Source: Ponticaulis sp. (GTDB lineage Bacteria; Pseudomonadota; Alphaproteobacteria; Caulobacterales; Hyphomonadaceae). From it: a DNA stretch of 34,073 nucleotides. Positions 1 to 34,073 of the stretch are shown here, piece by piece; within the stretch, counting starts at the first letter, position 1; each line of letters opens with the position of its first letter. The translations under genes and the position numbers were made by a program. Below the pieces are notes generated by a model. It worked only from the letters and a program-made list of their open reading frames with translations. It did no database searches and was not told the DNA's origin. The stretch is taken from the NCBI GenBank assembly GCA_002723155.1, contig PBNO01000002.1, positions 194,211 through 228,283 on the forward strand, read 5' to 3'.

Positions 1-1576
<1,576 letters not shown>

Positions 1577-1867
1577 TCGGATTGGAGGCTTTAAAGCCCC
1601 GGTTCAGACGTCTAACAACCTTGGAATTATCGGCACACAAAGCGCCCCACCCCGGTCATTGGCGCGGTCCTTAGCATGCTACCTACTGACTCGCAACAGG
1701 GGGTGAGTGGTGTTTTTCATGCCGGTTTGTCGCAGCTGATTGTTTTCATCAACAAAGACAAATCAGACGGTGATCTGCGCGTGATAACGACGTCTGGAGG
1801 ATGACATCACTAAAGGCGCGCTCTATCCCGTTACGTACAGAATAAGACTATATTGGAGGAGCCGCCC
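1577..1867. other. Divergent intergenic region between atpH and the SMP-30 gene
   Basis: This 291-nt stretch must hold the promoter of the atp operon (minus strand) and of the SMP-30 gene (plus strand). I see no convincing sigma-70 hexamer pair for either. Two short perfect palindromes are visible, GGCTTTAAAGCC at 1587-1598 just upstream of atpH, and TAGCATGCTA at 1672-1681. Neither can be assigned to a regulator. No RNA gene or coding sequence is apparent. Confidence 0.5.
1855..1861 (+). promoter_or_regulatory. Ribosome binding site that fixes the GTG start at 1868
   Basis: GGAGGAG, a near-perfect Shine-Dalgarno, lies 6 nt upstream of GTG 1868. It excludes the longer in-frame TTG start at 1853. 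Confidence 0.75.
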
Positions 1868-2698
1868 GTGAAAACCATCAAAGCCGAACAGGTCACAGAT
1901 AATCTGGTGTTTCCGGAAGGCCCGCGCTGGCGTGATGGGTCGCTCTATTTCTCCGACTTTATCGACCAGCGCATTTCAAAGCTCGATCCGGCAACCTGCG
2001 AACTGGAAACCGTCGTCCAGCTTTCAGATGCCCCGTCCGGCCTTGGCTGGAGGCCAGATGGCACGCTGCTGTTTGTGAGCATGGCGCGTCAGCAACTTTG
2101 CGCGCTTACCGAAAAGGGCCCCGAAGTCGTTGCAGAGCTTGGCGATTTCGCTGGCGGGCGCACCAACGACATGGCCGTCGATGCTAAAGGCGGCGCCTAT
2201 ATTGGTAATTTCGGTTTTGACATGATGCGCGGCGCCCCAGCGCGTACCACTTCGCTTATCTACGTGTCGCCCGAAGGCAAGGTGCGCCATGTCGCTGATG
2301 AGCTGATGTTCCCCAATGGCATAGTTCTGACGGATGAAGGCCGCACGCTGATTGTTGCTGAAACCTATGCCAACCGCCTGTCGGCTTATGAAGTTGCGTC
2401 CGATGGGTCGCTCTCTGATCGACGCACCTTTGCTCAATTCGGGCAGGACGTTGCGCCGGACGGGATATCCGTCAATTCAGAGGGCGCGGTCTGGGTTGCG
2501 ACAGCCCGCGACAATCGCTGCGTCTGCGTGAAGGATGGCGGCGAGATCATCGCTGAAGTTCTGATTGGCGAGGGCCAGACTTATGCCTGCATGCTGGGCG
2601 GCGAGAATGAAAGCGATCTCTATATCTGTGGCTCGTCAGGCTTTCGCCCCGCGCCCGGCGAACGCGAAGGCCGCATCTGGCGAGCGCGTGTCGCCTGA
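1868..2698 (+). CDS. SMP-30/gluconolactonase/LRE family protein
   Basis: A six-bladed beta-propeller of the SMP-30/gluconolactonase family (276 residues, usual length about 280-300); members are metal-dependent lactonases or related hydrolases acting on sugar lactones. Expected metal-site motifs are present: FPEGPRW with Glu17, GRTNDM near 100, FPNGI near 153 and PDGIS near 203. The exact substrate cannot be read from sequence. I chose the GTG at 1868 because GGAGGAG lies at 1855-1861 with 6 nt spacing; the in-frame TTG at 1853 lies within that ribosome-binding region. No signal peptide, so probably cytoplasmic. It converges on the YcaQ-family gene with only 2 nt between the stops and no room for a terminator. 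Confidence 0.9.
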   Translation: MKTIKAEQVTDNLVFPEGPRWRDGSLYFSDFIDQRISKLDPATCELETVVQLSDAPSGLGWRPDGTLLFVSMARQQLCALTEKGPEVVAELGDFAGGRTNDMAVDAKGGAYIGNFGFDMMRGAPARTTSLIYVSPEGKVRHVADELMFPNGIVLTDEGRTLIVAETYANRLSAYEVASDGSLSDRRTFAQFGQDVAPDGISVNSEGAVWVATARDNRCVCVKDGGEIIAEVLIGEGQTYACMLGGENESDLYICGSSGFRPAPGEREGRIWRARVA

Positions 2699-2700
2699 CA

Positions 2701-3840
2701 TCATCCGCCGAACTGAAACTTAGAAAACCGATCGAGCTGATCCTCGATGATCGCTTTATGGTCGACCTCATTGCCTTTGCCCATCCAGTGCCAGGCCTGA
2801 ATGAGAAGGCGCCGGTCCTGCCTGTCGGCTTTCAGATCAAGACCGGCGACTATCTCGTCGCCAATCAGAACCGGCAGGGTGAAATAGCCAAGCTTGCGCT
2901 TCTCCTTTGGAATATAGACCTCAAAGATATGGTCATACCCAAAGAACGCGCTGGTGCGCTTTCGCTGAATGATCAGCGGATCAAATGGCGAGAGAATATG
3001 CGCCAGTGTCGGCTCGGGCGGCACGCTATCCAGCGTTGCTGGCCGCGCCCAATGTTGGACATCGCTGCCGTCTATCAGAACCGGCCTTAAGCGTTTTGCC
3101 CGCACCTCACGCTCGATCAGCGCGAGAATATCCGGCTTATCCTTCGCGTTGAGGTGACAAATGGACTCTAAGCTCACCAGCGCTTGTGAGCGCAGCGCCC
3201 GTTCCAGCAGGTATTTCAGCGTCTGAGGGCGCGTTGCCGGTTTGGGAAGACGCTCCCATCCGAAGTGTCGTTCCAGAAGATCATAGGTTTTCAGCATGCC
3301 GTCGCGCTTGCTGATCGCCAGTTGCCCGCCGAAAAAGCCAGCCTGCAGCGCCTTTTTAGACGGCTTGCGCGAACCCCAGGCGTGAGACTTATCAACCAGC
3401 TTGTCGTCTTTAATGTCCGAGATCGCGAGCGGACCGTCCTCGCGGACCCGTTTCAGAATGCGCCGCATATCCTTTGGCTCAACGCTACCGAACCAGCCGC
3501 CCGGGTCTTTGCGCTTTTCCTTCATCGCTGCGACGAAATAGGGAAAGTCCTCTGTCGCGATATAGCTCAGCGCGTGCGTCCAGTATTCAAAGACGGACTT
3601 ATCATCCGATTGCGCGGCATTGAGATCATCCCGCCGGTAAGCCGGAATGCGGTTGAACAATATATGATGATGGCACCGTTCGATCACATTGATCGTATCG
3701 ATCTGCACATAGCCAAGATGGGCTACTGCTTTAGCGACCGCTTCCGGCCCCTCACCAAACGGTTCGCGCTCATCCAGCTTTTGCGCCGCAATCCAGATCG
3801 CCCGTGCCCGCGCCTGCGATAAAGTTTCAGTGGGCCGCAT
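2701..3840 (-). CDS. ycaQ: YcaQ/AlkX-family crosslink-repair DNA glycosylase (winged-helix, HTH_42)
   Basis: A 379-residue protein of the HTH_42 (YcaQ/AlkZ) family, whose members excise bulky or crosslinked alkylated purines from DNA. The family active-site signature is Q-x-Q in AlkZ and Q-x-D in YcaQ/AlkX; here it reads QID at residues 46-48, placing it in the YcaQ branch. Further family features are IERCHHHILFNR after the motif, EYWTHALSYI near 84-93 and a C-terminal SPFDPLIIQRKR segment. Length fits the family. The Shine-Dalgarno GGGAG (3850-3854) is supplied by the conserved outer flank AGCTCCC of the neighbouring REP element, 9 nt before the ATG. Activity on interstrand crosslinks is inferred from the family. 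Confidence 0.88.
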   Translation of the reverse strand: MRPTETLSQARARAIWIAAQKLDEREPFGEGPEAVAKAVAHLGYVQIDTINVIERCHHHILFNRIPAYRRDDLNAAQSDDKSVFEYWTHALSYIATEDFPYFVAAMKEKRKDPGGWFGSVEPKDMRRILKRVREDGPLAISDIKDDKLVDKSHAWGSRKPSKKALQAGFFGGQLAISKRDGMLKTYDLLERHFGWERLPKPATRPQTLKYLLERALRSQALVSLESICHLNAKDKPDILALIEREVRAKRLRPVLIDGSDVQHWARPATLDSVPPEPTLAHILSPFDPLIIQRKRTSAFFGYDHIFEVYIPKEKRKLGYFTLPVLIGDEIVAGLDLKADRQDRRLLIQAWHWMGKGNEVDHKAIIEDQLDRFSKFQFGG

Positions 3841-3847
3841 TCAGCAA

Positions 3848-3975
3848 AGCTCCCGTAGGGTGCATCATAGGCGAATGCCTGGATGCACCGGCAACTGTGA
3901 AGATTGTGACGCAAATGCCCAAAAAGCAACGCAAGGTTTTCCGATGCATCCGCTATGCTTGATGCACCCTACAAT
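3848..3975. repeat. REP pair (REPIN/BIME-like), copy 1
   Basis: Two inverted REP-type hairpins. The outer 13 bp, GTAGGGTGCATCA at 3855-3867, are exactly inverted at 3960-3972. The left arm folds as GGTGCATC (3859-3866) with GATGCACC (3882-3889), with an inner AGGC/GCCT stem. The right arm folds similarly with a wobble pair. A GTAG tetranucleotide sits at the foot of each hairpin, the hallmark of REPs moved by RAYT-type (TnpA-REP) transposases. The flank AGCTCCC and the end CTACAAT are shared with copy 2. It lies between the starts of ycaQ and the orphan gene, so it overlaps both 5' regions; TACAAT at 3970-3975 resembles a -10 box for the orphan gene, which is speculative. Confidence 0.85.
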
Positions 3976-3993
3976 TTTGCGATCACCAACGTC

Positions 3994-4617
3994 ATGAAAA
4001 GAGTTATTCTAATCTTTCTCATCATAATAGCAGGAATGGCATCTTGTTCATTCGCTTGGGTAACGGGCCGAGGGTCGGCGCAATCGCGCGCCGAAGTAGA
4101 GCGCCGCCTGCCCAACTGGGTATCTGTGAACGAGTTCATCTGGCATTCCCACAGAACGAAGGACGATCCTCTAGGGCAGTGCACGTTTTCAATAATCGAC
4201 GTGGAGATAGATTGGCTTGGTTCGCAACGGGCGGCAGCGCGTTCCCACGAGACTTTCAAGGAATGGCGCGAGAATATCGAAGACGGAGAGTTCCGTAGAC
4301 ACAACGACACCAATCATCACACTCTTCGTCAGGTGTTTCATGGTCTCCCCAGCATGTATTACGTTTGGGAAAATATGTCGCTCGCCGACGCACTCGGTGA
4401 GGTCAATGAACTCTTATCTTGGTATTACACTGAGCAAATCCCATTCACACTGCAGCAAACTGACAATTGTGAATGGCCCGTTTCCCGACGAGAAAACCCG
4501 TACTATTTCGTCGAACTCTACGATCAGACCGCGGATTATATATTGATCGACATGAGCCGGGAGCTTTTCATTCTCGCCATCATCGACGACGGAAAATTCT
4601 ACTATCTGGGACCGTAA
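3994..4617 (+). CDS. Hypothetical secreted protein or lipoprotein
   Basis: I do not recognise this 207-residue protein. It begins with MKR, a hydrophobic helix (residues 4-17) and MASC at 15-18, a possible lipobox with atypical Met at -3, so it is probably exported and perhaps lipid-anchored. The mature part is rich in Trp, His and acidic residues, with no repeat or recognised domain. I chose ATG 3994 because the in-frame ATG at 3955 lies inside the REP element and would put 13 residues before the signal sequence. There is no clear Shine-Dalgarno. The gene is more AT-rich than its neighbours and sits alone between two REP pairs, which suggests acquired or lineage-specific DNA. Confidence 0.65.
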   Translation: MKRVILIFLIIIAGMASCSFAWVTGRGSAQSRAEVERRLPNWVSVNEFIWHSHRTKDDPLGQCTFSIIDVEIDWLGSQRAAARSHETFKEWRENIEDGEFRRHNDTNHHTLRQVFHGLPSMYYVWENMSLADALGEVNELLSWYYTEQIPFTLQQTDNCEWPVSRRENPYYFVELYDQTADYILIDMSRELFILAIIDDGKFYYLGP

Positions 4618-4620
4618 CTC

Positions 4621-4716
4621 AGCTCCCGTAGGGTGCATCAAGGGCGAAGCCCGGATGCACCAGTATAAACAGGTCCAAAAAATGGTGCATCCGCTACGCT
4701 TGATGCACACTACAAT
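4621..4716. repeat. REP pair (REPIN/BIME-like), copy 2
   Basis: Same design as copy 1, with the first 20 bases identical (4621-4640 versus 3848-3867). Left hairpin: GGTGCATC (4632-4639) with GATGCACC (4654-4661) and inner GGGC-GAA-GCCC. Right hairpin: GGTGCATC (4684-4691) with GATGCAC (4702-4708), ending CTACAAT. The GTAG/CTAC tetranucleotides are at 4628-4631 and 4710-4713. The spacer between the hairpins is about 22 nt against more than 50 nt in copy 1. It fills the space between two convergent genes (orphan gene stop 4617, mtnA stop 4720) and may act as a 3' boundary structure for both transcripts. Confidence 0.85.
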
Positions 4717-4719
4717 CTG

Positions 4720-5787
4720 TTACCCCGCCCGCTCGATCAGATCCGCCGCGGAAAGAAGCCCCTGCTCTGTCACATAGGCCGTGACGTATTTTGCAGGCGT
4801 AATATCAAAGGCAAGATTCCCGCCCGTTGAGAGGGTGAGCTTCACCCGTTTCATCTCGCCGTTTTCATCCAGCCCATCAATATGTGTGACCTCGGTCGCA
4901 TCGCGCTCTTCAATCGGCACATCGCGGCCCGTTGGCGTAGACGGATCATAGGTCGTGAACGGCATGGCCACATAGAAGGGCACGTCGTTATCTGCCGCGG
5001 CGAGCGCTTTCAGATAGGTGCCAACCTTATTGCAGGCATCGCCATTTCGCGTCACGCGGTCGACGCCGACAATGCACATCTGCACCTGCCCGCGCTGCAT
5101 GAGAAGGCCGCCGGCATTATCCACGATCACCGTGTGCGGCACGCCATGTTGTTGCAGCTCATAAGCCGTCAGAAGCGCGCCCTGATTCCGCGGACGGGTT
5201 TCATCCACCCACACATGAACCGGTATGCCCTCATCATGCGCGCGATAGATCGGCGCTGTCGCCGTGCCGAAATCCACCGTCGCGAGCCAGCCCGGATTAC
5301 AGTGAATGAGAATATTCACCGGCTTGCCCGGATTTTTCGCGTGAAGGTCACGGATGATCTGAAGGCCCGTCTCACCAATCGCGCGATTGGTCTCAACATC
5401 CTCATCGCAGAGCGTATTCACCTTCTCATAGGCGGCCGCGGCGCGAGCCTCTGGCGCGAGCGGGCGCACATGCTCGCGCACCTGATCAAGCGCCCATTTG
5501 AGGTTCACCGCCGTCGGGCGGGTCGCAACCAGCATGTCATATGCTGCATCAAGCCCTGCATCAGAGGCATCATCGCGCAGCGCCATAGCCAGGCCATATG
5601 CGCCCGTCATTGCCAGCAAAGGCGCGCCGCGCGTCCACATCTCTTTGATGGCGACAGCGCAGTCGGCCGGGCTTTTCAGCTCAACAATGGTCAGCTTCCA
5701 AGGCAGATCGCGCTGGTCAAAAATATGCACAGACCAGCCGTTTTCGTTCAGCCAGATGGAGCGATACGGTTTGCCATCAATTTTCAT
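4720..5787 (-). CDS. mtnA: S-methyl-5-thioribose-1-phosphate isomerase
   Basis: Isomerises 5-methylthioribose-1-phosphate to 5-methylthioribulose-1-phosphate, the first of the salvage steps encoded here. 355 residues, normal for MtnA of the eIF2B-like family. Signature motifs are TRGAPLLAMTGAYG (52-65), HCNPGWLATVDFGTA (162-176), DETRPRNQGA (195-204) and VGVDRVTRNGDACNKVGTY (240-258). The catalytic pair expected from the Bacillus enzyme corresponds to Cys163 and Asp243. It is the last gene of the mtn operon, 17 nt after mtnC, with GGAG 8 nt before the ATG. Cytoplasmic. The operon order is therefore not the reaction order, since MtnA acts first. Confidence 0.96.
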   Translation of the reverse strand: MKIDGKPYRSIWLNENGWSVHIFDQRDLPWKLTIVELKSPADCAVAIKEMWTRGAPLLAMTGAYGLAMALRDDASDAGLDAAYDMLVATRPTAVNLKWALDQVREHVRPLAPEARAAAAYEKVNTLCDEDVETNRAIGETGLQIIRDLHAKNPGKPVNILIHCNPGWLATVDFGTATAPIYRAHDEGIPVHVWVDETRPRNQGALLTAYELQQHGVPHTVIVDNAGGLLMQRGQVQMCIVGVDRVTRNGDACNKVGTYLKALAAADNDVPFYVAMPFTTYDPSTPTGRDVPIEERDATEVTHIDGLDENGEMKRVKLTLSTGGNLAFDITPAKYVTAYVTEQGLLSAADLIERAG

Positions 5788-5804
5788 GGAATGCTCTCCC
5801 GCCC

Positions 5805-6494
5805 TCAGGCGATCTGAATATTGGCGAAGGTGTCTGTCTTGTTGCCCCAGATACCTTCATCAAGCTCATGCTTGCGGTCGAGAAGAACCGTCTGGAAACC
5901 AGCCTCGTCTGCAGCCTCAAGCTCTGCGACAACGTCAGACAGGAAGACGATTTCTTCCGGCGGACGTTTCAGCTCTTTAGCGATTTTTTCGTAAGAGAGC
6001 GTCTCTCGCTTCCCGCCCGTCGTCGTATCGAAATAGCCGGAGAAGAGCGGCGTGATATCGCCCGCTTCGGAATGCCCATAGAGCAGCTTTTGCGCCGCGA
6101 TGGATCCGGAAGAATACACATAGAGCGCCTTGCCTGCTTCATGCCAGCGCTTCAGCCCTGCCACCGCATCATCATAGATATGACCTTTGAACGCTTCGGT
6201 TTCGAAGCCCTCCTTCCAGATCATGCCCTGAATGGCTTTTAGAGGCGTGGCTTTACGGTCTTCATCAATCCAGCGAATGAGCGTCTCGATCACCTCATCC
6301 AGAGGCATACGCTTGTCGCCCTCTTCGGCACGCACATCATCAAGATGCTCTGCAATATCTGCCTCATTGGCGCGGACGAACGCCTCCATACGCTCACGGG
6401 CGTATGGAAACATCACATCATGCACAAAGCTGATCGAGCTGGTCGTACCTTCAATATCGGTAACGACAGCTTTGACGCCCTTCAGTGAGATCAT
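5805..6494 (-). CDS. mtnC: Acireductone synthase (enolase-phosphatase E1)
   Basis: Bifunctional HAD-family enzyme that enolises 2,3-diketo-5-methylthiopentyl-1-phosphate and then dephosphorylates it to the acireductone. 229 residues. HAD motif I is VTDIEGT (11-17; Asp13 nucleophile, Glu15 typical of MtnC), motif II is YSSGS (127-131), Lys162 lies in TGGKRET, and the motif III/IV acid is in FLSDVVAEL (184-192). The Mg2+ requirement is family knowledge. The start codon overlaps the mtnD stop in a 4-nt ATGA, so translation is probably coupled. Cytoplasmic, monomeric in known members. Confidence 0.96.
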   Translation of the reverse strand: MISLKGVKAVVTDIEGTTSSISFVHDVMFPYARERMEAFVRANEADIAEHLDDVRAEEGDKRMPLDEVIETLIRWIDEDRKATPLKAIQGMIWKEGFETEAFKGHIYDDAVAGLKRWHEAGKALYVYSSGSIAAQKLLYGHSEAGDITPLFSGYFDTTTGGKRETLSYEKIAKELKRPPEEIVFLSDVVAELEAADEAGFQTVLLDRKHELDEGIWGNKTDTFANIQIA

Positions 6495-7045
6495 GCGGCC
6501 ATGAACTCGAATGTCGGGAAGCCTTTGGCGATGCCGCTCTCAGTGAAGTTCGGCACCCAGCCTGCTTCATTGTTAAAGAAGCGGATGGCCGCCAGACGCG
6601 CATCCGGCCCCATATCGAACCAGTGTGTTGTGTTTGCCGGCACGCTGATCAGATCATTCTGCTCACACAGCACCATATGCACCTTGCCGTCCACACGCAG
6701 ATAGAACACGCCCGCGCCTTCGATAAAGAAGCGGACTTCATCTTCAGAGTGTGTGTGCTCGTCGAGGAATTTGGCGCGGATGGCGTCCTTGTTCGGCGTC
6801 TCTTCGGTTACGCGAATAATGTCCACCGTGGTATAGCCGCCTTCAGCACAGATGCGCTCGACTTCATCGCGGTATGCCGCCAGCACATCTTCCTGCGTGG
6901 CGTCGGCGGCAAAGGCTTCACGCGCCTCCCAGCGCTCGAAACGCACACCGATACCGTTCAGCGTAGACGCGATGGTTTCAAACTCGGTTGTATCGAGGAC
7001 AGCCGTTTGCGGCGCAGTCTCTTCAAAAACAGTCAGTCGGCTCAT
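6491..7045 (-). CDS. mtnD: Acireductone dioxygenase
   Basis: Cupin-fold metalloenzyme that oxidises the acireductone to 4-methylthio-2-oxobutanoate and formate with Fe2+ bound; with Ni2+ family members follow an off-pathway reaction that releases CO. 184 residues. The metal ligands are visible: His97, His99 and Glu103 in EHTHSEDEVRFF, and His141 in TTHWFD. The protein starts MSRLTVF and has the conserved region ending FLDEHTHSEDE. It overlaps mtnB upstream and mtnC downstream, both by 4 nt ATGA, which points to coupled translation. Which metal is used in vivo cannot be told from sequence. Confidence 0.96.
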   Translation of the reverse strand: MSRLTVFEETAPQTAVLDTTEFETIASTLNGIGVRFERWEAREAFAADATQEDVLAAYRDEVERICAEGGYTTVDIIRVTEETPNKDAIRAKFLDEHTHSEDEVRFFIEGAGVFYLRVDGKVHMVLCEQNDLISVPANTTHWFDMGPDARLAAIRFFNNEAGWVPNFTESGIAKGFPTFEFMAA

Positions 7046-7695
7046 TTCCAGAGTCCTTTCTTCGGGACGCCCTTAATCTTCAAAATCTCGACTTCAGCGG
7101 TCAGCATATGGTCGACAGCTTCACACATATTGAAGCACGCCTCCATGTCCTTGCCCCAGACATAGAAGCCATGGTCGCGGATGATATAGGCAGGCACAGG
7201 CAGATCGGCGATAAATTCTTCCAGCGTGTTTGCGAGCGCCGGCATATCCTGCGTGTTATCGACCGCGCGGAGACGAACCTTCACAGCATGCGTTTCAACG
7301 CCCGGAAAGGCTTTCAGCATCTCATAGCCTGCCAGCATGATATCGCCATGCATGAGCCGCGTCAGCACAACGCCTGCAGTCGAGTGCACGTGCAGAATTG
7401 CGTTCGCATCCGGATAGTGCTTGTAAATCTGGGTATGGAGCAGCGTTTCGGCAGAGGGCTTCTTCTCTTCCAGAGCTTTGCCCTCAGCATCTACGCGCAT
7501 CACATCCTGAATGTGCAGACGGCCCTTATGATTGCCAGACACCGTCACCGCGAATGCGCCATCACCCAGCCGCATTGAATAATTGCCGCTGGAGGCAGGC
7601 GCCATGCCTTTCGCATCCAGAAGACGCCCCGCCTCGCAGATATGGCTCGCCGCAGTATCGAAATCGACGGGCCCGTCAGACTTCAGGCTGATCAT
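7042..7695 (-). CDS. mtnB: Methylthioribulose-1-phosphate dehydratase
   Basis: Zinc enzyme of the class II aldolase/adducin family that dehydrates methylthioribulose-1-phosphate to the diketone substrate of MtnC. 217 residues. Family motifs are SSGNYS (35-40), the zinc-binding HVHS (102-105) following the helix KPSAETLLHTQIYKHYPDANAILH, and IIRDHGFYVWG in the C-terminal third, which supplies another zinc His. Its start overlaps the stop of the upstream aminotransferase gene by 4 nt (ATGA), and its stop overlaps mtnD the same way. The mtn context separates it from fuculose- or ribulose-phosphate aldolases of the same fold. Confidence 0.94.
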   Translation of the reverse strand: MISLKSDGPVDFDTAASHICEAGRLLDAKGMAPASSGNYSMRLGDGAFAVTVSGNHKGRLHIQDVMRVDAEGKALEEKKPSAETLLHTQIYKHYPDANAILHVHSTAGVVLTRLMHGDIMLAGYEMLKAFPGVETHAVKVRLRAVDNTQDMPALANTLEEFIADLPVPAYIIRDHGFYVWGKDMEACFNMCEAVDHMLTAEVEILKIKGVPKKGLWK

Positions 7696-8876
7696 TTTGC
7701 AAACCCTTTCCGCAGCAGTTCGGCTGCCAGCTGCAGCGTTTCCGGCTTCTTACAATAGACGAAACGGATTTTGGTGCGCCCGTCTGCCTTATCGCGATAG
7801 AAGCTGGAGCCCGGCACGGTTGCAATACCGACCTCATCAATCATCCATTTGGCAAAGGCGACGTCATTGTCGTGGCCGGTGCGCGCCATCAGATCGGATG
7901 CGTCCGTCATGATGTAGTAAGCGCCCTGCGGGTGATAGCAGGTAAAACCAACCTCCTGCAGAACCGGCATCAGAATATCGCGCTTCAGCGCATAGGTCGC
8001 GCCAAGCTCGCCATAATACTCATCGCCAAAGCGTAGCGCATGGGCCGCGCCCTCCTGCAGAGGCGCCGCCGCGCCAACGGTGAGGAAGTCATGGACTTTA
8101 CGGATCGCATCGGAGGCTTCCGGCGGCGCGATGATCCAGCCGATCCGCCAGCCTGTCGCTGAATAGGTTTTGGAAAGACCGGTGATCGTCACCGTGCGCT
8201 CTGCCATGCCCTCAATATCGGCCATGCGCAGGTGCGGGCCTTCATAAATAATGTGCTCGTAAATCTCGTCCGTGATCGCAACGACATCCCATTTCTGGCA
8301 AAGCTCGCCAATGAAGGTCAGCTCTTCTTTTGAGAAGACTTTGCCTGTCGGGTTGGATGGCGTGTTGATGATGATGGCGCGCGTCTTGTCGTTGAACGCT
8401 GCGGCCAGCTCTGCCTCATCAAAGCTCCAGTCCGGCGCGCGCAGTTTCACAAAGCGCGGCACAGCGCCTGACAGGATCGCGTCAGGGCCATAATTCTCAT
8501 AGAACGGCTCGAAGACAATCACTTCATCGCCCGGATCAACCAGCGCCATCATGGTCGCCATCATCGCTTCGGTTGTGCCACAGGTGACGGTGATTTCGCG
8601 CTCGGTATCAGGGCGCACGCCATAATGGCGCTCAGTCTTCTCCGCGATGGCATTGCGCAGATTCACAGTGCCCCAGGTGATGGCATACTGGTTGAAATCC
8701 TCACGGATCGCCGCAACAGCCGCCTCTTTCAGCGCTTCAGGGGCCGCAAAATCCGGAAAGCCCTGCGCAAGGTTCACGCCCGGTTTATCGCCGCCGCGCG
8801 CATTGAACTGGCGCGTCATACCGCGAATGACAGACTCGGCGAATACGCCAGCTTTTTTGGACGTGTGAATTGGCAT
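7692..8876 (-). CDS. Class I aminotransferase, probable methionine (KMTB) aminotransferase of the salvage pathway
   Basis: PLP-dependent fold type I aminotransferase of 394 residues, closest in style to YbdL/kynurenine-oxoglutarate transaminases. Motifs: GFPDF near 39-43, SNPTGK (174-179), Asp203 in ITDEIYEH, and the Schiff-base Lys236 in SKTYSATGWRIGW. As first gene of the mtn operon, overlapping mtnB by 4 nt, it very likely performs the last salvage step, transamination of 4-methylthio-2-oxobutanoate to methionine (the MtnE role). That assignment rests on position; the amino donor is unknown, though related enzymes often use glutamine. Its 184-nt upstream region holds a long hairpin but no riboswitch that I recognise. 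Confidence 0.88.
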   Translation of the reverse strand: MPIHTSKKAGVFAESVIRGMTRQFNARGGDKPGVNLAQGFPDFAAPEALKEAAVAAIREDFNQYAITWGTVNLRNAIAEKTERHYGVRPDTEREITVTCGTTEAMMATMMALVDPGDEVIVFEPFYENYGPDAILSGAVPRFVKLRAPDWSFDEAELAAAFNDKTRAIIINTPSNPTGKVFSKEELTFIGELCQKWDVVAITDEIYEHIIYEGPHLRMADIEGMAERTVTITGLSKTYSATGWRIGWIIAPPEASDAIRKVHDFLTVGAAAPLQEGAAHALRFGDEYYGELGATYALKRDILMPVLQEVGFTCYHPQGAYYIMTDASDLMARTGHDNDVAFAKWMIDEVGIATVPGSSFYRDKADGRTKIRFVYCKKPETLQLAAELLRKGFAK

Positions 8877-8919
8877 AGAGAAGCCCCTAACAATCGTTCA
8901 GCATAGCAGCCTTGAGCGC

Positions 8920-8949
8920 GCTCTATGCGAACCAAAGGTTCGCGAGAGC
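8920..8949 (-). promoter_or_regulatory. Twelve-pair hairpin in the mtn operon leader
   Basis: Inverted repeat: GCTCT (8920-8924) with AGAGC (8945-8949), a small internal loop, then a perfect 7-bp stem GCGAACC (8927-8933) / GGTTCGC (8937-8943) around a 3-nt loop. It sits 44 nt upstream of the first operon ATG. There is no U-run on either side, so it is not an intrinsic terminator; it may be an mRNA leader structure or a protein-binding palindrome. Its function is unknown. Confidence 0.6.
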
Positions 8950-9060
8950 AAAGAATACAAGATACATGCCTTTACAGGCTAATGAAGCGTCTTTCCATGG
9001 TGGATTATCCCTATCCATGAGGGCCGCGCGATATATCAGGTTTGCATCTCGGTGCAATAA

Positions 9061-9480
9061 TTATTCCCGGAGCAGAATCTCGTAATAGCCGCGCATGAGC
9101 GCCTGCAGGCGTGCGCGGCCTTCATCAGACAGCCGATTGAGTTTATGCCGCTTGTTTTCCGCGTCAGTGATCACTTCGACCAACCCGTCCGAAACCAGCG
9201 CGCCGAGCGACCGGCTGATCACCGGTGAGGACACATCAATCCGGTCGACAATCTGCGAATGCTGGAGCCCTTCATGTGCGCCGTCCAGAATCACAAGGAT
9301 CAGAAAGCGCGTCAGCGAAAGATCATGTTCGCGGAAGAAATCATCAAGGTCACGCAGGAGGAGCGAGGCTTTGCGCAGCATTTCCAGCTGGCTTGAAATC
9401 TGCGGCTCCGAGCCTGCCGGAAAATGCTCGCGATAATTCATCAATAGCGACTGCGTCGGCAGGTATTTCAGAAAGAACAT
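9061..9480 (-). CDS. MarR family winged-helix transcriptional regulator
   Basis: 139-residue MarR-type regulator, expected to bind DNA as a dimer and often to respond to a small ligand. A helical N-terminal dimerisation part is followed by the winged helix: LQHSQIVDRIDVSSPVISRSLGALVSDGLVEV with the wing DAENKRHKLNRLSDEGR near 106-122. The ATG at 9480 has AGAAGG 8 nt upstream; an alternative in-frame ATG is at 9441. It starts 12 nt after the priA stop, so it can be cotranscribed with priA, and the mtn operon follows 184 nt downstream in the same direction. Whether it controls mtn is unknown. A weak TTGCA/TGCAA hairpin (9042-9057) follows its stop. Confidence 0.85.
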   Translation of the reverse strand: MFFLKYLPTQSLLMNYREHFPAGSEPQISSQLEMLRKASLLLRDLDDFFREHDLSLTRFLILVILDGAHEGLQHSQIVDRIDVSSPVISRSLGALVSDGLVEVITDAENKRHKLNRLSDEGRARLQALMRGYYEILLRE

Positions 9481-9492
9481 ACGAGCGGCCTT

Positions 9493-11664
9493 CTAAAGGA
9501 ACGAATATGGATCGATATCCACCTGCAGACGCGCCTGTGCAGGCAGCCTGAGCGCGGCTTTCCATACGCTCATATAAGCCGAGAGATCAACATTGAGCTC
9601 GGAACGAACGAGGAAACGCCAGCGCCAGCGCCCGCGCAGCACTCCGATGGGTGCAGGCGCAGGCCCCCAGACTTCAACGCCATCCGCATTAGGCGCGACC
9701 ATGCCGAACTCTTTGGCAAGACGGGCGGCTTCATCCTCACCCGGAAAAGACAGGATGACGGCTGCAAGCCTGCCATAAGGCGGCATGCCCATCATCTCAC
9801 GCATTTCTTCTTCGCAGGCGAGGAAGCTGTCACGATCGGTTGCCGCCAGTGCCTGCATCAGAGGAGCATCCGGATCATAGGTTTGCAGCATGGCGCGGCC
9901 CGGCTTTTCAGCGCGCCCTGCCCGGCCTGCCACCTGAGAGAGAAGCTGGAAGGTGCGCTCGCCGGCGCGAAGGTCGCCGCCTTTCAGGCTGGCATCGGCG
10001 TCCACTACGCCAACAAGGGTGAGGCCCGGAAAGTTGTGCCCTTTGGCGATCATCTGTGTACCGATCAGCACATCAATCCGGCCTTGCTCCATCCGGTGGA
10101 TGAGCGCGCGAAGATCGTCGCCTGACTGGATCGTGTCCGAAGATAAAAGCTCGATACGGGCTTGTGGCAGTTTAGAGCGAACTTCTTCGGCGACGCGCTC
10201 AATACCCGGCCCGACACCCATAAGAGAATCCCGCGCGCCGCATTTCGGGCAGGCCGCAGGTCGCCTCATTGAAAAGCCCGTCAGGTGACAGACAAGGCGG
10301 TTGGTATAGCGATGTTCGGTGAGCCAGCTTTCCGTGCCCGGCGTCTTGAGTTTCTCGCCGCACGCCTTGCAAATCACAAGCGGGGCATAGCCGCGACGGT
10401 TCAGAAACAGGAGAGACTGCTCACCCGCGCTCAGAACGTCTGCCATATTGCGAACGAGCACGGGCGAGAGCCAATCCCCTCGGTCGGGGGCTTCGGACCG
10501 CATGTCAATGAGGCTGACCTCAGGCAAGCGGGACACACCCGGCCTAGCAGCTAAGCGCAGATAGTCAAACCGTCCGGTGCGCGCATTATGCAAAGTTTCG
10601 AGCGCTGGCGTGGCGCTGGCGAGGATAACTGCAAACTTTTCAAAGCGTGCGCGTGCCACACATAAATTTCGCGCATGATAGATAACCCCGTCTTCCTGCT
10701 TGTAGGATCCGTCATGTTCCTCATCCACAATGGCGAGACGCAAATTCGGAAACGGCAGAAAAAGTGCAGACCGGGCACCAACGACAATACGCGCCCGACC
10801 GTGAGCCACCTCGCGCCAGGCACGGCGGCGGTCTGCATCGCTGATACCGGAGTGCCATTCAACAGGGCGGGCGCCGAAGCGGGCCTCGAAGCGTTTCATA
10901 ATCGCCTGAGTCAGCGCAATCTCGGGCAAAAGGATCAGGATTTGCGCGTCAGGGTCAGCGCGCAGCGCCTCAGAAATGGCTTCGAAATAAACCTCGGTTT
11001 TGCCTGAGCCAGTTACGCCGTCAATCAGAGAGACGTTAAAGCCATGCTCACGAACACGGCGGCGCAAATGTTCTGCAGCGCTTTCCTGTTCGTCTGTGAG
11101 CTCAAACCCCTGCCCTTCGGCATTAGGCACAGGATATGGCGGGTCAATGGGCCGATAGTCCGTACCCAGAACGCCAAGGTCGACCAGTCCTTTCACAACG
11201 GAGGTAGACACACCCACTTCACGGCCCAGCTCGGCCTGCGTCATGGCTGGGTTGTCTTTTACAAACTCAAGAACCCGTTCGCGCGCCGCCGTAAGCCGCT
11301 TTGGCGTTTCGGTGGACGGTTTTTCAAGAACCACCGTTTCCATCTTTGACGGATAGAGCGAGGCCGGAGAACGCAATACCATACGCAGCACGCCGCCCGG
11401 GTTGGAGCAGGTATATTTTGCTGACCAGTCGATAAAATCACGAAACGGCTTTGAAAAAGTGGGCGTGGGGTAAGACGCATAGAGCTCTTTCAGCTCGCGC
11501 AGCCCGTCCTCTTCCTCACAGACATCCCAGACGACGCCCATACGTTCCTGCGCGCCCAGCGGTGCGCGTACAACAGATCCGGGCTCGACATGCATCTCTT
11601 CAGGGATGGCATAGTCAAACGGCTCTGGCAGAGGCAAAGTAAAAAGGACTCGGGCGTAACGCAT
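9493..11664 (-). CDS. priA: Primosomal protein N' (replication restart helicase PriA)
   Basis: 3'-to-5' superfamily 2 DNA helicase that reloads the replisome at stalled forks. 723 residues, near the usual 730. An N-terminal 3'-end-binding domain (1-110) is followed by a winged helix (about 125-170) and the helicase core with Walker A GVTGSGKT (216-223), DEEH (314-317) and the late motif QVAGRAGRAEKPGRA. The zinc insertion between the helicase motifs keeps CKAC and CPKC pairs plus a single Cys in CHLTG; the cysteines of the second zinc site seen in E. coli PriA are largely missing. It diverges from xerC (71 nt apart) and is followed 12 nt later by the MarR gene. Confidence 0.96.
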   Translation of the reverse strand: MRYARVLFTLPLPEPFDYAIPEEMHVEPGSVVRAPLGAQERMGVVWDVCEEEDGLRELKELYASYPTPTFSKPFRDFIDWSAKYTCSNPGGVLRMVLRSPASLYPSKMETVVLEKPSTETPKRLTAARERVLEFVKDNPAMTQAELGREVGVSTSVVKGLVDLGVLGTDYRPIDPPYPVPNAEGQGFELTDEQESAAEHLRRRVREHGFNVSLIDGVTGSGKTEVYFEAISEALRADPDAQILILLPEIALTQAIMKRFEARFGARPVEWHSGISDADRRRAWREVAHGRARIVVGARSALFLPFPNLRLAIVDEEHDGSYKQEDGVIYHARNLCVARARFEKFAVILASATPALETLHNARTGRFDYLRLAARPGVSRLPEVSLIDMRSEAPDRGDWLSPVLVRNMADVLSAGEQSLLFLNRRGYAPLVICKACGEKLKTPGTESWLTEHRYTNRLVCHLTGFSMRRPAACPKCGARDSLMGVGPGIERVAEEVRSKLPQARIELLSSDTIQSGDDLRALIHRMEQGRIDVLIGTQMIAKGHNFPGLTLVGVVDADASLKGGDLRAGERTFQLLSQVAGRAGRAEKPGRAMLQTYDPDAPLMQALAATDRDSFLACEEEMREMMGMPPYGRLAAVILSFPGEDEAARLAKEFGMVAPNADGVEVWGPAPAPIGVLRGRWRWRFLVRSELNVDLSAYMSVWKAALRLPAQARLQVDIDPYSFL

Positions 11665-11735
11665 GGAGGAGAGATTGGGCGTAAGCGGGCTTCAAGAAAA
11701 GAGGCTGTTAACGCCCTTCCACGACAATCTGCACA

Positions 11736-12659
11736 ATGAATGCATCTGATACGCCTGCGACCGACCTGTTTTCCGACTTTCTCGAGCATATCGAGAAGGA
11801 GCGCGGCATGTCTGCGCACACGGTGACGGGCTATCGTCACGATATCGGATCATTTGTCGGCTTTCTCAATCGGAACAACCCGAAACCCGTTAAAGGAAGC
11901 GACCTTGAAGCCGTCCATCCAAGACGTGTCCGCTCATGGCTGGCTGAACGGCGTGAAGAGGGCGCAGATGCTGCGGCCACGCTGGCTCGCGCGCTGTCAG
12001 CGCTTCGCGCATTCTATCGCTGGCTTGATGTCGCCCATGGAATTGAGAACGCCAAACTGCTCGCCATGTCAGGCCCGAAACTCAAATCACGGCTGCCGCG
12101 CCCCACGAGCGAGGAAGACACGGCTAACCTGATCGCTCTGGCAGGCGACATGCAGGAAGAGCCATGGCTTGGCGCGCGCGATACTGCGCTTTTGACGCTC
12201 ATCTATGCAGGCGGCCTGCGTATCTCAGAAGCGCTGTCTCTTACCGGTGATCTGAGCCCCGCCCCCGCCGAGCTTCGCATTTTAGGCAAGCGTAACAAGG
12301 TCCGGATTATCCCGCTTATGGATGCCGCCCGTAACGCGATGGACACCTATGCAAAGCTCTGCCCATATAAGATGAGTAAAGACACACCTTTCTTCTTTGC
12401 TGTACGCGGCGGTCCGATGAGACCACGCGCTGCACAAGCACTGATGCAGCAACTTCGCGGCGCGTTAGGCCTGCCCGAAAGCGCAACGCCGCACGCGCTA
12501 CGCCATGCCTTTGCCAGCCATCTTCTCGCCCATGGCGGCGACTTGCGATCTATTCAGGCCCTGATGGGACATGCCAGCCCGTCGACAACGCAAGTCTATC
12601 TTGGCGTTGAGGATGCTCGCCTCACGCGTGCTCATAAGCTCGCTCATCCACGGGCCTGA
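11736..12659 (+). CDS. xerC: Tyrosine recombinase XerC
   Basis: Site-specific recombinase that with XerD resolves chromosome dimers at dif near the division septum. 307 residues: N-terminal SAM-like core-binding domain (about 9-100) and catalytic domain (about 125-300). The catalytic residues are all visible: Arg162 in GGLRISEAL, Lys185 in GKRNKVR, His253 and Arg256 in HALRH, His279 in MGHAS, and nucleophile Tyr288 in TTQVYLGV. The location beside priA, and the absence of phage genes, favour the housekeeping XerC over an integrase; XerD cannot be wholly excluded. No clear Shine-Dalgarno precedes the ATG. Confidence 0.93.
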   Translation: MNASDTPATDLFSDFLEHIEKERGMSAHTVTGYRHDIGSFVGFLNRNNPKPVKGSDLEAVHPRRVRSWLAERREEGADAAATLARALSALRAFYRWLDVAHGIENAKLLAMSGPKLKSRLPRPTSEEDTANLIALAGDMQEEPWLGARDTALLTLIYAGGLRISEALSLTGDLSPAPAELRILGKRNKVRIIPLMDAARNAMDTYAKLCPYKMSKDTPFFFAVRGGPMRPRAAQALMQQLRGALGLPESATPHALRHAFASHLLAHGGDLRSIQALMGHASPSTTQVYLGVEDARLTRAHKLAHPRA

Positions 12660-12675
12660 GGTCTCCCAGCCATTC

Positions 12676-12692
12676 ACTTTGAAAAACAAAGT
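12676..12692 (+). promoter_or_regulatory. Operator copy 1 (ACTTTG-N5-CAAAGT)
   Basis: Perfect inverted repeat ACTTTG (12676-12681), AAAAA spacer, CAAAGT (12687-12692). Its last base is the first base of the -35 box TTGACA. An identical-half-site copy follows at 12715-12731. The likely binder is the winged-helix protein encoded at 13379-13696, by inference. Confidence 0.7.
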
Positions 12693-12719
12693 TGACATTT
12701 ATCCAAATATGATTACTTT
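12692..12719 (+). promoter_or_regulatory. Sigma-70 type promoter of the membrane protein / winged-helix regulator operon
   Basis: Consensus -35 TTGACA at 12692-12697 and a weaker -10 TACTTT at 12714-12719, spacing 16 nt. Each element overlaps one operator copy, so a bound repressor would block RNA polymerase. An alternative -10-like TATGAT at 12708-12713 is too close to this -35. Confidence 0.6.
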
Positions 12720-12731
12720 GCATTTCAAAGT
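12715..12731 (+). promoter_or_regulatory. Operator copy 2 (ACTTTG-N5-CAAAGT)
   Basis: Perfect inverted repeat ACTTTG (12715-12720), CATTT spacer, CAAAGT (12726-12731), overlapping the -10 region. The half-sites and spacer length are identical to copy 1, while the spacer base sequence differs; the centres are 39 bp apart. Confidence 0.7.
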
Positions 12732-12748
12732 TATTTGTGGAGACTTAA

Positions 12749-13372
12749 ATGAACTCGAAACTAGCCGACGATCTGGAATATGTTCGCACCATTGCCGAAG
12801 CCGGTCAGGAAGCACCCTCAACATCAGGCCGATTCGCAACGCTTTGGTTTCTTCTGGTGACAAGTGCACTGCTCGCGCACTGGGCCCTCGCAAAAGGTTT
12901 TATTGCGGGCTTAGATGAACGCTGGGCAGGCGCTATCTGGATGACAATGGGTATTGCCGGCGGCATTGGCAGCTTTATCTTGCGAAAGACAGCATCGGAT
13001 TTACCAGGCCAGTCAGCCCCTGCAAATCGGGTAGACCGTTCAACGTGGCGCGTTGCATCAATCGGGCTTTTCTCATTTGCGATCACGATCGCAGTCGCCG
13101 TGAGTATCCGGTCGGATCTGGGCGTTGATCTGTTTGATGCGATTATGCCTGCAGCGTTCCTTGTCTATGGCATTAGCTATGCTGCGACTGCAGCGTTTTC
13201 TAAAGAAGCAGGCAGATGGCTCCCTGTCATTGTGTCGATTGCTTTCGCCTGCATTACAGTCGCTTTGTTCGGCCTTAGCGATACTTATCTCGCGGCAGCA
13301 ATTGGCACCCTGCTCTGCTGGCTGACGGGCGGGGCGCGCCAGCTGCTCAATGAGCCGAAGTCAGTGGTGTAA
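12749..13372 (+). CDS. Uncharacterised integral membrane protein
   Basis: 207 residues, not recognised beyond being a polytopic membrane protein. After a 28-residue soluble N-terminus there are about six hydrophobic segments, near residues 29-50, 60-78, 105-123, 129-147, 157-175 and 178-195. The ATG has TGGAG (12738-12742) at 6 nt spacing. It shares an operon with a winged-helix regulator 6 nt downstream. Pairing of a small membrane protein with an HTH_34-type regulator is common in proteobacteria, where such pairs are often annotated without function. The framed operators argue for tight self-control. No transport or enzyme motif is visible. Confidence 0.8.
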   Translation: MNSKLADDLEYVRTIAEAGQEAPSTSGRFATLWFLLVTSALLAHWALAKGFIAGLDERWAGAIWMTMGIAGGIGSFILRKTASDLPGQSAPANRVDRSTWRVASIGLFSFAITIAVAVSIRSDLGVDLFDAIMPAAFLVYGISYAATAAFSKEAGRWLPVIVSIAFACITVALFGLSDTYLAAAIGTLLCWLTGGARQLLNEPKSVV

Positions 13373-13378
13373 CTCGCA

Positions 13379-13696
13379 ATGAGTGACACATCCGACAACC
13401 CTTTCGACCATGGCGAGATTGATGATGCCATTCACGGGCGGCTTCGCCTCGGCATCATGGCCTATCTCTCAGCAGCGTCACCTGCGATTTTCGGAGAGCT
13501 GAGAGACAAGGTGAACGCCACGGATGGCAATCTCTCAACTCATCTGCGCAAGCTCGAAGATGCAGGATATGTGGAGATAGAAAAGCGCTTCGAAGGCCGA
13601 CGCCCACAGACGCGCATCCATCTGACCGATACCGGCCGGAAAGCCTGGCTCGACTACCTCGCAAGACTTCGCTCGCTGCTCGACGCCGCCGAGTAG
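13379..13696 (+). CDS. Winged-helix transcriptional regulator (HTH_34/ArsR-like)
   Basis: 105-residue single-domain winged-helix protein. The segment HGRLRLGIMAYLSAASPAIFGELRD (19-43) and the recognition helix TDGNLSTHLRKLEDAGYVEI (48-67) are followed by a basic wing KRFEGRRPQTRIHLTDTGR (69-87) and a C-terminal dimer helix. This matches the HTH_34 'winged helix DNA-binding domain' family, related to ArsR and MarR. No metal-binding Cys or His cluster is seen, so a metal sensor is unlikely. It ends the two-gene operon and is the obvious candidate to bind the two operators at 12676 and 12715. Confidence 0.87.
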   Translation: MSDTSDNPFDHGEIDDAIHGRLRLGIMAYLSAASPAIFGELRDKVNATDGNLSTHLRKLEDAGYVEIEKRFEGRRPQTRIHLTDTGRKAWLDYLARLRSLLDAAE

Positions 13697-13702
13697 ATAC
13701 AA

Positions 13703-13738
13703 AAACAGGCGGGCATGCCCCCCGGCACCCGCCTGTTT
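13703..13738. terminator. Bidirectional intrinsic terminator
   Basis: An 11-bp perfect stem, AAACAGGCGGG (13703-13713) with CCCGCCTGTTT (13728-13738), around a 14-nt loop. It lies between the convergent winged-helix regulator (stop 13696) and the aminotransferase gene (stop 13761). The U-run is better on the minus strand (five T before GTATC), so it mainly ends the minus-strand transcript. Confidence 0.8.
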
Positions 13739-13760
13739 CGTCCCCGATCAGCTATCGCTG

Positions 13761-14924
13761 TTAAGCGACCACCTCAGGAAGTGCTCTGCAGAACTTATCC
13801 ACGTCTTCGATAAAGCCCATCGAGACGCGGGTCCATTCATTATAGTCCATGTACTGGCCACGAACCGAGATCATCCGGTCAGCCATTGCCTGCTGAACGG
13901 CGTTAGCCTCTTTACCCGACTTAAAGTAGACGAAGTTCGTCTGTGACGGCAGATACTCGAGACCAAGCGTATCTAAGGTTGTTGTAACCATTTCTCGGGC
14001 TTCGACAATCTTTGCCTTTGAATAATTTACAAATTCCATGTCGTTATAGCTGCCGATGGCCGCTGCGATGGAGGTCGACGGCGTCCAGCTCATGACGACA
14101 GACTGGATTTTCGCCGCGGTTTCAGGCGCCGCAATCAGATAGCCCATACGGATACCCGCCATGCCGTAAAGCTTGGAGAAGGTACGCGTAACAATCACAT
14201 CATGACCTTCTTTGATGAGCGGAACACAGGTCGTGCCCTCTTCATCATCAGCCAGCTCGATATAGGCCTCGTCCACAATGACCGGCGCCTTCGCCGCCAT
14301 GCGTGCGACTGCTGCGCGGATTGTGTTGCCCGGCGTCACAAGTCCTGTCGGGTTGTTCGGGTTACAAAGCTGAACAGCGCCCGTGCTTTCGGTAACAGCA
14401 GCCTCCATGGATGGAAGGTCGATCTCCATGTCGGCCGTCAGCGGAATACGCTGAATGTCCGCCATGCCGAGGTTAGCCGCGTAAAGCGCAGTCGTATCCC
14501 AGAAGAGACGCGGCGCCACGATTGGGCCATTCGGACCGTATGTCAGCGCGATTGCAGACAGGATTTCGCCGGAACCTGTAGAGAGCGCGATGTGATCAGG
14601 TGTCACGCCATGGCGCGCCGCGATCATGGCTTTCAGTTCTTCGGTCGCGCCCTGCGCCGTATAGTAGGCACCCTTAGATGCCGCATAGGCGATCATGTCT
14701 TTGGCAGACTGCGCCGGACCATACGGATTTTCGTTGCGCGACAGAAGCGCCACGCCCTGAGGCGCACCGAGCAGATACGGGTTTTCCACCGCAGCATTCT
14801 CTGGTGTGAACGCACCCTGAGCGACTGCCTCACCGTTTGTTGATGTGGCGCATGCTGTCAGGCCTGCGACTGCTGCGCCTGCTGATCCTGTCAGCAGAAA
14901 ACGTCTTGATAGATCAAATGCCAT
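13761..14924 (-). CDS. Tat-exported lipoprotein of the PLP-dependent aminotransferase class I/II family
   Basis: 387 residues. Residues 1-25 form a twin-arginine signal (SRRFLLT, Arg7-Arg8) ending in a lipobox LTAC with Cys25, so the protein should be exported folded and lipid-anchored. After a linker (26-50) comes a full fold type I PLP domain resembling histidinol-phosphate aminotransferase: SRNENPYGP (62-70), CNPNNPTG (187-194), Asp218 in IVDEAYIE, and the Schiff-base Lys251 in FSKLYGMAGIRMGY. All cofactor-binding residues expected are present, so it looks active. Tat export fits a protein that loads PLP in the cytoplasm. It lies 39 nt after the TauE/SafE gene. The substrate is unknown; histidine synthesis is unlikely outside the cytoplasm. 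Confidence 0.88.
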   Translation of the reverse strand: MAFDLSRRFLLTGSAGAAVAGLTACATSTNGEAVAQGAFTPENAAVENPYLLGAPQGVALLSRNENPYGPAQSAKDMIAYAASKGAYYTAQGATEELKAMIAARHGVTPDHIALSTGSGEILSAIALTYGPNGPIVAPRLFWDTTALYAANLGMADIQRIPLTADMEIDLPSMEAAVTESTGAVQLCNPNNPTGLVTPGNTIRAAVARMAAKAPVIVDEAYIELADDEEGTTCVPLIKEGHDVIVTRTFSKLYGMAGIRMGYLIAAPETAAKIQSVVMSWTPSTSIAAAIGSYNDMEFVNYSKAKIVEAREMVTTTLDTLGLEYLPSQTNFVYFKSGKEANAVQQAMADRMISVRGQYMDYNEWTRVSMGFIEDVDKFCRALPEVVA

Positions 14925-14963
14925 GTCCGTAACTCCCTTTTACCTTTCCGTTCTGATCTCTCA

Positions 14964-15803
14964 TCAACCCGCGACGGCCTTGTAGAAAACGTATGCTGAG
15001 GTCGCGATCAGGTAGATTCCGAAGTATCGTTTGAGCTTCACGCCATCGAGACTGTGCGCGAGCTTGGCGCCAATGGGCGCGGTGAAGATCGACATGCTGA
15101 CAATGGAGAGCGCAGCAATCAGGTTCACATACCCGATAGACCCGGGCGGAAGCCCCGCCTCACCAAAGCCGACGATCATATTACTGATAGTACCCGGCAC
15201 CGCGATAATAACTCCAAAGCCGGCCGCAGTCGCGACAGCCTGGTGGATAGGTCGCTGACAGGCCGTCATCACCATGACAGCAGGCGTACCGCCACCAATA
15301 CCGAGTAGTGCCGAGAACCCGCCAAGGAATGTTGCGATTGGAGCCAGCACGAAGCCTTTCGGCATTTCTGCGCTGAAATGAAACCGGACATTGCCCTTTG
15401 CCGGGAACACGAAGTGCAGACCCATCAGGAAAACGCCAACCGAGAAGATCAGTTTGAGCGCTGAACCGTCCAGCACACGTGTCAAAATTGTTCCGAGAAT
15501 GGCCCCTATAGTCAGCCAGGGGGCCCAATCCCTGATAATCTGCATGTCGACCGCGCCTTTTTTATAGTGCGCCTGCGCCGACCTGAAACCTGTAACCACA
15601 ATGGTTGCGAGTGATGTTGCGACAGCCATCTTCATCAGAATGGAGTCACTGAAATCAAAGAACTCAAACACCACAATAAGCGTTGGAACGACAACAAATC
15701 CGCCGCCAATGCCAAATAATCCGGCTACCAGCCCTGCTGCCAGACCTGCCCCCATCAAAATGAAGACCATCTGCACCAGCTGGAGCCAACTATAATCACC
15801 CAA
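14964..15803 (-). CDS. Sulfite exporter TauE/SafE family permease
   Basis: 279-residue integral membrane protein of the TauE/SafE (DUF81) family, whose studied members export sulfite, sulfoacetate or other organic acids. About eight hydrophobic segments are visible. The family's glycine-rich repeats occur twice: AGLVAGLFGIGGGFVVVPTL (about 22-41) in the first half and GGFSALLGIGGGTPAVMV (about 160-177) in the second, as expected for an internally duplicated carrier. It is upstream of, and probably cotranscribed with, the lipoprotein aminotransferase. The substrate is not determinable from sequence; the neighbour suggests an amino- or sulfur-containing acid. Confidence 0.9.
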   Translation of the reverse strand: MGDYSWLQLVQMVFILMGAGLAAGLVAGLFGIGGGFVVVPTLIVVFEFFDFSDSILMKMAVATSLATIVVTGFRSAQAHYKKGAVDMQIIRDWAPWLTIGAILGTILTRVLDGSALKLIFSVGVFLMGLHFVFPAKGNVRFHFSAEMPKGFVLAPIATFLGGFSALLGIGGGTPAVMVMTACQRPIHQAVATAAGFGVIIAVPGTISNMIVGFGEAGLPPGSIGYVNLIAALSIVSMSIFTAPIGAKLAHSLDGVKLKRYFGIYLIATSAYVFYKAVAG

Positions 15804-15867
15804 GAAACCACATCCCAGACTGAGTTGCGTAAATCGCCTCTGGCCAAACTATCGCTAAAGGCGAGGC

Positions 15868-15890
15868 TGAGGCGGGAATTTCCCGCCTCA
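15868..15890. promoter_or_regulatory. 23-nt perfect palindrome upstream of the TauE/SafE gene
   Basis: TGAGGCGGGAA (15868-15878) is exactly inverted at 15880-15890 around a single T. It lies 65 nt before the TauE/SafE start and 82 nt after the TonB receptor stop, on the same transcribed strand. Neither side has a U-run in the minus direction, so it could be an operator, an RNA hairpin between the genes, or a weak terminator of the receptor transcript. Confidence 0.55.
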
Positions 15891-15972
15891 ATCCATTTAA
15901 TATGATGGTTGCCCCATTTTTCCGCAGTGACACCGCAGGACGGCACAAACCATCATCAAACCCTCAGTTTGA

Positions 15973-18633
15973 TTAGAGGTCTGCGCGAAGCTTCAGGTAG
16001 TAATAGCCACCCTGCCAGTCGACGCTTGAGTCTGAGCGGTAGATACGACCGCAGCAGCTGTCGCCAATCGCAGGATCTGCAGCATCCGGGTACTCGTCGA
16101 ACACGTTACGTGCACCGAGCGAGAGACGAACTGCATCGCTGATCTGGTAAGAGGCTTCGACGTCAACCATAACTTCAGGGCTGAAGTTTTGAACGAGACT
16201 GTTCACAGTCTGGCCGCCACCACTGTCAGAGTTGTCGTACTCGCCATAATAGCTCGCACGACCGAGGAAGGTCCAAGGACCCGCTTCGTGCAGCACAGAG
16301 AATACGCCGCGCCATTCAGGCTGACCGTTTTCAAAGTCGAATGTATCTTCAGCGTTGAAGCCCGGAGCAGAACCGTCGAACTCTGTTTTATTGTAGTTCA
16401 CGGAAGCCGTGAAACTTGTCGTCGATGCCTCTGTGAAAGACGTATTGTAGGTTCCAACAATGTCCACACCTTGGGTGATAGTGTCGAATGCGTTCTGGAA
16501 ATAGAATACACCACCGATCGATTCGGCTCCAACAACTCCGGCATTTACGAGCGCAAGATAGTTATCATACGGATCATTAGGGTCCGTCGGATCTGCCAAC
16601 GCGGGGTCATTTGAGACATCAAGAGTGGAAATTGCGTTTACTCGGTCTTCCAGTTCGATTCGGTAGAAGTCGACTGTCAGAGAGAAATCGTCGAATGAAC
16701 CGGTCCAACCAAGCGTATAGTTGGTCGACTTCTCAGGTGAAAGCGGAACCGCATCAAGTGCTTGCGCAATGGTTCCACCTGCAGGGAAGAGACCCGTTGC
16801 AACCGGGAAGCCGTTAGGCAGACGCGTAGATACGTTGGTCGTACCTTGCTGGCCTGGTGTCGGCGCGCGGAAACCTGTGCCAACGGAACCACGAAGACCC
16901 ATGGTTTCTGTCAGATCGAACTGACCGGCGACCTTCCACACGAGTTCCGAGTCGAAGTCGGAATAGTCTTCAAAACGGAGTGCACCTTGCAGGAAGAGAC
17001 GGTCCGTGACGTCGCCGGAGAGGTCTGCATAGAGCGCATAAGAGTCACGCGTGTACTCACCAGAAAATGCCGGAGAATAACCCGGGAAGCCGTTAGAGCC
17101 GACGCCAACAACCTGATACACAGGGTCGCTGGTATCCGCACAGTTCAAGCTGGAACCATTTGCGATAACTGCCAGACCTGCAGCCGTTGGCGCACCCGCG
17201 TTACAGAAACCCCAAGGGTCTTGTGTCGCGTATGGACCAGCAGCGAACGAAGCAGGGTCACCACCAACGAGTTCATAAGACTCATCCATATAGCTCGCAC
17301 CGAACGCGAAGGTGAGCGGGCTCGCCATAGCGTCGAGATCAATATCGTAAGTGAAGTCAGCCTGGAGCTGCATCTCTTCGTTGATCAGATCACCCGGATT
17401 GAAACGTGTCGGAGACATATTGCCCAGCGACGGGTTCACCGTATTCGCAAGCGTGTACTGGATCTCATTGTGACCAAAGCGAGCGCTCAGGTCGTACGTG
17501 AACCCCTCAGAGAACTCACCCTGAATACCACCAACGCCGGAATAGTCGATCACTTCACCGAAGAAGCGCGGCGTGAAACCGCCCGGGAAGAAGAAGAGCG
17601 GGCTCCAGACAGAACCATCCTGCAGGCGGAGATTCTCAATCGTTCCATTGCCCGGGTAACGATAGAAGAACGAACCGTCCGCTTCGCTCTTTGAATAGTT
17701 TGCAAACGCATAGAGAGATGTTGTCGGGCTGAGATCATAACCAGCGTTTACAAAACCACGAAGTGCTTCAGAGTTTGGCTGACCCCATGGCTGAACCACA
17801 TCACCAAAGCCGATATTCGCATCCGGAAGACCCGCAGCAAATGTTGCCGGATCATAACCAGCAATGTTTGTGTCGAAAGAGCCACCCGTCAGGAAGCGTG
17901 GGTCATTTGGATCCACACATGCCCAAGATTCACAATATTCCGCGCTGCGAGATGTCGCGTCGGATGTAGAGCGCTCGATAGAGAAGTTGGCAAAGCCGTT
18001 CTCACCGAGTGGAACGCCGAGGTTTGCAGCGGCTACGAACTGGAAACCGTCGCCTTCATAGTATTGTCCGGTTTCAGCGGTGATCGTAGCGCCTTCTGCA
18101 TCATCTTTCAGGATGAAGTTGATAACGCCCGCAATCGCGTCAGAACCGTAGAGCGCGGCAGCGCCGTCACGAAGAACCTGAACGTTGGCAAGCGCGATCG
18201 CTGGAATTGTCGCGATGTCAGGGCCCTGAGTACCAGAACCACCGATCTGAACCAGCGCCGCGCGGTGGCGACGGTGACCGTTCACAAGAACGAGAGTTTT
18301 GTCTGTCGGCATGCCGCGAAGCTGCGCCGGACGAATGAACGTGCCACCATCCGAGATCGGCTGGCGTGACAGAGAGTAGGATGGAACCAGTGTACGGATA
18401 ATGTCGTTAGCATCCGTGAATGGAACGTTTTCGAGTTCCTCAGAGCTGAGAACATCAACCGGAACCGGCGAATCTGTAACCGTACGCGGCTGACCACGAA
18501 CACCCGTTACAATGACGTTTTCCTGAACCGCTTCCTCATCTTCCTGCGCGAAAGATGCAGGTGCGAACAGTGCTGCTCCCATCGCCATGGCGATGACGGA
18601 CGTCATCAGAAATTTATTTTTGCGTTGACCCAT
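15973..18633 (-). CDS. TonB-dependent outer membrane receptor
   Basis: 886-residue outer-membrane beta-barrel receptor driven by TonB. Signal peptide 1-29 (cleavage after SFA, before QEDEE). A TonB-box-like ENVIVTG is at 38-44, and the plug domain covers roughly 50-180, with LRGMPTDKTLVLVNGHRRHR and VQVLRDGAAALYGSDAIAGVINFILK typical of the broad receptor class found in caulobacters and hyphomonads. The barrel occupies the rest and ends YYYLKLRADL, so the terminal residue is Leu, not the usual Phe. Extracellular loops carry several Cys (CESWAC, CNAG/NCAD, CCGR). The ligand is unknown. GGGGA lies 8 nt before the ATG. The long 333-nt upstream region suggests independent transcription. Confidence 0.93.
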   Translation of the reverse strand: MGQRKNKFLMTSVIAMAMGAALFAPASFAQEDEEAVQENVIVTGVRGQPRTVTDSPVPVDVLSSEELENVPFTDANDIIRTLVPSYSLSRQPISDGGTFIRPAQLRGMPTDKTLVLVNGHRRHRAALVQIGGSGTQGPDIATIPAIALANVQVLRDGAAALYGSDAIAGVINFILKDDAEGATITAETGQYYEGDGFQFVAAANLGVPLGENGFANFSIERSTSDATSRSAEYCESWACVDPNDPRFLTGGSFDTNIAGYDPATFAAGLPDANIGFGDVVQPWGQPNSEALRGFVNAGYDLSPTTSLYAFANYSKSEADGSFFYRYPGNGTIENLRLQDGSVWSPLFFFPGGFTPRFFGEVIDYSGVGGIQGEFSEGFTYDLSARFGHNEIQYTLANTVNPSLGNMSPTRFNPGDLINEEMQLQADFTYDIDLDAMASPLTFAFGASYMDESYELVGGDPASFAAGPYATQDPWGFCNAGAPTAAGLAVIANGSSLNCADTSDPVYQVVGVGSNGFPGYSPAFSGEYTRDSYALYADLSGDVTDRLFLQGALRFEDYSDFDSELVWKVAGQFDLTETMGLRGSVGTGFRAPTPGQQGTTNVSTRLPNGFPVATGLFPAGGTIAQALDAVPLSPEKSTNYTLGWTGSFDDFSLTVDFYRIELEDRVNAISTLDVSNDPALADPTDPNDPYDNYLALVNAGVVGAESIGGVFYFQNAFDTITQGVDIVGTYNTSFTEASTTSFTASVNYNKTEFDGSAPGFNAEDTFDFENGQPEWRGVFSVLHEAGPWTFLGRASYYGEYDNSDSGGGQTVNSLVQNFSPEVMVDVEASYQISDAVRLSLGARNVFDEYPDAADPAIGDSCCGRIYRSDSSVDWQGGYYYLKLRADL

Positions 18634-18966
18634 AACTTATTTCCCCAGTCAGATAGCCAGCCTGGAGGACACGCGACTCCACACACGAGTTGCGTTTCCG
18701 ACCAGAGTTCTGGCGAACTAAACATTTGCTGAAAAAGTGCTGCCCGGCCCTTGGGCTGCGATGTAAGGAAATCCCGGGTCGAAGATAGCACCCCCCATTG
18801 GACGCCGCCCGAGACTTCATTTCACAAGCCTAGCCCACCAGCGAAACTAGACGCTGTAAACTGTCATGCATTTTTGCTTTAGGGAGGGATGTATTGCTGC
18901 ATTCTTTTGATGCAGTGCGATAATTTAACGGTCATTTAATGAGCAGGCGCAGCAGAGGCGGCCCTG
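18634..18966. other. Long intergenic leader between ANTAR gene and TonB receptor
   Basis: This 333-nt region has no convincing gene on either strand. It should contain the receptor promoter (minus strand), but I could not assign a clear hexamer pair. An inverted repeat, CTGCAT (18897-18902) with ATGCAG (18910-18915) and a 7-nt spacer, and a direct repeat of ATTTAA 11 nt apart near 18923-18938 are the only visible structures. They could be regulator sites. Confidence 0.5.
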
Positions 18967-19560
18967 TCAGTCGAGCAACCCAGACAGTGCAAGATAGCTT
19001 TCTGCAACTTCTCGCATTGTCTTGCTTTGTTTCATCGCGGTTTTTCTGAGGAGGTCATACGCCTCTGATTCTTTTAAGCCGCGCTGTTCCATCATGACGC
19101 CCTTGGCGCGATCGATGACTTTGCGCGCCTCAAGCGTACCTTTGGTTTCCGCCAGTTCGACCTGTAGCTTGCGAGACTGCTGGAAGCGTTCTCGGGCAAT
19201 CGCTGCGAGTGTGCCAATGCGATGGGGCTGCATGCCATCAATCACACAAGAGCTTGCGCCAGCACGCAGGGCCTTCTGGGCATCTGCTGCCTCACCCGAT
19301 GCGGAGAAGATGAGAACAGGGCACGGTGACCGTGCTTGCAGAGCTGAAATCTGTGAGAGCATTTCATCATCGATCACATCACAATCGATGATGAGGAGCG
19401 TGTCCTCAGAGAACCCTGAGAAATGGCCTTTCAGAAAGGCATCGCGGTAGATGATTGAAAAGGCGCTGTCCGCAAACGCTTTCGAGAAGACATCAAAATG
19501 CCCTGCCCCAAAGGACACGATCACGACTGATTCTGACATAACGCTATCGCCCGACACCAT
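18967..19560 (-). CDS. ANTAR domain response regulator (AmiR/NasT type)
   Basis: RNA-binding antitermination regulator family. A pseudo-receiver-like N-terminal domain (about 9-118, with LLIIDCDVIDDE at 55-66 where the phospho-acceptor region would be) is joined by a short coiled coil to a C-terminal ANTAR domain (about 138-192: DRAKGVMMEQRGLKESEAYDLLRKTAM is the signature). The open frame runs much further upstream, across the lpd terminator into lpd, so a short start is needed. I chose ATG 19560, with AAAGG 7 nt before it, giving 197 residues, the usual NasT size; ATG 19539 is possible. No sensor such as NasS and no nitrate or amidase genes lie nearby, so its target RNA is unknown. Confidence 0.87.
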   Translation of the reverse strand: MVSGDSVMSESVVIVSFGAGHFDVFSKAFADSAFSIIYRDAFLKGHFSGFSEDTLLIIDCDVIDDEMLSQISALQARSPCPVLIFSASGEAADAQKALRAGASSCVIDGMQPHRIGTLAAIARERFQQSRKLQVELAETKGTLEARKVIDRAKGVMMEQRGLKESEAYDLLRKTAMKQSKTMREVAESYLALSGLLD

Positions 19561-19691
19561 TGCCATGCCTTTACTCACCCAAATCTTCAAACCGTCAGTG
19601 GCCTGAAATACCGGTAAAATGACTATTGGCGCTGCGTTCCGGATTAGCACTCGATAATTTGAATTCTGCGTGATCGGACGATGTTTCGCCC

Positions 19692-19726
19692 AAAAAAAAT
19701 GCCTCCCCTGATCACAGGGAAGGCAT
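19692..19726 (-). terminator. Intrinsic terminator of lpd
   Basis: Stem ATGCCT-C-CCCT (19699-19709) with AGGG-A-AGGCAT (19716-19726), one mismatch and a 6-nt loop, followed on the minus strand by seven or more T (19692-19698). It lies 25 nt after the lpd stop and isolates lpd from the ANTAR gene. Confidence 0.88.
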
Positions 19727-19750
19727 TTTCGGGCATAATATTGCTGCAGA

Positions 19751-21157
19751 TTACATCTGCATCGTCCAACCTTCGACGCCCATTGCCGCCTGACGGATCG
19801 CCTCAGACAGAGTCGGGTGAGCGTGGCAGGTGCGCGCAACGTCTTCAGAAGACGCTTTGAATTCCATCGCGACGCAGATCTCGCCGATCAGTTCACCAAC
19901 GCCAACGCCCAGCATGTGAACGCCGAGGATTTCGTCAGTTGTCGCGTCTGCGAGGATTTTCACAAAACCCTCGGTTTCGTGGTTACAGCGCGCGCGGGAG
20001 TTCGCCATGAATGGGAACTTACCTGTTTTGTACTTGATGCCAGCATCTTTGAGCTGCTGCTCATTCTTGCCGACCCATGCAATCTCAGGGCTTGTGTAAA
20101 CGACGCTCGGCACGAGATCATAATCAACGTGACCTGCTTTACCTGCGATCAGCTCAGCAACGGCAGCGCCATCATCTTCGGCTTTGTGCGCCAGCATCGG
20201 GCCAGCAACACAGTCACCAATCGCCCAGACGCCTTCAACATTCGTCTTGAAGTGATCGGTCGTGTCAATCACGCCGCGCTGGTTCACACCAACACCGATT
20301 GTTTCAAGGCCAAGACCTTCAGTGTACGGCTTACGGCCGATTGCCATAATGACAACGTCCGCATCGAGGTGCTCTTCATCGCCGCCTTTTGCAGGCTCGA
20401 CTGAGACTTTCAGTTTTGTCTTCAGCTTCTCAATGCCGGTCACTTTCGTGCCCATGCGGAATTTGAGACCCTGCTTTTCAAAAATGCGTTTGGACTGTTT
20501 GGAGATTTCCGCATCAGCGCCCGGCATGATGTGGTCGAGGAATTCAATCACTGTCACTTCAGAACCGAGACGTGACCAGACAGAGCCCATCTCGAGACCG
20601 ATAACGCCGGCGCCGATCAGGGTCAGCTTTTTCGGAATTTCTTTCAGAGACAGAGCGCCGGTGTTCGTGACGATGCGCTCTTCGTCAATCTCGATGCCTG
20701 GCAGGCTTGCAGGCTCAGAACCTGTCGCGATGACGATGTTCTTCGCGCCGACTTTTTCAGTGCCGCCAGCGTTCAGCTCGATCTCGACTTCACCTTTGCC
20801 GACAATCTTACCTTTGCCGGCGTAGTGCTTGACCTTGTTCTTCTTCATGAGGAAAGCGACGCCTTCGGTGAGGCCTTTCACGGCCTCATCCTTTTGAGCC
20901 ATCATTTTCTCAAGGTTCACAGCGAGGCCGGACACTTCAATACCCATGCCTTCGAAGTCGTTCTTCGCAGCAGCGTAATACTCAGACGCGTGCAGAAGCG
21001 CTTTGGAAGGAATACAGCCAACGTTGAGGCAGGTACCGCCCAGCGTGTCACGCATTTCAATAATTGCAGTTTTCAGTCCAAGCTGACCGCAACGGATTGC
21101 GCAGTTGTAACCGCCGGGGCCGCCCCCGATAATAACGACGTCATAAGTTTCAGACAT
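19751..21157 (-). CDS. lpdA: Dihydrolipoyl dehydrogenase
   Basis: FAD-dependent E3 component that reoxidises dihydrolipoamide in 2-oxoacid dehydrogenase complexes and passes electrons to NAD+. 468 residues, standard length. FAD motif GGGPGG (11-16); redox-active disulfide Cys43-Cys48 in GGTCLNVGCIPSK; the NAD-binding GAGVIGLEMGSVW segment near 177-189; second FAD motif AIGDCVAGPMLAHKA; and the catalytic His-Glu pair in HAHPTLSE (445-452). It stands alone here, without E1/E2 genes directly adjacent, and has its own terminator. Which complex it serves (2-oxoglutarate or pyruvate dehydrogenase) is not shown in the window. Confidence 0.96.
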   Translation of the reverse strand: MSETYDVVIIGGGPGGYNCAIRCGQLGLKTAIIEMRDTLGGTCLNVGCIPSKALLHASEYYAAAKNDFEGMGIEVSGLAVNLEKMMAQKDEAVKGLTEGVAFLMKKNKVKHYAGKGKIVGKGEVEIELNAGGTEKVGAKNIVIATGSEPASLPGIEIDEERIVTNTGALSLKEIPKKLTLIGAGVIGLEMGSVWSRLGSEVTVIEFLDHIMPGADAEISKQSKRIFEKQGLKFRMGTKVTGIEKLKTKLKVSVEPAKGGDEEHLDADVVIMAIGRKPYTEGLGLETIGVGVNQRGVIDTTDHFKTNVEGVWAIGDCVAGPMLAHKAEDDGAAVAELIAGKAGHVDYDLVPSVVYTSPEIAWVGKNEQQLKDAGIKYKTGKFPFMANSRARCNHETEGFVKILADATTDEILGVHMLGVGVGELIGEICVAMEFKASSEDVARTCHAHPTLSEAIRQAAMGVEGWTMQM

Positions 21158-21269
21158 ATTATTCAGACTCGCTGGCTTGGATTTACTTTCCCCTCTCCTA
21201 CTCCCCTAAGACCACAGGTCAATGACCAAGAGGTATTAGAAGGGCTGAACAGGCAGGTTTATTTCGGTT

Positions 21270-21629
21270 TTATCGAAACTTATAAATCCCCGCCGTCAGG
21301 ACAAGCAGAACGCCAGACCAGACCGCCTCATCCAGCCATAAAGACACATCTCCGCCGACGGCGATTATCGCGCCCGTCAGAAGCAGGAAACACAACGTTC
21401 CAAGTGTCACCATGATGCGAGAGACCCCGCGCTTTCCGGCCAGCCCGATCAATGCACCCAACAAAAGCATCAGAGTGCCGACAAAACGCAGGAGGAACGG
21501 AATGTCCGACGTCAGGCTTTCCAACCCGTCAGGACGGCGCGCCATGATGAAATTAATATACACGCCAGCCTGATACAAAAGATATGCGCCGCATGCCGCG
21601 ATCAGCAGAGTGAAGATAATTCTCATCAT
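21270..21629 (-). CDS. Small uncharacterised membrane protein
   Basis: 119 residues with about four hydrophobic segments, near 3-24, 45-64, 70-92 and 101-116, separated by short polar loops. No recognised domain or motif. GGAGG lies 7 nt before ATG 21629, so the first of two consecutive Met codons is the start. It follows the PhzF-like gene by 34 nt in the same direction and may share its transcript. Function unknown. Confidence 0.72.
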   Translation of the reverse strand: MMRIIFTLLIAACGAYLLYQAGVYINFIMARRPDGLESLTSDIPFLLRFVGTLMLLLGALIGLAGKRGVSRIMVTLGTLCFLLLTGAIIAVGGDVSLWLDEAVWSGVLLVLTAGIYKFR

Positions 21630-21663
21630 TTCAGAGCCTCCCTGACCTGCACCCTAGCACGGA

Positions 21664-22476
21664 TCAGAGTTTGAAGATGCCCTCAATGATGGTCACCGCC
21701 TGCCCTGCGAGGAGTACCCGGTCTCCATCAAGGCGCGTATCAATGCGGGCGCCTCGTCCCGGATAGGCCTGAAAGCATCGGAAGGTCGATTTGTCTGTTC
21801 GATCGGCCATCACAGCCGTCAGCATACAATGCCAGCTGCCCGTGGCCGGATCTTCATCAATGCCAGACCCCGGGGCAAAAAAACGGGAGGTCACATCAAC
21901 GTCTTCGCCGCCGTCTGCGAAACAACCGAAATTGCCCCGCTCCCATCTGCCCTCGCCGCTCAGCGCAGCCAGTTTGGAGAGGTCCGGTTTCAGCGCCAGA
22001 ACCTCTTCGACGCTGGCAAACTCGGCCGCAAAGAATGATCCCGCCCATGCTGCGACAGGGCGCGCGCCCAGCGCCTCCACAATGTCCTCGGTGATTTCAG
22101 TTTTGCTGATTGCCGGTGCCGGAAAATCCATCAGATAGCCGACTTCCGTTTTCTGAACGATCAGCTCTCCGGATTTGCGCGTTTCAAAAATGATCTTCGA
22201 CCCGTCAAAATCCATGTGATCAAACAGAGCATGCGCTGAGGCGAGCGTCGCATGCCCGCACAGCGGCACCTCAACCGTTGGCGTAAACCAGCGCAGCTTC
22301 CAGCGATTACCCTCAACAGGCACGATGAAAGCCGTTTCAGGCACGTTGTTTTCTGCCGCGATCGCCTGAAGCACCTCATCATCCGGGTAGGCATCCATCG
22401 GCATGACGCAGGCAGGGTTTCCCATCAGCGCGCGAGCCGCAAACGCATCAATCTGAAAAATAGGATATTCAGCCAT
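21664..22476 (-). CDS. PhzF family isomerase/epimerase-like protein
   Basis: 270 residues with the two-lobed diaminopimelate-epimerase-like fold of the PhzF family. Catalytic Glu47 lies in NNVPETAFI, the substrate/anion-binding motif is PLCGHATLASAHAL (about 71-84), and DEDPATGSWHC near 207-217 is the second-lobe signature. No phenazine biosynthesis genes are nearby, so this is a general PhzF-like enzyme of unknown substrate, as in most proteobacteria. AAAGGA precedes the ATG by 8 nt. It diverges from the YdcZ-type transporter gene with a 128-nt shared promoter region. Confidence 0.9.
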   Translation of the reverse strand: MAEYPIFQIDAFAARALMGNPACVMPMDAYPDDEVLQAIAAENNVPETAFIVPVEGNRWKLRWFTPTVEVPLCGHATLASAHALFDHMDFDGSKIIFETRKSGELIVQKTEVGYLMDFPAPAISKTEITEDIVEALGARPVAAWAGSFFAAEFASVEEVLALKPDLSKLAALSGEGRWERGNFGCFADGGEDVDVTSRFFAPGSGIDEDPATGSWHCMLTAVMADRTDKSTFRCFQAYPGRGARIDTRLDGDRVLLAGQAVTIIEGIFKL

Positions 22477-22538
22477 GGATTTGATCCTTTCAGGATGTAC
22501 CTTCTCTCACAATGATTAGACCGGCTTTCTGATTTTAC

Positions 22539-22574
22539 CAGAATTCAATTCTGCGATCTCGTTCAGAAATTCTA
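22539..22574. promoter_or_regulatory. Palindrome pair in the phzF-like/ydcZ-type divergent promoter region
   Basis: CAGAAT-TCA-ATTCTG (22539-22553) is a perfect 6-3-6 inverted repeat. A related partial site CAGAAATTCT follows at 22564-22573. Both lie in the shared 5' region of two divergent genes. No nearby regulator gene explains them, so a binding role is only a suggestion. Confidence 0.45.
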
Positions 22575-22604
22575 AGGTCAGCCGCAGCAAACAAAGGTGT
22601 GAAT

Positions 22605-23054
22605 ATGCATTGGGCAAATCTACTCATCGGCCTCGGGCTCGCCTCCGGCATGATGATCGCCGCTCAAGGCGCGATCAATGGTCGGTTGAGCGCGGCCATT
22701 GGTGGGCCGGTTCAGGCGGCGACGATTTCCTTCTGCGTCGGGCTGACCTGCCTTGTTATTGTGAACACGCTAATGGGAAACCGGTTCGCGTTTTCTAACG
22801 CTGTGTCTTCCCTTCCGTGGTGGGCCTGGATTGGCGGCGCGCTTGGCGCTGTCATGGTCACCAGCTCTGCGCTTGCGGTGCCGCGTATTGGCGTTGCTGC
22901 ATGGGTGAGCGCCGTCATAGCGGGCCAGCTTCTGGCGGCGGTGCTTTACGATCAGTTTGGCGCTTTTGGTCAGACGGTACGTCCCGCCACACCGCTGCGC
23001 CTGCTGGGTGTCGGGTTTCTTATCGCGGGCGTTTATCTGGTGCGCCGCTTCTAA
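22605..23054 (+). CDS. DMT superfamily transporter, YdcZ (DUF606) type
   Basis: 149-residue membrane protein with five hydrophobic segments, the size of the half-length YdcZ/DUF606 members of the drug/metabolite transporter superfamily, which probably function as dimers. The N-terminal motif GLGLASGMMIAAQGAINGRLSAAIG (about 9-33) is characteristic. I chose ATG 22605 with AAAGG (22593-22597) 7 nt upstream over the in-frame GTG 22599, which is only 1 nt from it. Substrate unknown. Its stop is 2 nt from the stop of the convergent small gene, leaving no terminator. Confidence 0.85.
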   Translation: MHWANLLIGLGLASGMMIAAQGAINGRLSAAIGGPVQAATISFCVGLTCLVIVNTLMGNRFAFSNAVSSLPWWAWIGGALGAVMVTSSALAVPRIGVAAWVSAVIAGQLLAAVLYDQFGAFGQTVRPATPLRLLGVGFLIAGVYLVRRF

Positions 23055-23056
23055 GA

Positions 23057-23374
23057 CTATTTCGGGCCATAGAGCCGCTGAAAGCTCTCAGAGAAATAAC
23101 TGATTTCGGCCTCGGGCAAAGCGGCCTGAAGCGCCCACCAGATGGCTAGCCCCTCATGCTCAAACCGGCTCTGTGCGTCCGGCGTGTCAAATCCTGATTG
23201 GGATGGATCGGTCTGATTATAAGTGGCGGAATACGCGTCGGCCCATTCTTCAACCCGCTTCACGAGCGTTTCTGACAGCCCCAGTACCGCCGGATCGACA
23301 TTGCAGTACTGCCCGCCGGATGTTTCCCAGATCGGCCAGGCTTCATAGTCCGCCATCAACTTAAAGCGACGCAT
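23057..23374 (-). CDS. Uncharacterised small protein cotranscribed with thiD
   Basis: 105 residues, soluble, acidic and rich in Trp and Tyr; no signal peptide. I do not recognise a named family. Visible features are a WPIWETSGGQYCNVDP segment (13-28), a helix LSETLVKRVEEWADAYSATYN (33-53) and FEHEGLAIWWALQAALP (71-87), which together look like a conserved small domain. It starts 3 nt after the thiD stop, so the two are almost certainly on one mRNA. Nothing in the sequence ties it to thiamine synthesis. Confidence 0.75.
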   Translation of the reverse strand: MRRFKLMADYEAWPIWETSGGQYCNVDPAVLGLSETLVKRVEEWADAYSATYNQTDPSQSGFDTPDAQSRFEHEGLAIWWALQAALPEAEISYFSESFQRLYGPK

Positions 23375-23377
23375 GGC

Positions 23378-24226
23378 TTAGCGCTCTTCGTCCAGTGGCC
23401 AGCCATGATTGACCGGTCCATGCCCCTGCCCGAGCGGCTTCGCGCTTTCAATGGCCTTCAAAAGATAATCCCGCCCCGCAGAGACCGCATCCGGAAGTGC
23501 TTTGCCGAGACCAATATGTGTGGCAATCGCAGACGCGAGCGTGCATCCCGTTCCATGGGTGCTGGTCGTTTCAATGCGCGGGCTTTCGAAAAAGAACTCG
23601 TCATATTCTGTCTGCAGCACATCAACGATAACGTCCCCGCCGACGTGCCCGCCTTTGACGAGCACAGCTTTGGCGCCCGTTTCCAGCATGCGCTCTGCTG
23701 CGCGGCGTTGACCATCCACGCTCTCAACCGCTTTACCTGACAGGATTTCAGCTTCCGGAGCATTGGGCGTCAGTAGAAATGCGCCCGGAACCAACAGGTT
23801 CTTCAGCACATCGACAGCATCTGACGCCAGCAATCTGTCACCAGACGTCGCCACCATGACAGGATCGATCACACAAGGCGTTTCAGCTGCAAACTCATTC
23901 AGAATGCCCGACACAGTCTCGATTGTTTTTCTGTCACCCAGCATACCGGTTTTGATCACATCAGCGCCGATATCAGACAGCGTCACCTTGATCTGACCCG
24001 CTATGGCTTCCTGCGGAACAGGAATAACGCCGTACACGCCTTGCGTATTCTGAACCGTTATTGCGGTGACCGCCGTCATCGCGAATCCGCCATTCATAGC
24101 GATGGCTTTAATATCCGCCTGAATACCTGCCCCACCGCCAGAATCAGATCCCGCAATAGAAAGAATGCGAGCTGGAGATTTATCTGGTTTTGCGTCTGTC
24201 ACGTGCTCGATACCCGTTGTTTTCAT
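23378..24226 (-). CDS. thiD: Hydroxymethylpyrimidine/phosphomethylpyrimidine kinase
   Basis: Ribokinase-fold enzyme that phosphorylates HMP and HMP-phosphate to HMP-pyrophosphate for thiamine synthesis. 282 residues, about 15 longer at the N-terminus than compact ThiD proteins. Motifs: SIAGSDSGGGAGIQADIK (23-40), VQNTQGVY near 58-65, DPVMVATSG (121-129), and the anion-hole/catalytic HGTGCTLASA (224-233). No other thi genes and no recognisable TPP riboswitch are nearby; the CUGAGA element was looked for upstream and is absent. Followed by a small gene 3 nt downstream. Confidence 0.95.
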   Translation of the reverse strand: MKTTGIEHVTDAKPDKSPARILSIAGSDSGGGAGIQADIKAIAMNGGFAMTAVTAITVQNTQGVYGVIPVPQEAIAGQIKVTLSDIGADVIKTGMLGDRKTIETVSGILNEFAAETPCVIDPVMVATSGDRLLASDAVDVLKNLLVPGAFLLTPNAPEAEILSGKAVESVDGQRRAAERMLETGAKAVLVKGGHVGGDVIVDVLQTEYDEFFFESPRIETTSTHGTGCTLASAIATHIGLGKALPDAVSAGRDYLLKAIESAKPLGQGHGPVNHGWPLDEER

Positions 24227-24327
24227 TCATCCAGATGGCCCAGACCGTTGCAAACTCAAGCCCTGTTGGAAGAATGTTAGCCGGTCACAACTTTGTGTCG
24301 CTTTGCACCCCTACACCTTTCCGGGAT

Positions 24328-24344
24328 TGAAAGCTAAACTTTCA
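24328..24344 (+). promoter_or_regulatory. Inverted repeat before the PQQ-type lipoprotein gene
   Basis: TGAAAG (24328-24333), CTAAA spacer, CTTTCA (24339-24344), perfect. It lies 29 nt before ATG 24374 in the 147-nt region divergent from thiD. It may be an operator or an mRNA hairpin; it has no U-run. Confidence 0.45.
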
Positions 24345-24373
24345 GAAAATTCACCTTGTCTGGGAGACATCAT

Positions 24374-25924
24374 ATGCGGAACGCCCTGTTGAATTTCACC
24401 ACGCTTGCAGCAACCGTCGGGTTGGCAGCATGTAGCGGAGGTGGCGGCGGAAGCAATTCTGGCGGCGGCATCCCGCCTAACTCCCCTCCGGTTATCACGT
24501 CTGCGACCTCTGTCGATGTGCCGGAAAACTCCACAGGCACGATCTACACAGCCACGGCGAGCGATCCGGATGGCGATCCCGTTTCATACATTCTCCTGTT
24601 CGATGATGATTCGACACAGTTCGAGTTCAACGGCGCGACCGGCGAGTTGAGCTTCCGCTCACCGCCAAACTTCGAGTTTCCTGACGATGCCACCGGCAAT
24701 AACACATATCTGATTTCAATCCGCGCCATTGATGGTCGCGGCGGTCAGGACACGACGCCAATCCTGATCAATGTGACGGATGTTGCAGAAACAGCTGAAA
24801 CGCGCCGTGTTGTCAGCGGCCTGAACCAACCGCTCTTCCTTGCTGGTATTCCGGGCACGGATCAGGTCGCCGTCCTCCAGAAATCTGGTGAAATCCGTGT
24901 CGTCACGCCGTCCACCGGCGCTGTCGAAACGGTGAACTTCCTCGACACAAGCGCGAGCATCAGCACAGCGGGCGAAGGCGGTCTTCTGGGCCTTGCGTTC
25001 TCCCCGGACTTTGAAAACGACCGCACCTTCTACCTCAACGTAACGAATACATCAGGCGATACTGAAATCCGCAGCTATCAGATGGTAACGGGCTCTGACA
25101 CACAGGCCGACCCGGCCACGATGGATGTGATCCTGACCGTCCCGCAGCCTTTCACCAATCATAATGGCGGCTCTATCAGCTTCGATTCCAACGGCTATCT
25201 GCTCATTCCGCTCGGCGATGGTGGCTCTGCTGGTGATCCGGGTGATCGCGCTCAGGATGTGAACGAGCTTCTCGGCAAAGTGCTACGCATTGATGTAACG
25301 GGCGATGACTTCCCGGCTGACAATCTGCGCGACTATGCGATCCCGTCTGATAACCCGTTTGCATCGGGTGGCGGCGCGCCTGAAATCTGGGCTGTTGGCC
25401 TGCGCAACCCTTACCGTAGCAGCGTAGATGATACGACTGGCTTCCTCTATCTTGGTGATGTCGGTCAGGACGCCGTCGAAGAGATCAGCCGCGTCGATCT
25501 CAGCGCGACATCATCCTCCAGTGACCCGATCAATTTCGGCTGGCCAATCAAGGAAGGCACGGCTGATTTCCGCGGCTCGACGACCGCGACACTTACACCG
25601 CCGATTGCTGAATACACTCACGCCGATCCGTCCGCTCCGGGCAGTTCGGTAACAGGCGGGTTTGTCTATCGCGGACCAGTTGATGACCTGATCGGCCGCT
25701 ATGTCTTCGGCGATTTCACATCCGGCAATATCTGGTCCATCGGCCTTGATGAAATCAATGATGGCCAGACGCTCGGCCTTGCTGACTTCCGAGATGACAA
25801 TGGCATTTTCACGCCGGATGTAGGCACTGTCGACAATGTGTCGAGCTTCGGTCTGGACGAAAGCGGCAACCTCTATGTCGTGGACTATGACGGCGAGGTC
25901 TTCGTGATCGAGCGCAATCCATAA
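24374..25924 (+). CDS. Lipoprotein with cadherin-like and PQQ-dependent sugar dehydrogenase (GSDH/HHIP-type) domains
   Basis: 516 residues. Lipoprotein signal ends LAAC with Cys20, then a Gly/Ser linker (21-35). Residues 36-137 form a cadherin-like domain (NSPPVITS, ASDPDGD, LLFDDDSTQFEFNGATGELSF). Residues 145-515 are a six-bladed propeller of the soluble aldose dehydrogenase/HHIP class: EGGLLGLAFSPDF (201-213), NHNGGSISF (262-270, possible catalytic His), LLIPLGDGGSAGD, GLRNPYR (342-348) and FLYLGDVGQ. PQQ and calcium use are family knowledge. It is anchored in the envelope. I chose ATG 24374 with GGGAG 7 nt upstream, rejecting the in-frame TTG at 24356. The substrate is unknown. Confidence 0.9.
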   Translation: MRNALLNFTTLAATVGLAACSGGGGGSNSGGGIPPNSPPVITSATSVDVPENSTGTIYTATASDPDGDPVSYILLFDDDSTQFEFNGATGELSFRSPPNFEFPDDATGNNTYLISIRAIDGRGGQDTTPILINVTDVAETAETRRVVSGLNQPLFLAGIPGTDQVAVLQKSGEIRVVTPSTGAVETVNFLDTSASISTAGEGGLLGLAFSPDFENDRTFYLNVTNTSGDTEIRSYQMVTGSDTQADPATMDVILTVPQPFTNHNGGSISFDSNGYLLIPLGDGGSAGDPGDRAQDVNELLGKVLRIDVTGDDFPADNLRDYAIPSDNPFASGGGAPEIWAVGLRNPYRSSVDDTTGFLYLGDVGQDAVEEISRVDLSATSSSSDPINFGWPIKEGTADFRGSTTATLTPPIAEYTHADPSAPGSSVTGGFVYRGPVDDLIGRYVFGDFTSGNIWSIGLDEINDGQTLGLADFRDDNGIFTPDVGTVDNVSSFGLDESGNLYVVDYDGEVFVIERNP

Positions 25925-25947
25925 GCGCTGCGCCCCATTTAAAACTG

Positions 25948-25976
25948 AAAAGCCCGGCATCAAGCCGGGCTTTTTT
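25948..25976. terminator. Intrinsic terminator after the PQQ-type lipoprotein gene
   Basis: An 11-bp stem including GCCCGGC (25952-25958) and GCCGGGC (25964-25970) around the loop ATCAA, followed on the plus strand by six T. It can also serve the minus-strand two-TM gene that ends at 26000. Almost identical to the terminator at 26299-26327. Confidence 0.9.
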
Positions 25977-25999
25977 GTGAGCTGTGACAGGACTGGAGA

Positions 26000-26284
26000 T
26001 CACTCCAGATAGAATGTGATCCAGTTATACGCAGCCAAAGCGATCCGCCGGCCAATAAAGAAGACAGACCCGAGCACAGCAAACAGAGCCACAATCACCG
26101 CGTATGAATACATCGCGCTCCACGCGCCGAAGCTGAGCGCCTCTGTGCCCACGACAAACTCCACGCCGACACACACAAGAACACCAACCAGCGCCCAGAA
26201 GACCGGCGCAATCACCCACATCATCGCATGGGTCGTGCCGTTTTTCTTATACAGTTTGTCAGGGATGAACTCTTCGCGCCACAT
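26000..26284 (-). CDS. Small uncharacterised two-TM membrane protein
   Basis: 94 residues: a polar N-terminus (1-18), a hydrophobic segment at about 20-45, a short loop and a second segment at about 55-80, then an amphipathic C-terminal tail. No recognised family. It is isolated between two near-identical terminators, so it must have its own promoter in the roughly 15 nt or more after the ftsH terminator, or depend on readthrough from ftsH. Confidence that it is a real gene comes from its membrane-protein composition and its clean fit to the gap. Confidence 0.68.
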   Translation of the reverse strand: MWREEFIPDKLYKKNGTTHAMMWVIAPVFWALVGVLVCVGVEFVVGTEALSFGAWSAMYSYAVIVALFAVLGSVFFIGRRIALAAYNWITFYLE

Positions 26285-26298
26285 GTCGCTCGCTCCAT

Positions 26299-26327
26299 AA
26301 AAAAGCCCGGCATCGAGCCGGGCTTTT
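26299..26327 (-). terminator. Intrinsic terminator of ftsH
   Basis: AAAAGCCCGGC (26301-26311), loop ATCGA, GCCGGGCTTTT (26317-26327), with a run of six or more T on the minus strand (26299-26304). It starts 8 nt after the ftsH stop and ends the tol-pal/tilS/ftsH gene string. Confidence 0.92.
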
Positions 26328-26334
26328 GTAAGAT

Positions 26335-28233
26335 TTATGCCGGTTCAGGTGAGCCGTCGCCGACACCGCCATCACCGTCTTTCTTCTTGCGCGAACCGGT
26401 GATCGGTACCGCAGAGGACGGGCCTGGCATGTCATCTTCGTCCTCAGGACGTTCAGGCTTTTTACCGTTGAGAAGATCATTGATCTCATCGCCAGTAAGT
26501 GTCTCGTATTCGAGAAGACCTTCAGCAATCGCGACCCAATCATCTTTGTAGTCGGTCATGATGCGGCGGGCTTCATCCATACCCGTCTGAACGAGATGGC
26601 GGACCTGCTCTTCAATCTTTTTGGACGTTTCCTGCGAAATCTGGGTCGGGCGATAAGGATCATCGCTTTCACCATAATCAATCGGGCCAACTTCATCAGA
26701 CAGACCAAACTGGGTCACCATTGCACGGGCAATACGGGTCGCCATTTTGATGTCAGAAGACGCACCAGAGGTGACGTTCTCTTCGCCAAACGCGATTTCC
26801 TCAGCCACACGGCCACCCATGAGAACGGCCAGACGTGATGTCATTTCCTGACGGGTCTGAGACAGCTTGTCGTCTGTCGGAAGCTGCATAACCATGCCCA
26901 GCGCGCGGCCACGTGGAATGATCGTCGCTTTATGGACAGGGTCCGTTGCCGGCATTTTAAGACCAACAATCGCGTGACCTGCTTCATGGTAAGCTGTGAG
27001 ACGCTTTTCCTTGTCAGACATGACCATTGAGCGGCGCTCAGGGCCCATCATGACCTTGTCTTTGGCGTCCTCGAACTCCTTCATGGAGACCATTCGCTTG
27101 CCACGGCGTGCTGCCAGCAGCGCTGCCTCATTCACAAGGTTTGCGATATCTGCACCCGAGAAGCCCGGCGTACCACGCGCGATAACCTTCGCATTGACGT
27201 CTTTTGCCGTCGGAACGTTGCGCATGTGGACTTTGAGGATTTTCTCACGGCCGATAATGTCCGGATTACCAACAGTGATCTGACGGTCGAAACGGCCCGG
27301 GCGCAGAAGCGCAGGGTCAAGAACGTCAGGGCGGTTGGTCGCCGCGATGATGATAATGCCTTCATTGGCTTCGAAGCCATCCATCTCAACGAGAAGCTGG
27401 TTCAGCGTTTGCTCGCGCTCATCATTGCCGCCGCCAATACCGGCGCCGCGCGAACGACCGACAGCGTCAATCTCGTCAATGAAGATAATGCAAGGCGCGT
27501 TCTTCTTTGCCTGTTCGAACATGTCCCGTACACGGCTTGCGCCGACACCCACAAACATTTCAACAAAGTCCGAACCGGAAATCGTGAAGAATGGAACGTT
27601 CGCCTCACCCGCAACAGCACGTGCTGTCAGGGTTTTACCTGTACCGGGAGGGCCAACAAGCAGCGCACCTTTAGGAATTTTACCGCCAAGGCGTTGGAAC
27701 TTTGAAGGGTCTTTCAGGAATTCAACGATCTCCTGAAGCTCTTCTTTAGCCTCATCAATGCCGGCCACATCGTCGAATGTCACACGGCCATGACGCTCGG
27801 TCAGAAGACGGGCCTTGGATTTGCCGAAGCTCATAGCGCCGCGACCACCGCCGCCCTGCATCTGACGCATCAGGAAGAACCAAAGGCCAACGATGATGAT
27901 CAGAGGAAGAATAGAACCGACCAGATCCCAGATATTGAAGCCGCCGCCTGGCTCTTCATAGGAAATGTTCACGCCCGCAGCATCCATCTGCTCGACAAGG
28001 TGATCCTGCGAGTAGGCGCGCGTTGTGAAACGTTGATCAGTGATTGTGACACCATGAACGGTGTAGCCATCCACATCCACGCTGCGCACTTCGCCATTGC
28101 GGGCGCGCTCAAGGAGTTCAGAATAGCTGATCTGGGTGCCGCGCTCTGCTGTATCTGTCGGCTGCAGATACGAAAAGAGTGCGATCAGAAGGGCAGCAAT
28201 GACAGCCCAGAGGGCGATATTGCGCATGTTCAT
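26335..28233 (-). CDS. ftsH: ATP-dependent zinc metalloprotease FtsH
   Basis: Membrane-anchored AAA+ protease that degrades misfolded membrane proteins and regulators. 632 residues. Two membrane segments (about 5-23 and 105-123) flank a periplasmic domain. AAA module: Walker A GPPGTGKT (194-201), Walker [10 protein letters not shown] (248-256), second region of homology ending RPGRFDR (311-317). Zinc site HEAGH (416-420) with a distal acidic ligand. The C-terminal tail is rich in Glu, Asp, Lys and Gly. It lies 55 nt after tilS, the common alphaproteobacterial order. A short GTTA/TAAC inverted repeat lies in that gap but no clear heat-shock promoter. Confidence 0.97.
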
Positions 28234-28288
28234 GTGTTCAGGCTTTCTTCTTCAAAAACGTTACTTTGTATAACATAGGTAAGGAATA

Positions 28289-29596
28289 TCAGGAAAACGA
28301 CTCCCTTTGGCGAGATTCAGTCGCAAAAAACTGCGCTTTGAACTGCAAAAGCTTATAAAAGCGCGCCTGCGAAAGGTCTCTTGGGCAGACTGACGCGCCA
28401 TCTTCCAAATGGGGGACTTCAGTTACCTCACCGGCATCGTTCAGAATGACCGGCAGACTATGTCTGATATCGTAGCGCGGCAGACTTCCCCTATCAAGCG
28501 AACGCGGGACCTCTCGCGTCTCCCATGAGGCAATCAATGATCGCCCGGCGCAATTATCGGTTCGCGTTAACAGGGTTCGCCCTTTCCAGACGTCAGAGCT
28601 TTGGGGTTCGAGTTTCAGAACGTCTGCGAGCGGAACAGGTTCCGGTGCGACGAGACAAACACCATCGCGCACCTGTAGGCGGCATCCATGCAGCGTTCGC
28701 CCGGCCTCACAGCCAGGTAGATCGATCAGTGCCTCAGCTTTTTCCTGACGCGGCAAAGCCTCTTTACCACCGACAGCCGTCAGGAGCGCCATCAGAAACC
28801 GCAGGCGCAGCGCTGGCTCCAGTTTCAAAAATGCAGGCACGTCAAATTCGGCTGCACCGCCAATGAGAAAATTGACGTGCCGCGCCGCCCAGTCAGTCAT
28901 CTGATCGGCATCGCTTATACGTTGGGAGATCGCGTGACCGAGCACGCCTTCCAGCCGTTTGACCTCATCCGGGTTATCTCTTAGCAGATTGCGCACCCGT
29001 ACGCGTTCAAACGCCGTGTTGGTATTAGACGGGTCTTCCACCCATTCTGCGCCCACACCCTTCAGAAAATCGCGTAAGTCGTTTCGCCATAGCGTCAGAA
29101 GCGGACGCACCAGGGAAAGGTCATATCCTTCAGGCCAGACCGGTATCGCCGCGACATCTGCCATACCCGCAAGGCCGTAGAGACCAGACCCTGCGCCTTC
29201 ACGGATAAACACCGTTTCCAACTGATCATCATAAGTGTGACCTGTGGCTATCGCAGTCAGCCCGTGTGCACGGGCATGAGCTGCAAGGGCCGCATATCGC
29301 GCGCGCCTTGCCTGCGCCTGCGAGACGCTCGCCGCGTCGTCCCATGCGAGGGTCAGAATGTCATGATGAAGCCCGAGCCGCTTGCACACATCACCAACCA
29401 TTGCCGCCTCGGCGCGCGCTTCGGGCCGCAGCCCATGATCGACCGTTGCAACTCGAAAAGCTGGCTTGATGGCATCTGGCAGGCCAGCAAACGAATGGAG
29501 CAGCGCCAGCGAGTCACTGCCACCGGAAACGGCGAGCAATAGCCCGCCGCTTAATTCGTCTTCATAGAAAGAGACAAACCGTGAGAGCCGCTCCAT
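28289..29596 (-). CDS. tilS: tRNA(Ile)-lysidine synthetase
   Basis: N-type ATP pyrophosphatase that converts the wobble C34 of tRNA-Ile (anticodon CAU) to lysidine, changing its decoding from AUG to AUA. 435 residues. PP-loop SGGSDS (24-29), then VDHGLRPEA near 54-62 and ATGHTYDDQLETVFIREGAGSGLYGLAGM near 118-146; the C-terminal TilS domains follow. I chose ATG 29596: an upstream in-frame start at 29746 would run through the end of cpoB and add about 50 unrelated residues. AAGGG lies 10 nt before it. It starts 28 nt after the cpoB stop and is part of the tol-pal gene string. Confidence 0.93.
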   Translation of the reverse strand: MERLSRFVSFYEDELSGGLLLAVSGGSDSLALLHSFAGLPDAIKPAFRVATVDHGLRPEARAEAAMVGDVCKRLGLHHDILTLAWDDAASVSQAQARRARYAALAAHARAHGLTAIATGHTYDDQLETVFIREGAGSGLYGLAGMADVAAIPVWPEGYDLSLVRPLLTLWRNDLRDFLKGVGAEWVEDPSNTNTAFERVRVRNLLRDNPDEVKRLEGVLGHAISQRISDADQMTDWAARHVNFLIGGAAEFDVPAFLKLEPALRLRFLMALLTAVGGKEALPRQEKAEALIDLPGCEAGRTLHGCRLQVRDGVCLVAPEPVPLADVLKLEPQSSDVWKGRTLLTRTDNCAGRSLIASWETREVPRSLDRGSLPRYDIRHSLPVILNDAGEVTEVPHLEDGASVCPRDLSQARFYKLLQFKAQFFATESRQRESFS

Positions 29597-29624
29597 AACA
29601 GACCGGCCCTTCACGTCAGATCGT

Positions 29625-30626
29625 TCAGTTACAGCCGGCAAGTTGTTCCTGCACATTGGCTGCCTGCATCGTCCGTGCGGACACATCACCAATCTGGTCA
29701 ATGCGCGAGAGGAACTGGCAGGCGCGGTTCGTATCACCGACCTCAACCAGCGCGCGGGCGAGCTTCACCACGCCATCCGCGCGGCGCGGGTCTTCAGGGA
29801 AGTCACGCACGAAAGAGGTGAGGAAGCGCGCAGAACCTTCATAGTCACCTTCCTGATAGAGAACTTCGCCAAGCCAGTAATGGACTTCGCCAGCCTGCGG
29901 GTCATCGCCGAACTCATCGAGGAAGGCGCGAAATGCCTGCTCGGCGCCTGTATAATCAAAGTTCAGAAGACGGTTGCGTCCAAGTTCGTAAAGCGCGCCT
30001 GCTTCACCCGGAAGCTGGCTTGCTGGCAGTGTACCCAGGCTACCTTCCGGCAACCGCCCGTCAGGACCGCGCGCGAACGGCGCTGACTGCGTCGAGCCTG
30101 TGGTGGCGCGCCCCCCAAAGAGAGCAGCCTGACCATCAGGTGATGTGTTCGGCACAGCCGTTTCAGGGCGTCCAGGCTGGGTATAACGTACGCTTCCGTC
30201 ACGCGTCTGGATATTGCGCGGACCTGTTGGCACTTCAGGTGCAACCTGCTGGAAGGATGGACGCGGCTGACCTGTCGTCGCTGCCCCCGAGTTCACAGAG
30301 CTGGCACCAGCAGCGAGGCGCGCATTGATCGTATCAATCCGTTCGTTCAGGCTGCGGAAATCTTCCTGCAACTGCTCGCGCGCATTTTCACTTTCAGACA
30401 GGCGATATTCAAGCTGCTCGATACGCCCAGTGAGGCGGGAGATTTCAGCTTCAAGATCTACCACCCGCGCGCTCTGGCGGGATAACTGATCCTGCATATC
30501 CTGCTGCGTCTGATAGGAAGAACTGCCATCACCGAAACGGATCGGCGCATTGGATTGCGCCATGGCAGGAGCGGAAAGGAGCACCAGTCCCAGTGCTGCG
30601 AGAACGGAATAACGTGCGTGTTTCAT
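29625..30626 (-). CDS. cpoB: Tol-Pal system periplasmic protein CpoB (YbgF)
   Basis: Periplasmic protein that links Tol-Pal constriction to peptidoglycan synthesis at division. 333 residues. Signal peptide 1-23 (AMA cleavage before QSNAP). A coiled coil (about 38-95, with RVVDLEAEISRLTGRIEQLEYRL and ENAREQLQEDFRSLNERI) trimerises in known members. A long low-complexity linker (about 105-200, rich in Gly, Pro, Thr, Ser) follows, then three tetratricopeptide repeats (about 207-320: ALYELGRNRLLNFDYTGAEQAF is the first). Located downstream of pal, as in E. coli. A strong terminator lies between pal and cpoB, so cpoB may be expressed at a lower level than pal. Confidence 0.93.
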   Translation of the reverse strand: MKHARYSVLAALGLVLLSAPAMAQSNAPIRFGDGSSSYQTQQDMQDQLSRQSARVVDLEAEISRLTGRIEQLEYRLSESENAREQLQEDFRSLNERIDTINARLAAGASSVNSGAATTGQPRPSFQQVAPEVPTGPRNIQTRDGSVRYTQPGRPETAVPNTSPDGQAALFGGRATTGSTQSAPFARGPDGRLPEGSLGTLPASQLPGEAGALYELGRNRLLNFDYTGAEQAFRAFLDEFGDDPQAGEVHYWLGEVLYQEGDYEGSARFLTSFVRDFPEDPRRADGVVKLARALVEVGDTNRACQFLSRIDQIGDVSARTMQAANVQEQLAGCN

Positions 30627-30643
30627 GGCTCAACTCATACACA

Positions 30644-30679
30644 AAAAAGCAGGGCTGAAATGAGGCAGCCCTGCTTTTT
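30644..30679 (-). terminator. Intrinsic terminator between pal and cpoB
   Basis: A 14-bp stem, AAAAAGCAGGGCTG (30644-30657) with CAGCCCTGCTTTTT (30666-30679), loop of 8 nt, followed on the minus strand by a run of T (30643-30648). It ends 25 nt after the pal stop. It is strong enough to stop most transcripts, so cpoB-tilS-ftsH probably need readthrough or their own promoter. Confidence 0.88.
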
Positions 30680-30704
30680 CTGTTTTTAATAGCAGTGCCG
30701 GGAA

Positions 30705-31262
30705 TTAACCGACCTGACCGCTCACAATTTGCGTGTGAGAGTTACGGTTCACTTCCCATGCTTCCGGCGTAGAGCGACCGTCGATCGGACGTTCCTTACC
30801 GTAAGAAATGGTTTCGATACGGTCTGCAGAGATACCGCGAGAAACGAGGTAATCTTTCACAGAGTTCGCACGGCGTTCCCCAAGGCCGAGGTTATATTCG
30901 CGAGTGCCGCGCTCGTCACAATTGCCCGCAACCATGATGCGAACAGTCGGATAAGCCTGCAGCCATGCTGCCTGACGGTTCAGAACAGCCATGTCGTCTG
31001 CATCGAGGTTGTAACGGTCTGTGTCGAAATAGACGCGCTCACCCACATTGACGATGAAATCCTGAACCGTGCCTGGAGGCGGCCCCTGAACCACTTCACG
31101 CGGCGGCTCAATAACTTCGCGCGCTGGTGGCGGCGTTGTATCGCGCACTGGCGGCGGCGTTGTAACCGCAACTTCTTCTTCAACTGGCGGATTTGAAGCA
31201 CATGCGCCGAGAGCAAGTGCAATGCCCGCGACCGAAACCAACTTGAACATTTTGTTTTTCAT
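30705..31262 (-). CDS. pal: Peptidoglycan-associated lipoprotein Pal
   Basis: Outer-membrane lipoprotein that binds peptidoglycan and TolB. 185 residues. Signal ends LGAC with Cys21; a Pro/Val/Glu-rich linker follows (25-65). The OmpA-like domain (about 72-180) shows FIVNVGERVYFDTDRYNLD, then VAGNCDERGTREYNLGLGERRA with the peptidoglycan-binding Asp and Arg of the family. I chose ATG 31262 with GAAGGG 6 nt upstream instead of the in-frame GTG 31277, which would include that ribosome site in the coding sequence. A TTGACA at 31315-31320 (minus strand) is a possible own -35 box, with no good -10. Confidence 0.95.
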   Translation of the reverse strand: MKNKMFKLVSVAGIALALGACASNPPVEEEVAVTTPPPVRDTTPPPAREVIEPPREVVQGPPPGTVQDFIVNVGERVYFDTDRYNLDADDMAVLNRQAAWLQAYPTVRIMVAGNCDERGTREYNLGLGERRANSVKDYLVSRGISADRIETISYGKERPIDGRSTPEAWEVNRNSHTQIVSGQVG

Positions 31263-31359
31263 TTGGGACCCTTCCACAACCTTCTTGCGTATCTCAGTCT
31301 CTAAGTTGGGATTTTGTCAACTCTGAGACCAATGTCCTGATTTCAGAGTGACAAATTCC

Positions 31360-31380
31360 AATTCATTTGCCCAATGAATT
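31360..31380 (-). repeat. Inverted repeat at the end of tolB
   Basis: AATTCAT (31360-31366) and ATGAATT (31374-31380) around a 7-nt spacer, overlapping the tolB stop codon. No U-run follows, so it is not a terminator; it may slow 3' decay or be incidental. Confidence 0.4.
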
Positions 31381-32743
31381 ATCGGAGAGTTGGAGACCAT
31401 GCCGGGTCAGATGCATCACCCGGTGTATTGAGGCGGCGCAAATTGCGGCCCGTAAGGTCAACCGTGTAGAGCGCAGGGCTTGCGCCCGGGCGGTCTTCGC
31501 GGAAGAAAATGATCACACGGCCATTTGGCGACCAGGCCGGACCTTCGTCCAGATAAGCCTCTGTCAGAAGACGCTCACCCTCACCATCCGGCTCGATAAC
31601 ACCGATATAGAAGCGGCCATTTGCCTGACGCGTGAAGGCGATCAGGTCACCACGCGGCGACCAGACTGGCGTTGAGTACCGACCGCTACCGAATGTGATG
31701 CGGCAAGCCACATCGCGGCCACCTGACGGGCAGGTGCGCATAGAACCGTCGCGGTTCATCACATAGAGCTGCGGTGTGCCGCCACGGTCGGACGTGAACA
31801 CAATCTCATCCCCGTCCGGAGACATGCTTGGCGACGTATCAATCGCCGGGTGGTCCGTCAGGCGCGTGCGGCGACGGCTGTTCAGATCCATAATGTAGAT
31901 ATCAGAGTTACCGTTTTCGGCCTGCGCCATGATGACGGAGTTGCCGTCCGGCGAGAAACGCGGCGCATATGTCATGCCCTGGAACTGGCCCAGCGCCTCT
32001 GACCGGCCTGTCTCGATATCAAAGAGATAGACCTGAGGACGACCGCGTTCATACGTCATGTAAGTGATCGTCTGATCAGACGGTGAAAAGCGCGGCGTCA
32101 GAACTGTGTGCTGGCCGTTTGTCAGGAACTCAGCGTTCGCGCCATCCTGATCCATAATCGCAAGGCGTTTCACACGCGCTGTACGCGGGCCGGATTCAGC
32201 AATGAAGACGATACGGCTATCGAAATAGCCTTCGTCACCGGTGAGGCTTGTATAAATATCATCAGCGAGAACGTGCGCGACACGACGCAGATTCTCCGAT
32301 GTCGTCACATACTGGCGACCGCGACGACCGGAGAGGAGATGCTCCTGTTCCTGCGCCGTATCCCAGAGACGGAAGGCCACGCGCATGCGGCCGTCATCCA
32401 TAATCTCGACTTCACCAATACCCAGCGACTCTGTGTCGATAATGCGCCAGTCGGCAAAGCGCGGCTGCACGAGAACAGAGAGGTCCTGCTGGATAAAAGA
32501 GTCCGGCGTCAGAAGATCAAACAGGCCGGTCGAGCGCAGATCATTGCGCATGATCGCAGTGATCTGATCTGCCAGCGCCTGAGCTTCCGGAGTGTTTGCG
32601 TTAAAGTCTGGCAGCGCAACGCGAAATTCACGCGCGGACGCCTGCGTGACTTCACCTTCGAGCTGCGCCATCGCAGGCGCGCCGAGGCCCATACTTACCG
32701 TGAGCGCCACCCCAAGGCTCAAAATCATTCTCTTCAGTGCCAT
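31379..32743 (-). CDS. tolB: Tol-Pal system protein TolB
   Basis: Periplasmic propeller protein that cycles between Pal and TolA during outer-membrane constriction. 454 residues. Signal peptide 1-26 (AMA cleavage before QLEG). N-terminal alpha/beta domain (about 30-165), then PD40/WD40-like repeats in a six-bladed propeller: TPRFSPSDQTITYMTYERG, APRFSPDGNSVIMAQAENG, SPSMSPDGDEIVFTSDRGG, TPVWSPRGDLIAFTRQANG and PAWSPNGRVIIFFRED are the visible blades. It starts 20 nt after tolA in the same operon. A 117-nt gap to pal contains a possible extra promoter. Confidence 0.96.
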   Translation of the reverse strand: MALKRMILSLGVALTVSMGLGAPAMAQLEGEVTQASAREFRVALPDFNANTPEAQALADQITAIMRNDLRSTGLFDLLTPDSFIQQDLSVLVQPRFADWRIIDTESLGIGEVEIMDDGRMRVAFRLWDTAQEQEHLLSGRRGRQYVTTSENLRRVAHVLADDIYTSLTGDEGYFDSRIVFIAESGPRTARVKRLAIMDQDGANAEFLTNGQHTVLTPRFSPSDQTITYMTYERGRPQVYLFDIETGRSEALGQFQGMTYAPRFSPDGNSVIMAQAENGNSDIYIMDLNSRRRTRLTDHPAIDTSPSMSPDGDEIVFTSDRGGTPQLYVMNRDGSMRTCPSGGRDVACRITFGSGRYSTPVWSPRGDLIAFTRQANGRFYIGVIEPDGEGERLLTEAYLDEGPAWSPNGRVIIFFREDRPGASPALYTVDLTGRNLRRLNTPGDASDPAWSPTLR

Positions 32744-32763
32744 GTGTGTTCCTCCAATCGGAA

Positions 32764-33669
32764 TCAGAATGTGTCTTCGTTAAATGTCAGCACGATGTCT
32801 TCATCACGCCAGAATTCGTAATTTTGTTCGCTCATAGGAAACGGTTCACAGTTCCGGATCGCGCGAATGGCGCGGTCAGCTGCCGTCCGGATAAAGCGAT
32901 CTGAGTTCACCGGGCGCGAAGATCCGGTAACACGCGGCGAGCGTGTGATATTACCCTCAGCGTCGAGGCGGAAGGAAACCGTCACATCAAGGTTCTGCCA
33001 ATCCGGCAGGTCAGAAACAGAACGCCAGCACCCCTGATCCTCAATATAGGATACGATGAAGTCGACGACCGTCGCCGTATTGCCCGTCTGCGCACCGGCT
33101 CCGCGCTGGTCTTCCTGATCCTGATCTTCCAGTTCCGTGGTTGAAGCGTTCCGGTTGCGACGTGTCGGCGGCTCCCGCGTCACATCCTGATTGAGCGTTT
33201 CTTCGACCTCATCGATCAAATCACCGAACGGATCATCATTTTCCGGCTCTGGTTCCGGCGCGCGCGTAATCGGCGCTTCAGGCGGGTCTTCGCGAACCGG
33301 TTCAGGCTCTTCTTCCTCAGGCTCTGGCGGCGTCTCTTCTTCAGGCGGCTCTTCCGGAGGTGGAGGCGGAACGTCTTCTATTTCTTCCGGCTCGGGCTGT
33401 GCCTGCGCCGTATCTGCCGGAACAATCGTATCCTCTTCATCTTCGCCTTCCTGGTCGATCAGCTCTTCTTCCTCTTCAGGTTCTGGCTGTGTCTCAGGCT
33501 CGGGGCGACGAACTTCGCGAATATTGGTTTCCTCAGCGATATTCACGATATCAAGCGGCACTTCCACGAATGTTTCCACACCCTCACGCGGCGCCGTGCT
33601 CCAGACGAATAGTCCGGACGCGCCGATCGCAACGTGCACGAGAATGGAAACAGGAAGCGCGTATTTCAT
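32764..33669 (-). CDS. tolA: TolA-like energy transducer with acidic Pro/Glu-rich linker
   Basis: Inner-membrane anchored Tol-Pal component that spans the periplasm and contacts TolB and Pal. 301 residues. N-terminal membrane helix (5-24), a long linker (about 55-185) very rich in Glu and Pro with runs of PPPPPEEPPEEE type, then a C-terminal TonB/TolA-like domain (about 200-301) with Cys214 and Cys274 that could form a disulfide. Classical TolA has a Lys/Ala/Glu helical middle; here it is acidic and proline-rich, more TonB-like. Position between tolR and tolB supports the TolA role. It is 5 nt after tolR. Confidence 0.85.
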   Translation of the reverse strand: MKYALPVSILVHVAIGASGLFVWSTAPREGVETFVEVPLDIVNIAEETNIREVRRPEPETQPEPEEEEELIDQEGEDEEDTIVPADTAQAQPEPEEIEDVPPPPPEEPPEEETPPEPEEEEPEPVREDPPEAPITRAPEPEPENDDPFGDLIDEVEETLNQDVTREPPTRRNRNASTTELEDQDQEDQRGAGAQTGNTATVVDFIVSYIEDQGCWRSVSDLPDWQNLDVTVSFRLDAEGNITRSPRVTGSSRPVNSDRFIRTAADRAIRAIRNCEPFPMSEQNYEFWRDEDIVLTFNEDTF

Positions 33670-33674
33670 ACAGC

Positions 33675-34073
33675 TCAGCCTGCGTTGGAATCTGTCACGA
33701 TGGCCGCGCTGTTAAAGCCGGCCGCCTGAATAGCTGCGAGCACCTGCGCGACAATCTCCAGCGGCACGACACCGTCACCGCGAACATAGACGCGCTGGGA
33801 GTAGCCGGTAGACACAATCGCCGCGAGCCGCGGGCGCAGCTCCTGCATGGAGATTTCCTCTTCCTGCAGATAAATGACGCCCTCTTCTGTGATCGTCAGA
33901 GCCAGCACTTCGCCCTGCGTTTGCGGCAGTGGACGCGCCTGCGCATTCGGCAGAGCGACATCAATACCCGTAACGAGCAGCGGCGCTGTCACCATGAATA
34001 CGATCAGGAGCACCAGCATGACGTCCACAAATGGCGTAACGTTGATCTCGGAATTCAGGCCGCGACGTCGACG
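33675..34073 (-). CDS. tolR: Tol-Pal system protein TolR (partial, N-terminus outside window)
   Basis: ExbD/TolR family component of the proton-driven TolQR motor. The 5' end is beyond base 34073. The visible part begins RRRRGLNSEINVTPFVDVML, the conserved region in front of the membrane helix, with the proton-path Asp in FVDVMLVLLIVFMVT. The helix is followed by the periplasmic domain (LPQTQGEVLALTITEEGVIYLQ and the VYVRGDGVVPLEIV segment) to the C-terminus. The GTG at 34028 is an internal Val codon, not the start. tolQ is expected just upstream, outside the window. Confidence 0.95.
   Translation of the reverse strand, partial: RRRRGLNSEINVTPFVDVMLVLLIVFMVTAPLLVTGIDVALPNAQARPLPQTQGEVLALTITEEGVIYLQEEEISMQELRPRLAAIVSTGYSQRVYVRGDGVVPLEIVAQVLAAIQAAGFNSAAIVTDSNAG

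What the first reader, a model, noticed from the sequence alone, without database searches (positions are those of the whole stretch)
13761..15803. A Tat-exported, lipid-anchored PLP aminotransferase next to a TauE/SafE permease
Seen: the aminotransferase has SRRFLLT at its N-terminus and a lipobox LTAC, followed by a complete set of PLP-site residues (Asp218, Lys251, NPNNPTG). It follows a TauE/SafE gene by 39 nt on the same strand. Known: fold type I aminotransferases are almost always cytoplasmic, and Tat exports folded cofactor-loaded proteins. Inferred: amino-group chemistry takes place in the periplasm, on a substrate or product that the TauE/SafE carrier moves. An extracytoplasmic transaminase would need its own amino donor and acceptor, which is unusual.
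Basis: partly seen in the sequence, partly recalled or inferred. Interest (0 to 1): 0.72.

Follow-up and report, generated by a model that had tools for sequence, protein, structure and literature searches.

The report
Exported transaminase in a TonB uptake operon
An alphaproteobacterium carries an enzyme that moves amino groups and, judging by its conserved export signal, is sent folded into the space between its two membranes, encoded with an outer-membrane uptake receptor and an inner-membrane carrier beneath a kind of RNA switch mostly known from nitrogen genes; it hints that some bacteria strip amino groups from nutrients before these enter the cell.

Summary
The 387-aa PLP aminotransferase (AT) at 13761-14924 (-) has an intact fold-type-I active site and a Tat/lipobox N-terminus, 39 nt behind a TauE/SafE gene. 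The twin arginine is in 86 of 86 distinct proteins of at least 38% identity, the window's included; the lipid anchor is mostly a trait of close relatives. TauE lies directly upstream in 52 of 84 such loci, Gammaproteobacteria among them. The window's own leader is imperfect. Tat-exported transaminases have a precedent, PtaA of Pseudomonas (PMC6206403), which forms a separate clade. Most likely the operon takes up an amino-bearing nutrient through the receptor and transaminates it in the periplasm, under nitrogen-type antitermination; substrate, acceptor and TauE's cargo are unknown. New variant of a known kind.

The parts
13761..14924 (-). Tat-signal, lipobox PLP aminotransferase (AT), 387 aa, HisC/PtaA-like fold type I
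14847..14924 (-). Coding region of the Tat signal and lipobox: RR at residues 7-8, LTAC with Cys25 (residues 1-26)
   Evidence: sequence; R7 R8 invariant; lipobox rule; not tested with a signal predictor
14964..15803 (-). TauE/SafE-family carrier, 279 aa, TTG start
   Evidence: directly upstream of AT in 52 of 84 loci
15973..18633 (-). TonB-dependent receptor, 886 aa (blast cluster c1), plug and barrel
   Evidence: nearest solved relatives by sequence are PirA, BtuB and the colicin I receptor, over the plug only
18634..18966 (-). Leader between ANTAR gene and receptor; position of the ANTAR hairpin pair in relatives
   Evidence: RNA model R1 does not hit the window copy
18787..18806 (-). Candidate hairpin P1, GGCGTCC(AATGGG)GGGTGCT, leaning on G-U pairs
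   Evidence: the lowest-energy fold of this piece is not the hexaloop
18739..18759 (-). Candidate hairpin P2, imperfect: loop of 7 instead of 6
18967..19839 (-). ANTAR-domain antiterminator (ORF 290 aa from TTG; homology covers only about the last 200 aa, so the true start is probably internal)

Best explanation
A nutrient-uptake operon, probably ANTAR-controlled, with a periplasmic transamination step. Shown by sequence: AT has a conserved Tat signal, a full PLP site and the arginine (R366) that in this fold usually holds a carboxylate (recalled); it is encoded with a TBDR and a TauE carrier; relatives have an ANTAR-type hairpin pair ahead of the TBDR. Inferred: the TBDR brings an amino-bearing compound, most likely a peptide or amino-acid-like nutrient, into the periplasm; the exported, lipid-anchored AT, carrying PLP from the cytoplasm, moves the amino group to an oxo acid; TauE moves an anion (the oxo product inward, or the oxo-acid acceptor outward) across the inner membrane; the ANTAR protein lets RNA polymerase through the leader when the nutrient or nitrogen state calls for it.
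For: Tat signal in 86/86 proteins >=38%. Active-site residues invariant; AF2 model pLDDT 87.4, best solved match 3ly1, TM 0.89 by target length. TauE directly upstream in 52/84 distinct loci and a c1 or c6 TBDR upstream on the same strand within 3 kb in 46/84. A c1-type TBDR also lies about 2 kb from a PtaA-like gene of another family of the order (L244). Co-occurrence in 105 family genomes: AT orthologue 49, c1 TBDR (>=53% identity) 46, both 38, Fisher p 5e-11, uncorrected for kinship; ANTAR match 334-510 nt above the TBDR match in 36 of 46. Hairpin pairs in 16/22 leaders, shuffle mean 0.31, maximum 3; 54 A1/G4 hairpins against 8-17 for other loop letters. In 11 pairs 17 two-sided changes against 5.5 shuffled (pairs were picked for having stems). 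ANTAR targets are mostly nitrogen genes (PMC3369931, passages). A membrane dipeptidase (M19) sits inside the L049 operon (TBDR-M19-TauE-AT) and near AT in Novosphingobium L078; peptidase-type genes within two genes of AT in 8 of 31 loci.
Against: No substrate, donor or acceptor is known. The window's own leader lacks clean hairpins, although genus mates L156 and L054 have them. 11 of 49 genomes with AT lack the c1 TBDR, and 8 of 46 with the TBDR lack this AT. TauE is absent from AT's side in 32 of 84 loci. The peptidase count is weak: the distant-gene control (75 proteins, shorter on the whole) also shows an M19, a gamma-glutamyltranspeptidase and a Clp protease, and only 25 families are listed per scan. 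The TBDR plug resembles siderophore and B12 receptors.
Confidence: 0.45

Rival explanations
1. Metallophore processing, as in PtaA: AT trims or tailors the amino group of a siderophore or other metal ligand that the TBDR imports (or that the cell makes and exports).
For: PtaA does this chemistry on pyoverdine in the periplasm (PMC6206403); window AT is 30% identical to a PtaA; the TBDR plug is nearest to PirA, BtuB and the colicin I receptor; a c1-type TBDR also stands near a PtaA-like gene.
Against: PtaA cut-off failed (200 of 500 bits) and PtaA with its kin is a separate, fully supported clade; ANTAR control points to nitrogen. No evident siderophore synthesis gene among the window genes scanned or the neighbour families listed, but one search lists 25 of 98 families and two AMP-binding enzymes in it were not resolved. 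The plug similarity is generic.
Confidence: 0.25
2. TauE belongs functionally to the TBDRs, not to AT: it is the inner-membrane step of the uptake route and its closeness to AT is a by-product.
For: In G056 a 57% TauE match starts 66 nt behind a c6 TBDR, where one search found no AT match at E<=1e-40; TauE gone from eight TBDR-AT operons.
Against: TauE and AT genes overlap by 11 nt in L048, L049, L051 and L053, and stay together in Microbulbifer, SAR86 and a Halieaceae record where no TBDR of the two clusters lies upstream within 3 kb.
Confidence: 0.3
3. Export signal not functional: AT is a cytoplasmic HisC-like enzyme.
For: Most fold type I aminotransferases are cytoplasmic (general knowledge).
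Against: RR kept in 86/86 proteins down to 38% and in the PtaA clade, whose founder is known to be Tat-exported; HisC cut-off not met (204.9 of 276.55 bits).
Confidence: 0.04

Closest known systems
PtaA, periplasmic transaminase A of Pseudomonas (NCBIfam NF051461)
   Same: Tat signal, HisC-like fold type I PLP transaminase, periplasmic site of action
   Different: 30% identity; separate clade; no lipobox seen in the five printed; tailors pyoverdine, gene usually outside the pyoverdine cluster (PMC6206403); neighbours of the five PtaA genes were not examined here
PvdN of Pseudomonas
   Same: Tat-exported PLP enzyme, needs PLP bound before export (PMC6206403)
   Different: Other reaction (decarboxylation keeping the amino group); its sequence was not compared here
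HisC / histidinol-phosphate aminotransferase, nearest solved 3ly1, 4r2n, 4wbt
   Same: Fold and catalytic residues
   Different: HisC is a cytoplasmic histidine-synthesis enzyme (recalled); cut-off not met
ANTAR antitermination (NasT/NasR, AmiR, EutV)
   Same: Receiver-like domain plus ANTAR domain; top PDB matches 1s8n, 6wsh, 4akk, 1qo0 (that these are Rv1626, EutV and NasR for the first three is recalled); paired A1/G4 hexaloop hairpins in relatives' leaders
   Different: Target is a TonB receptor, carrier and exported transaminase; the main text of PMC3369931 has no occurrence of TonB or aminotransferase, its supplementary tables were not seen
TauE/SafE carriers
   Same: Pfam TauE, 141 bits
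   Different: Cargo unknown; sits behind TBDRs

Membership tests
PtaA (NF051461) | Curated score cut-off 500 bits | tested here: not met
   200.2 bits; 5 of 398 phylum genomes pass
PtaA (NF051461) | Tat signal on a HisC-like transaminase | tested here: met
PtaA (NF051461) | Converts glutamate of pyoverdine to alpha-ketoglutarate | not testable with these tools
   needs biochemistry
PRK09105 (NF006580) | Curated score cut-off 444 bits | tested here: not met
   258.2 bits, although the match covers residues 4-386, signal included
HisC (TIGR01141) | Curated score cut-off 276.55 bits | tested here: not met
   204.9 bits
Aminotransferase class I/II (PF00155) | Gathering score and PLP-site residues | tested here: met
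   160.5 of 19.7 bits; K251, D218, Y221, R259, R366 invariant
Tat-dependent lipoprotein | Twin arginine, hydrophobic stretch, lipobox cysteine | tested here: met
   sequence rule and conservation; processing and localisation not testable
TauE/SafE (PF01925) | Gathering score | tested here: met
   141.1 of 32.6 bits
ANTAR regulator | PF03861 above gathering score | tested here: met
   68.2 of 27.3 bits; one of two ANTAR genes in the genome
ANTAR target RNA | Two hairpins with hexaloops, A at 1 and G at 4, ahead of the regulated gene | tested here: inconclusive
   Present in 16 of 22 leaders of the set, with two-sided changes in 11 picked pairs; in the window P1 depends on G-U pairs and P2 has a 7-base loop, model R1 misses it, no Rfam match

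The most novel reading that the evidence does not exclude
A new way to assimilate nitrogen: an ANTAR-controlled pathway in which a TonB receptor feeds an amino compound to a lipid-anchored Tat transaminase, so that the amino group is collected in the periplasm onto an oxo acid that TauE supplies from inside, and only the resulting small amino acid is taken in.
Probability: 0.2. Interest if true: 0.8.

Novelty: new variant of a known kind. Interest (0 to 1): 0.55.

Why it matters
Transamination outside the cytoplasm has one worked example that I found, PtaA, and there it is still only assumed that the cofactor is somehow regenerated in the periplasm (PMC6206403). Here a second, separate clade of exported transaminases comes with receptor and carrier genes in Hyphomonadaceae, sphingomonads and Gammaproteobacteria, and in the first of these with an RNA-level regulator as well. 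That makes substrate, acceptor and purpose open to plain genetics in environmental bacteria.

Tried and rejected
Rejected: (1) that AT is a PtaA or a HisC by membership; both cut-offs failed. (2) That the lipid anchor is the essential feature; it is missing in most relatives below 60% identity. (3) A one-to-one AT-TauE bond; eight genomes lack TauE beside AT, and TauE-like pieces of 32 and 34 residues in L013 and L021 suggest it was lost there. (4) A specific intrinsic terminator or sigma-70 promoter: the scan found no more than shuffles. (5) The full 333-nt leader does not fold better than shuffles as a whole (z -1.06). (6) Rfam gave nothing at E<=1.

PMC10134870 and PMC8552747 matched 'antar' through 'Antarctic' in the passages shown. 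Other ANTAR papers were seen as a listing only.

Limits of counts: start codons were chosen by script as nearest to the expected place, so like starts are partly by construction. Leaders shorter than 200 nt (4 of 31 loci) and near-duplicates (5) were left out. The 11 pairs were picked for having two hairpins with stems of 4 or more at close spacing, so '88 of 88 cells paired' is by construction and only the two-sided changes inform. L046, L072 and L073 had merged with identical proteins. That L083 holds one of the two M20 genes is read from its blast cluster with L087. The control set was not matched for protein length. In one search only 8 candidates a genome were scored, so TBDR absences are not firm. 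11 of the 13 strongest hits are sequences the RNA model was built from.

Full report
WHAT IS THERE. The window lies in a 3.84-Mb genome (G000, contig 2) whose family, by contigs of equal length, includes a Henriciella and a Hyphomonas record. On the minus strand, in order of transcription, stand an ANTAR-domain gene (18967-19839), a 333-nt leader, a TonB-dependent receptor (15973-18633), a TauE/SafE carrier (14964-15803) and the aminotransferase AT (13761-14924). Downstream of AT a winged-helix gene runs the other way (13379-13696 +).

THE ENZYME. AT is a class I/II aminotransferase. Its PLP-site residues and R366 are invariant in an alignment with 18 relatives of 31-82% identity, and so are R7 and R8 of the signal. 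The AlphaFold model has mean pLDDT 87.4, with confidence under 50 only in residues 1-6 and 13-36; its best solved matches are HisC-like enzymes, 3ly1 first. Whether 3ly1 or the others are exported is not known to me. By curated cut-offs AT is neither HisC, nor PRK09105, nor PtaA.

EXPORT. RR with a hydrophobic stretch: 86 of 86 distinct proteins at >=38% identity (window included), 66 of 69 below, the three misses being late starts chosen by my script. A stricter rule gave 80 of 96; all 16 others show RR in the printed text, mostly with an acidic residue behind it. The window's frame is open only 5 codons above the ATG. The genome also holds a second exported-type transaminase with a lipobox (L002/L239); I recognised no TauE or TBDR among the ORFs listed beside it, but did not scan them. 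Three relatives of this genome with printed starts lack a signal (L003, L005, L006). TatC is encoded. The lipobox is in 48 of 53 close relatives and in 2 of 9 and 0 of 24 in the next bins: in this clade the lipid anchor looks like an addition to an older exported enzyme.

FAMILY TREE. In a tree of 82 proteins without the signal region (quick method, SH-aLRT support), the window AT lies in a 40-row clade of Pseudomonadota (97), and in a 34-row part of it (96) that holds every TauE-linked row of the tree. PtaA and PtaA-like proteins form another clade of 12 (100). Bacteroidota proteins and the second transaminase type of this family form further groups. The order among these groups is unresolved, and the outgroup is one long branch, so I claim no order of origin.

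NEIGHBOURS. TauE is directly upstream on the same strand (within 300 nt) in 52 of 84 distinct loci with AT at >=38% and at least 1 kb of upstream DNA: 3/3, 3/3, 35/46, 5/9 and 6/23 down the identity bins, and in 0 of 67 below 38%. A TBDR of cluster c1 or c6 lies upstream within 3 kb in 46 of the 84. The modules split and recombine: c1-TauE-AT (window), c1-AT with TauE missing (eight genomes of genus code g5), c6-TauE-AT with ANTAR-c1 elsewhere in the genome (G005, G042, G079), c6-M19 dipeptidase-TauE-AT facing ANTAR-c1 (L049), and in G056 c6-TauE apart from ANTAR-c1-AT. Such reshuffling of the same parts speaks for one pathway more than one fixed order would. In 105 family genomes AT (49) and c1 (46) occur together in 38 (Fisher p 5e-11, kinship not corrected). 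In some Bacteroidota loci AT relatives stand by a SusD-like gene or an FAD amine oxidase.

REGULATION. An ANTAR match lies 334-510 nt above the c1 match in 36 of 46 genomes. Its relatives of known structure include a putative antiterminator (1s8n), a response regulator (6wsh), a nitrate regulatory protein (4akk) and AmiR (1qo0). The genome's other ANTAR gene lies by a solute-binding-protein-like gene and a molybdopterin oxidoreductase whose best models are formate dehydrogenase and assimilatory nitrate reductase, no cut-off met; that it is the nitrate regulator, and the one here therefore dedicated, is inference. ANTAR proteins bind two small hairpins whose six-base loops have A first and G fourth, and their predicted targets are mostly nitrogen genes (PMC3369931, passages). 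In 22 non-redundant leaders (window's included) I find such pairs, 18-50 nt apart, in 16; 200 dinucleotide shuffles give 0.31 on average and 3 at most; the A/G loop gives 54 hairpins where the other 15 letter pairs give 8 to 17. In 11 pairs picked for their stems there are 17 two-sided changes against 5.5 in shuffles; that all 88 cells pair is by choice of the pairs. A covariance model's 16 best hits in 105 genomes (E <= 0.003) all lie below the ANTAR gene and, where the contig goes on, above the receptor; 11 are training sequences and 5 are not (G071, nearly a copy of G053, and G039, G072, G025, G065). The 17 weaker hits were not followed.

AGAINST. The window's own leader is a poor example and is not one of the 16: P1 rests on G-U pairs, P2 has a seven-base loop, the model misses it, and the only hit in its genus is a weak one in G084 (E 0.096). 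Genus mates L156 and L054 have clean pairs with a longer spacer. I therefore hold ANTAR control as likely for the family and unproven for this genome.

HOW IT MOST LIKELY WORKS. Shown: parts, order, conservation. Inferred: the receptor brings in an amino-bearing nutrient, AT transaminates it in the periplasm, TauE moves an anion, ANTAR opens transcription. Peptidase-type genes within two genes of AT in 8 of 31 loci (M19 twice, S9 twice, M20 twice, Met-zincin, DUF2817; that DUF2817 is peptidase-like is recalled) lean to peptides or amino acids; the control of 75 more distant genes shows an M19, a gamma-glutamyltranspeptidase and a Clp protease, and each scan lists only 25 families, so the lean is slight. 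The metallophore reading, by analogy to PtaA, stays open.

KNOWN OR NEW. What I have not seen described is the separate clade with its lipid anchor, the receptor-carrier linkage and the ANTAR leader. In the searches made (listings, with passages of PMC6206403, PMC9569983, PMC3369931, PMC10134870 and PMC8552747) no paper on this operon showed; most subscription journals are not held.

Noticed in passing
G000 contig 15, L239:7704-8873 (+): The same genome has a second Tat-type, lipobox transaminase (32% identical) resembling another clade; no TauE or TBDR was recognised by eye among the ORFs listed beside it.
   Followed up: partly
L117, L118, L122, L125, L138, L147, L148: In these Bacteroidota loci the exported transaminase relative follows an FAD amine oxidase (cluster c13) and precedes a cluster (c10) with a Hint-module match (34 bits, cut-off 29.7) (one member of each cluster scanned).
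   Followed up: no
L121, L130, L131, L137, L140: Transaminase relatives beside a SusD-like gene (cluster c29), a roughly 1050-aa gene (c19, SusC by position, not scanned) and a 370-aa gene without Pfam match (c4).
   Followed up: no
L244 (G137, same order): A PtaA-like gene scoring 414 bits, under PtaA's cut-off of 500, has a c1-type TonB receptor about 2 kb away; Caulobacter vibrioides also rang in the PtaA control, under the cut-off.
   Followed up: partly
L174 and L190 (G207, G187): Two exported-type transaminases of different subclades point away from each other a few kb apart, one of them with TauE upstream and a TBDR downstream.
   Followed up: no
window 7692-8876 (-): Another class I/II aminotransferase, without an RR signal in its printed start region, lies about 5 kb away.
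   Followed up: no
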